This document shows positions 1-34,730 of a stretch of DNA of 34,730 nucleotides, piece after piece. The stretch spans positions 1 through 34,730 of IMG/VR virus record IMGVR_UViG_3300046009_001305. The stretch is one strand, 5' to 3'. The notes under the pieces were generated by a model. That model was given only the letters and a program-made list of their open reading frames with translations. It was not told the origin of the DNA and did no database searches. A program made the translations under genes and the position numbers. The stretch's first letter is position 1, and each line of letters starts with the position of its first letter. The stretch is from a virus.

Positions 1-2
1 TT

Positions 3-1031
3 GTGGGCGCTGGTCTGGGTGCGGCCAAGGGTGCCGTGCTCGGGGAGGACATCGGGCGAAGTGCGCTCATGGGCGGTATCAGCGGCGGTGTTGCTGGATA
101 CACGGCGGCTCCCACGTCGGCGGTACCGCAATCTGCGATAACCGCAGCAAATGCCACGGCTGATCCCATCGCTGCGCTGAACGCATCCCAAGGATTCACA
201 GGGGTGGATCAGGCGTACCTTGCTTCAACCATTCCAATGGATCAAATTGCGGTGATGAACGCACAGCAGGGGTACACGACTGCTGACCCCACGTACACCG
301 CACAAGCTGCGCAGACTCCAGCATCTGCTGGACTGGACACCTCCGGTCTGTCGGGCGCGATGTCGGTACCCACCGCACAACTCCCCGCTGCTGGTACAAC
401 CGCAGCCGCTGGCACCGCTGGCGCTCCCCAGACTTACAGCGAAGCGCTCAGGGCCAAACTCACAAGCCCCGCCGGACGTGCCGATTTTACGCTCCGTGCT
501 GCTGGTATGTTGGCTGGCTCCGCGCTGGCTGGCTCCGGTCTGTCGTCCGAGGAAGAAGCCCTGTTGTCGCAGCAGACCGAGGAGTTGCGCCAGTTGCAAC
601 AGACCAACCAAGCCCTGTTCAACCAGCGGTTGGAGCAAGCGCAGAATCTCGCAGGTGAATCCAAGTATTTCGACCCCGAGTACTTCGGCCTGCAAAGCGC
701 CCGCCGCGCCCAGACCCAAGGGGCCGTCGCAAAACGCGCTGGTCTGCGTGGTCTGACAGGCGACCGCCGCGAGTCCGAAGCCCGTCGGTTCGACATTGAG
801 TCCGGTCGCCGCACAGGCACCGCATATGACACGGGCTTCCAGTCGGCGATCAGCCCGCGCCTCCAGACACAGCAGGCTGGACTCTCGCTAATGCCAACAT
901 CTGGTCCGTCGGTGAACTACAGTGGTTTGCAGAATGCGTACACCAGCGCCGCCACTCGACAGCGCCAGACGCAGCAGGACATCGGCGACTTGTTCGGCTC
1001 CCTGACTTCTAACCCTCGCTCGCGTGGCTGA
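3..1031 (+). CDS. Internal virion (ejection) protein, 5'-partial
   Basis: The frame is open to the left edge, so the true start is probably outside the window; 342 residues are visible. The first ~35 visible residues are Gly/Ala-rich and weakly hydrophobic, followed by an Ala/Thr/Pro-rich low-complexity stretch to about residue 145. Residues ~178-215 form a Glu/Gln-rich probable coiled coil, and the C-terminal third is rich in Arg, Gln and Ser. There is no enzymatic motif. Position supports an internal core or ejection protein: it sits 12 bp upstream of a transglycosylase-domain protein and a giant protein, the usual order of ejection proteins in short-tailed phages (T7 gp14-gp15-gp16-like logic). 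That role is inferred from context and composition, not from a recognised domain. Confidence 0.6.
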   Translation: MGAGLGAAKGAVLGEDIGRSALMGGISGGVAGYTAAPTSAVPQSAITAANATADPIAALNASQGFTGVDQAYLASTIPMDQIAVMNAQQGYTTADPTYTAQAAQTPASAGLDTSGLSGAMSVPTAQLPAAGTTAAAGTAGAPQTYSEALRAKLTSPAGRADFTLRAAGMLAGSALAGSGLSSEEEALLSQQTEELRQLQQTNQALFNQRLEQAQNLAGESKYFDPEYFGLQSARRAQTQGAVAKRAGLRGLTGDRRESEARRFDIESGRRTGTAYDTGFQSAISPRLQTQQAGLSLMPTSGPSVNYSGLQNAYTSAATRQRQTQQDIGDLFGSLTSNPRSRG

Positions 1032-1043
1032 TCGGAGATCGAC

Positions 1044-2849
1044 ATGAACATTGGACAACTTCTTGGCGGCGCAGGGGTGGTCGGGCGCAGTATGCGGACG
1101 GCTGAAGAAGCTGAACGTGTCGCCCAACAAAACCAGCTAAAGATTGAGGAGCAGAACCGGCTTGACCAACTGCGTCAGGAAATGCTGCGTGCGCCCATGC
1201 CTACCGCTGCTCCCGTGCCGCAGTTCGCACCCGGTGGCGAGTTACCCGTCCGGTTCATCGAACCCCCCGCTGCACCTGCGGCACCTGCTGCACCTGCTGC
1301 ACCTGTGTCCACGATGACCCCTCAAGCCCGCCCCGGAGCGCCTGATCAGTCGGCAGCGGAGTCGGCGCGTCTGGCCCGCAGCGGTTTGGTGTTGAGTGAT
1401 CGCCCGTACCAAAGCCCCGCAGGGTTTACCCCACCTGCCGGTATGACTGGCCCACAGAACATGGCGCTCCTCCAGCAGGAACGTCTGCGCCGTTTCGCTG
1501 CCCCAGAAGTTGCGCGTCAAGAGACTGTGCCGATGACTGAGCAGGAGCGGTTTGCCGAACTCCAGCGCAAGAACGTCCCAACTGAACCGACTGCCCCTGC
1601 GCAGCCCACCAAGCGGGCGCTGTCCTACGACAACAAGGTCACGCCCTACGACGCCATCATCCAGCAGAGCGCGGTTCAGTACGGCATTGACCCCGTGGTC
1701 TTCAAGCGGCTCATCGGCACCGAGTCGTCGTTCAACCCCACGGCTGTCTCGCCTCGCGGTGAGAAGTTCGGTCTGGGCGTTGCGCAGATCGCCGCCGTCC
1801 ACGGGTTGTCGCGGGAGCAGATGCTCAACCCCAACACGGCTATCCCGTTCGCCGCGCAACTGTTCTCGCAGATGGTTCAGCAGTCTGGTGGCAACGTCGA
1901 AGAAGCCTTGATGCGCTACAAGGGCGCGACCTCGGCAGGGGGCCGGGCAGCTATGTCCAAACCCATCGGGGACATCCTATCCGGGTTAACCCCTAGTGCA
2001 ACTCCGGCTACTGCTGCTGCTGCTGCCCCCGGCGCTACCCCTGCTGCTCCTGCTGCTGCTCCTGCCCCCGCCGCTGGGGAACCGTTCCGTGTGGAGGTCA
2101 GTGGCATCTCGGAGTATTACCTCGCTAACCGGGACGCTATTCCGCTCGACATGCAGCGGGCCATGCAGCAGCGTGGGGAAGTGGAACGTCTGGCTGGTAT
2201 GTTCCAACGTGCTGGTATGGGTGCGCAGTTCATGGAGGCGCGTGCCAAGCTGATGGAACTCGACAACGGTATGACCTACCTCCAAGGGATGCAGGGTCTG
2301 CAAGAGTTTACGCTTGCCAACGATCCGCGCCGTCTCGCCGCTGTGTGGTCGCAGTACGCCGGGGTGCCCATTGGTATCCAGCCTCGCACAGATGGCAAGT
2401 TCGACATCATCGTCAACGGTCGCAAGACCAAGGAAGGCCAGTCGGCCAGAGAGGTAACTGACGCTGCACGACTGGGGTTTGATGGCACTTACCGCCAGCA
2501 GCAAAGCGCGGCTTCGGCTAAGGTCAACGAGGAAACCTTCAAGGCTCAGTTAAAAATGCAAGAGGAAAACGCCAAGCAGTTGGCGCAGATGATCCGCGAA
2601 ATAGCTGTGGAGCGAGTCAAAGGTAACAACGCGCAAGCACTTGAGTGGGCCAAAGCAAACTTCGGCTGGGAAATTAAATCCACCGGGGCAGGCGACGGCT
2701 CCGTCATCATCCGCGCTCCGGGTGCAGCGCCAGCTTTTTTCAACCCATCGGGGCGTGAGCAGGTCATTGATGGCGTTAAGATCGCTCCAAACGCAGCATA
2801 TCCAATCGCCGGACTGCCGACTTACGGCGGCGTACAAATGACGAGGTAA
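1044..2849 (+). CDS. Internal virion protein with lytic transglycosylase domain
   Basis: The 601-residue protein probably cuts peptidoglycan locally while DNA is ejected into the host. Residues ~200-300 resemble the SLT/goose-lysozyme-like transglycosylase fold. The catalytic Glu is E227 in GTESSFNP, followed by the family's A-x-G-x-x-Q-I-type stretch (GLGVAQIA, 244-250) and a helix ending MRYKGA. The N-terminus (~20-50) is a likely coiled coil. Two Pro/Ala-rich linkers, ~70-105 and ~313-345, flank the catalytic domain. The C-terminal ~250 residues are unassigned and helical. The ATG has a good SD (CGGAG, 8 nt upstream). It lies 2 bp before the giant virion gene, which suggests co-expression and co-packaging. 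A free endolysin is less likely, because the domain is embedded in a long protein between virion genes. Confidence 0.85.
   Translation: MNIGQLLGGAGVVGRSMRTAEEAERVAQQNQLKIEEQNRLDQLRQEMLRAPMPTAAPVPQFAPGGELPVRFIEPPAAPAAPAAPAAPVSTMTPQARPGAPDQSAAESARLARSGLVLSDRPYQSPAGFTPPAGMTGPQNMALLQQERLRRFAAPEVARQETVPMTEQERFAELQRKNVPTEPTAPAQPTKRALSYDNKVTPYDAIIQQSAVQYGIDPVVFKRLIGTESSFNPTAVSPRGEKFGLGVAQIAAVHGLSREQMLNPNTAIPFAAQLFSQMVQQSGGNVEEALMRYKGATSAGGRAAMSKPIGDILSGLTPSATPATAAAAAPGATPAAPAAAPAPAAGEPFRVEVSGISEYYLANRDAIPLDMQRAMQQRGEVERLAGMFQRAGMGAQFMEARAKLMELDNGMTYLQGMQGLQEFTLANDPRRLAAVWSQYAGVPIGIQPRTDGKFDIIVNGRKTKEGQSAREVTDAARLGFDGTYRQQQSAASAKVNEETFKAQLKMQEENAKQLAQMIREIAVERVKGNNAQALEWAKANFGWEIKSTGAGDGSVIIRAPGAAPAFFNPSGREQVIDGVKIAPNAAYPIAGLPTYGGVQMTR
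1269..1304 (+). repeat. Four tandem 9-bp units coding for a Pro-Ala-Ala linker
   Basis: Four consecutive copies of GCTGCACCT (one copy has GCGGCACCT) encode alternating Ala-Ala-Pro in the first linker of the transglycosylase protein. It is an in-frame microsatellite-like tract, so unit number could vary without breaking the frame. Confidence 0.85.
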
Positions 2850-2851
2850 TC

Positions 2852-5800
2852 ATGGCAACAGCAGGACTCTCCTTCGCAAACCCGCTCCTGAGCAAAGTGA
2901 ACGTGGGGGAGGAGCCAAATCCATACGCACCGTTCAGCCCCACCTCCAGCATTGGCAGTGGCGGGCTTGGCCCATCGGCTGCTGACATGGCTGTCATGGG
3001 GGAAACGCTCACCAAGCAAAGCCAGTTCACCATGCCGCAGATGCAAAAGCCTGCGGCCATTGCGTTCAGCCGTTCGCGCAACGAGTTGTTCGTCAACGGC
3101 TTGACGTTTGCCGCCGACGACGCAGCCACGGCGTTGCAGTCTGAGTCCTACCTGCGCGGCCCCGGCACGGGCCTGCCCACCGGCGGCGACTGGGTGCCGC
3201 TCGACGAGCAATCCTACGGCCAGTACCTCCAGTCCATCCGTCAACCCGGCCTTGGCCGACTGGCGTCCAAGTCCTTCGGGCGTGGCGTTGACCAGTTGCA
3301 GATGCTGGCGGGGCGTGGCCTTCAGTTGGCCGGAGCCGAGCAGTTGGGTGGCCGCATCGTTGAGCAGCAAGAACAAGACCTCGCCCGCACCGCGCCTTAC
3401 GAGCGCCAGTTCACCGACATTGAGTCGGGCCGGGGTGCCGTCGAGTGGTTGGTGGCAAACTTTGCCCAGCAGGGGCCGAACATGATCGAGTCCATCGCTA
3501 CGGCTGGCGCTGGTTTCCTCGCGGGTACTGCCGCAACAGGTAATCCTTTGGGCGGCGCAGCCGCTGCACTGGCAGCTACCATTGGCAAGAATGCGTGGAA
3601 AGAGGGTGTCAAGGCCGCACTGAAGAAGAAAGCCGCTGGCGAAACTCTTGACCAAGCCGAGAACAAGTTGCTGCGTAATGCCGCTGGTGTGGGTATGGCT
3701 ACTGCTGCGACTTTCGGTCAGGGTCTGGCAACTGGTGCGGCGGACATCTACGGTGAGTTGCGCGAACAAGGCGCTGATGCAGACGACGTGTCTGCGCGGC
3801 TTACTGCGTTGGCAGGGTCTGTGCCCTACGCAGTCGCTGATCTGCTGCCTGAGTACCTGCTGTTCAGCCGCCTGCTGGGCAAGGGTGCCCGTCCCGAACT
3901 TGCGTCTTTGGCAACCCGCAGGGGTAGAGCCGGGGAAATCCTCAAGCGCGGTGCCATTGGCGGTGGCGTCGGCGGTGCTGCGGGCGGATTCGGGGAAGTA
4001 TCCCAAGAGGCGCTGTTGCTGGGTTTGTCCGACCAAGACTTCAGCAACCCGGAGAACGTCAACCGACTGATCAACTCGTTCGCCGCAGGCGCTGCGGTTG
4101 GTGGCCCTATCGGTGCGGGTGCCAACATCCTGAACCCGACCAACCTGCTGCAAAAAGGGTCAGCAACGCAGCCGCTCGCGGGGGAGCAGGAACTCAAACA
4201 GACGCCGAAGATTGCGCTCACTCCACCTGCGACCGTTCCCGGTCAAACACCGCAGCAAGAAGGTGGTTTGCTACCTCGCCAAGAAGGTGACACCGCATTG
4301 GATCGCCGCTTCCGAGGTCAAGCTGCACCCGGAGCCTTCGGCCCTCAAGGTGTTCTTGATCTGGGGGTAGACGCTACCACTCGGGAACTGCGTGACCGTG
4401 CTCGCCAGCTTGGTGCGGAACCTGCACCCATTGTGATGCAGTGGAACCCAACCACTATGCGGGAAGAACCATTCCGGCAAGTGTTCAACCCTGATACCAA
4501 CCAGATGGAACTCCAGCCAGTTCCACCTAGCGAGTTACCCACGGCACCCGCTGCCCCCGCTGATGTCGCCCAAGGTATGTTGCAGTTCGCCCCCGAGGCA
4601 CCCACTGGAATCGGCTTCACTGAACAGCAGCCGGTGCCGAATACGGTCATGGCCCAGCAGTTGCAAGCGGCCCTCCGTCAGCAGCAAACGCAACAAGCGC
4701 AACAGCAACGCGCACAGCAAGAAGCTGCACAGCGTGAGGCAGACCTTCAGCGACTGGCCGTGCAAGCGCAGAACCAGCGCCAACTCGATATTGCCGCGCA
4801 GCAGGCAGAGCCTCCCGCTCCGTTCCCGTCCATGCCCATGCGCCAAGCTGGCCCAACCCAGCCCCAGCAGTTGCCGCTGTTCGGTGGTGGCCTGCCGCGC
4901 CCAACTCGCGGTGAGCGCCTGCGTGCCGCTCAACCGCTGCCAACCACCACTGCGCTGCCTGAAGGCACGCTGTTGACCCAACCAACGCAGCAAGAGGTGG
5001 CCGGGGAGACTCGCGCTGATTTGGAGCAAGAGCGCGACCAGCTTCAACGGATTGTGGCGGCGTACCAATCCAAGGGTACCAATCGCATCACTGCGCCCAT
5101 CCGGGACAACGCGATCAAACGCTTGCGTGAGATCGAGAAAACGCTGGCAGCAATGCCCGCCGAAGACCGTGGTCTGCGCCAAGCCTCGACCCAGTTGCCC
5201 ATGTTCACCCAAGCCGGTGAGCCGACACTGCCTGCGCTCCGTGCTGCTGGTGCCAGAACCAAGGTAGCCCCCACTCCGCCCAAGCCCCGCGCCACCAAGA
5301 CGCCCGGTGCCCGTGGTCTGAAGAAGGGTGCCAAGGTTGCTGAAGTCAACGTGGCAGGAGCCATCAGCACACCAACAGAAGTCATAACTAGCTATGAAAT
5401 CGCTGTTGGTGGGAAACCTGCGCAGGTTACTATTGTCCGTCCGACGGATACTTCGACAGGACTAGAGCGGGTTAGTCTCCGAGTAGTCGGTAGTCCGCTG
5501 AGTGAGACTGTCTTACGCGGCGAACGCCTCCCTCCCGGTATGAGTAAACGGGATGTGAAATCTGATGAGCAAGTACTGGAGTATTTGCGCGAGACTGGAA
5601 TCATTGACGCTAAAGGAGAACCCCGTGCCGTTCCAAAGCCAAGCCCAGCGAAAGTATCTCCACGCAAACAACCCGAAGCTGGCAAAGGAGTGGGAGCAGA
5701 AGTACCCGCCAAAGGGAAAGCTGCCCCCAAAGGTGAAGCCCTCAAAGCCAAAACCGAAAAGCCAGCCGCCAAGAAGTCGCTGAAGAAGGAGGCACCCCAG

Positions 5801-8800
5801 CCCCCAAAAGCCGTGGCGGCACCAGCCGCCCCCGTCGAGAGTGATTACGCCGAGCAGGTTCTTGCCCGATACAACGCGCTCACCGATGCGCAGCGTGATG
5901 CAGTTGCAGAAGAACTGGGGCTGACCCGTGCAGAAGTCATCGAAACGGAAGCCATCTTCGAGCGCACTGAAGAAGTCGATGACGCCATCGCCGCAGTCAA
6001 ACGCCGCCCTGCCAAAAAGATACCCGCGCAACCCACGACCGAACTGAGTGCCGAGGAACAGTGGAACGAGGAGCGCCTGCCGGGGGACGTGGCCTTTGCT
6101 GATCTGCCTGCTGCCGCCAAGGCTGCGTGGGAAAACTCTGACCGCAGCGGTGCCATGCAGGTTGTCATTCTGGATCAGTTGTCCGACAACATCATCCCGA
6201 TGACTTCGACGGAACGTCTGAACTTTAACATCGCCTACGCTGACGAAGCCCTCAAGACTGGCAATCTGATGAACCTTGCTGACGCGATGGATGTCGTGGT
6301 CGAGACAGCATTCTTCACCGACGAATCCAAGCTGAACAAGCCGCGCATCGCCGAGGCGCAGTCATACCTGAACGACAACACGTTCACCGATGCGCAGCAG
6401 GGCGTGATCAACGAAGCGTTCTTGTTGGTGGCCGAGGGCCAGCGCCTCGATGCCTACTACAGAGGTGAAACCAAGGCCGGGGCCATGACCCCGTGGTTCG
6501 ATTACGCCAGCCGCCAAGAAGGGCTGATCCAGCGCCTCGCTAAAAGCGGTGTGGTGTTCAGCAATATGCCGCAGGACAAGGCTGCGGTGCTGCTGGATTT
6601 GGGGGTGATCACCACGGAGAATCTGTCGGACTCCACTGTCAAGGCACTCAACAAGGTCAAGCCCAAGGTTGAGCAAGCCGCTGGCTCCAACCCGAAGATC
6701 AGCCCAGCCGTTAAGCTGGCCGAGAAGATCAAGGAACTGAATACCAGTTCGACTGAGCGCCGCGTCGATGCCCGCGCCAAGGTTATCAGCGAACTGGCTG
6801 CGCTGTGGAAAAAGGTGCGTGACGCTGGCCTCCAGACCACTGAGGCTGATGCCTTGCTGGGCCGACCACTGAGCGCGTACTTCGATGCCGATGGCAAACC
6901 CATCACCAACGTGGTCAGTGGCAAGCTGCGTGTGGCTACTACCAAGATGTCAGCCGCTGAGATCACCGCGCTAGAACAGCAGACCCGCGAGGAGCAACGC
7001 CTCGCCCAAGCAGCCCGGGACAAGCAGGCAAAAGAGGACGTGCGTTCGTTCTTGGACGAATGGGTGGACGATGCTGACCAAGGGCGCTTCCGCACCACTG
7101 AAGGCAAGCGCATCACCAAGGCGCTGGATATCGGACGCATCCGGCTGGCGGTCAACAAGTTCCGCGCCAAGCTGGCAGTCAAACCCAACATCTTTGTGTA
7201 TGCCAATCAGGCAGACCTCAAGGCCAAGAACCCCACGCTCTACAAACAGGCAGCGGCATCGCGCCCGCAGGGTGACTTCGACACGGTTGCTGCCGCAGGT
7301 TTTTCTGTTGGTAAGAACGTCATCATTTTCTCTGACCGCTTCGCCACCGAGGATCAACTGAACTTCGTGCTGGCCCACGAGACAGTGGGTCACTTCGGTC
7401 TGCGCAGCCTCATCCCGGCCAAGCAGTTCGACGCGCTGATGGAAAGCATCTACGACCAGAATCCCTCGGTGCGTGATGCGGCAGACGCTGCAATGGCAAC
7501 TCGTGACATGCCCAAGGCTGAAGCGGTTGAGGAGTACCTGTCTGACTTTGCCGCCGCGCTCGACGTGAGTCTGATCAACCGCATCTGGAACGCCATCAAG
7601 GGGGCGCTCAACAAACTGGGTGTGAAGTTTGGAGATGATGCCGCCCGGTACTGGGTCAACCAAGCCCGCCGCTACGTGCGCAACGGCGAAGTCTCCAACG
7701 CCTTCTTGCCCGCCGACGTGTTCACACGCATGAACGCATTGGAGGGTGGCCTAGACCCGGACAACACTGGTCGCTTCGCACTGGCGGGCACCTTGCGGGC
7801 AGACAACATGGCCGCAGACCTGATGGCCGACACAGTGGGTGGTATGCCCACGAGCATGGCCGATGCAGCCAAGCAGTTCCGCGATCTGGTGGGTGACTCC
7901 TTCGACAGTGTGGATAAGTTCAAGTCACGCTTCTTCAGCCTGCTCAACTTCCGCGCCCGCGAGAACCCCGGCTTGGCCGAACTCGACCGCATCCTGCGCA
8001 ACGGACGTGGCTATGCCATGAGTATCAAGAACGCAGCCAACGAGAAAATGGCTGTGGTGCTCAACCGGGCTGTGTCTATCCCGGGTACGAGCGTGGAGTT
8101 TGCGGGTATCACGGAAGAACAGACCACGCAGGTCAACAAGATGTTGTATGACGCGCAGCGGTACTCCATCGCCAAGCTCAAGCCTACCGATCTGGGCAAA
8201 ACCCCGCTGTTCTCCGTGGCGTCTGATGGCACCGTGGTGCCCAACCGGCCTGAACTTGACCGTGTTTACAATCTGGGCAAGATAGAGTTCGAGCAGGCTA
8301 AGAACGGCTACTCCTACGAAATCTCATACGAACAGGATGGTGCGACCGTCACTGAGACTGTGAACGTACCCGGCATCGCCGATCTGGATGAGAACGGCCC
8401 AGTGTGGCAGGGCTACCTGCGCACTCGTGAGACACTGCGAGAAGTCGAGATGCAGTTGCTCCGCGCCCGCTACGATGCGTTCACCCAAGATCGTAACTTG
8501 GCCTTCCGCGAAATCGGTGACGCCACCACGGCAAAGAAGTTGACCTCGGAAGACCAGCGGTTCCTTGAGAAGATGTACCGCAAGTACCGCGATCTGTGGA
8601 CGGCTGATCAAGTAATCGACGAAGATGGCAATCCTGCGTTCAACGCAGACTCCATCGAACGCGCCAACGACTTCTTGGTAGCGTTTAACACGGCGCTGCT
8701 GGGTAAGCAATCTGATCGTAACGCAGCCGTGGCTGCATTCTTCGAGGGTACCACTGCCGATGACGTGATTACCAGCCTCAACGATTTCAAGACGCGCCTG

Positions 8801-11323
8801 ATCTTGGACGAGGCAAACAAGTTCATCGTCCAGAACAAACTGAAGGACATCATCGTTGCCGAGGTGTCCAACGACGGCGCAGACCTGTATACCAAGAACA
8901 CACTGGCGTCTGGGTATGTCCCGCTGCTGCGCGAGGGCGAGTACCAAGTGCGTGTGTTGGCTACCAATAAATCCGGCAAGGTCGTGCGCCTCAACCAAGC
9001 GTACAAGGAGCAACTGGTTTTCTCCCAAGTGGAGACTAACAGCGATGCGCGTGGTCTTGCAGGCAAGATCAACGAGATGTTTGGTGACAAGACCTACAAG
9101 GTTGAAGCGTTCAACGAAGACACACGCCAGTACGAGTTGATGGATGTGCGATTGAGCGCGGTGCCCGAGGCGGCGATCACCGAAGTTGCCGCGCCACCGG
9201 AACTCAACCTCAACGAGTTCATCCGTGGTCTGCGCCAGTTCAGCATCGCGTTGAATCCGCAGAAGTTGAAGGAGATCGTGGTCGCGCTGACCCGCCAGAA
9301 CAACAGCGCACGGAATCGCTTGAAGCGGGCGTTTACTCCGGGTGCCAGCCCAGATGCACTCAAGGCCATGTCACAGCACATCGAGTCGCGTGCGTCCACG
9401 TCCGCCAAGATTCTGATGCGGCCCAAGATCAACGAGTTGATGAACCTGAACATGACTTCCACCCAGAAGCTGTGGAACGGGGACAAGGCCAAGCTGGATC
9501 AACTCAAGGCAAACTACGACCGGGCACTGGCTGACCCGCAAGCCACTGACAATGAGCGTCTGCAAGCTAAGATGGATTACCAGACGTACAACTTTCAGTA
9601 CCAGAAGACCAACCCCAAGGGGGAGTCGGCACGTGGCAACCAGTACTACAACGAGGCAGCGGGCACACTGTCCTTCCTCGACAACAACAAGAACGTGGAC
9701 GAGTCGGACTTCGGCTCTGGCAAAGTGGCGTCCAACATCCGGGCGTACACCAGCTTGTTGCAGCTTGGGGGTTCGATTGCCACAGGTGCCCTGAACTACA
9801 TCGGTGCCGTTACCAACGGCATCCCCTACCTCGCCACGTACAACGACAAGACTTCGTTCGGCGGCGGCTTTGGTTTGGGTCGGTCGCTTGCTGAGTTCCA
9901 GAAGGCGCTGAGTCAAGTCGGCCTGTTGCGTGCGCTGCCCGGTGTCGGTGAGACAGGGCTGAACACGGCTGAGTTCTACGACAAGATCGCCGCCAGCCCG
10001 GAACTCCAGAAGAAGTTTGGGCTGAACGCCCACGAAGCCCGCTTCATGGCAACGGAAACCCGCGAGGGTGAGATGATCCCTGCGCAGTCCAACGCGCTGG
10101 TCGGTTCTGCCCGTGGTCGCGCCACGACGGGGGCAGGTCAGAAAGTGATGGACGGCTGGATGTGGACGTTCAACGTGACCGAGCAGGGCGCACGTCGCGG
10201 TCTAGGTCTTGCCGCCTACCGAATGCAATACGAACGCAGTCGTGGTGCGGGAATGACCGAGGCTGACTCAGCGGCTGCGGCCCGCGACTTCGCGGTGAAC
10301 ACACTGCGCTTCACGGTGGGTGACTACTCGGTGATGAACCGTCCGCCTGCATGGCGCAGCGGCATCCAGTCGTTCCTGTACATGTACAAGGTGTTTGTCA
10401 CAACATCCATCCAGATGCTGTCACGTCTCCCACGGTCAGGGCAACTCTACATGCTGGGCGCGATGTGGTTGCTGGGCGGCTTGATGTCATTCCCGTTTGC
10501 CGAAAACATCGAAGACTTGATCGACACCATCGCGCAAGGATTGGGGTTGAAGATGGGCAGCGTGAGGGCCGAACTCGCCAAAGCCATTGACTCCGTTGCT
10601 CCGGGCATGTCGCCCTACGTGCTGCGCGGCTTTGCCAACGACTTCCTTGGCCTCAACCTCGCTGACCGGGTGAGTCTGAGCAACCCCATTCCGGGCACCG
10701 GAATGTTGCTGGCCGGTGCAGATGTGGGTCGGGCACTCACAGACATCGCTGGCCCTGCTGCGTCCATGCTCACGGGCGTGGCGTCGTCCATCCCACGGTT
10801 CATGCAAGCTGCGTTCACTGAGCGGGTCACGTTTGTTGACGCGCTGCGGGAGTCCCCGGTGACGATGGCCCGTGCGTTGGGTGACACGATTGCCTATGGG
10901 CAGGCCGGGGCTGTGATCGACAAGCGTGGATATGTTGTATCGCCTGATGCAAACGCGGCGGTGCTTGCCAGCCGGATGCTGGGGTTCTATCCGGCGTCTG
11001 CTGCGGAGCAGTACGGCATCATCCGAGTGTCCAAGCGGATCACGGACTACCAGAAGGAGACTGTCGCCGGGTTCCGCATCGCGTGGGTTAAGGCCAAGCT
11101 CAACAACGATCCCGAGCAAGTACGCGCCATCGAGGATGCGGTTGCGTCGTGGAACGAAGGCTCCAAGGGTACGGCGCTGGAGATCACAAAGTTTGTTCCC
11201 AATGCCCAACGGGCACTGCGTGAAGCCCAGCGCCCTGCCGGGGAGCGGATGCTACGTGCCGCCCCGGTGGCATCACGAGATGATCTGGAGCAGATCGCCA
11301 ACCTGCTCGGGTACAACGACTAG
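2852..11323 (+). CDS. Giant internal virion / polyvalent protein with zincin-like motif
   Basis: One uninterrupted 2823-residue frame, about a quarter of the window. The ATG has an SD (GAGG) and starts 2 bp after the transglycosylase gene. Visible layout: hydrophobic Gly/Ala-rich segments ~211-300 and a further one near 340-410; a Gln-rich probable coiled coil ~600-650; Pro/Lys/Ala linkers ~815-835 and ~930-990; a metallopeptidase-like site with H1509-E1510 and H1514 in LAHETVGHFGLR, plus a candidate third ligand E1560/E1561 in VEEYLSDFA; long helical stretches; a C-terminal hydrophobic cluster ~2503-2550. HExxGHxGL followed by EEYL resembles the zincin-like domains of phage polyvalent proteins. 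The C-terminal third resembles the tails of very large virion proteins often labelled PLxRFG. Likely role: ejected with the DNA, possibly membrane-spanning and proteolytic. No RNA polymerase motifs were recognised. The specific function is unknown. Confidence 0.8.
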   Translation: MATAGLSFANPLLSKVNVGEEPNPYAPFSPTSSIGSGGLGPSAADMAVMGETLTKQSQFTMPQMQKPAAIAFSRSRNELFVNGLTFAADDAATALQSESYLRGPGTGLPTGGDWVPLDEQSYGQYLQSIRQPGLGRLASKSFGRGVDQLQMLAGRGLQLAGAEQLGGRIVEQQEQDLARTAPYERQFTDIESGRGAVEWLVANFAQQGPNMIESIATAGAGFLAGTAATGNPLGGAAAALAATIGKNAWKEGVKAALKKKAAGETLDQAENKLLRNAAGVGMATAATFGQGLATGAADIYGELREQGADADDVSARLTALAGSVPYAVADLLPEYLLFSRLLGKGARPELASLATRRGRAGEILKRGAIGGGVGGAAGGFGEVSQEALLLGLSDQDFSNPENVNRLINSFAAGAAVGGPIGAGANILNPTNLLQKGSATQPLAGEQELKQTPKIALTPPATVPGQTPQQEGGLLPRQEGDTALDRRFRGQAAPGAFGPQGVLDLGVDATTRELRDRARQLGAEPAPIVMQWNPTTMREEPFRQVFNPDTNQMELQPVPPSELPTAPAAPADVAQGMLQFAPEAPTGIGFTEQQPVPNTVMAQQLQAALRQQQTQQAQQQRAQQEAAQREADLQRLAVQAQNQRQLDIAAQQAEPPAPFPSMPMRQAGPTQPQQLPLFGGGLPRPTRGERLRAAQPLPTTTALPEGTLLTQPTQQEVAGETRADLEQERDQLQRIVAAYQSKGTNRITAPIRDNAIKRLREIEKTLAAMPAEDRGLRQASTQLPMFTQAGEPTLPALRAAGARTKVAPTPPKPRATKTPGARGLKKGAKVAEVNVAGAISTPTEVITSYEIAVGGKPAQVTIVRPTDTSTGLERVSLRVVGSPLSETVLRGERLPPGMSKRDVKSDEQVLEYLRETGIIDAKGEPRAVPKPSPAKVSPRKQPEAGKGVGAEVPAKGKAAPKGEALKAKTEKPAAKKSLKKEAPQPPKAVAAPAAPVESDYAEQVLARYNALTDAQRDAVAEELGLTRAEVIETEAIFERTEEVDDAIAAVKRRPAKKIPAQPTTELSAEEQWNEERLPGDVAFADLPAAAKAAWENSDRSGAMQVVILDQLSDNIIPMTSTERLNFNIAYADEALKTGNLMNLADAMDVVVETAFFTDESKLNKPRIAEAQSYLNDNTFTDAQQGVINEAFLLVAEGQRLDAYYRGETKAGAMTPWFDYASRQEGLIQRLAKSGVVFSNMPQDKAAVLLDLGVITTENLSDSTVKALNKVKPKVEQAAGSNPKISPAVKLAEKIKELNTSSTERRVDARAKVISELAALWKKVRDAGLQTTEADALLGRPLSAYFDADGKPITNVVSGKLRVATTKMSAAEITALEQQTREEQRLAQAARDKQAKEDVRSFLDEWVDDADQGRFRTTEGKRITKALDIGRIRLAVNKFRAKLAVKPNIFVYANQADLKAKNPTLYKQAAASRPQGDFDTVAAAGFSVGKNVIIFSDRFATEDQLNFVLAHETVGHFGLRSLIPAKQFDALMESIYDQNPSVRDAADAAMATRDMPKAEAVEEYLSDFAAALDVSLINRIWNAIKGALNKLGVKFGDDAARYWVNQARRYVRNGEVSNAFLPADVFTRMNALEGGLDPDNTGRFALAGTLRADNMAADLMADTVGGMPTSMADAAKQFRDLVGDSFDSVDKFKSRFFSLLNFRARENPGLAELDRILRNGRGYAMSIKNAANEKMAVVLNRAVSIPGTSVEFAGITEEQTTQVNKMLYDAQRYSIAKLKPTDLGKTPLFSVASDGTVVPNRPELDRVYNLGKIEFEQAKNGYSYEISYEQDGATVTETVNVPGIADLDENGPVWQGYLRTRETLREVEMQLLRARYDAFTQDRNLAFREIGDATTAKKLTSEDQRFLEKMYRKYRDLWTADQVIDEDGNPAFNADSIERANDFLVAFNTALLGKQSDRNAAVAAFFEGTTADDVITSLNDFKTRLILDEANKFIVQNKLKDIIVAEVSNDGADLYTKNTLASGYVPLLREGEYQVRVLATNKSGKVVRLNQAYKEQLVFSQVETNSDARGLAGKINEMFGDKTYKVEAFNEDTRQYELMDVRLSAVPEAAITEVAAPPELNLNEFIRGLRQFSIALNPQKLKEIVVALTRQNNSARNRLKRAFTPGASPDALKAMSQHIESRASTSAKILMRPKINELMNLNMTSTQKLWNGDKAKLDQLKANYDRALADPQATDNERLQAKMDYQTYNFQYQKTNPKGESARGNQYYNEAAGTLSFLDNNKNVDESDFGSGKVASNIRAYTSLLQLGGSIATGALNYIGAVTNGIPYLATYNDKTSFGGGFGLGRSLAEFQKALSQVGLLRALPGVGETGLNTAEFYDKIAASPELQKKFGLNAHEARFMATETREGEMIPAQSNALVGSARGRATTGAGQKVMDGWMWTFNVTEQGARRGLGLAAYRMQYERSRGAGMTEADSAAAARDFAVNTLRFTVGDYSVMNRPPAWRSGIQSFLYMYKVFVTTSIQMLSRLPRSGQLYMLGAMWLLGGLMSFPFAENIEDLIDTIAQGLGLKMGSVRAELAKAIDSVAPGMSPYVLRGFANDFLGLNLADRVSLSNPIPGTGMLLAGADVGRALTDIAGPAASMLTGVASSIPRFMQAAFTERVTFVDALRESPVTMARALGDTIAYGQAGAVIDKRGYVVSPDANAAVLASRMLGFYPASAAEQYGIIRVSKRITDYQKETVAGFRIAWVKAKLNNDPEQVRAIEDAVASWNEGSKGTALEITKFVPNAQRALREAQRPAGERMLRAAPVASRDDLEQIANLLGYND

Positions 11324-14163
11324 ATCGCCTTGAGTTGACCGTAGGCCAAGTCTTCGATGGCTTGTTCTGCGTCACTCAAGATGCCCTGCAACCGTGGGTG
11401 CGTGAGGTTCACGCCGATCACATAGGACTGGCCCAGCTTGATCGGGGAGTCCTTGCCCAGATACGCCTTCTGCGACTTGGGTGTGGCGATCACGCTCTCG
11501 TCCTGCAACTCAGCCATGAACGTCTTGTAGTCCGCGCCCCGGTTTGCCAGCCAGCGGCGGAAGTGGGTGCGATCCAGCATCACGGTGCCATGTGAGAACA
11601 TGTCGCCGTTTGTCTTGCGGTGCATCTCGAAGCGCACCCGCAGTTCGCCACGTGGTATTCGGCTGAAGTCTGCTATCGGTTTGTTGGTTCCCGTCTGGGT
11701 AACTGTCAGCGTTGCGTCGGAGTTCTCGTTGAGGTACTCGGTCAGCAGGTCGAACGAATCCACTTTGAACTCGGACACAGCGCGGCGGATGGCACCCACC
11801 TGAGCCAGCACCCACTCGATCCCATCGGTCGGCTCGAACGCAATCAGACCCCAGTCCTTCGCCAACTGCGCGGACAGATCAGCGAGGATGATGGCCTGCT
11901 CCCAGTACCGCTCCTCGCCGGAGAACTGAGCGCCGTACTTGTGGTGGAAGTCGGCGGTGGCCTGCGCGATGGCGGCGCGGACACCTGTCTCGCCAAGCTC
12001 CAACAACTTGGTGATGAACGCACGGCCCACGTGGCCGTAGTTGGCGTTGATGAACTCGTAAATCTTGCGGCCAGCGGTGCTGTCCTTGGTGAACAACTTG
12101 CTGGGTGGTACGCTGACTTCGAGGATACGGGCCAACTGCGCATCGGTGTCCAGACCACTGGCAACAAGTTTGGAGTTCATGGACTTGTTGGTGGACACGA
12201 CCACTGGCATCGCCCACGTCTTGGCGTCGCGCTCCTCTGCGCTGCGGTTCATCCGCGCCTTGTCCCGGCCTTGGCTTACCCAGTAGGCGAAGTCGCCCAC
12301 CTCTCGGTTGTCCATCATGGTCACTTCGTCGATGGTCATCGGCATGTGTGAGTACATACCCATGCGACCGAACAGGGAGTTCTGCGTGAACTTGGCTGCG
12401 AAGTGCAGCTTGTCGGGGTTGCCATAGATCGACTGAATCCACATCTGGGCCAGCGACTTGCCGCCGCCTGTCGGGCCATAGAGCGAGACGGTCAAACCCT
12501 TGAGGCCAGTGAACGCATACAGCGGGCCAGACAATCCAACGGCCAGCGCAAACATGTGCGCCCGCAGGTCGGCCTTGGGCAGCAGCGAGGTGAAGTTCAC
12601 CCACGCATCCAGTGTGCCCGCCGTGCTCCAGAGTTCGTGGCCCATCCGGGAGGAACCTGAAGCAAGGGAGATTGCTTCCTCGCTGACGGAGCCGTCAGTG
12701 TTGCGCCGCAGAATCGTGTCACCGATGACAAACTGGGAGAAGTTCTCCTTCCATCCCATCGTGGAATACAGGTTGGTCATCGCACGTTTCTGCCGCAACT
12801 CGTCCATGTATGAGCGCAGCATGATTTGGAAGTATCCTGTTTGGTTGCGGTTGGTGAGCACGATGCCTTGGTCGGCCATCACGGTGGCGAAGTCGCGGTG
12901 TCCCTCGGTCAGCAGGGCTTGGCGCATCACCAGTTCTTGCCAGCCCACATGCGGGCGGTTCCAGTGGTAGCGCACTGTTTCATAGCCGAGCGACTCGTCC
13001 CGGCCATAGGACACGGGGTAGATGTCGAACTTGCACACGTCGATGTCTGTCTCGTCGATGGTCATCTTCATGCCATCGCTGGTGCGCTTGAACGGACGGG
13101 GTACTGGGATGTCGATGGCCGCAGAATCTGGGGCAGTGGTCGGCGGTGCGACCTCAAGGTACTGGATGCCGAGACGGGCCGGGGTGCCCACCTTGTCTTT
13201 GAACTTGCAACCCTTGCATCCAGAGGGGCGCAGTTCCTCAAACTTCTTGCAGGTTGATGGGCCTGTCGTTGCCGTTTTCCAATGTGATAGCTTGCGCAGT
13301 GTCTCGTTGGCGTTGTAGCCGGGGTGGTTCTCGCTCCATGCGATGGCCGTAGGCTCCGGGTCTTGGCAGTGTGCGGCCACGCCGATCATGGCGTACCAGA
13401 AGGGTTCCTCAACATCGCCTTGGTTCTTCACCGCCCAGTCAATCTGCTGGCACTTGGTGGCGATCACGGTGGCGTTGGCCGGAGGAAAGTCCTGCTGCAC
13501 CTGCAATGCTTGTGCCAACGGACTGCTGGATGTTGAACGTGGCAGGCTCACAGGATGAGCCACCATGTACGCCGACAGGCAAGCGGCCATCTGCTCGACT
13601 ATCACGGGTTGCGCGTCGATGAGCATCCGCACCTTGGTGCCGCTCTTGGGGTTGGTGGTGCCCACGGGGCGCAGTACTCGGGCACTGTCCGCTGGCACAG
13701 CCGGGTCGATCTCGAAGCCCTTGTCCTTGGCCGCTGCCTTCATGGCCTCAGCCAGTGGCTTCCACCGCACGGACTCAAGCTCCTCAGTCAGCACCCAGTA
13801 AACGTGCAGGCCGTTGCCGGAGTGAATGATCAGTGGCTTGGGCAGGCCCATCTGTTGGATGAACGTGCCAGTTGCGGCCAGTCCTTCCTTCCATGTGGGG
13901 TAGGGCTTGTTGTCACCGCAGTCCACATCCAGTGCGATCACCTTGGTCGCCCGGACGTTCTCTTGTTTTCTGTTCCCCTTCTCGACGAATGCCGAGATGG
14001 CGAAGTATGTGTTGTTGCCACGCTGGTCTAAACCGACCACCGCTTTTGCGAGTTCATCTACCGTGGAAAAGAATCCCTGCCGCCTGCCATCTGGGTTGAT
14101 GACTGTGGTGACATAGAAACCTGCTGACGGTAGAACCCGCTGAAGAAAATTCAACGTGTCCAT
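11320..14163 (-). CDS. AEP-type primase fused to AAA+ (D5/DUF927-like) helicase
   Basis: The 947-residue replication protein probably primes and unwinds the fork for the polymerase encoded upstream in the same operon. The N-terminal half looks like an archaeo-eukaryotic primase: D79 and D81 in ALDVDCG, SGNGLHVYW at 115-123 with H120, and a later ARVLRPVGTTN block. A Cys cluster (C305, C316, C319) may bind metal. The C-terminal half is an ATPase: Walker A GPTGGGKS at 563-570, Walker B TIDE at 610-613, and a sensor-like VVVSTNKS. I chose the ATG at 14163 because AGGGG lies 5 nt upstream. A longer GTG start at 14205 would put a perfect hairpin inside the coding region. The stop codon shares CTAG with the convergent giant virion gene. 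Confidence 0.88.
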   Translation of the reverse strand: MDTLNFLQRVLPSAGFYVTTVINPDGRRQGFFSTVDELAKAVVGLDQRGNNTYFAISAFVEKGNRKQENVRATKVIALDVDCGDNKPYPTWKEGLAATGTFIQQMGLPKPLIIHSGNGLHVYWVLTEELESVRWKPLAEAMKAAAKDKGFEIDPAVPADSARVLRPVGTTNPKSGTKVRMLIDAQPVIVEQMAACLSAYMVAHPVSLPRSTSSSPLAQALQVQQDFPPANATVIATKCQQIDWAVKNQGDVEEPFWYAMIGVAAHCQDPEPTAIAWSENHPGYNANETLRKLSHWKTATTGPSTCKKFEELRPSGCKGCKFKDKVGTPARLGIQYLEVAPPTTAPDSAAIDIPVPRPFKRTSDGMKMTIDETDIDVCKFDIYPVSYGRDESLGYETVRYHWNRPHVGWQELVMRQALLTEGHRDFATVMADQGIVLTNRNQTGYFQIMLRSYMDELRQKRAMTNLYSTMGWKENFSQFVIGDTILRRNTDGSVSEEAISLASGSSRMGHELWSTAGTLDAWVNFTSLLPKADLRAHMFALAVGLSGPLYAFTGLKGLTVSLYGPTGGGKSLAQMWIQSIYGNPDKLHFAAKFTQNSLFGRMGMYSHMPMTIDEVTMMDNREVGDFAYWVSQGRDKARMNRSAEERDAKTWAMPVVVSTNKSMNSKLVASGLDTDAQLARILEVSVPPSKLFTKDSTAGRKIYEFINANYGHVGRAFITKLLELGETGVRAAIAQATADFHHKYGAQFSGEERYWEQAIILADLSAQLAKDWGLIAFEPTDGIEWVLAQVGAIRRAVSEFKVDSFDLLTEYLNENSDATLTVTQTGTNKPIADFSRIPRGELRVRFEMHRKTNGDMFSHGTVMLDRTHFRRWLANRGADYKTFMAELQDESVIATPKSQKAYLGKDSPIKLGQSYVIGVNLTHPRLQGILSDAEQAIEDLAYGQLKAI

Positions 14164-14178
14164 ATTGCCCCTGCTGAA

Positions 14179-14202
14179 ACAGAGCGGGTGGCCCCGCTCT
14201 GT
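14179..14202 (-). promoter_or_regulatory. Intercistronic hairpin before the primase gene
   Basis: ACAGAGCGGG and CCCGCTCTGT form a perfect 10-bp stem around a 4-nt loop. It sits between the stop of the HTH gene (14207) and the primase start (14163), with the primase SD just below it. In the leftward transcript it is followed by UUUCAG, too short a U-run for a convincing terminator. An mRNA-stability, processing or translational-control hairpin is more likely; partial attenuation is possible. Confidence 0.7.
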
Positions 14203-14206
14203 CACC

Positions 14207-14494
14207 TTAGTTGTCCGAGTTCAGAATCGCGTCGAGGCGTTCCTTGCGCTGCTTCTGGTCTGACGCAATCACTTCAGGCATCGGCCATTTGTGTTCCGTC
14301 ATCACCGCCAGCAGCTTGCGAAGCATTGTCCTTACCGACTCATCATTTGTTTTGCGAAGGGGCTTACCCTTCACCCACCCATAATAAGTCATCCGGGACA
14401 CTCCCAGCAACTCGGACATATCCGTAGTTGTCAGGAGCATATGCTTGCGCAACGCCTCGACTCTTGAGAAGTCAAGAGGCGGCTTAGGCGTCAT
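14207..14494 (-). CDS. Small helix-turn-helix DNA-binding protein
   Basis: 95 residues. Residues ~21-45 (TTTDMSELLGVSRMTYYGWV) read as a classical Cro/XRE-type helix-turn-helix: a short helix, the L-G-V-S turn and a recognition helix with Tyr-Tyr-x-Trp. The rest is charged and helical, including a Lys/Arg-rich C-terminus. It overlaps the end of the upstream ssDNA-binding-like gene by 11 bp, so translation may be coupled. It is followed by the hairpin at 14179-14202. It may regulate phage transcription or assist replication, but no operator can be assigned from sequence alone. Confidence 0.7.
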   Translation of the reverse strand: MTPKPPLDFSRVEALRKHMLLTTTDMSELLGVSRMTYYGWVKGKPLRKTNDESVRTMLRKLLAVMTEHKWPMPEVIASDQKQRKERLDAILNSDN

Positions 14495-15488
14495 CTGCTT
14501 CTACCTCCCCGACGAGAGCGGCGATCTCGTCAGCCAAAGATGTTGCAGCTTGTGCGGCCACTGGGGCGGCAGCTTTTGCCGGGGCTGCTTTCGCTGCGGG
14601 AGCAGCGGCGGCGGGAGTCGCAGCCGGTTTGGATGCGCCGAAACCACGCTTTGGAGCAGCAGCCTGTGCGGGTGCAGGGGCAGGTGCAGGTTCCTCAACT
14701 GGTGCTGCTGCCTTGACAGCGGGCTTCGGCGCAACTTGTGCAGGGGCTTGTGCTCTGGCGATCTGCGGCACAGCCACTGGCGTCTTAGGGGTTTCCCCGG
14801 TGATCTCTTTGACCTGCTCGGAACCGAACAGACCATCCACAACTTCTTGTACGTCAGCGTCAAGGAACCCACCGAAGGTGAACTTCAGCTTAGGGAACGA
14901 CGCATCGGTGTCGAAGGATACACGAGTCTTGACGATCTCAGGAGGGATGCCACGCACGGACAGTTCCTTCTGGTACTGGTTCAAGCCCTTGAGTGCGGCG
15001 GGTGTGACCGACAGCAGGTAGACAGGGCCGCTTGCATCATCAGCAGCGACGACAGCCAGACGCTTGTTGTCCGAGCAGGCTTTGATCTGCTGGCCGCTGG
15101 GGGTCACTTTGGAACCCCATGCGTTTTGTGGGCAGCTTGCGCACAGATCATTCTGTGGAGCCTCAGACTCTGGGTCAGGGCCGATGCCGTCCAGCGAGAA
15201 GCAGTCAGGGCCAGTGGGTTCTGCGTCCTTGTCCCACTGCTTGGCGTACCAAGTCTTGGACAGGCGGGGGTTGGCACCGACAACTACCACGTCGAGGTTG
15301 GTGGACTCCAGCACAGTCTCGGTGTCACCCTCAACGATACGGAAGCGGGCACCCTTGATGGAGATGCGGGGGAACGACTGACCAGAGGACAGGCCACCAG
15401 TCATGGACTGGGCCAGAACAGAAGGGACACCCACACGACCAGCGAGGTGGGCGGGGACTTGGATATTCACGGGAACGATGTTGCTCAT
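14484..15488 (-). CDS. Candidate ssDNA-binding / replication accessory protein with zinc site
   Basis: 334 residues. The N-terminal ~230 residues look globular and beta-rich. They carry four cysteines (C96, C116, C119, C138) spaced like a zinc site (CASC plus two flanking Cys). Residues ~240-305 are an Ala/Pro linker, and the C-terminus ends in an acidic tail (EIAALVGEVEADDA). A globular core, disordered linker and acidic tip is the architecture of phage and bacterial ssDNA-binding proteins, where the tip recruits polymerase or helicase. Replication-gene neighbours support this, but the fold itself was not recognised. The ATG has a strong SD (AAGGAG, 7 nt). It is 15 bp from the upstream gene. 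Confidence 0.5.
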   Translation of the reverse strand: MSNIVPVNIQVPAHLAGRVGVPSVLAQSMTGGLSSGQSFPRISIKGARFRIVEGDTETVLESTNLDVVVVGANPRLSKTWYAKQWDKDAEPTGPDCFSLDGIGPDPESEAPQNDLCASCPQNAWGSKVTPSGQQIKACSDNKRLAVVAADDASGPVYLLSVTPAALKGLNQYQKELSVRGIPPEIVKTRVSFDTDASFPKLKFTFGGFLDADVQEVVDGLFGSEQVKEITGETPKTPVAVPQIARAQAPAQVAPKPAVKAAAPVEEPAPAPAPAQAAAPKRGFGASKPAATPAAAAPAAKAAPAKAAAPVAAQAATSLADEIAALVGEVEADDA

Positions 15489-15503
15489 TTGAGACTCCTT
15501 GGT

Positions 15504-15881
15504 TTAGTAAGAGGGGTTGGCTTGTTGGGTACCGACAAGACCGGCGGTTCGGGATGCTGAAGTAATTGAAACTTGTTTGTGTTTGGGGAACATCTCCTGC
15601 TGCACTCCGAGCTTCTCTCGCACGGCGGACGACACGATGTGATCGGCAATGGCTTGGTGGTCAGCGCAGTACACGAAGCCGGGGTAGCGGCCTCCGATGT
15701 TGTTTTCGTTGTGGCGCATGGTACGTACCAAGAATCCGTTCTCGATCTGAAACGCCACAACAGAGGCACCAGAGTCAGACAACATATCCTGCAACCTGTT
15801 GGTGGTGCGTATCGCTTCCATCGGTTGTGGGTACATGCTTTCAGCCGCCACTTTGGCGATCCATTTTTTGATGAAGTTCAT
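15504..15881 (-). CDS. Hypothetical 125-residue protein
   Basis: Function not recognised. The start MNFIKKWIAK is preferred because GAGGA precedes it and it begins 1 bp after the stop of the upstream gene. A longer frame to 15902 would overlap that gene by 20 bp. The protein has an amphipathic N-terminus, a mixed alpha/beta middle and a Ser/Thr/Gln-rich tail. It sits between the coiled-coil protein and the ssDNA-binding-like protein, so a replication or recombination accessory role is possible. Confidence 0.65.
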   Translation of the reverse strand: MNFIKKWIAKVAAESMYPQPMEAIRTTNRLQDMLSDSGASVVAFQIENGFLVRTMRHNENNIGGRYPGFVYCADHQAIADHIVSSAVREKLGVQQEMFPKHKQVSITSASRTAGLVGTQQANPSY

Positions 15882-15882
15882 A

Positions 15883-16329
15883 TCAGTCCTCTGCCTTGGC
15901 ACCGGGTTTGCGAATGTTCACCTCCAGCTTGGTGCCGTAGTTGATGCCGGGGGGAACAGCTTTTGTAGTCTCGATGTAACCACGCACAGCGATCTTGCTC
16001 ACACGCTTTTCCAGCATGTCGTAGGCATCGTTGTCGCGGATGAATGTCAGCGTCGCGTCCCAGTCGGCCACGTTCGCATAGTCCGTGGTGGTCAGGAACG
16101 CTGTGCCGTAGTCCGACTTGAAACTGGTCAAGCCCTGCGCATCCATCTGTGTCTTGAGGTACGCCTCCAGTTTCTCCAGCTTGGCCTTGAGTTCGGAGAC
16201 GCGCTCCTTGACCTCGCCCTCGATGGCGGCTTTCTGATCTCGCAGTTTCATGTAGGTGCGGATCACGTCACCTACATTGGGCACGTTTATACGGAGTCGT
16301 GCATCCGATGCTACTTCGTTGTCGCTCAT
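15883..16329 (-). CDS. Coiled-coil protein, Gp157/Gam-like architecture
   Basis: 148 residues. Residues ~20-65 form a strong Lys/Glu heptad helix, followed by a small domain starting LTSFKSDYGTAFLTT and a basic C-terminus (NIRKPGAKAED). A long coiled coil followed by a small beta-rich domain is typical of Gp157-like and Mu Gam-like phage proteins, which bind DNA ends or protect them from host nucleases. The similarity is architectural; I cannot show sequence homology. It lies 4 bp downstream of the SNF2 helicase gene and 1 bp before the next gene, consistent with a recombination or replication unit. Confidence 0.6.
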   Translation of the reverse strand: MSDNEVASDARLRINVPNVGDVIRTYMKLRDQKAAIEGEVKERVSELKAKLEKLEAYLKTQMDAQGLTSFKSDYGTAFLTTTDYANVADWDATLTFIRDNDAYDMLEKRVSKIAVRGYIETTKAVPPGINYGTKLEVNIRKPGAKAED

Positions 16330-16333
16330 GTCA

Positions 16334-17899
16334 TCACCTTTGCGTTTGTTGTTGAATCAAATCCAGCAGCAAGCCTTGCAGCTTCTGCTTGTTTCTCAGT
16401 CGCTCGTACATCTTGTGCTCAAGGTCTGTGGCCTCGATATGAATCACGTTGGACACGTTGCGCTTGCCGATGCGCTCGATGCGACCATTGGCCTGCACGT
16501 ATATCTCATTACTGTTGATCGGCCCGTACCAGATGATCGTTGAGGCAGAGGTCAGTGTCAGACCATGCGCCATCGTGCCGGGGTGGGCAATCAGTACCCG
16601 AGGGTCGCTCTGCTTTTGGAAGTCGTCAAAAATCTTGTTGCGCTTCCCAGCGGAAACCTCACCGTTGACCACGCCCACCGTCCAGTGCTTGCTCAGTTCT
16701 TTCTCCAGCATGTGCAGGGTTCCTGTCAGTGGTACGAACAGGATCACCTTCTCGCCAGCTTCCTCAATCACCTCCTTGACCAAGTTGATACGTGGTGAGC
16801 AGTCGATCTCAATGTTCTGACCGTCATCGCCATACGCCACGCCGCAAGCGATCTGCACAAGTTTCTGAATCTTCACTGCCTCGTTGACTGCCGTGATGGT
16901 GCCGCCCGTCACCCGCTCCGCTGCCATCTCAGTCACGAAGTGGCGCAGCATCTGGGTGTAGTGCTTCTTCTGCTCGGCAGTCAACTCCACCTGCCGGGTC
17001 TGGATGATCGTCTCGGGCAAGTCAAAGCACTCGTCCCGTGTGTAACGTACAGCAGGTTGCAGGATGTGCTTCACGATGTCCACTGACTCGGGGCGCGGCA
17101 CGAACTTCCACTGGCCGATCTTCATCATCACCTGCTCACGGAAGGCCGTGAACGTCTTGGTGCAGTAGGGTGAACCCACCAGCTTGGCAAGTGCCCACGC
17201 ATCAGTCGGGTCGTTCGGTGTTGGTGTGCCCGTCATCAACCACAGACGTGTGTCTTGGTTGTAGTCAAGCCAGCGGCGGAAAATCTTGAACCGCTGTGTC
17301 GATGGGTTGCGCAGCACTGCCGCCTCATCCACGATCACCAGATCGAACATGCCGATAGCTGCATCTTTGATGATGGGGAAGCCGTCGTGGTTGACAATGT
17401 AGAAGTCAGCCTCGGTGCGCAGCAGCTTCATGCGTTTCTCAGCCGTGCCATGCAGCACCACGAACTTGCGATGCACAAGGCCGGTGAAGATGCCATCGCC
17501 CCACACACGCTCCAACGTACTGAGCGGTGACAGGATGAGCACCTTCTTGATCTTCTTGGTCTTGATCAGATAGTCCGCCGCCCACAGCGCACTCTGGGTC
17601 TTGCCAGTGCCGATCTCGTTGAGCACCAAGCAGCGGTGGTTGAGCGTCAGGAAGGCGGCTGTCTCGCGCTGGTGGTCGAACGGGGTGAACTGACCGGGCC
17701 AGTTGTAGTAGTGGACGATGGGGCTGGGTGCCTTAATCCCAAGGTTGCGCAGCACCTTGACTTCATCAAGCCGATGCGGAGTGACCACGATCTGAACACC
17801 GTTCACCTCCAGCATCTTGGCCGTAGGGATAGAGTCCAGAACCCGGTTCGGGTTGTTCAGCTTGAGGGCCAGAGCCTTGGCCTTCTCGACTACGAGCAT
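16334..17899 (-). CDS. SNF2/SF2-type DEAD-like helicase
   Basis: 521 residues with two RecA-like domains. Motif I is NEIGTGKT at 94-101, preceded by a Q-motif-like FDHQRETAAF. Motif II is DEAA at 191-194 (VIVDEAAVLRNP) instead of the usual DEAH/DEAD. Motif III is TGTP at 223-226. Motif VI near the end of domain 2 is QANGRIERIGKRN, and Q-A-x-G-R-x-x-R is the SNF2-family arginine-finger motif. It likely translocates on duplex DNA and remodels forks or recombination intermediates. Its immediate upstream neighbour is a VRR-NUC nuclease; SNF2-like helicase plus VRR-NUC is a recurring pair in phage replication modules. Gap to the upstream gene is 4 bp. Confidence 0.88.
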   Translation of the reverse strand: MLVVEKAKALALKLNNPNRVLDSIPTAKMLEVNGVQIVVTPHRLDEVKVLRNLGIKAPSPIVHYYNWPGQFTPFDHQRETAAFLTLNHRCLVLNEIGTGKTQSALWAADYLIKTKKIKKVLILSPLSTLERVWGDGIFTGLVHRKFVVLHGTAEKRMKLLRTEADFYIVNHDGFPIIKDAAIGMFDLVIVDEAAVLRNPSTQRFKIFRRWLDYNQDTRLWLMTGTPTPNDPTDAWALAKLVGSPYCTKTFTAFREQVMMKIGQWKFVPRPESVDIVKHILQPAVRYTRDECFDLPETIIQTRQVELTAEQKKHYTQMLRHFVTEMAAERVTGGTITAVNEAVKIQKLVQIACGVAYGDDGQNIEIDCSPRINLVKEVIEEAGEKVILFVPLTGTLHMLEKELSKHWTVGVVNGEVSAGKRNKIFDDFQKQSDPRVLIAHPGTMAHGLTLTSASTIIWYGPINSNEIYVQANGRIERIGKRNVSNVIHIEATDLEHKMYERLRNKQKLQGLLLDLIQQQTQR

Positions 17900-17903
17900 G
17901 TCA

Positions 17904-18209
17904 TCACCTGTCTTTTCTGTTTTCGATTACTGCGTCCAACACTTCAAGAGTTACGTCGTTCGATACCACCAACCACGTGCCCCCCGCTTCTTCGATCTGC
18001 TTACCGCAAATCTTCTGCAACTCAGTGGGCTTCCCCGTTGCTGACTTCACTTCGATCCCAACAAAATGTCCACCAACGATGGCAATGATGTCGGGTATGC
18101 CTGACTTACCGAACCCGTTGTTGGCGGGGAAGAAGTACCACACCTCATGCTTCTTCAGTACCTCAACGACCCTACGTTTAACCTTGCCTTCTGGTGTCAT
18201 AGCACTCAT
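17904..18209 (-). CDS. VRR-NUC domain nuclease
   Basis: 101 residues, almost exactly one VRR-NUC domain of the PD-(D/E)XK superfamily. The catalytic signature is visible: SGIPD with D40, then GIEVKS with E53 and K55, then Q65 in TELQ. The fold normally cuts flaps or Holliday-type junctions; here it probably works with the adjacent helicase. Two start codons are plausible. The first ATG (18209) has AGGGG 6 nt upstream. The second (18200) would sit about at the 5' end of a transcript from the promoter at 18208-18235. It is the first gene after a 41-bp gap, longer than most in this operon. Confidence 0.85.
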   Translation of the reverse strand: MSAMTPEGKVKRRVVEVLKKHEVWYFFPANNGFGKSGIPDIIAIVGGHFVGIEVKSATGKPTELQKICGKQIEEAGGTWLVVSNDVTLEVLDAVIENRKDR

Positions 18210-18235
18210 TGTATTCCCCTTTACACAGTTGTCAA
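18208..18235 (-). promoter_or_regulatory. Candidate sigma70 promoter for VRR-NUC/helicase/primase genes
   Basis: On the minus strand TTGACA (18235-18230) is followed after 16 bp by TACAAT (18213-18208), a consensus -35 and a 5/6 -10. It would be an internal start within the long leftward operon, boosting the distal replication genes. The predicted start point falls near 18201, inside the VRR-NUC coding sequence and next to its second ATG. Confidence 0.6.
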
Positions 18236-18250
18236 GTTTATTTTGTAAGG

Positions 18251-18907
18251 TTAAACCCTAGCATAGTCGCAGTCGTGACGGCAGGGGCAGAAGCGGCACA
18301 GCCCAGAGGGGCGGGCGGGCCAGTTGGCATGGTCATAGGCGGCGTGGATGCGCTGGATGCGCTTCATAATCTCCGCCCAGACGACGTTGACATCAATGCG
18401 GTTGTACTGGTTGGTGTCCATCTCCATCGTCTTGAGCCAGACCAGACTGGTCTTGACCCGCTGCACATCCGGGAAGTGCTTGAACACCTGAGCCGCGAAC
18501 ATCTGCATCTGGAACTGGTCGGCGTTGCGCTTGCCTGTCTTCCAGTCCATGACCACAGCATCGTTGCCGACAATGACGAGTACGTCAAGTTTGCTGCGCA
18601 GCCATGCGTCAGCATCCCACCAACCTGTTGGTGTAAGGTTCTCGGTGAGCACGAGTTCCTTCTCGATGTGCAACTCACCCCGGCTTGCCAGCTTCTCAAC
18701 CGACAGGCACAGGGGTTCGTACTGGGCCACCTCTGCTTCCAATCCCGACCCCTTTAGTCGGTTTTCAAGGAACGCATGAATACGTTCCCCGTGCTTGGAC
18801 GCTTCGCCGCCCTCGTCAACGACTTCCTTCTTGATCCGTTGGCGGTAGTACCGCAACGGGCAGTTCTCGAACAGCTTGATCGAGGAGTATGAGTGGCTCA
18901 GGCGCAT
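18251..18907 (-). CDS. Cas4/RecB-like PD-(D/E)XK nuclease with probable Fe-S cluster
   Basis: The 218-residue form matches the family, which typically begins with a short LSHSYSSIKLFENCP-like segment. Visible sites: C16 in ENCPLRYY; a conserved His in HGERIH; D108 in KLDVL; D121 and K123 in MDWKTGK; and C204, C207, C213 in a C-x2-C-x5-C tail. One N-terminal plus three C-terminal cysteines is the 4Fe-4S arrangement of Cas4 and AddB/RecB-type exonucleases. It probably processes DNA ends during phage recombination or host DNA breakdown. The frame stays open upstream to 19021, overlapping the polymerase gene. ATGs at 18991, 18970 and 18907 are possible; I favour 18907 on family length, although its SD is only GGGG at 9 nt. 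Confidence 0.8.
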   Translation of the reverse strand: MRLSHSYSSIKLFENCPLRYYRQRIKKEVVDEGGEASKHGERIHAFLENRLKGSGLEAEVAQYEPLCLSVEKLASRGELHIEKELVLTENLTPTGWWDADAWLRSKLDVLVIVGNDAVVMDWKTGKRNADQFQMQMFAAQVFKHFPDVQRVKTSLVWLKTMEMDTNQYNRIDVNVVWAEIMKRIQRIHAAYDHANWPARPSGLCRFCPCRHDCDYARV

Positions 18908-18977
18908 GGCAGTGTGCCCCGCAGGGACTTCCTGCGAGGGAGATGTAATGTTGGAAGCCTCAGTGTACATCACTTGC

Positions 18978-20864
18978 TCAAGTATCTCCATAGTTCGCGG
19001 CCATGCCTGATTCACAGGCAACGGGCAGGTCGGGTGCCCACTTGGGGGCGGTGGACATCAGGGCTTCGAGCTTGGCTTGGTCGGCCAGCGCGTTGTCCTC
19101 GGGCACGGCGACGATGATCTCGTCGTGGACTTGGAAGGCCACCTTGAAGTGCATCCCGGCAGCGGCCATCTGCTCACGGATCACGATTGCAGCAAGAGCT
19201 TGCACGATGTTCTCCGTCACCTTGCCACCGTAGAGGCGTGTCCATGCAATGTCATCGGGCGGTGCCCCGGTGAGCACTCGTTCCTTGAGTGCCTTCTGGT
19301 AGGTGCGGGCATCGGAGATGTACATGAAGCCGTTGGCCGTCTCACGCAGCGCCGGGTACTGCACCCTGAACCCGTTGGGCAGGATGATCCCTTCCTTGTC
19401 GTAGCGAACCTGCGGGTGCAACTCGTTGCCACCACCGTACAACATGTCCTTCAGTGCGTTGCCACACTTCTGCCAGAACTGCACGATCTTCCAGTTCTTC
19501 TGGCGGTACAGCTTGACGATGCGGGCGGCTTCGTTGATGTCGATCACCACGTTGATGCCGCCTTGCCCGATCTCCAGTGTGCGCCGGAACTTCTCAGCGC
19601 CCATGCCGTAGCCCAGCCCAAGCACACAGGTCTTGCCGACGAACCGTTCGATCTTGTCGGCCTTGGTGATGGTGCGACCATAGACCTCAGAGGCGAACTC
19701 GGAGTACACATCCCGCTTGTCACGGAACGCCACCAGCAAGTCCTCTTGCCCAGCCACCCATGCCACAGTACGTGCCTCGATCTGCGACGAGTCACATGAG
19801 ATCAGCACTTGGCCCTCGGGTGCCTTGAGCGCCCTGCGGATGGTCGTGTTGCCACGGCTTGGCAGGTTCTGGAGGTTGAGCTTGTCGCCGCCACTGAAGC
19901 GCCCAGTGTGCGCCCCGTAGTAGTTCAGCATGATGGGCAGTCGGCCACGTCCAGCCACACCGATCAGGTTCTCGGTGCGGGTTTCTTCGAGGGTGGACTT
20001 GACCCCAAGGCGAGCAGAGGCTGCGGCCTGCACACGCTCATCAGGATGTTCCAGCAAGTCGGTGAACCCCTTGTCGGTTTTGCTGAAGGCCCATGCTTCC
20101 TTGCCAGTCTTGAGGCTCGTCTTGGCGGGCGGCTCCACACCCAGCCGCTTGAGATACTCAGCGAACTTGGCGTTGGACATGAGCATCTCCTGCACCGCCG
20201 CCTCGCCGCCCATGCCGTGGCCCAGATCAGACATCAGGGTGCGCTTGCGGGTACGGACTTCTTCGAGGTGCTTCTCCAGCAGGGGCACATCCAACTCGAT
20301 GGTCGGCTCGGTGTACATCCTCAGCGTCTGATCAATCACCAACAACTCCCCGGATGGGAAGCCGACCTTCATCTTGTCGAACAGTTGCTTGGTCAGTTCC
20401 ACATCGTTGATGCAGTACTTGCCGTACTGAGCGAGGTCAGCCTCGGTGAAGTCAGCCTTGCGCTTGCCCAGTGCAGCCACCACCTCATCGCCCTTCTTGC
20501 CCAGCCCGTAGTAGGCCACCAGCTTGGCGAGTGAGCCACCCACCATGATGTTGTGCAGCGGGCGGGCCATGCTCAGTGTGTCCAGCCACAGCCTTGGCTT
20601 GATGCCGAAGTGCCACGACAGGATGGCCCCATCGAACGCAGTGTTGTGGCACAGGATGGCCCGCTTGCTGTAGTCCAGCGAGTTGAGGAACTTGCCGGGG
20701 TTGTCCCCGCTGTACCAGTCAGTGGGGTAGTCGTTGACCTTGATGCCCACTCCGATGACCTCGAACAGGGAACTGCGAACGTACTGCTCGGTGGTCATCT
20801 TCGACAGCGAGAAGTCCTTGTCGTAGTAGGTTTCAAAGTCGATGGTTACGATGTCCATTGGCAT
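18978..20864 (-). CDS. Family A DNA polymerase with 3'-5' exonuclease
   Basis: The 628-residue replicative polymerase. Exonuclease motifs: Exo I D9-F-E11, Exo II HNTAFD with D78, Exo III Y150-C-I-N-D154. Polymerase motifs: motif A ISCDSSQIEAR with D358; the O-helix R407...K411...Y419-G420; motif C H580-D581-E582. There is no 5'-3' exonuclease domain, so the length fits phage-type Pol A. The ATG has AGGAG 8 nt upstream and overlaps the stop of the DUF3310 gene by 1 bp (TGATG). A second ATG two codons later is an alternative start. With the primase-helicase, SNF2 helicase and nucleases downstream it forms a near-complete replisome. Confidence 0.95.
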   Translation of the reverse strand: MPMDIVTIDFETYYDKDFSLSKMTTEQYVRSSLFEVIGVGIKVNDYPTDWYSGDNPGKFLNSLDYSKRAILCHNTAFDGAILSWHFGIKPRLWLDTLSMARPLHNIMVGGSLAKLVAYYGLGKKGDEVVAALGKRKADFTEADLAQYGKYCINDVELTKQLFDKMKVGFPSGELLVIDQTLRMYTEPTIELDVPLLEKHLEEVRTRKRTLMSDLGHGMGGEAAVQEMLMSNAKFAEYLKRLGVEPPAKTSLKTGKEAWAFSKTDKGFTDLLEHPDERVQAAASARLGVKSTLEETRTENLIGVAGRGRLPIMLNYYGAHTGRFSGGDKLNLQNLPSRGNTTIRRALKAPEGQVLISCDSSQIEARTVAWVAGQEDLLVAFRDKRDVYSEFASEVYGRTITKADKIERFVGKTCVLGLGYGMGAEKFRRTLEIGQGGINVVIDINEAARIVKLYRQKNWKIVQFWQKCGNALKDMLYGGGNELHPQVRYDKEGIILPNGFRVQYPALRETANGFMYISDARTYQKALKERVLTGAPPDDIAWTRLYGGKVTENIVQALAAIVIREQMAAAGMHFKVAFQVHDEIIVAVPEDNALADQAKLEALMSTAPKWAPDLPVACESGMAANYGDT

Positions 20865-21316
20865 CAGTCTTGCTCCTGCAATACTTCAAGAAGTTTCTGG
20901 ATGTAGTGCTGCCCCTTGGCAACCTCAATGGGGGACTCGTCCTTGCTGCCCATGCGCATCAGATACTTCAGTGCGCCGCCTCGGTAGTAGCCAATGCGTT
21001 GGTCACGGGGCCATGTGTCCACCACATCCCACGGCTGCACCCCCATACCCACATAGTGATCGCCGCCCACCTGTCGAGTGCTGGCTTGGGGTGTCTCGAC
21101 GATCACAGGTGCTGCAACAACTTGTGGTTCGTAGTCCAGCCCCAACTCTCTGGCGTTCTCTGCCTTCTTGTCAAGGGCAGTGGCTTGCTTGCGCAGTGTG
21201 TACACAGTAGGCAGTGCCATGCTGAACTTCTCAGACACGACACGGGGCGTTGCCAGTGGGTGCTTGAGAAACCAGTTGATGACTTGCTGCTTCTTGGTGG
21301 TCTTGGTCTTGCTCAT
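20864..21316 (-). CDS. DUF3310 protein with N-terminal helix-turn-helix-like segment
   Basis: 150 residues. The C-terminal ~65 residues carry the DUF3310 signature: GGDHYVGMGVQPWDVVD, then RGGALKYLMRMGSKD, then KGQHYIQKL. Family members include the region of T7 gp1.7, a nucleotide kinase, so a nucleotide-metabolism role is possible but unproven here. Residues ~8-42 look like a winged or HTH segment (ATPRVVSEKFSMALPTVYTLRKQA), and a linker ~60-80 separates the parts. It has its own SD (AGAGGAAG). It overlaps the polymerase start by 1 bp, suggesting coupled synthesis. Confidence 0.8.
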   Translation of the reverse strand: MSKTKTTKKQQVINWFLKHPLATPRVVSEKFSMALPTVYTLRKQATALDKKAENARELGLDYEPQVVAAPVIVETPQASTRQVGGDHYVGMGVQPWDVVDTWPRDQRIGYYRGGALKYLMRMGSKDESPIEVAKGQHYIQKLLEVLQEQD

Positions 21317-21337
21317 AGTAGTGCTTCCTCTTGGTTG

Positions 21338-21583
21338 TTAATCGTTACATTCTTGGGTGTGTTTCGGCGTCCCCACTTCGCCAGTTCCTTGGGGTCTACC
21401 GTTCCAAAGGGCCACGTTGGATACGGCAATGATGCGTTCCACTGCTGCTTTGAGTTTGTCCCGCTCGGATTGGATTTCCTCAAGGGTTCGTTCGAGTCTT
21501 TCATTTCGTGCTCTCATCAGTCGGTTCTCTTGTTCCAGTTCAGCGACCATCAGGTCGAGGTTGCGTTCGTCTTCCATCGTCAT
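21338..21583 (-). CDS. Small coiled-coil protein
   Basis: 81 residues; function not recognised. Residues ~5-50 are a highly charged coiled coil (heptads of Leu/Met with Glu/Arg), and the C-terminal 30 residues are polar. It starts within an ATGA overlap with the upstream gene and has GGAG 8 nt before the ATG. A second frame (63 codons, 21313-21504) overlaps its 3' part; I consider this 81-residue frame the main product. Confidence 0.6.
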   Translation of the reverse strand: MTMEDERNLDLMVAELEQENRLMRARNERLERTLEEIQSERDKLKAAVERIIAVSNVALWNGRPQGTGEVGTPKHTQECND

Positions 21584-22077
21584 ATCAAATGCTCCGGTAT
21601 GGGTGGTAATCTCACCGTGTCGTGGTTGTGTTGTATCTTCTGCCTGACCCGAGCCAAGGCCCGCTCCATGTCCTTCACAGTGACGACTTCCATCTGTGCA
21701 TCATGGAGTTCCATCAGTGTGTTGAGCATGGTGATCTCTGGCCCTGTCGGGGTGAAGCGCCCGTGCTTGGTGGCACGGTTGACGATAGACAAGATGGCAT
21801 ACCGCCCGTCAACGCAGACGTTCTGGTATTCCCTACCGAACCCCAGTTCCCAGAAGGCTTCCGTCATGTTGCTCATGGCAACAAGTTTGTCCATGTCATC
21901 CTTGACTGCCGTGCCATGCAGCAGTGAGTACATCGCCTCACTGTTCTTGATGCGCAGCGTGGTCAAGTCGTAGTCATGGTCAGCTATACGTGTCATGCTC
22001 TCCATGACGTAGCCCAGTGGGTTCTGGAGTACCGCTTTGGGGCGGTACTTCTTCTTTGGTTTCTTGTTGGTTGCCAT
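21580..22077 (-). CDS. Hypothetical phage protein with basic N-terminus
   Basis: 165 residues; function not recognised. The start at 22077 (MATNKKPKKKYRPKAVLQNP) is preferred over the longer frame to 22137 because AGGTG lies just upstream and it avoids overlapping the neighbouring gene. The first ~15 residues are strongly basic. The remainder looks mostly helical, ending in ERALARVRQKIQHNHDTVRLPP. The basic arm suggests nucleic-acid contact, but this is inference. It is 8 bp from its upstream neighbour and overlaps the next gene by 4 bp. Confidence 0.7.
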   Translation of the reverse strand: MATNKKPKKKYRPKAVLQNPLGYVMESMTRIADHDYDLTTLRIKNSEAMYSLLHGTAVKDDMDKLVAMSNMTEAFWELGFGREYQNVCVDGRYAILSIVNRATKHGRFTPTGPEITMLNTLMELHDAQMEVVTVKDMERALARVRQKIQHNHDTVRLPPIPEHLI

Positions 22078-22085
22078 CTTGTCAC

Positions 22086-22457
22086 CTATCCAAACACACC
22101 GAACTTCTGTCGGAGTGCCTTGCTTTGTGCCTTGCATACTTGGTTCACGGCATCTATCGTGCCCTCTATGGTCGGCAGCTTGTGAGGGTTCATAAATGTA
22201 ACCTCAGCAGTCTTCACAAACCCTTCGAGTAGTTCCGGTGGGAACTCGTTGTTCTTGATGCAAGTGTACAGCAGTGTCACCCATCTGTCGTGATCCCATT
22301 GGGGTGCATCCCACTGCTGTTTACCCTTACGTTGTGCTGCAACTTGTTCACAGATAGTTTGCAGTATCCCGAGCTTGGCCCGCACCCTGATACCGTACTT
22401 GAAACGGCGTAAGGCACGGAGCCACTCTCGACGTTTGTCTTCGTCGATACGGGGCAT
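22086..22457 (-). CDS. Hypothetical 123-residue basic protein
   Basis: Function not recognised. The start MPRIDEDKRREWLRALRRF is set by a strong SD (AAAGGAG, 9 nt); upstream in-frame ATGs lack one and would overlap the 41-residue gene. The N-terminal 35 residues are an Arg/Lys-rich amphipathic helix. Later residues include two Trp-rich stretches (QWDAPQWDHDRW) and a basic C-terminus. The charge pattern suits a small nucleic-acid-binding or host-takeover protein. Confidence 0.65.
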   Translation of the reverse strand: MPRIDEDKRREWLRALRRFKYGIRVRAKLGILQTICEQVAAQRKGKQQWDAPQWDHDRWVTLLYTCIKNNEFPPELLEGFVKTAEVTFMNPHKLPTIEGTIDAVNQVCKAQSKALRQKFGVFG

Positions 22458-22471
22458 GTGTGTCGCTCCTT

Positions 22472-22597
22472 TCATATACGAATTTGCCCAGTCTGAAGGC
22501 AATATCTCAGCCACGCCCAGTAGTGCTCGTCGTGACGGTACCCGTTACAAGCATGTAGCGGAACACCGTGTTCGTTGAGTTGATTCAGATCGAGCAT
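22472..22597 (-). CDS. Putative 41-residue protein
   Basis: A short frame filling an otherwise empty 142-bp gap. It begins two bases after the stop of the upstream 209-residue gene and ends 14 bp before the next start. The product reads MLDLNQLNEHGVPLHACNGY then RHDEHYWAWLRYCLQTGQIRI, rich in His, Tyr and Trp with two Cys. No good SD precedes it, so translation would depend on coupling to the upstream stop. It is plausible because the neighbouring operon leaves almost no DNA unused. Confidence 0.45.
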   Translation of the reverse strand: MLDLNQLNEHGVPLHACNGYRHDEHYWAWLRYCLQTGQIRI

Positions 22598-22599
22598 AG

Positions 22600-23229
22600 T
22601 CAGATACCAAACTTGGCAGCAGTACTCATGGCAGTGAGCTTGCCGATGTCAACATCGAGTACCACCTCGTTCTTGGTACGCTCCTTGATCTCACGGTGCT
22701 TGTCCTTGACATCATCAGGGATCAAGTCCCACAAGGGGGGCCATGCCTTGAGTGCCGGAGCCAATGTGCTGTAGGCGTCGCAGACTTTGGACACCATCGC
22801 AACGAAGTCAGCCTGTCGTTGCTTGGCTGCGTGAACACGCTGGTTGTACGCCACAACCTCTGCGTATAACTCAGCCCATACCCGCTCATCTGTGAGTACG
22901 ATACCGTCGCTGTAACTACGATCCTTCTTGGCGGTGTCAGTAGTAACAAACACATTGGGCCAAGGCACAGAAGGGGAAAAGTTAAAGCGCATGTTGCATC
23001 TGGCATCGCCCACTTGTTCGATGTCCATCCGCTCCACCATCTTCAACCATCCAGCAGGAGCTTGTGCGATGAATGGCTTGGCTTCGAGGAACATGGTGTC
23101 GTAGATGCGCTGACCCCACGAGTTGTCGGGCTTGGATTCCTCAGCCTTGGTGACAGCAGGTGCCATGTTGCTGCGGGCTTTGGCGACTATGCGGTCGATG
23201 AGTTCTTTGCTGAAACGTACTGTAGCCAT
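22600..23229 (-). CDS. Hypothetical protein, possibly Nmad5-like
   Basis: 209 residues. The start MATVRFSKELIDRIV has a strong SD (AAGGAG, 7 nt); the longer frame to 23304 overlaps the upstream gene. The pattern (a Phe-x-x-Glu-Leu-x-x-x-Ile start, Lys/Ala-rich helix, W-x-x-x-I-Y-D, then PAGW) recalls the phage family annotated as nucleotide modification-associated domain 5, but I am recalling the pattern rather than matching a profile. The C-terminal part is helical and acidic/basic mixed, ending TAAKFGI. It is followed by the 41-residue gene. Confidence 0.6.
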   Translation of the reverse strand: MATVRFSKELIDRIVAKARSNMAPAVTKAEESKPDNSWGQRIYDTMFLEAKPFIAQAPAGWLKMVERMDIEQVGDARCNMRFNFSPSVPWPNVFVTTDTAKKDRSYSDGIVLTDERVWAELYAEVVAYNQRVHAAKQRQADFVAMVSKVCDAYSTLAPALKAWPPLWDLIPDDVKDKHREIKERTKNEVVLDVDIGKLTAMSTAAKFGI

Positions 23230-23239
23230 GTGATTCTCC

Positions 23240-23482
23240 TTATTGAATGGGATGTGTTTGAACGGACATGCTTGACATGATGTGGTCAAGCTGCACTGCG
23301 ACATGCAGGCAGTACTCCTGCTGGGTTAGCGTCGAGTCCTTGCCAGCCATTGCCAGCATGGTGATCAGAGCGTTGACTGTGACACTGAACTCGTCGCCAC
23401 TGTCACGCATCATGTCGTTGATCTTCGTGACCACAGCCATGACTCGGTTGTGGTACTGGTCTTCGTTGGTTACGGTGTCCAT
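23240..23482 (-). CDS. Hypothetical 80-residue protein
   Basis: Function not recognised. It appears fully helical, with Met-rich amphipathic helices (MAVVTKINDMMRDSG, NALITMLAMAG, CLHVAVQLDHIMSSM). The start overlaps the stop of the metallopeptidase/VWA gene by 1 bp (TGATG), with GGAG inside the upstream gene. Its tight coupling makes it a candidate small partner of the MoxR/VWA cassette. Confidence 0.65.
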   Translation of the reverse strand: MDTVTNEDQYHNRVMAVVTKINDMMRDSGDEFSVTVNALITMLAMAGKDSTLTQQEYCLHVAVQLDHIMSSMSVQTHPIQ

Positions 23483-24606
23483 CAGTTCATCTCCACGACT
23501 TCACCGAAGGGTGCGGTGCCGGGATCAGTCGTGACCCACAGCACTGGTGCATCGGGCTGATCACCGAAGCTATGGCAGCACAGATCGGTCAGGAACACGA
23601 TGGCTACAGGGTCAAGTCCTTGCTCGATGATCTTGTCGAAGACCGGAGCAAAGTCAGTGCCGCCACCGCCGTGAGGCTTGATGTCGAGGTCGTCGTGCTG
23701 CTCGTAGGATTCCACGTGGCTGACCTCACTGTCGAAGTACAACACATGGATACGTGCTGGCATGAGGTCGTCCTTGACGATGCTGATCTCAGCAGCGAAC
23801 TGGTTGATGGTGGCTTGGGTTATGGAGCCGGAGCAGTCCACAGCGAACACGATCTCACCCATCTGCTCACCACTGACACTGGGCAGGTACAGTCCTTGCG
23901 CAATGAAGCGGCGATTGAACCGGGAGAATGATCGCTGGTCGGTGCGGGCCTTGACGAGGAAGCGTTGCAGCACATCACGCCAGTCCACCTTGGGTTGCAG
24001 CACCTGATCCACAAGACGTTGCATGTTGGCAGACAGCTTGCCCATCATCTTGGCAGCTTGCGCAGCTTGGGCCACCTTCACCTTCCACTCAGCTTGCTGC
24101 TGACCCTGCTCGGCTGGGCCACCAGCGCCATCCTCGCAGTCATCCATCAGGCCATCGGCACCACTGTCCTCGTCCTGCTCTGGCAAGATGTTGTAGATGC
24201 CCTCACTGGTGCCGCCACCAGCGTTGTAGATGTTGGGGTCATGCAGTCCGAGCTTGGGCATCCGGCCAATGCTGTCATCCACCAACAGCTTGTTGATCAC
24301 GTAGTCAGCGGCCATGTTCCAGCGCCGGGGTTGGCGCTCACCACGGCGATAGTTGTGCTCCAGCATGGGGTGCATACACTCATGGGCCACAAGGAACTTC
24401 ACCTCCTCATCGGTCAGGCTGTCCACGAACTCGGGGTTGAACGCCACCCGCTTGCCGTTGGTGGCAGCGGTCTTGATGCTCTCGTCGAATACGAACGGCA
24501 TGTTCAAGGCGATGGTGCCGATGAACGGATGCTCCAGAATCAGAGCGGTCTTGGCTTTCGCCAGCTTGGTGGTCAGCTTCTTCATGTCAATGGTTGCAGT
24601 TGTCAT
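23482..24606 (-). CDS. DUF2201-type metallopeptidase-like / VWA protein
   Basis: 374 residues with two recognisable halves. N-terminal: HECMH at 75-79 (HExxH zinc motif) followed by RRWNMAADYVIN with D101 as a possible third ligand, the DUF2201_N pattern. Middle: an acidic Gly/Gln linker ~142-172. C-terminal: a VWA-like domain with an intact-looking MIDAS, D257-x-S259-x-S261 in FAVDCSGSI, T317 in GGGGTDF and D341 in FLTDLC. VWA proteins of this kind partner MoxR AAA+ ATPases, and a MoxR-like gene lies 1.4 kb upstream in the same operon. The start at 24606 is set by AAGGAG; a longer frame to 24648 lacks one. Whether the HExxH site is catalytic is unknown. Confidence 0.88.
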   Translation of the reverse strand: MTTATIDMKKLTTKLAKAKTALILEHPFIGTIALNMPFVFDESIKTAATNGKRVAFNPEFVDSLTDEEVKFLVAHECMHPMLEHNYRRGERQPRRWNMAADYVINKLLVDDSIGRMPKLGLHDPNIYNAGGGTSEGIYNILPEQDEDSGADGLMDDCEDGAGGPAEQGQQQAEWKVKVAQAAQAAKMMGKLSANMQRLVDQVLQPKVDWRDVLQRFLVKARTDQRSFSRFNRRFIAQGLYLPSVSGEQMGEIVFAVDCSGSITQATINQFAAEISIVKDDLMPARIHVLYFDSEVSHVESYEQHDDLDIKPHGGGGTDFAPVFDKIIEQGLDPVAIVFLTDLCCHSFGDQPDAPVLWVTTDPGTAPFGEVVEMN

Positions 24607-24797
24607 TTCACACTCCTTGGTTTGCGTTTCTTGGGTACGTTGCGCCATGAACTACCCAGTCGCTGACGTAGCAGCAACAGGACAGGCCCAGCGATGTCAT
24701 CGTACACACCGGGATCGGTCTTCAGGATCACTTGGATCAGGTCATACGCTGCTTGTATGGCAGTGCCATCAGCGTCAAAAATATCCTCCTTGTTCAT
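24603..24797 (-). CDS. Hypothetical 64-residue protein in the MoxR/VWA cassette
   Basis: Function not recognised. The N-terminal half is acidic and helical (EDIFDADGTAIQAAYDLIQVI). The C-terminal end is very basic (RNVPKKRKPRSVK). It overlaps both neighbours by 4 bp (ATGA at each end) and has a GAGGGGG SD, so translation is tightly coupled to the zinc-ribbon protein and the VWA protein. Confidence 0.65.
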   Translation of the reverse strand: MNKEDIFDADGTAIQAAYDLIQVILKTDPGVYDDIAGPVLLLLRQRLGSSWRNVPKKRKPRSVK

Positions 24798-25081
24798 GTA
24801 TTTTTCCCCCTCAGTGCCATCATTGTGGCAATTACCACTTCATACACACCGTCTCGCAGTCTTGGGTCAGTGATGGTGATGTTGTTGTCGATGATTGCAT
24901 CCATCTCGGCCATTTCTAACTCGATGAACTCCTTAGATGCGGCAATCCCAAACACGTGCCCACACCCCACACACCGCAGTGTGGTGCGGTTGTTCAGCTT
25001 GCCGTGGCGATACCGCAGTACCTCAAACACGGTTCGCTCAGTGCATTGCGGACAGTGCATCTTCTCGATAGTGATCTGCAT
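24794..25081 (-). CDS. Zinc-ribbon protein
   Basis: 95 residues. The N-terminus is a zinc ribbon with two CxxC knuckles, C10/C13 and C37/C40, separated by a basic strand-rich segment (ERTVFEVLRYRHGKLNNRTTLRC). The C-terminal half is acidic and helical. It could bind nucleic acid or act as an adaptor. It shares 1 bp with the DUF3150-like gene upstream and 4 bp with the next gene, and has GGAG before the ATG. Its place inside the MoxR/VWA cassette suggests a linked role. Confidence 0.72.
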   Translation of the reverse strand: MQITIEKMHCPQCTERTVFEVLRYRHGKLNNRTTLRCVGCGHVFGIAASKEFIELEMAEMDAIIDNNITITDPRLRDGVYEVVIATMMALRGKNT

Positions 25082-25929
25082 CAGAAGCTCCCCATGAATG
25101 CACCCATTGCATCCATGATTTTCTTGGCTTCCACTGCGGTGTCATGGCGCAGGTCAGGGTCATTGCGCAGTGCTTCAGGGTGCTTGAGCAGGGATGCCTC
25201 AACTTGTTGGCGCATGGCTTCGAGGTTGGGGTCATCGGTGAAGTTCAAGCGGGGCAGCAAGGCACAGATTTCACGGGTGTTCTCCAGCATGGAGTCACGG
25301 AAGATCGCCTTGGGATCAGCCAGCTTGTCGGCCATGTGCTTGACCCGCTCATACAACCTGTTCCACACGTCCTTGAGGGCGGCCTGCTCTGCATCCTTCA
25401 CACGTCTCTCAACATCTTGCTGGATGCGTGACAGTTCTTCTGACCCGATGCTTACACGGAAGTCCGCACTGGGCACCGGGAACACAGCCATGTCCATGTT
25501 GAACTTGACACGCAACTCGGAGCGGTTAGGGTAGTCGGAGTGGTTATACAGGGAGCCAAGGATGCGCTGGGCATCGAGCTTCATCTGGTCGTAGTTGTCG
25601 AGGAACTCCTGCACCAGCACATCCCACTCGCCCCGCTCCTTGCGGAAGTCGGACATGAAGGACAGGTAGTTGGCAGTGGGCAGCATCATGGTGCCGTCCA
25701 TACCCCAAGGCAGGGTGTTGTCGTAGTACTTGGCACGGATGTGTGTCGTCTTCTTGTGGATGTTGTCCAGCTTGTCGTTCATGGGCAGCAAGGACTTGTT
25801 GAAGCGGCCAGCAGCAGACGCTGCACCATGTGCAGTCGTCACCTCCTTGGATGCGCTCTTGTCGTACTTGCGGGCTGTCCACTGGGACACGTTGAGTTGC
25901 ACCAGCAGTGCTCGGTCATTGAGATTCAT
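25081..25929 (-). CDS. DUF3150-like protein of the MoxR/VWA cassette
   Basis: 282 residues, no catalytic motif seen. The N-terminus (LLVQLNVSQWTARKYDK) and later blocks (TLPWGMDGTMMLPTANYLSFM, then a helix containing FLDNYDQ, then SDYPNRSELRVKF) recall DUF3150 proteins, which I remember as neighbours of MoxR-type ATPases; this assignment is tentative. Residues ~165-245 form long charged helices. It starts 55 bp after the ATPase gene, behind an mRNA hairpin and an AGAGGA SD. Likely an adaptor, scaffold or client of the ATPase/VWA pair. Confidence 0.65.
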   Translation of the reverse strand: MNLNDRALLVQLNVSQWTARKYDKSASKEVTTAHGAASAAGRFNKSLLPMNDKLDNIHKKTTHIRAKYYDNTLPWGMDGTMMLPTANYLSFMSDFRKERGEWDVLVQEFLDNYDQMKLDAQRILGSLYNHSDYPNRSELRVKFNMDMAVFPVPSADFRVSIGSEELSRIQQDVERRVKDAEQAALKDVWNRLYERVKHMADKLADPKAIFRDSMLENTREICALLPRLNFTDDPNLEAMRQQVEASLLKHPEALRNDPDLRHDTAVEAKKIMDAMGAFMGSF

Positions 25930-25955
25930 GGCTTGATTCCTCTAAAGATGTTGGA

Positions 25956-25973
25956 GGGAGGCTGTCGCCTCCC
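25956..25973 (-). promoter_or_regulatory. Intercistronic hairpin between ATPase and DUF3150-like genes
   Basis: GGGAGGC and GCCTCCC form a perfect 7-bp GC-rich stem with a 4-nt loop. No T-run follows on the minus strand, so it is not a normal terminator. It occupies one of the few real gaps in the operon and may set the ratio of ATPase to downstream products by processing or stability. Confidence 0.55.
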
Positions 25974-25984
25974 GGTGGACGTTT

Positions 25985-26974
25985 TCAGAACAGCACGTTC
26001 TGGTGGTTGATCGACCACTTGGTGAAGGCTTGGGTGTTAGCCAAGTCAGGGTTGCGCCGTGCCGCATAGCTGACAGTCAGCACAGAGAACTCGGGGGGCA
26101 TACGTTCGCTGTACTGGCAGACCCTCTCGAAGTTGCTCTCGGTGGAACGCTGGGCCAAGGCACCGGACAGGGCATACAGGGTCGCTGGGTCTTTGGGAAC
26201 GTCAGCAGTCTGTGGGTTGAGCAGGATGGCGTCAGGGTTGGGGAGCTTGCGGAAGATACGTACAAACCCTACGAACTCAGCAGCAGCACCCTCACCGACA
26301 GCACCCTTGAAGCACTCGAACTCAGCCTCGGATGGGACAGTGCCAAGCACATCGGACACACCGTCAACCCATGCTCTGGGGGTAGCGTTCTGGTCACGCT
26401 GTGGGTCGAAGTCGTGCAACAAGTTGGGACGAAAGCGGATGAACGAGATCACCTCGGGCTTGACACCGTTGTTGATGGCCCATGTTGTCCAGTCGTCGAG
26501 GTGGGTTTCCAACTCGATCACAGTCTCACGGTTACGGAGGTGGCTCAGTACCCGGTTGGCACCAGCACGGTCAGCTTGGCGGTTGCCAGTGGACACCACC
26601 ATCCAGCCATCTGGCATGGGCACACCATGCAGAGTCCGGGCTTGGCAGATATTGGCAAGCACCTTTTGCAGGTCAGGCCCAGCTTGGTTGCGGTCGTCGA
26701 ACAGCAGGATGCCATGCTCGGGAGCCTTGCCTTTCACAGGAAACCAGTCGGGTAGCTTGTAGTGCAACGTGTTGCTGTCTGTTTCGGGGAACAGGATACC
26801 GAAGTCCTCGACCAGCATGGTGGGCATGTGGCGTTCGATGCAGGGGATGTCCAGTTCTTGGGCCACCTCGTGAACGATGGTGGTCTTGCCACCGCCGGGT
26901 GAACCCTCGATGGACAGGGTACGGGTGATGGGGAACAGAGACTTGATTGTCTCTTTGAGAAGTGTGGCTCGCAT
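25985..26974 (-). CDS. MoxR-like AAA+ ATPase
   Basis: 329 residues. Walker A is GSPGGGKT at 24-31. Walker B is ILLFDD at 89-94, where the usual DE is replaced by DD. Sensor 1 is VVSTGN at 126-131, followed by an Arg that may serve as a finger. The insert VEDFGILFPE and the layout match the MoxR/AAA_5 group, which remodels proteins with VWA-domain partners (compare RavA-ViaA and CoxD-CoxE). The VWA partner candidate is at 23482-24606. The ATG has AAAGGA 8 nt upstream, and the gene starts 2 bp after the 77-residue gene. A role in remodelling a host or virion complex is inference. Confidence 0.88.
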   Translation of the reverse strand: MRATLLKETIKSLFPITRTLSIEGSPGGGKTTIVHEVAQELDIPCIERHMPTMLVEDFGILFPETDSNTLHYKLPDWFPVKGKAPEHGILLFDDRNQAGPDLQKVLANICQARTLHGVPMPDGWMVVSTGNRQADRAGANRVLSHLRNRETVIELETHLDDWTTWAINNGVKPEVISFIRFRPNLLHDFDPQRDQNATPRAWVDGVSDVLGTVPSEAEFECFKGAVGEGAAAEFVGFVRIFRKLPNPDAILLNPQTADVPKDPATLYALSGALAQRSTESNFERVCQYSERMPPEFSVLTVSYAARRNPDLANTQAFTKWSINHQNVLF

Positions 26975-26976
26975 GG

Positions 26977-27210
26977 TTATTTCCTTTTGTACTTGACAGG
27001 TTTATGGTCGGGGCCGTTGGATACGACGAAAATGGGTGGGGTTGCCCCCATATTGAGTTCATCTCTGGATCGTTTTGCTATCTCCTTGTCATCAAAGTAA
27101 AGTATCTGTCCACTGGAGTTGCGGACAGGGTTGCCCCGCTTGCCATACCGAAGCATGAACAAGCGAAGTGGTGTGTCAATTGACACGGATGAAGATGCAC
27201 TCGTTGGCAT
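26977..27210 (-). CDS. Hypothetical 77-residue basic protein
   Basis: Function not recognised. The start MPTSASSSVS is set by AAAGGAG 7 nt upstream. The sequence is basic (about 12 Lys/Arg), with a segment GQILYFDDKEIAKRSRDELN and a basic tail (HKPVKYKRK). Its 5' end overlaps the membrane-protein gene by 35 bp in another frame, the largest overlap accepted here. Confidence 0.6.
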   Translation of the reverse strand: MPTSASSSVSIDTPLRLFMLRYGKRGNPVRNSSGQILYFDDKEIAKRSRDELNMGATPPIFVVSNGPDHKPVKYKRK

Positions 27211-27394
27211 GTTGTTCTCCTTTGGCATCGGTGTAAGTTTCCCCACAGCCAGCCATCCATTCGATCAGGATGACAGCCCCCAGTACAGAGATGGCTGTCA
27301 CCGAGGTGACGTACAGCACCCACCGGGCAACACGTTTCCACAAGGGTTCGTTGATGGACACCCCCATTGGGGGGATGGGCTTGGGTTTTCTCAT
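27176..27394 (-). CDS. Small single-pass membrane protein
   Basis: 72 residues. A basic N-terminus (MRKPKPIPP...WKRVAR) precedes one hydrophobic segment at ~26-46 (LYVTSVTAISVLGAVILIEW), then a polar tail with two Cys. Positive-inside topology would leave the C-terminus in the periplasm. It begins in an ATGA overlap with the zinc-knuckle gene and has AGAGGA upstream. A holin-like or superinfection-exclusion role is possible, but no lysis genes are adjacent, so I leave the function open. Confidence 0.6.
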   Translation of the reverse strand: MRKPKPIPPMGVSINEPLWKRVARWVLYVTSVTAISVLGAVILIEWMAGCGETYTDAKGEQHANECIFIRVN

Positions 27395-27588
27395 GTTGTC
27401 CTCTTGGGGTTGAGTTGTTTGAGCATGGATGCGTCGGTGAACACCATGTAGTTGCTCTTGTTCATCGGTGCGATGGTGTGTCGCACCTGTCTGGCCTGCT
27501 TCTCACCACAAGGCGGGCAGGTTTTGTACCCGAGATAGGCACGCTGTACGGGGACTGGCTCCCCACAACATACACACGGTTGTGTCAT
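27391..27588 (-). CDS. Small double-CxxC zinc-binding protein
   Basis: 65 residues. Two knuckles, C5-V-C7-C8 and C24-x2-C27, separated by EPVPVQRAYLGYK, suggest one zinc site. They are followed by RHTIAPMNKSNYMVFTD, a segment I recall from small phage proteins of unknown function. The start is the ATG at 27588 with AAAGGA 7 nt upstream; the frame extends to a TTG at 27603 that is the SD itself. Confidence 0.68.
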   Translation of the reverse strand: MTQPCVCCGEPVPVQRAYLGYKTCPPCGEKQARQVRHTIAPMNKSNYMVFTDASMLKQLNPKRTT

Positions 27589-27599
27589 GTCGTTTCCTT

Positions 27600-27797
27600 T
27601 CAATTGACTTTACGAAGGGTGAACGTGTAGCTGGTGCCATCGAGGTGATAGTCCCTAGCCTCATAGTTGACACGGCAGATACGCAGTCGTCCACCGATAC
27701 CGAACTCAGCACGGGCTTTTGTCAGTGCAGACCGCCATGTGTCGGCAATGATTTCTCTGTGCCATACACCGTGATCTGTGAACAGGAAGTACGTCAT
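27600..27797 (-). CDS. Hypothetical 65-residue protein
   Basis: Function not recognised. It looks like a compact alpha/beta domain (MTYFLFTDHGVWHREIIADT, a helix, then strands ending SYTFTLRKVN), with many aromatic and basic residues. The ATG overlaps the stop of the upstream gene by 1 bp (TGATG), preceded by a G-run that could serve as SD. Confidence 0.55.
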   Translation of the reverse strand: MTYFLFTDHGVWHREIIADTWRSALTKARAEFGIGGRLRICRVNYEARDYHLDGTSYTFTLRKVN

Positions 27798-27973
27798 CAC
27801 AACCCCCCAGTGGAGTGGACAACCTGCTGCCCGTTCTTCTCGGCCAGCATCACTGTGACCTCGTAGGACTTGCGGGCCTTGAACACAACAGCGGCTTTCT
27901 GCTGTGCCTCGTAGGTGGTGTTGGCATAGACCTCGATCTGTTTGCCACGGTAGAAGGCGATGTACCCGTTCAT
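27797..27973 (-). CDS. Hypothetical 58-residue protein
   Basis: Function not recognised. The sequence MNGYIAFYRGKQIEVYANTT then YEAQQKAA... resembles a short family common in phage early regions (beta hairpin, then a helix rich in Ala/Gln/Lys). The start is set by AAAGGA and an ATGA overlap with the 60-residue gene; the longer frame to 28009 has no SD. Confidence 0.62.
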   Translation of the reverse strand: MNGYIAFYRGKQIEVYANTTYEAQQKAAVVFKARKSYEVTVMLAEKNGQQVVHSTGGL

Positions 27974-28152
27974 GCTGTCTGTCCTTTCACATCGGTAAGC
28001 ACCAGCCACAGGCGGTGTCCATAGTCCCGCTCTTGGTCAGTGCCACCATGCAGTTGTGATGCAATCTGTTGCAACTTGACAAACTGGTCATGGTCGATGA
28101 TGCGGTTTACCTCGAACATGTCGAGTGTCTTGTTGTCCTCAGCTTGTTTCAT
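27970..28152 (-). CDS. Hypothetical 60-residue protein
   Basis: Function not recognised. The start MKQAEDNKTLDMFEVNRIID has AAGGAG 8 nt upstream and overlaps the next gene upstream by 4 bp; the stop overlaps the following gene by 4 bp. The product is acidic at the N-terminus and helical, ending RLWLVLTDVKGQTA. A much longer frame through this position is an artefact of reading upstream of the real start. Confidence 0.62.
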   Translation of the reverse strand: MKQAEDNKTLDMFEVNRIIDHDQFVKLQQIASQLHGGTDQERDYGHRLWLVLTDVKGQTA

Positions 28153-28499
28153 GCTGGCTCTCCTTGCAGGATGCGCTCTTTGGCAATGGCGGCGTAACCC
28201 CCCTTGGCAAGGCGCATCATCCACTTGGTGGACAGCAGCACAGTGGGGCAGTGGGGATGCGTCTGCGTCCTGTGCTTGCTGGTGGTCACAGAGGACTTGT
28301 CCTCGTTCTCGAACCATGTGTCTCCGGCATGGATGAACAGCGGCCAGTGGTCGCCATAGGAGTAGACGGCATACCACATGTCTGGGCCGTTCTCCCCGTT
28401 GGGGTGGTTGGTGGTGTGGAACTGGGCGTAGATGTTGTTCCCCTCGAAGGGGTGTTGCTTCTGCACCAGTGGTCTGGCGTCTCTGTTGGCGATCTTCAT
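28149..28499 (-). CDS. Hypothetical 116-residue protein
   Basis: Function not recognised. The start MKIANRDARPLVQKQHPFEG has GGAG 8 nt upstream; an in-frame ATG at 28577 lacks an SD. The protein looks globular and aromatic-rich (MWYAVYSYGDHWPLFIHAGDTWF), like a small beta sandwich. His-rich and Thr/Ser stretches in the middle precede a basic C-terminal helix. It may be an anti-host or anti-defence factor by location, but nothing in the sequence proves it. Confidence 0.6.
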   Translation of the reverse strand: MKIANRDARPLVQKQHPFEGNNIYAQFHTTNHPNGENGPDMWYAVYSYGDHWPLFIHAGDTWFENEDKSSVTTSKHRTQTHPHCPTVLLSTKWMMRLAKGGYAAIAKERILQGEPA

Positions 28500-28578
28500 A
28501 GCGTAAGCTCCAATAGGTTGGTGGTTGATGCGACATTGCACCCAGCTACCCTCTGTCACAGGGCAGCAAGTTGACATG

Positions 28579-28833
28579 TCAGCTATGGAATCCGTAGTGG
28601 TCGTCGTGCCACACAGCGCCGATAACGTACTTGGTTTCCCCAGCGTCGTTGAGGTAGACGGCCACAAGGTCGTCGCCACGATCCCGGTAGATGCAGACCT
28701 TGGGATAGGAATGGTTCCACGTTGACAGGTAGCCGATGGCTTGCCACAGCTTGTCCCAAGTGCCGATGGACTCAGCAATCTCGATCATGTCGCTGGCTGA
28801 CAGACCAAGGTCAATGGTGCGGTTGATGCTCAT
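28579..28833 (-). CDS. Hypothetical 84-residue protein
   Basis: Function not recognised. An N-terminal helical part (LSASDMIEIAESIGTWDKLWQAIGYL) is followed by a strand-rich part (KVCIYRDRGDDLVAVYLND) and an aromatic/His end. The ATG has AAGGAG 7 nt upstream. The gap to the next gene downstream is 79 bp and contains only that gene's leader. Confidence 0.62.
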   Translation of the reverse strand: MSINRTIDLGLSASDMIEIAESIGTWDKLWQAIGYLSTWNHSYPKVCIYRDRGDDLVAVYLNDAGETKYVIGAVWHDDHYGFHS

Positions 28834-28843
28834 GGTGTTCTCC

Positions 28844-29041
28844 TTACTTCATCAGGATACGTGCATCGTAGCCATCGGCCACGAGTGTGTTGAGGAACTT
28901 GACAGCGGCACTGTCACGTTTGAAGGCTTGGAACTTCATATCGTAGCCGTCTATCCACTTGACAATGAAGCGAAGGGATTCCTGCTTACGTGGTTTACGT
29001 GGGGCGATGTAAGGTAATTGGGTAACTTTCACAGTTGACAT
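28844..29041 (-). CDS. Hypothetical 65-residue basic protein, first gene of main leftward run
   Basis: Function not recognised. Lys/Arg-rich (PRKPRKQESLRF) with a beta-alpha core (FIVKWIDGYDMKFQAFKRDS). The ATG at 29041 has TGGAG 9 nt upstream. It is the first gene after the non-coding region and lies 47 bp downstream of copy A of the duplicated element, which may therefore drive or regulate it. Confidence 0.6.
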   Translation of the reverse strand: MSTVKVTQLPYIAPRKPRKQESLRFIVKWIDGYDMKFQAFKRDSAAVKFLNTLVADGYDARILMK

Positions 29042-29082
29042 GGTGTCAATCTCCAGTAGGGGTTATGGAAGGCGGGTTCGCC

Positions 29083-29125
29083 GACCGAAATTCAGACTGG
29101 CACGGGCCGTCGAAAAGATCAAGTT
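29083..29125 (-). repeat. Duplicated 43-45 bp element, copy A
   Basis: Read leftward: AACTTGATCTTTT, then a variable middle, then CCCGTG.CAGTCTGAATTT. Only a few positions in the middle differ from copy B at 30364-30408. TTGATC and CAGTCT are separated by 17 bp in both copies. Copy A lies just upstream of the 65-residue gene. A promoter or shared regulator site is likely. Confidence 0.7.
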
Positions 29126-29309
29126 GCGGCCCGCTAGATGCGGGCGATGCGGAATAATCTACGGAGTTGCGTAAATGATCTACGAATAAGTGTCAAGTTA
29201 GATTGCTCGTAGATCGCAGAAATCCAATGAAATCAACGACTTAGCTGGGACGATCTAAACAATCTACGTTTTTGGGAATAATGTTGGGCAGAAATTAAAG
29301 AGTGTGGCT

Positions 29310-29328
29310 CATTTCATAATATGAAATG
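29310..29328. promoter_or_regulatory. 19-bp palindrome, operator-like
   Basis: CATTTCATA, one central base, TATGAAATG: two perfect 9-bp arms. Size and symmetry fit an operator for a dimeric HTH protein, for example the one encoded at 14207-14494, though no direct link can be shown. Confidence 0.6.
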
Positions 29329-29348
29329 GGAAAAAAATCGCTCAGGAA

Positions 29349-29388
29349 CTGCTTAAAAAATAAGCAGATTATCTATATCATCTATATC
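29349..29388. repeat. Short hairpin followed by 9-bp tandem repeat
   Basis: CTGCTTA-AAAAA-TAAGCAG (29349-29367) is a perfect 7-bp inverted repeat. It is followed by two head-to-tail ATCTATATC units (29371-29388) in a low-GC stretch. This is the most easily melted part of the window by base composition. Confidence 0.65.
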
Positions 29389-29563
29389 GTTATTTATTTT
29401 GAGCTTGTGGTCAAATCATCGTAAGTGGTTGATTTCATTGGACTTTTCCTCTAACCTTACACTTTACAAGTGTCAAGTTAACCGAGGTATATTCCCAAAA
29501 TCGCGTCAACTTAAAACGTAGATTGTTGCATGTATAGTTAGATTGTGTCAGGTTAGCCCCTAC

Positions 29564-29592
29564 TTGACACTTATTGTGTAATGTTGTAAACT
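29564..29592 (+). promoter_or_regulatory. Strong sigma70-like promoter, rightward
   Basis: TTGACA (29564-29569), 17-bp spacer, TAAACT (29587-29592); predicted start near 29599. It points rightward, antisense to the two tiny leftward genes and towards the packaging operon more than 1 kb away. It may make a leader or regulatory RNA. Confidence 0.6.
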
Positions 29593-29721
29593 ACTAGCGC
29601 CCCGATGTATAAAGTTAGTGTACAGCGCATTGCGACGACCTACAAACCCCCGACGTATGGCGAGCGTAGCGAGCGAATCGAAAACCTGACAGCCCCCATA
29701 CTCAGTCACGAACGCATTAGA

Positions 29722-29755
29722 CAAAAGAAAACCCGCTCACCTTGCGGTGGCGGGT
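29722..29755 (-). terminator. Intrinsic terminator T2, leftward
   Basis: On the minus strand ACCCGCCACC and GGTG(A)GCGGGT form a 10-bp stem with one bulged base and a GCAA tetraloop, followed by TTTCTTTTG. It lies 6 bp past the stop of the 49-residue membrane-protein gene. Confidence 0.8.
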
Positions 29756-29761
29756 CTGTGG

Positions 29762-29911
29762 TTAGAAGCTCATCAAGACGATGAGCAGGAAGTAGAGGAA
29801 CGGCGCAAGGATGATCGCGCCAAGGATGACCTTGGCGTCTTCACTCATGTGGCGCTCTTTGTAGTGGTGCTCTGCGTGTTCGCGCAGTGCGCGGCGTTCG
29901 TACTCGGACAT
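29762..29911 (-). CDS. 49-residue single-pass membrane protein
   Basis: A complete short frame between two leftward terminators. The N-terminal 26 residues are charged and His-rich (MSEYERRALREHAEHHYKER...). Residues ~28-49 are one hydrophobic helix (VILGAIILAPFLYFLLIVLM) ending SF. The SD is weak (GGAAA, 8-9 nt). Placement right after T1 and right before T2 argues for a real, separately controlled gene. Function unknown; small phage membrane proteins include holins and exclusion factors. Confidence 0.65.
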   Translation of the reverse strand: MSEYERRALREHAEHHYKERHMSEDAKVILGAIILAPFLYFLLIVLMSF

Positions 29912-29924
29912 AGGGTTTTCCAAT

Positions 29925-29957
29925 CAAAAAAGAACCCGGGCACTGTCACTGCCCGGG
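29925..29957 (-). terminator. Intrinsic terminator T1, leftward
   Basis: CCCGGGCA and TGCCCGGG form a perfect 8-bp stem with a 7-nt loop, followed on the minus strand by TTCTTTTTTG. It directly follows the 93-residue gene (stop at 29964) and would stop most leftward transcripts unless they are antiterminated. Confidence 0.88.
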
Positions 29958-29963
29958 GCTTAC

Positions 29964-30245
29964 TTAGAAGCTAAACTTCGGCTTCGTTGATGCTGCCGTC
30001 TTCCGGTCGCCAGCGGTGGTCTTTGCCACTGCCAGCTTGCCGAAGCGGTAGCCGAAGGCCAAGGATTCTTCAGGCTTGATCAGATCAGCCTTGCGAGTGT
30101 CAGCGATGAAGGATTCTTCAAACGCTGCCTTGGCTTCGGTCGCTGCCTTTTGGGCCTTCCGTAAAGCGCCAAGGCGCTTCATGGTTTCACCCTTCAGGGA
30201 AGTTTCATCAACTGCGAACCAGCTCAACTCTTTGCTATCGGACAT
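29964..30245 (-). CDS. 93-residue basic protein, first gene behind boxA
   Basis: Function not recognised. The middle (~22-50) is an Ala/Lys/Glu helix (ALRKAQKAATEAKAAFEESF) and the C-terminus is basic and Lys/Thr/Ala-rich, ending KPKFSF. The ATG has TAGGAGA 6 nt upstream. Its leader carries boxA and an 11-bp inverted repeat, and a strong terminator follows. This suggests an abundant early product, perhaps a host-takeover or nucleic-acid-binding protein; that is inference from layout. Confidence 0.7.
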   Translation of the reverse strand: MSDSKELSWFAVDETSLKGETMKRLGALRKAQKAATEAKAAFEESFIADTRKADLIKPEESLAFGYRFGKLAVAKTTAGDRKTAASTKPKFSF

Positions 30246-30258
30246 AACTATCTCCTAC

Positions 30259-30310
30259 GTGATAACCCTCATCCGGGTTCGATATGATCCCTTCCAACAA
30301 GGGTTATCAC
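30259..30310 (-). promoter_or_regulatory. 11-bp inverted repeat in the leader of the 93-residue gene
   Basis: GTGATAACCCT (30259-30269) and AGGGTTATCAC (30300-30310) are perfect complements 30 bp apart. In the leftward mRNA the stem ends 2-4 nt before the TAGGAGA SD, so it could control translation or stability; as DNA it could be a two-site operator. Confidence 0.75.
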
Positions 30311-30330
30311 CAAGAGATATTTACGTCACA

Positions 30331-30343
30331 TTGTTAAAGAGCG
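30331..30343 (-). promoter_or_regulatory. boxA antitermination element (leftward)
   Basis: The minus strand reads CGCTCTTTAACAA, identical over 12 nt to the rrn boxA core GCTCTTTAACAA and matching the lambdoid boxA consensus CGCTCTTTA. In rRNA operons and lambda nut sites this RNA binds NusB-NusE (S10). It precedes two intrinsic terminators and the long early operon in the right orientation, so antitermination of the leftward transcript is likely. Confidence 0.75.
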
Positions 30344-30363
30344 TTTGTCTGAAGTGCGATCAC

Positions 30364-30408
30364 TGCCGACAAATTCAGACTGACACGGGTCGGCAAAAAG
30401 ATCAAGTT
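30364..30408 (-). repeat. Duplicated 43-45 bp element, copy B
   Basis: Second copy of the element at 29083-29125, same orientation, 21 bp upstream of boxA. Here the variable middle and flank make a perfect inverted repeat (TGCCGAC / GTCGGCA, 18-nt loop) that copy A keeps only partly. It may be a leftward promoter or an RNA hairpin ahead of boxA, as boxB precedes boxA in rrn leaders. Confidence 0.7.
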
Positions 30409-30464
30409 AGCGGGGAGAATATATCCACAATGTCAGTAGGGTTATTGCGCTACGATGCTGAGAC

Positions 30465-30523
30465 AGGCAGGGGGGAGGGGGGTACATGGACTGGCAAATC
30501 GACACCCCCCGCCATTTGTACCC
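30465..30523. other. G-run / C-run inverted repeats upstream of packaging genes
   Basis: GGGGGGT (30477-30483) pairs with ACCCCCC (30504-30510), and overlapping GGGTACA (30480-30486) pairs with TGTACCC (30517-30523), giving two mutually exclusive stems. The G-rich strand also has two runs of five to six Gs. No gene is supportable from 30246 to 30625. A packaging or regulatory site is possible. Confidence 0.5.
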
Positions 30524-30588
30524 AACCCCTTAAAGCAAGACCCAAAAAATAGCACGTGTAAAGTTAGCTCCCCCAGCCGTAAACCCCC

Positions 30589-30619
30589 TTGACATTCCCG
30601 TCACCTCCCGTGCTATATT
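30589..30619 (+). promoter_or_regulatory. Extended -10 promoter giving a probable leaderless transcript
   Basis: TTGACA (30589-30594), 19-bp spacer, then TG-C-TATATT (-10 at 30614-30619 with extended TG). The predicted start is at or next to the A of the ATG at 30626. No SD precedes that ATG. Confidence 0.7.
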
Positions 30620-30625
30620 GCACGC

Positions 30626-31105
30626 ATGGACAACCTCCCCCTCAATCACACCAAGTGGAATGACCGGCTGGCCTTCGACGTGGCGCTCACCCTCGAAGGC
30701 AGTGGTGAGACGTTGCAGGAGGTCATCACACGGCACCGCATTTCGGCCAACGACATCCTCACGTTCAACACCGACCCGGTGTTCTTGAAGAAGGTGGAGG
30801 GATACCGCACCGAGGTGCGCGAGAAAGGGTTGACGTTCAAGCTCAAGGCCCGCGCCCAAGCCGAAGAACTGCTCACCACCTCGTGGCTCTTGATCCACGA
30901 CCCCGCAGTCTCCCCCGCCGTGAAGGCCGACCTGATCAAGTCCACCGTGAAGTGGGCCGGGTTGGAGCCGAAGAACGATGTGTCTGTGGAAAATGGCGGC
31001 GGTGGCGTGAAGATCACCATCAACCTCGGCCCAGACCCCCGCGACGCACGCACCATCGAAGCGACCACCACCGAGATTGAAGATGCAACTCCCATCGAAC
31101 ATTGA
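30626..31105 (+). CDS. Putative small terminase subunit
   Basis: 159 residues with a single Met, at the start. The N-terminal part includes an HTH-like segment (ETLQEVITRHRISANDILTF); the centre is helical (~50-90); then VKADLIKSTVKWAGLEPKND and a flexible acidic tail. HTH, oligomerisation helices and a variable tail directly upstream of the large terminase is the usual small-subunit layout; it would recognise phage DNA and load the motor. Family identity was not recognised directly, so position carries much of the weight. There is no SD: translation probably starts on a leaderless mRNA. It overlaps the next gene by 23 bp. Confidence 0.7.
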   Translation: MDNLPLNHTKWNDRLAFDVALTLEGSGETLQEVITRHRISANDILTFNTDPVFLKKVEGYRTEVREKGLTFKLKARAQAEELLTTSWLLIHDPAVSPAVKADLIKSTVKWAGLEPKNDVSVENGGGGVKITINLGPDPRDARTIEATTTEIEDATPIEH

Positions 31106-31292
31106 AGACTTGTTCACCCAGACCTACGAGGGTTTCAAAGCCCTGAAGTTGCGCACCGCCACCGAGGCCGTGGCCGTGGAGAACGAACTCAACCGCCAGA
31201 GCAAGTCGTTCCAGACCAAGATCACACGCAGCAAGAAGCACGGGCGCGAGTTCGTGATCCTGTTGGTCAGCGGAGCCGCACATGCCGCTTGA
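31083..31292 (+). CDS. Hypothetical 69-residue protein between terminase genes
   Basis: Function not recognised. Helical N-terminus (NIEDLFTQTYEGFKALKLRT) then a basic middle (QTKITRSKKHGREFVILLV). The ATG at 31083 lies inside the end of the small-terminase gene, and the stop overlaps the large-terminase start by 11 bp, so it should be translationally coupled. It may assist packaging, but no motif shows this. Confidence 0.6.
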   Translation: MQLPSNIEDLFTQTYEGFKALKLRTATEAVAVENELNRQSKSFQTKITRSKKHGREFVILLVSGAAHAA

Positions 31293-32670
31293 TATTTCAT
31301 ACACGCCGCCGCCCACGGGCAAGAAGTTCATGGCGTCCAACGCCAAGATGCGCACCCTGATGGGGCCGGTCGGCTCGGGCAAGTCCGTCACCTGCTCGTT
31401 CGAGGTGGTGCGCCGTGCGTCCATGCAAGCGCCCAACGCGCAGGGCATACGCAAGTCCCGTGCGGCCATCGTCCGTGAAACCGTGCGCCAGTTGCAGGAC
31501 ACCACCATCAAGACCTTCCTCGACTGGTTCCCACCGGGCCAGTGCGGGGACTACATGCGCACCACCAAGACCTACTTCTTCAAGGTGGGCGACGTGGAGT
31601 GCGAGATCATGTTCCGGGCGCTGGATGACGCCGACGACGTGGCGAACTTGAACTCGCTGGAATTGACCTTCGCATGGTTCAACGAGTGCCGGGACATCCA
31701 CCCCGACATCGTGGACGCCATGTCCAAACGTATTGGACGTTTCCCGTCGGCCAAGGACGGCGGGCCGACGTGGCATGGCATGTGGGCGGATACCAACCCG
31801 CCGACGATGGACACGTGGTGGTACTACCAGATGGAGGGGCTTGACCCCAAGGACGGCGTGTCGGCCAACAACAACGGCTGGGATGTGTTCAAGCAACCCT
31901 CCGGGCGCAGCGTCTACGCCGAGAACATTGAGAACTTGCCAGAGGGGTATTACGACACCCAAGGCCGCAGCGAAGAATACATCCGTGTCTACATCGACGG
32001 TGACTACGGGTTGTCCAGCGCCGGTATGCCGGTGTACAAATACTTCCGGCCTGACTACCACATGGCGAAGGAGCGCCTGCGGCCCATCGTCAACGGCGTG
32101 CGGCCCATCGTCATCGGCATGGACTTAGGGTTAACCCCAGCAGCCGTGATCGGGCAGCAAGACCCACGGGGCCGTGCCCTCGTCCTCGACGAGTGTGTGA
32201 GCTTTGACATGGGGGTGCAGCGGTTTGTGCGCACCATGCTCAAGCCCTTGCTGTACGAACGCTTCCCCGGCGCTCCGGTGCTCATCGTCGTTGACCCAGC
32301 GGGCACGCAGCGGGCGCAGACCGACGAACGCTCGGCGGTGGACATCATCAAAGCCGAGGGGATGAAAGTCATCCCGGCCAAGACCAACGCCGTCGCGGCC
32401 CGCATCAACGCCGTGGACGAGTACCTCATGCGGCAGGTGGACGGCGACCCGGCGTTCCTCGTTGACCCACGCTGCACGCAACTCAAAGCGGCCATGATGG
32501 GCGGCTACCGCTTCAAGCCCAAGGGTGATGGGGACATCGACAAGAACAAGCACTCGCACGTGGCCGAAGCCTTGCAGTACCTGATGTTGCACATTGGCAA
32601 CGCCAGCGAGGGGCACACGCTCCAGCAGCGCCGGGAGATCAAACGGGTCGCGTCGGCGGGCTGGACGTGA
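31282..32670 (+). CDS. Terminase large subunit (packaging ATPase-nuclease)
   Basis: 462 residues. The ATPase domain has Walker A GPVGSGKS at 28-35, a Walker B-like strand ELTFAWFNECRD (FNE rather than DE) and the coupling motif ADTNPP. The nuclease domain is RNase H-like: GMDLGLTPAAVIG with the first Asp, VVDPAGT with the second, and SHVAEALQYL near the end, where many relatives have an Asp in place of Glu. It cuts concatemers and pumps DNA into the prohead through the portal encoded downstream. The ATG has CGGAG 7-8 nt upstream. A terminator follows within 60 bp. Confidence 0.93.
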   Translation: MPLDISYTPPPTGKKFMASNAKMRTLMGPVGSGKSVTCSFEVVRRASMQAPNAQGIRKSRAAIVRETVRQLQDTTIKTFLDWFPPGQCGDYMRTTKTYFFKVGDVECEIMFRALDDADDVANLNSLELTFAWFNECRDIHPDIVDAMSKRIGRFPSAKDGGPTWHGMWADTNPPTMDTWWYYQMEGLDPKDGVSANNNGWDVFKQPSGRSVYAENIENLPEGYYDTQGRSEEYIRVYIDGDYGLSSAGMPVYKYFRPDYHMAKERLRPIVNGVRPIVIGMDLGLTPAAVIGQQDPRGRALVLDECVSFDMGVQRFVRTMLKPLLYERFPGAPVLIVVDPAGTQRAQTDERSAVDIIKAEGMKVIPAKTNAVAARINAVDEYLMRQVDGDPAFLVDPRCTQLKAAMMGGYRFKPKGDGDIDKNKHSHVAEALQYLMLHIGNASEGHTLQQRREIKRVASAGWT

Positions 32671-32723
32671 TATGCTCACACCACTGCGCTCGCAGTTGTC
32701 ACCTCCCCCTTCTCCGAGGGTTT

Positions 32724-32757
32724 CCCCCGGCTGTGAAAGCACCGGGGGTTTCTTTTT
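32724..32757 (+). terminator. Intrinsic terminator after the large terminase
   Basis: CCCCCGG and CCGGGGG form a perfect 7-bp stem with an 11-nt loop, followed by TTTCTTTTT. It lies in the 143-bp gap after the terminase gene and separates packaging from head genes. Confidence 0.88.
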
Positions 32758-32759
32758 GG

Positions 32760-32788
32760 TTGACAGCATGTATACTTGTTGGTAGAAC
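32760..32788 (+). promoter_or_regulatory. Candidate promoter for the portal operon
   Basis: TTGACA (32760-32765) directly follows the terminator. A 17-bp spacer leads to TAGAAC, a weak -10; TATACT at 32771-32776 is a better hexamer but poorly spaced. Position supports a promoter; the exact -10 is uncertain. Confidence 0.5.
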
Positions 32789-32813
32789 CCTGTCAAACAG
32801 GTAAGGAGCGACC

Positions 32814-33026
32814 ATGCAATGCAGCCAAGCGAAACCGTTCACGATGACATCCAACAACTCCAAGATGGGTGGCGCAGCCATCAAGTCTTACGAGAAGGGT
32901 GGCATGGTAACGAAGCCCAAAGAGAAGGGCATCTACACCGCTGAGATGGGTCAGCCCCCACAAGACATCGACGGTGGCTCGGCCCCCCGCAAACCCGCAC
33001 CCGCACCCGCACCCAAAAAGAAGTAA
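32814..33026 (+). CDS. Hypothetical 70-residue protein upstream of the portal
   Basis: Function not recognised. Gly/Lys-rich start (NNSKMGGAAIKSYEKGGMV) and a Pro/Ala/Lys tail coded by CCCGCA-type hexamer repeats. The ATG has AAGGAG 6 nt upstream. It probably belongs to the head operon; small basic proteins in this slot are common in short-tailed phages, but a role cannot be assigned. Confidence 0.65.
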   Translation: MQCSQAKPFTMTSNNSKMGGAAIKSYEKGGMVTKPKEKGIYTAEMGQPPQDIDGGSAPRKPAPAPAPKKK

Positions 33027-33030
33027 CGCA

Positions 33031-34730
33031 ATGGCCGGACTGCAATTCCTGCGAGTCGTCAGCAACTCCGAGCTTGCCAAGCAGGAGCAGGAGGCGACGA
33101 ACCGTGCGCTCTCTGAGCGCCAGAACCAGCCCGTGATCCTTGGCCTTGCTGGGTATCTGCGGCAGTGCTGGGATGTGGCCCGCCTTGCCAAGCGCCCCAT
33201 CGAGTACAAGATGCTGGCCGCGATGCGCCAACGCAACGGCGAGTACGAAGCAGACAAGCTGCAACAAATTCGTGGACAGGGCGGCTCCGAGATTTACATG
33301 ATGATCACCGAAGTCAAGTGCCGCGCTGCGGAGTCTTGGCTCAGGGACATCTTGCTCGACAACGGCTCACCCCCTTGGGACTTGAGCGCCTCGCCCATCC
33401 CCGACCTCGCGCCCGCGCAGACGAAAGAAGTGCAGGCCATGTTCGCAGAGCGTGTGCTCAAGATGGTCGAGGAATACGGCAAAGCGCCCAACGCCGAGGA
33501 GATGCGCGAGATCAAAGAGATGGTGTCGCAGGACTACCGCTTCGCCATCTTGCAAGAGGGCCAGATTCGCGCCGACCGGATGAAGGTCAAGATTCAAGAC
33601 CAGTTCGCGCAAGGCGGCTGGGAAGCGTCGTTCAACGACTTCATCACCGATCTCGTCACCTTCCCCGCAGCCTTCATCAAAGGGCCGGTGGTGCGCCGCC
33701 AGCGCACGCTGGGCTGGAAGACAGACGCCTCGGGCCGCACCATCGTGGAACCCATCGAGCGCCTTGGGCCGGAGTACGAGCGGGTCGATCCGTTTCGCAT
33801 CTACCCCGAGCCGGGGATCAGCAATATCAGCGAGGGGTACATCTTCGAGTTGCACCGCATGACCCGCATGGAACTGTCCGACCTGATCGGCGTTCCGGGG
33901 TATGACGAAGACGCAGTTCGCAAGGTGCTCGACGAGGGCAATGGCACCTCGTGGATCAACGAAGACGTGGAACTCCAGAAGGACGAGGAGGAGCGCAAGT
34001 ACTACGCCTACATGCGCCCAACCACCGAGTACGACGCGCTGGAGTTCTGGGGCAAGGTCAGCGGCAAGATGCTCATCGAGTGGGGTCTGACCGCAGACGA
34101 AGTGCCCGACGAAGCCCGCGAGTACGATGCCAACGTCTGGATAGTGGGCAACTACGTCATCAAGGCGGTGCTCAACTATGACCCGCTGGGTGAGAAGCCC
34201 TACGCCAAAACCTCGTTCATCAAGTGCCCCGGCGCGTTCTGGGGTAAGGGTATACCCGAGATCATCGAAGACTTGCAGGGCGTGTGCAACGCCGCTGCCC
34301 GTGCGCTGGTCAACAACATGGGCATCTCGTCTGGCCCACAGGTCGAGGTCAACGTCGAGCGCCTGCCGCCCAACGAGGACATCACCACACTGACGCCTTG
34401 GAAAATCTGGCAGACCATCAACGACCCGGTGGGTTCGAGCGCACCGGCCATCCGGTTCACGCAGCCCGACTCACGGGCCACCGAGTTGGTGGGCGTCTAC
34501 GAGAAGTTCAGCCGTCTGGCCGACGACCACTCGGGCATCCCGGCCTACGTCTACGGCGACTTGAACGTGCAGGGCGCTGGCCGCACGTCGTCTGGCCTGT
34601 CTATGCTCATGGGCGCGGCGGGCAAGGGCATTCGCCAAGTCGTGATGCACATCGACAGCGATGTGGTCAAACCCATTGTGCTTCGTCAGTTCGTGTACAA
34701 CATGCGCTATGACGAAGACGAGGCCATCAA
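33031..34730 (+). CDS. Portal (head-tail connector) protein, 3'-partial
   Basis: Starts at the ATG 33031 (MAGLQFLRVVSNSELAKQEQ), 4 bp after the previous stop, and is still open at the window end: 566 codons visible. Features typical of podovirus-type portals: an N-terminal helical region; a long charged helix followed by GGWEASFNDFITDLVTFPAAFIKGP; then the wing sequence ERVDPFRIYPEPG; then FIKCPGAFWGKGIPEIIEDL QGVCNAAARALVNN, the conserved segment where the pore helices begin; then YVYGDLNVQGAGRTSSGLSM. Portals form the dodecameric ring through which the terminase packages DNA. There is no clear SD before the ATG, so it may be coupled to the 70-residue gene. The missing C-terminus lies to the right. 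Confidence 0.88.
   Translation, partial: MAGLQFLRVVSNSELAKQEQEATNRALSERQNQPVILGLAGYLRQCWDVARLAKRPIEYKMLAAMRQRNGEYEADKLQQIRGQGGSEIYMMITEVKCRAAESWLRDILLDNGSPPWDLSASPIPDLAPAQTKEVQAMFAERVLKMVEEYGKAPNAEEMREIKEMVSQDYRFAILQEGQIRADRMKVKIQDQFAQGGWEASFNDFITDLVTFPAAFIKGPVVRRQRTLGWKTDASGRTIVEPIERLGPEYERVDPFRIYPEPGISNISEGYIFELHRMTRMELSDLIGVPGYDEDAVRKVLDEGNGTSWINEDVELQKDEEERKYYAYMRPTTEYDALEFWGKVSGKMLIEWGLTADEVPDEAREYDANVWIVGNYVIKAVLNYDPLGEKPYAKTSFIKCPGAFWGKGIPEIIEDLQGVCNAAARALVNNMGISSGPQVEVNVERLPPNEDITTLTPWKIWQTINDPVGSSAPAIRFTQPDSRATELVGVYEKFSRLADDHSGIPAYVYGDLNVQGAGRTSSGLSMLMGAAGKGIRQVVMHIDSDVVKPIVLRQFVYNMRYDEDEAI

Follow-up and report, generated by a model that had tools for sequence, protein, structure and literature searches.

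A putative rRNA-style boxA leader ahead of a short, terminator-containing operon in a phage group

Phage boxA elements, as found in the nut sites of lambdoid phages, and put RNAs have long been known; put contacts the zinc-binding domain of the polymerase (beta' subunit) via defined bases and acts without Nus factors. To our knowledge, described phage antitermination relies either on a phage protein (N, Q and others) or on a phage RNA acting directly on the polymerase (put). The put RNA of ~70 nt comprises two stem-loops just downstream of PL (PMC9378689). In rRNA leaders a hairpin precedes boxA, the reverse of the lambda nut order (PMC6614801, PMC10250234), and boxA is necessary and sufficient for assembly of the rRNA complex (PMC10250234). 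This complex is classically tied to Rho-dependent termination and its antitermination role in vivo is disputed (PMC4807359); in vitro, together with SuhB, it suppresses Rho-dependent and also intrinsic termination (PMC6614801). A boxA may further act on translation, as does the one in the suhB 5'UTR, which represses it (PMC5725501). The literature searched, from which most subscription journals were missing, contained no description of a phage with an rRNA-type boxA leader.

The window analyzed here is the whole of a 34.7-kb virus record (34,730 bases, ~58% G+C) whose genes include those for a terminase, a DNA polymerase, a helicase and a primase-helicase. A sequence-only reading had described an rrn-type boxA core in a leftward leader, followed by gene, terminator, gene and terminator. 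Both the boxA and this order were confirmed (Table 1), the first terminator (T1) by a generic scan as well as by folding and the second (T2) by folding. The 12-mer GCTCTTTAACAA occurs once in the 34,730 bases and in none of 100 shuffles. The same boxA is the window's sole exact match to the 11-nt consensus GYTCTTTAANA, which is the published gammaproteobacterial form (PMC5725501).

Table 1. Positions of the leader, operon and reference features in the window.
Feature	Position	Strand	Remarks
terL (terminase)	31282-32670		
Promoter A	30377..30405	minus	sigma70-like; TTGATC - 17 nt - CAGTCT
HP1, 5'-terminal hairpin	30347..30370	minus	GUC..GAC; imperfect in the window, strong in relatives
boxA, CGCTCTTTAACAA	30343-30331	minus	follows AAA(C), an arrangement also seen in some of the rRNA leaders sampled
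HP3, long hairpin	30249..30319	minus	masks the gene-1 Shine-Dalgarno (SD) sequence; apex UUNGAAG..CAUNNCG..CGGAU invariant
Gene 1, 93 aa	29964..30245	minus	conserved motif LAFGYRFGKLAVA
T1, intrinsic terminator	29926..29957	minus	CCCGGGCA-GTGACAG-TGCCCGGG-TTCTTTTTT; -17.2 kcal/mol; also found by generic scan
Gene 2, small membrane-like protein	29762..29911	minus	49 aa from ATG
T2, intrinsic terminator	29723..29754	minus	CCCGCCACCGCAAGGTGAGCGGG-TTTTCTTTT; -20.4 kcal/mol; missed by generic scan because of a bulge
Promoter B, main leftward operon	29094..29122	minus	same class as promoter A; leader without boxA
First gene of main leftward operon, 65 aa	28844..29041	minus	from the ORF list

Conservation of the element was examined by two routes. 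Searching viral contigs with terL returned at least 598 related stretches, from which 80 loci were fetched, and leaders were chosen by terminase position and promoter motif alone, boxA playing no part in the choice. Promoter A is the form that a conserved TTGACN-17-NAGTCTGAATTTGTCG promoter takes in the window (an exact match to the group pattern, with a chance expectation of 0.02 in the window). This promoter was present in 53 of the 55 terL-linked sequences with enough upstream DNA, and these 53 collapse to 24 distinct leaders. A boxA within one mismatch of the consensus was found in 20 of the 24, versus 0.6% of shuffled leaders; the 24 leaders come from related phages and do not represent independent events, and the sequence surrounding boxA has freely diverged. 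These counts support boxA as a genuine selected element. The second, independent route used the 93-aa gene-1 protein as the query and yielded 27 loci. Near relatives carry GYTCTTTAACAA-like sites upstream of gene 1, and distant relatives carry GCTCTTTGACAT, GCTGTTTGACAT, GTTCTTTGACAT or similar sequences at the same position. A broad promoter scan of viral contigs, which returned mostly coincidences within coding sequences, was used for cross-checking only. In the 10 gene-1 relatives searched for a terminase, terL was 82-85% identical to that of the window; consequently, these phages belong to a single group with two boxA types, the element having changed to the GCTSTTTGACAT type upstream of a homologous gene 1.

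To compare these types with those of bacteria, rRNA operons were taken from a random genome set (one phylum) and their boxA was located by mismatch scoring. An exact GCTCTTTAACAA lies in the 16S leader of 7 sampled genomes, some sampled leaders carry a hairpin-AAAC-GCTCTTTAACAA arrangement like that of the window, and two (L234-L235) resemble it in both order and junction. The rRNA leader boxA reads GCTCTTTGACAT in L252 and GCTGTTTGACAT in L253 and L254. These three genomes appear alphaproteobacteria-like, judging by short 16S sequences (L252, L254) and by the ALF968 probe site, which they match with 0, 0 and 1 mismatches, respectively; the site is a weak marker for L254, many other sampled 16S sequences also showing one mismatch. 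GCTSTTTGACAT is the boxA form of the alphaproteobacteria-like rRNA leaders sampled, and the two phage boxA types thus correspond to two sampled rRNA boxA types. We infer that phages with the second type may infect alphaproteobacteria. The identity of the element as boxA is highly probable. A role as a DNA operator was rejected on account of its position between covarying RNA hairpins and its switch between rRNA sequence types. A TGTGGG-type sequence occurs in several of the sampled rRNA leaders. No boxC (TGTGTGGG) was seen shortly after boxA on reading the leaders of the window and its relatives.

The terL relatives among GenBank phages are at most 46% identical to that of the window, and no promoter or boxA match was present upstream of terL in the three that were fetched (L204-L206). 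GenBank phages gave no match for two gene-1 types (three query proteins), the leader of one relative had no blastn match in the phage collection, and no cultured relative was found with the terL, gene-1 and leader queries tried. Concerning hosts, the prophage route led to a near relative encoded on only two MAG contigs, and a model of hairpin HP3 matched none of 299 genomes.

Initiation at promoter A is predicted near position 30370, so that the transcript would begin at a conserved GUCG. In most relatives HP1 is followed, zero to a few nucleotides on, by a second hairpin (HP2) and then by boxA, which is the rRNA order; in many of them the 28-54 nt between the predicted 5' end and boxA hold both hairpins, which begin at that end and are separated by 0-3 nt. 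Folding z-scores average -3.7 over 28 distinct leaders, and both stems covary, with 3-5 pair types at levels 4-8 of HP1 and 3-4 types at levels 0-5 of HP2. Pairs were counted per stem level since MAFFT misaligned these hairpins. The window itself lacks HP2 and its HP1 taken alone (z -1.7) is among the weakest of the set, the whole leader reaching z -4.5. boxA is predicted to be mostly unpaired in the leader ensemble. Rfam returned nothing above gathering thresholds, only weak chance-level matches with E up to 5. The sequence-only reading had recognized no boxB; a lambda-type boxB is indeed absent, but that statement was too narrow, given the covarying HP1 and HP3. With boxA in the folded stretch, many HP2 stems can change register: in eight leaders (L015, L022, L136, L042, L031, L012, L021, L006) HP2 can adopt two registers, one of which pairs the first bases of boxA, and a register shift could possibly switch boxA exposure itself on and off.

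Tandem hairpins at the predicted 5' end of many relatives would be expected if HP1-HP2 were, like HK022 put, an antiterminator made of RNA alone that acts directly on the polymerase, with boxA as an auxiliary. HP2 is, however, missing from the window, boxA is the most constant part of the leader, and the HP1 and HP2 stems and loops are free to vary in sequence, whereas put uses defined bases; we consider such an antiterminator very unlikely.

At least four gene-1 types that show no visible similarity to one another stand behind this one leader type. This bears on whether a phage-encoded factor, the gene-1 product or another, assembles with boxA and the hairpin into a lambda N-like complex. Gene 1 is first behind the signal and ahead of T1, as is N in lambda, but its product has no Arg-rich motif and no match in Pfam, PHROG or PDB that would assign it to a known family or fold, and the hairpin sequences vary freely, which would not be expected of a boxB with its own binding protein. 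Because the gene-1 types are dissimilar and the hairpins are not conserved in sequence, a dedicated phage factor is the less likely arrangement and, in our opinion, clearly improbable. An N-like fold for gene 1 was considered separately and rejected, the low-confidence model (a long helix and a beta-hairpin) having no PDB match.

In the subtype that includes the window, HP1 and boxA are followed by a further hairpin, HP3, which starts 11 nt after boxA and forms a ~24-bp stem. The HP3 model finds one copy per genome and only in this subtype, most relatives lacking it. Among its 22 pairs, 15 show compensatory changes; its z-score is -5.4 in the window and ranges from -5 to -7 in the subtype, and the gene-1 SD is paired at a probability of 0.98-1.0 in the predicted ensemble. 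By analogy with the lambda nutL-N leader, gene-1 translation is probably also controlled via HP3. Translational control of gene 1 is therefore, given HP3, a serious rival or companion to antitermination. As a rival it would consist of Nus-dependent control, with NusB-S10 bound to boxA and tethered to the polymerase keeping ribosomes off gene 1, T1 and gene 2 being secondary; HP3 may add a lock on the SD, which RNase III or some other factor might release. The strong covariation of the SD-masking HP3 argues for it, as do the suhB boxA, which represses even at 100 nt from the SD, and the repression of lambda N through nutL (PMC5725501). So does the short distance from boxA to the SD, ~10-20 nt in most relatives without HP3; in the window, with HP3 already over the SD, it is ~75 nt. 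Yet most relatives do without HP3, and terminators placed between boxA and promoterless genes would be left unexplained; we regard translational control as the main function of the leader as rather unlikely.

The placement of gene 2 points instead to antitermination. Its start codon follows the U-tract of T1 by 14 nt in the window and by 9-22 nt in at least 14 relatives, in which an SD follows directly behind T1 (it is weak in the window). With no room for a promoter, gene 2 would depend on read-through of T1, and the spacing bears out the earlier proposal to this effect. A gene-2 promoter inside gene 1 or T1 is conceivable, and partial leakage of T1 alone could be enough for gene 2. A terminator occupies the T1 position in most relatives; in two of them (L019 and L038) the gene-terminator unit occurs three times in series, and the alpha-type relatives often have just one terminator found. 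The C-terminal 28 aa of gene 2 are kept in several relatives as MS[DE]..KAI.GAI..AP..Y.LLV..MSF. A short transcript ending at strong terminators would also suit a decoy, in which short boxA RNA, made in large amounts, would sequester Nus factors and so depress rRNA synthesis in the host, as reported for high-level lambda nutL RNA, which titrates Nus factors and lowers rRNA expression (PMC4807359). A decoy leaves unexplained why gene 2 abuts T1, and we hold it to be the least probable reading of all.

The loops of the terminators were also compared. The 7-nt T1 loop GUGACAG recurs on 10 different stems, the next commonest 7-nt loop being found on 2; it is present in T1 of the window and of L001, L006, L008, L018, L021, L037, L207 and L213. 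From this recurrence it looks like a recognition site within the terminator. T2 loops are mostly of GNRA or UUCG types.

Beyond T2, ~680 bp precede the first gene of the main operon (ATG at 29041), which confirms the gap described previously, and relatives have ~500-700 bp without genes there. The sequence-only reading had made the ~18-kb operon depend on antitermination, with nothing but the 93-residue product expected without it. Neither claim is supported, the 18-kb operon being served by promoter B. A promoter of this class lies 47-87 nt from the first-gene ATG in the window and in 9 of the 13 relatives checked; L019 has a second promoter candidate nearer the ATG and three relatives have only weak matches. 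Homologues of the 65-aa gene in L018 and L207 also stand behind a boxA-less promoter of the same class. Promoter B leaders provide an internal control from the same genomes, and they have no boxA. With a boxA-less promoter of its own in the window and in most of the relatives checked, the 18-kb operon does not depend on antitermination, contrary to the earlier reading. Of the alternatives named in the earlier reading, the comparison with relatives favors two: a separate promoter, and the action of host Nus factors on their own.

Several other features of this region were recorded. The first genes of operons A and B are paralogue-like in L002, L006, L019, L029, L035, L051, L042 and L071, which suggests an ancestral duplication of promoter and gene with boxA on copy A only. 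The control region contains repeats, TAACTTGACAC and GTGTCAAGTTAG, at 29180-29620 (possible operators or an origin), a plus-strand promoter-like site, TTGACA-17-TAAACT, at 29564-29592, and a degenerate boxA-like ACTCTTTAATTTC at 29302-29290 (minus strand) with no conserved leader around it. On the minus strand, the leftward operon carries an AAA ATPase gene and a DUF2201 metallopeptidase/VWA-like gene (25985-26974 and 23482-24648), which recall MoxR-VWA pairs.

Taken together, we favor, with slightly better than even confidence, an rRNA-style, host-Nus-dependent antitermination leader serving the short operon gene 1-T1-gene 2-T2. This reading draws on the conserved boxA and its switch of rRNA type, the covarying hairpins, the position of gene 2 against T1 and the boxA-less second promoter. 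RNA polymerase would start at promoter A, and the nascent RNA would form its 5'-terminal hairpin and expose a boxA matched to the host. Judging from known boxA behavior, host NusB-S10 together with NusA, NusG and probably SuhB would load on boxA and stay tethered to the polymerase. The polymerase so modified would pass T1 more often, allowing gene 2 to be made, and would also be protected from Rho; T2 is most likely the operon end. The 18-kb operon would be transcribed separately from promoter B in the absence of the signal, and in the window type the hairpin over the gene-1 ribosome site would probably place gene-1 translation under control too. As intrinsic termination is reduced by the rRNA complex in vitro (PMC6614801), T1 is a plausible target. 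The strength of T1 as an intrinsic terminator and the lack of a visible boxC argue against this mechanism, as do the dispute over the rRNA complex in vivo, a leakage of T1 that could suffice for gene 2, the repressive boxA of suhB, the often single terminator of alpha-type relatives and the weak HP1 of the window. A more complete mimicry of the host rRNA leader is a tentative and somewhat doubtful extension: only host rRNA-antitermination factors would be used, with no phage protein, boxA would be re-tuned to the host lineage, and the covarying SD-masking hairpin with its invariant apex would couple the same event to gene-1 translation.

If the favored reading is true, a phage operon can borrow the host ribosomal antitermination machinery unchanged by copying the rRNA signal, and the locus would provide a compact natural setting for testing how the rRNA complex affects terminators of the intrinsic and Rho-dependent kinds, which is disputed. 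Confirmation would also make boxA type a possible clue to the class of host that an uncultured phage infects.

Compared with rrn leaders (boxB-boxA-boxC; NusA/B/E/G, SuhB, S4), the phage leader has the same boxA as several of those sampled, with a change of type inside the phage group, and likewise a hairpin immediately upstream of it and a sigma70-type promoter close upstream; unlike them, it heads a protein-coding phage operon, has no boxC, often has two tandem hairpins and is followed by intrinsic terminators between small genes. With lambda PL-nutL-N-tL1 it has in common the succession of promoter, boxA, RNA structure over the ribosome site of the first gene, gene, intrinsic terminator and further gene, but boxA is not followed by a boxB, an N-like protein is missing, and a separate promoter serves the main early operon. 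As in the suhB and C. koseri parE leaders, which exert BoxA-mediated repression, a 5'UTR boxA lies near the start of a protein-coding gene; those leaders differ from this one, which is structured, is followed by serial terminators and belongs to a phage. Relatives with HP1-HP2 recall HK022 put in that an early transcript opens with two neighboring stem-loops, whereas here boxA is central, stems and loops are not conserved in sequence and the window has no HP2. The combination of a host-type boxA, hairpins in rRNA order, no N, genes abutting terminators and an SD-masking hairpin is new to the literature searched.
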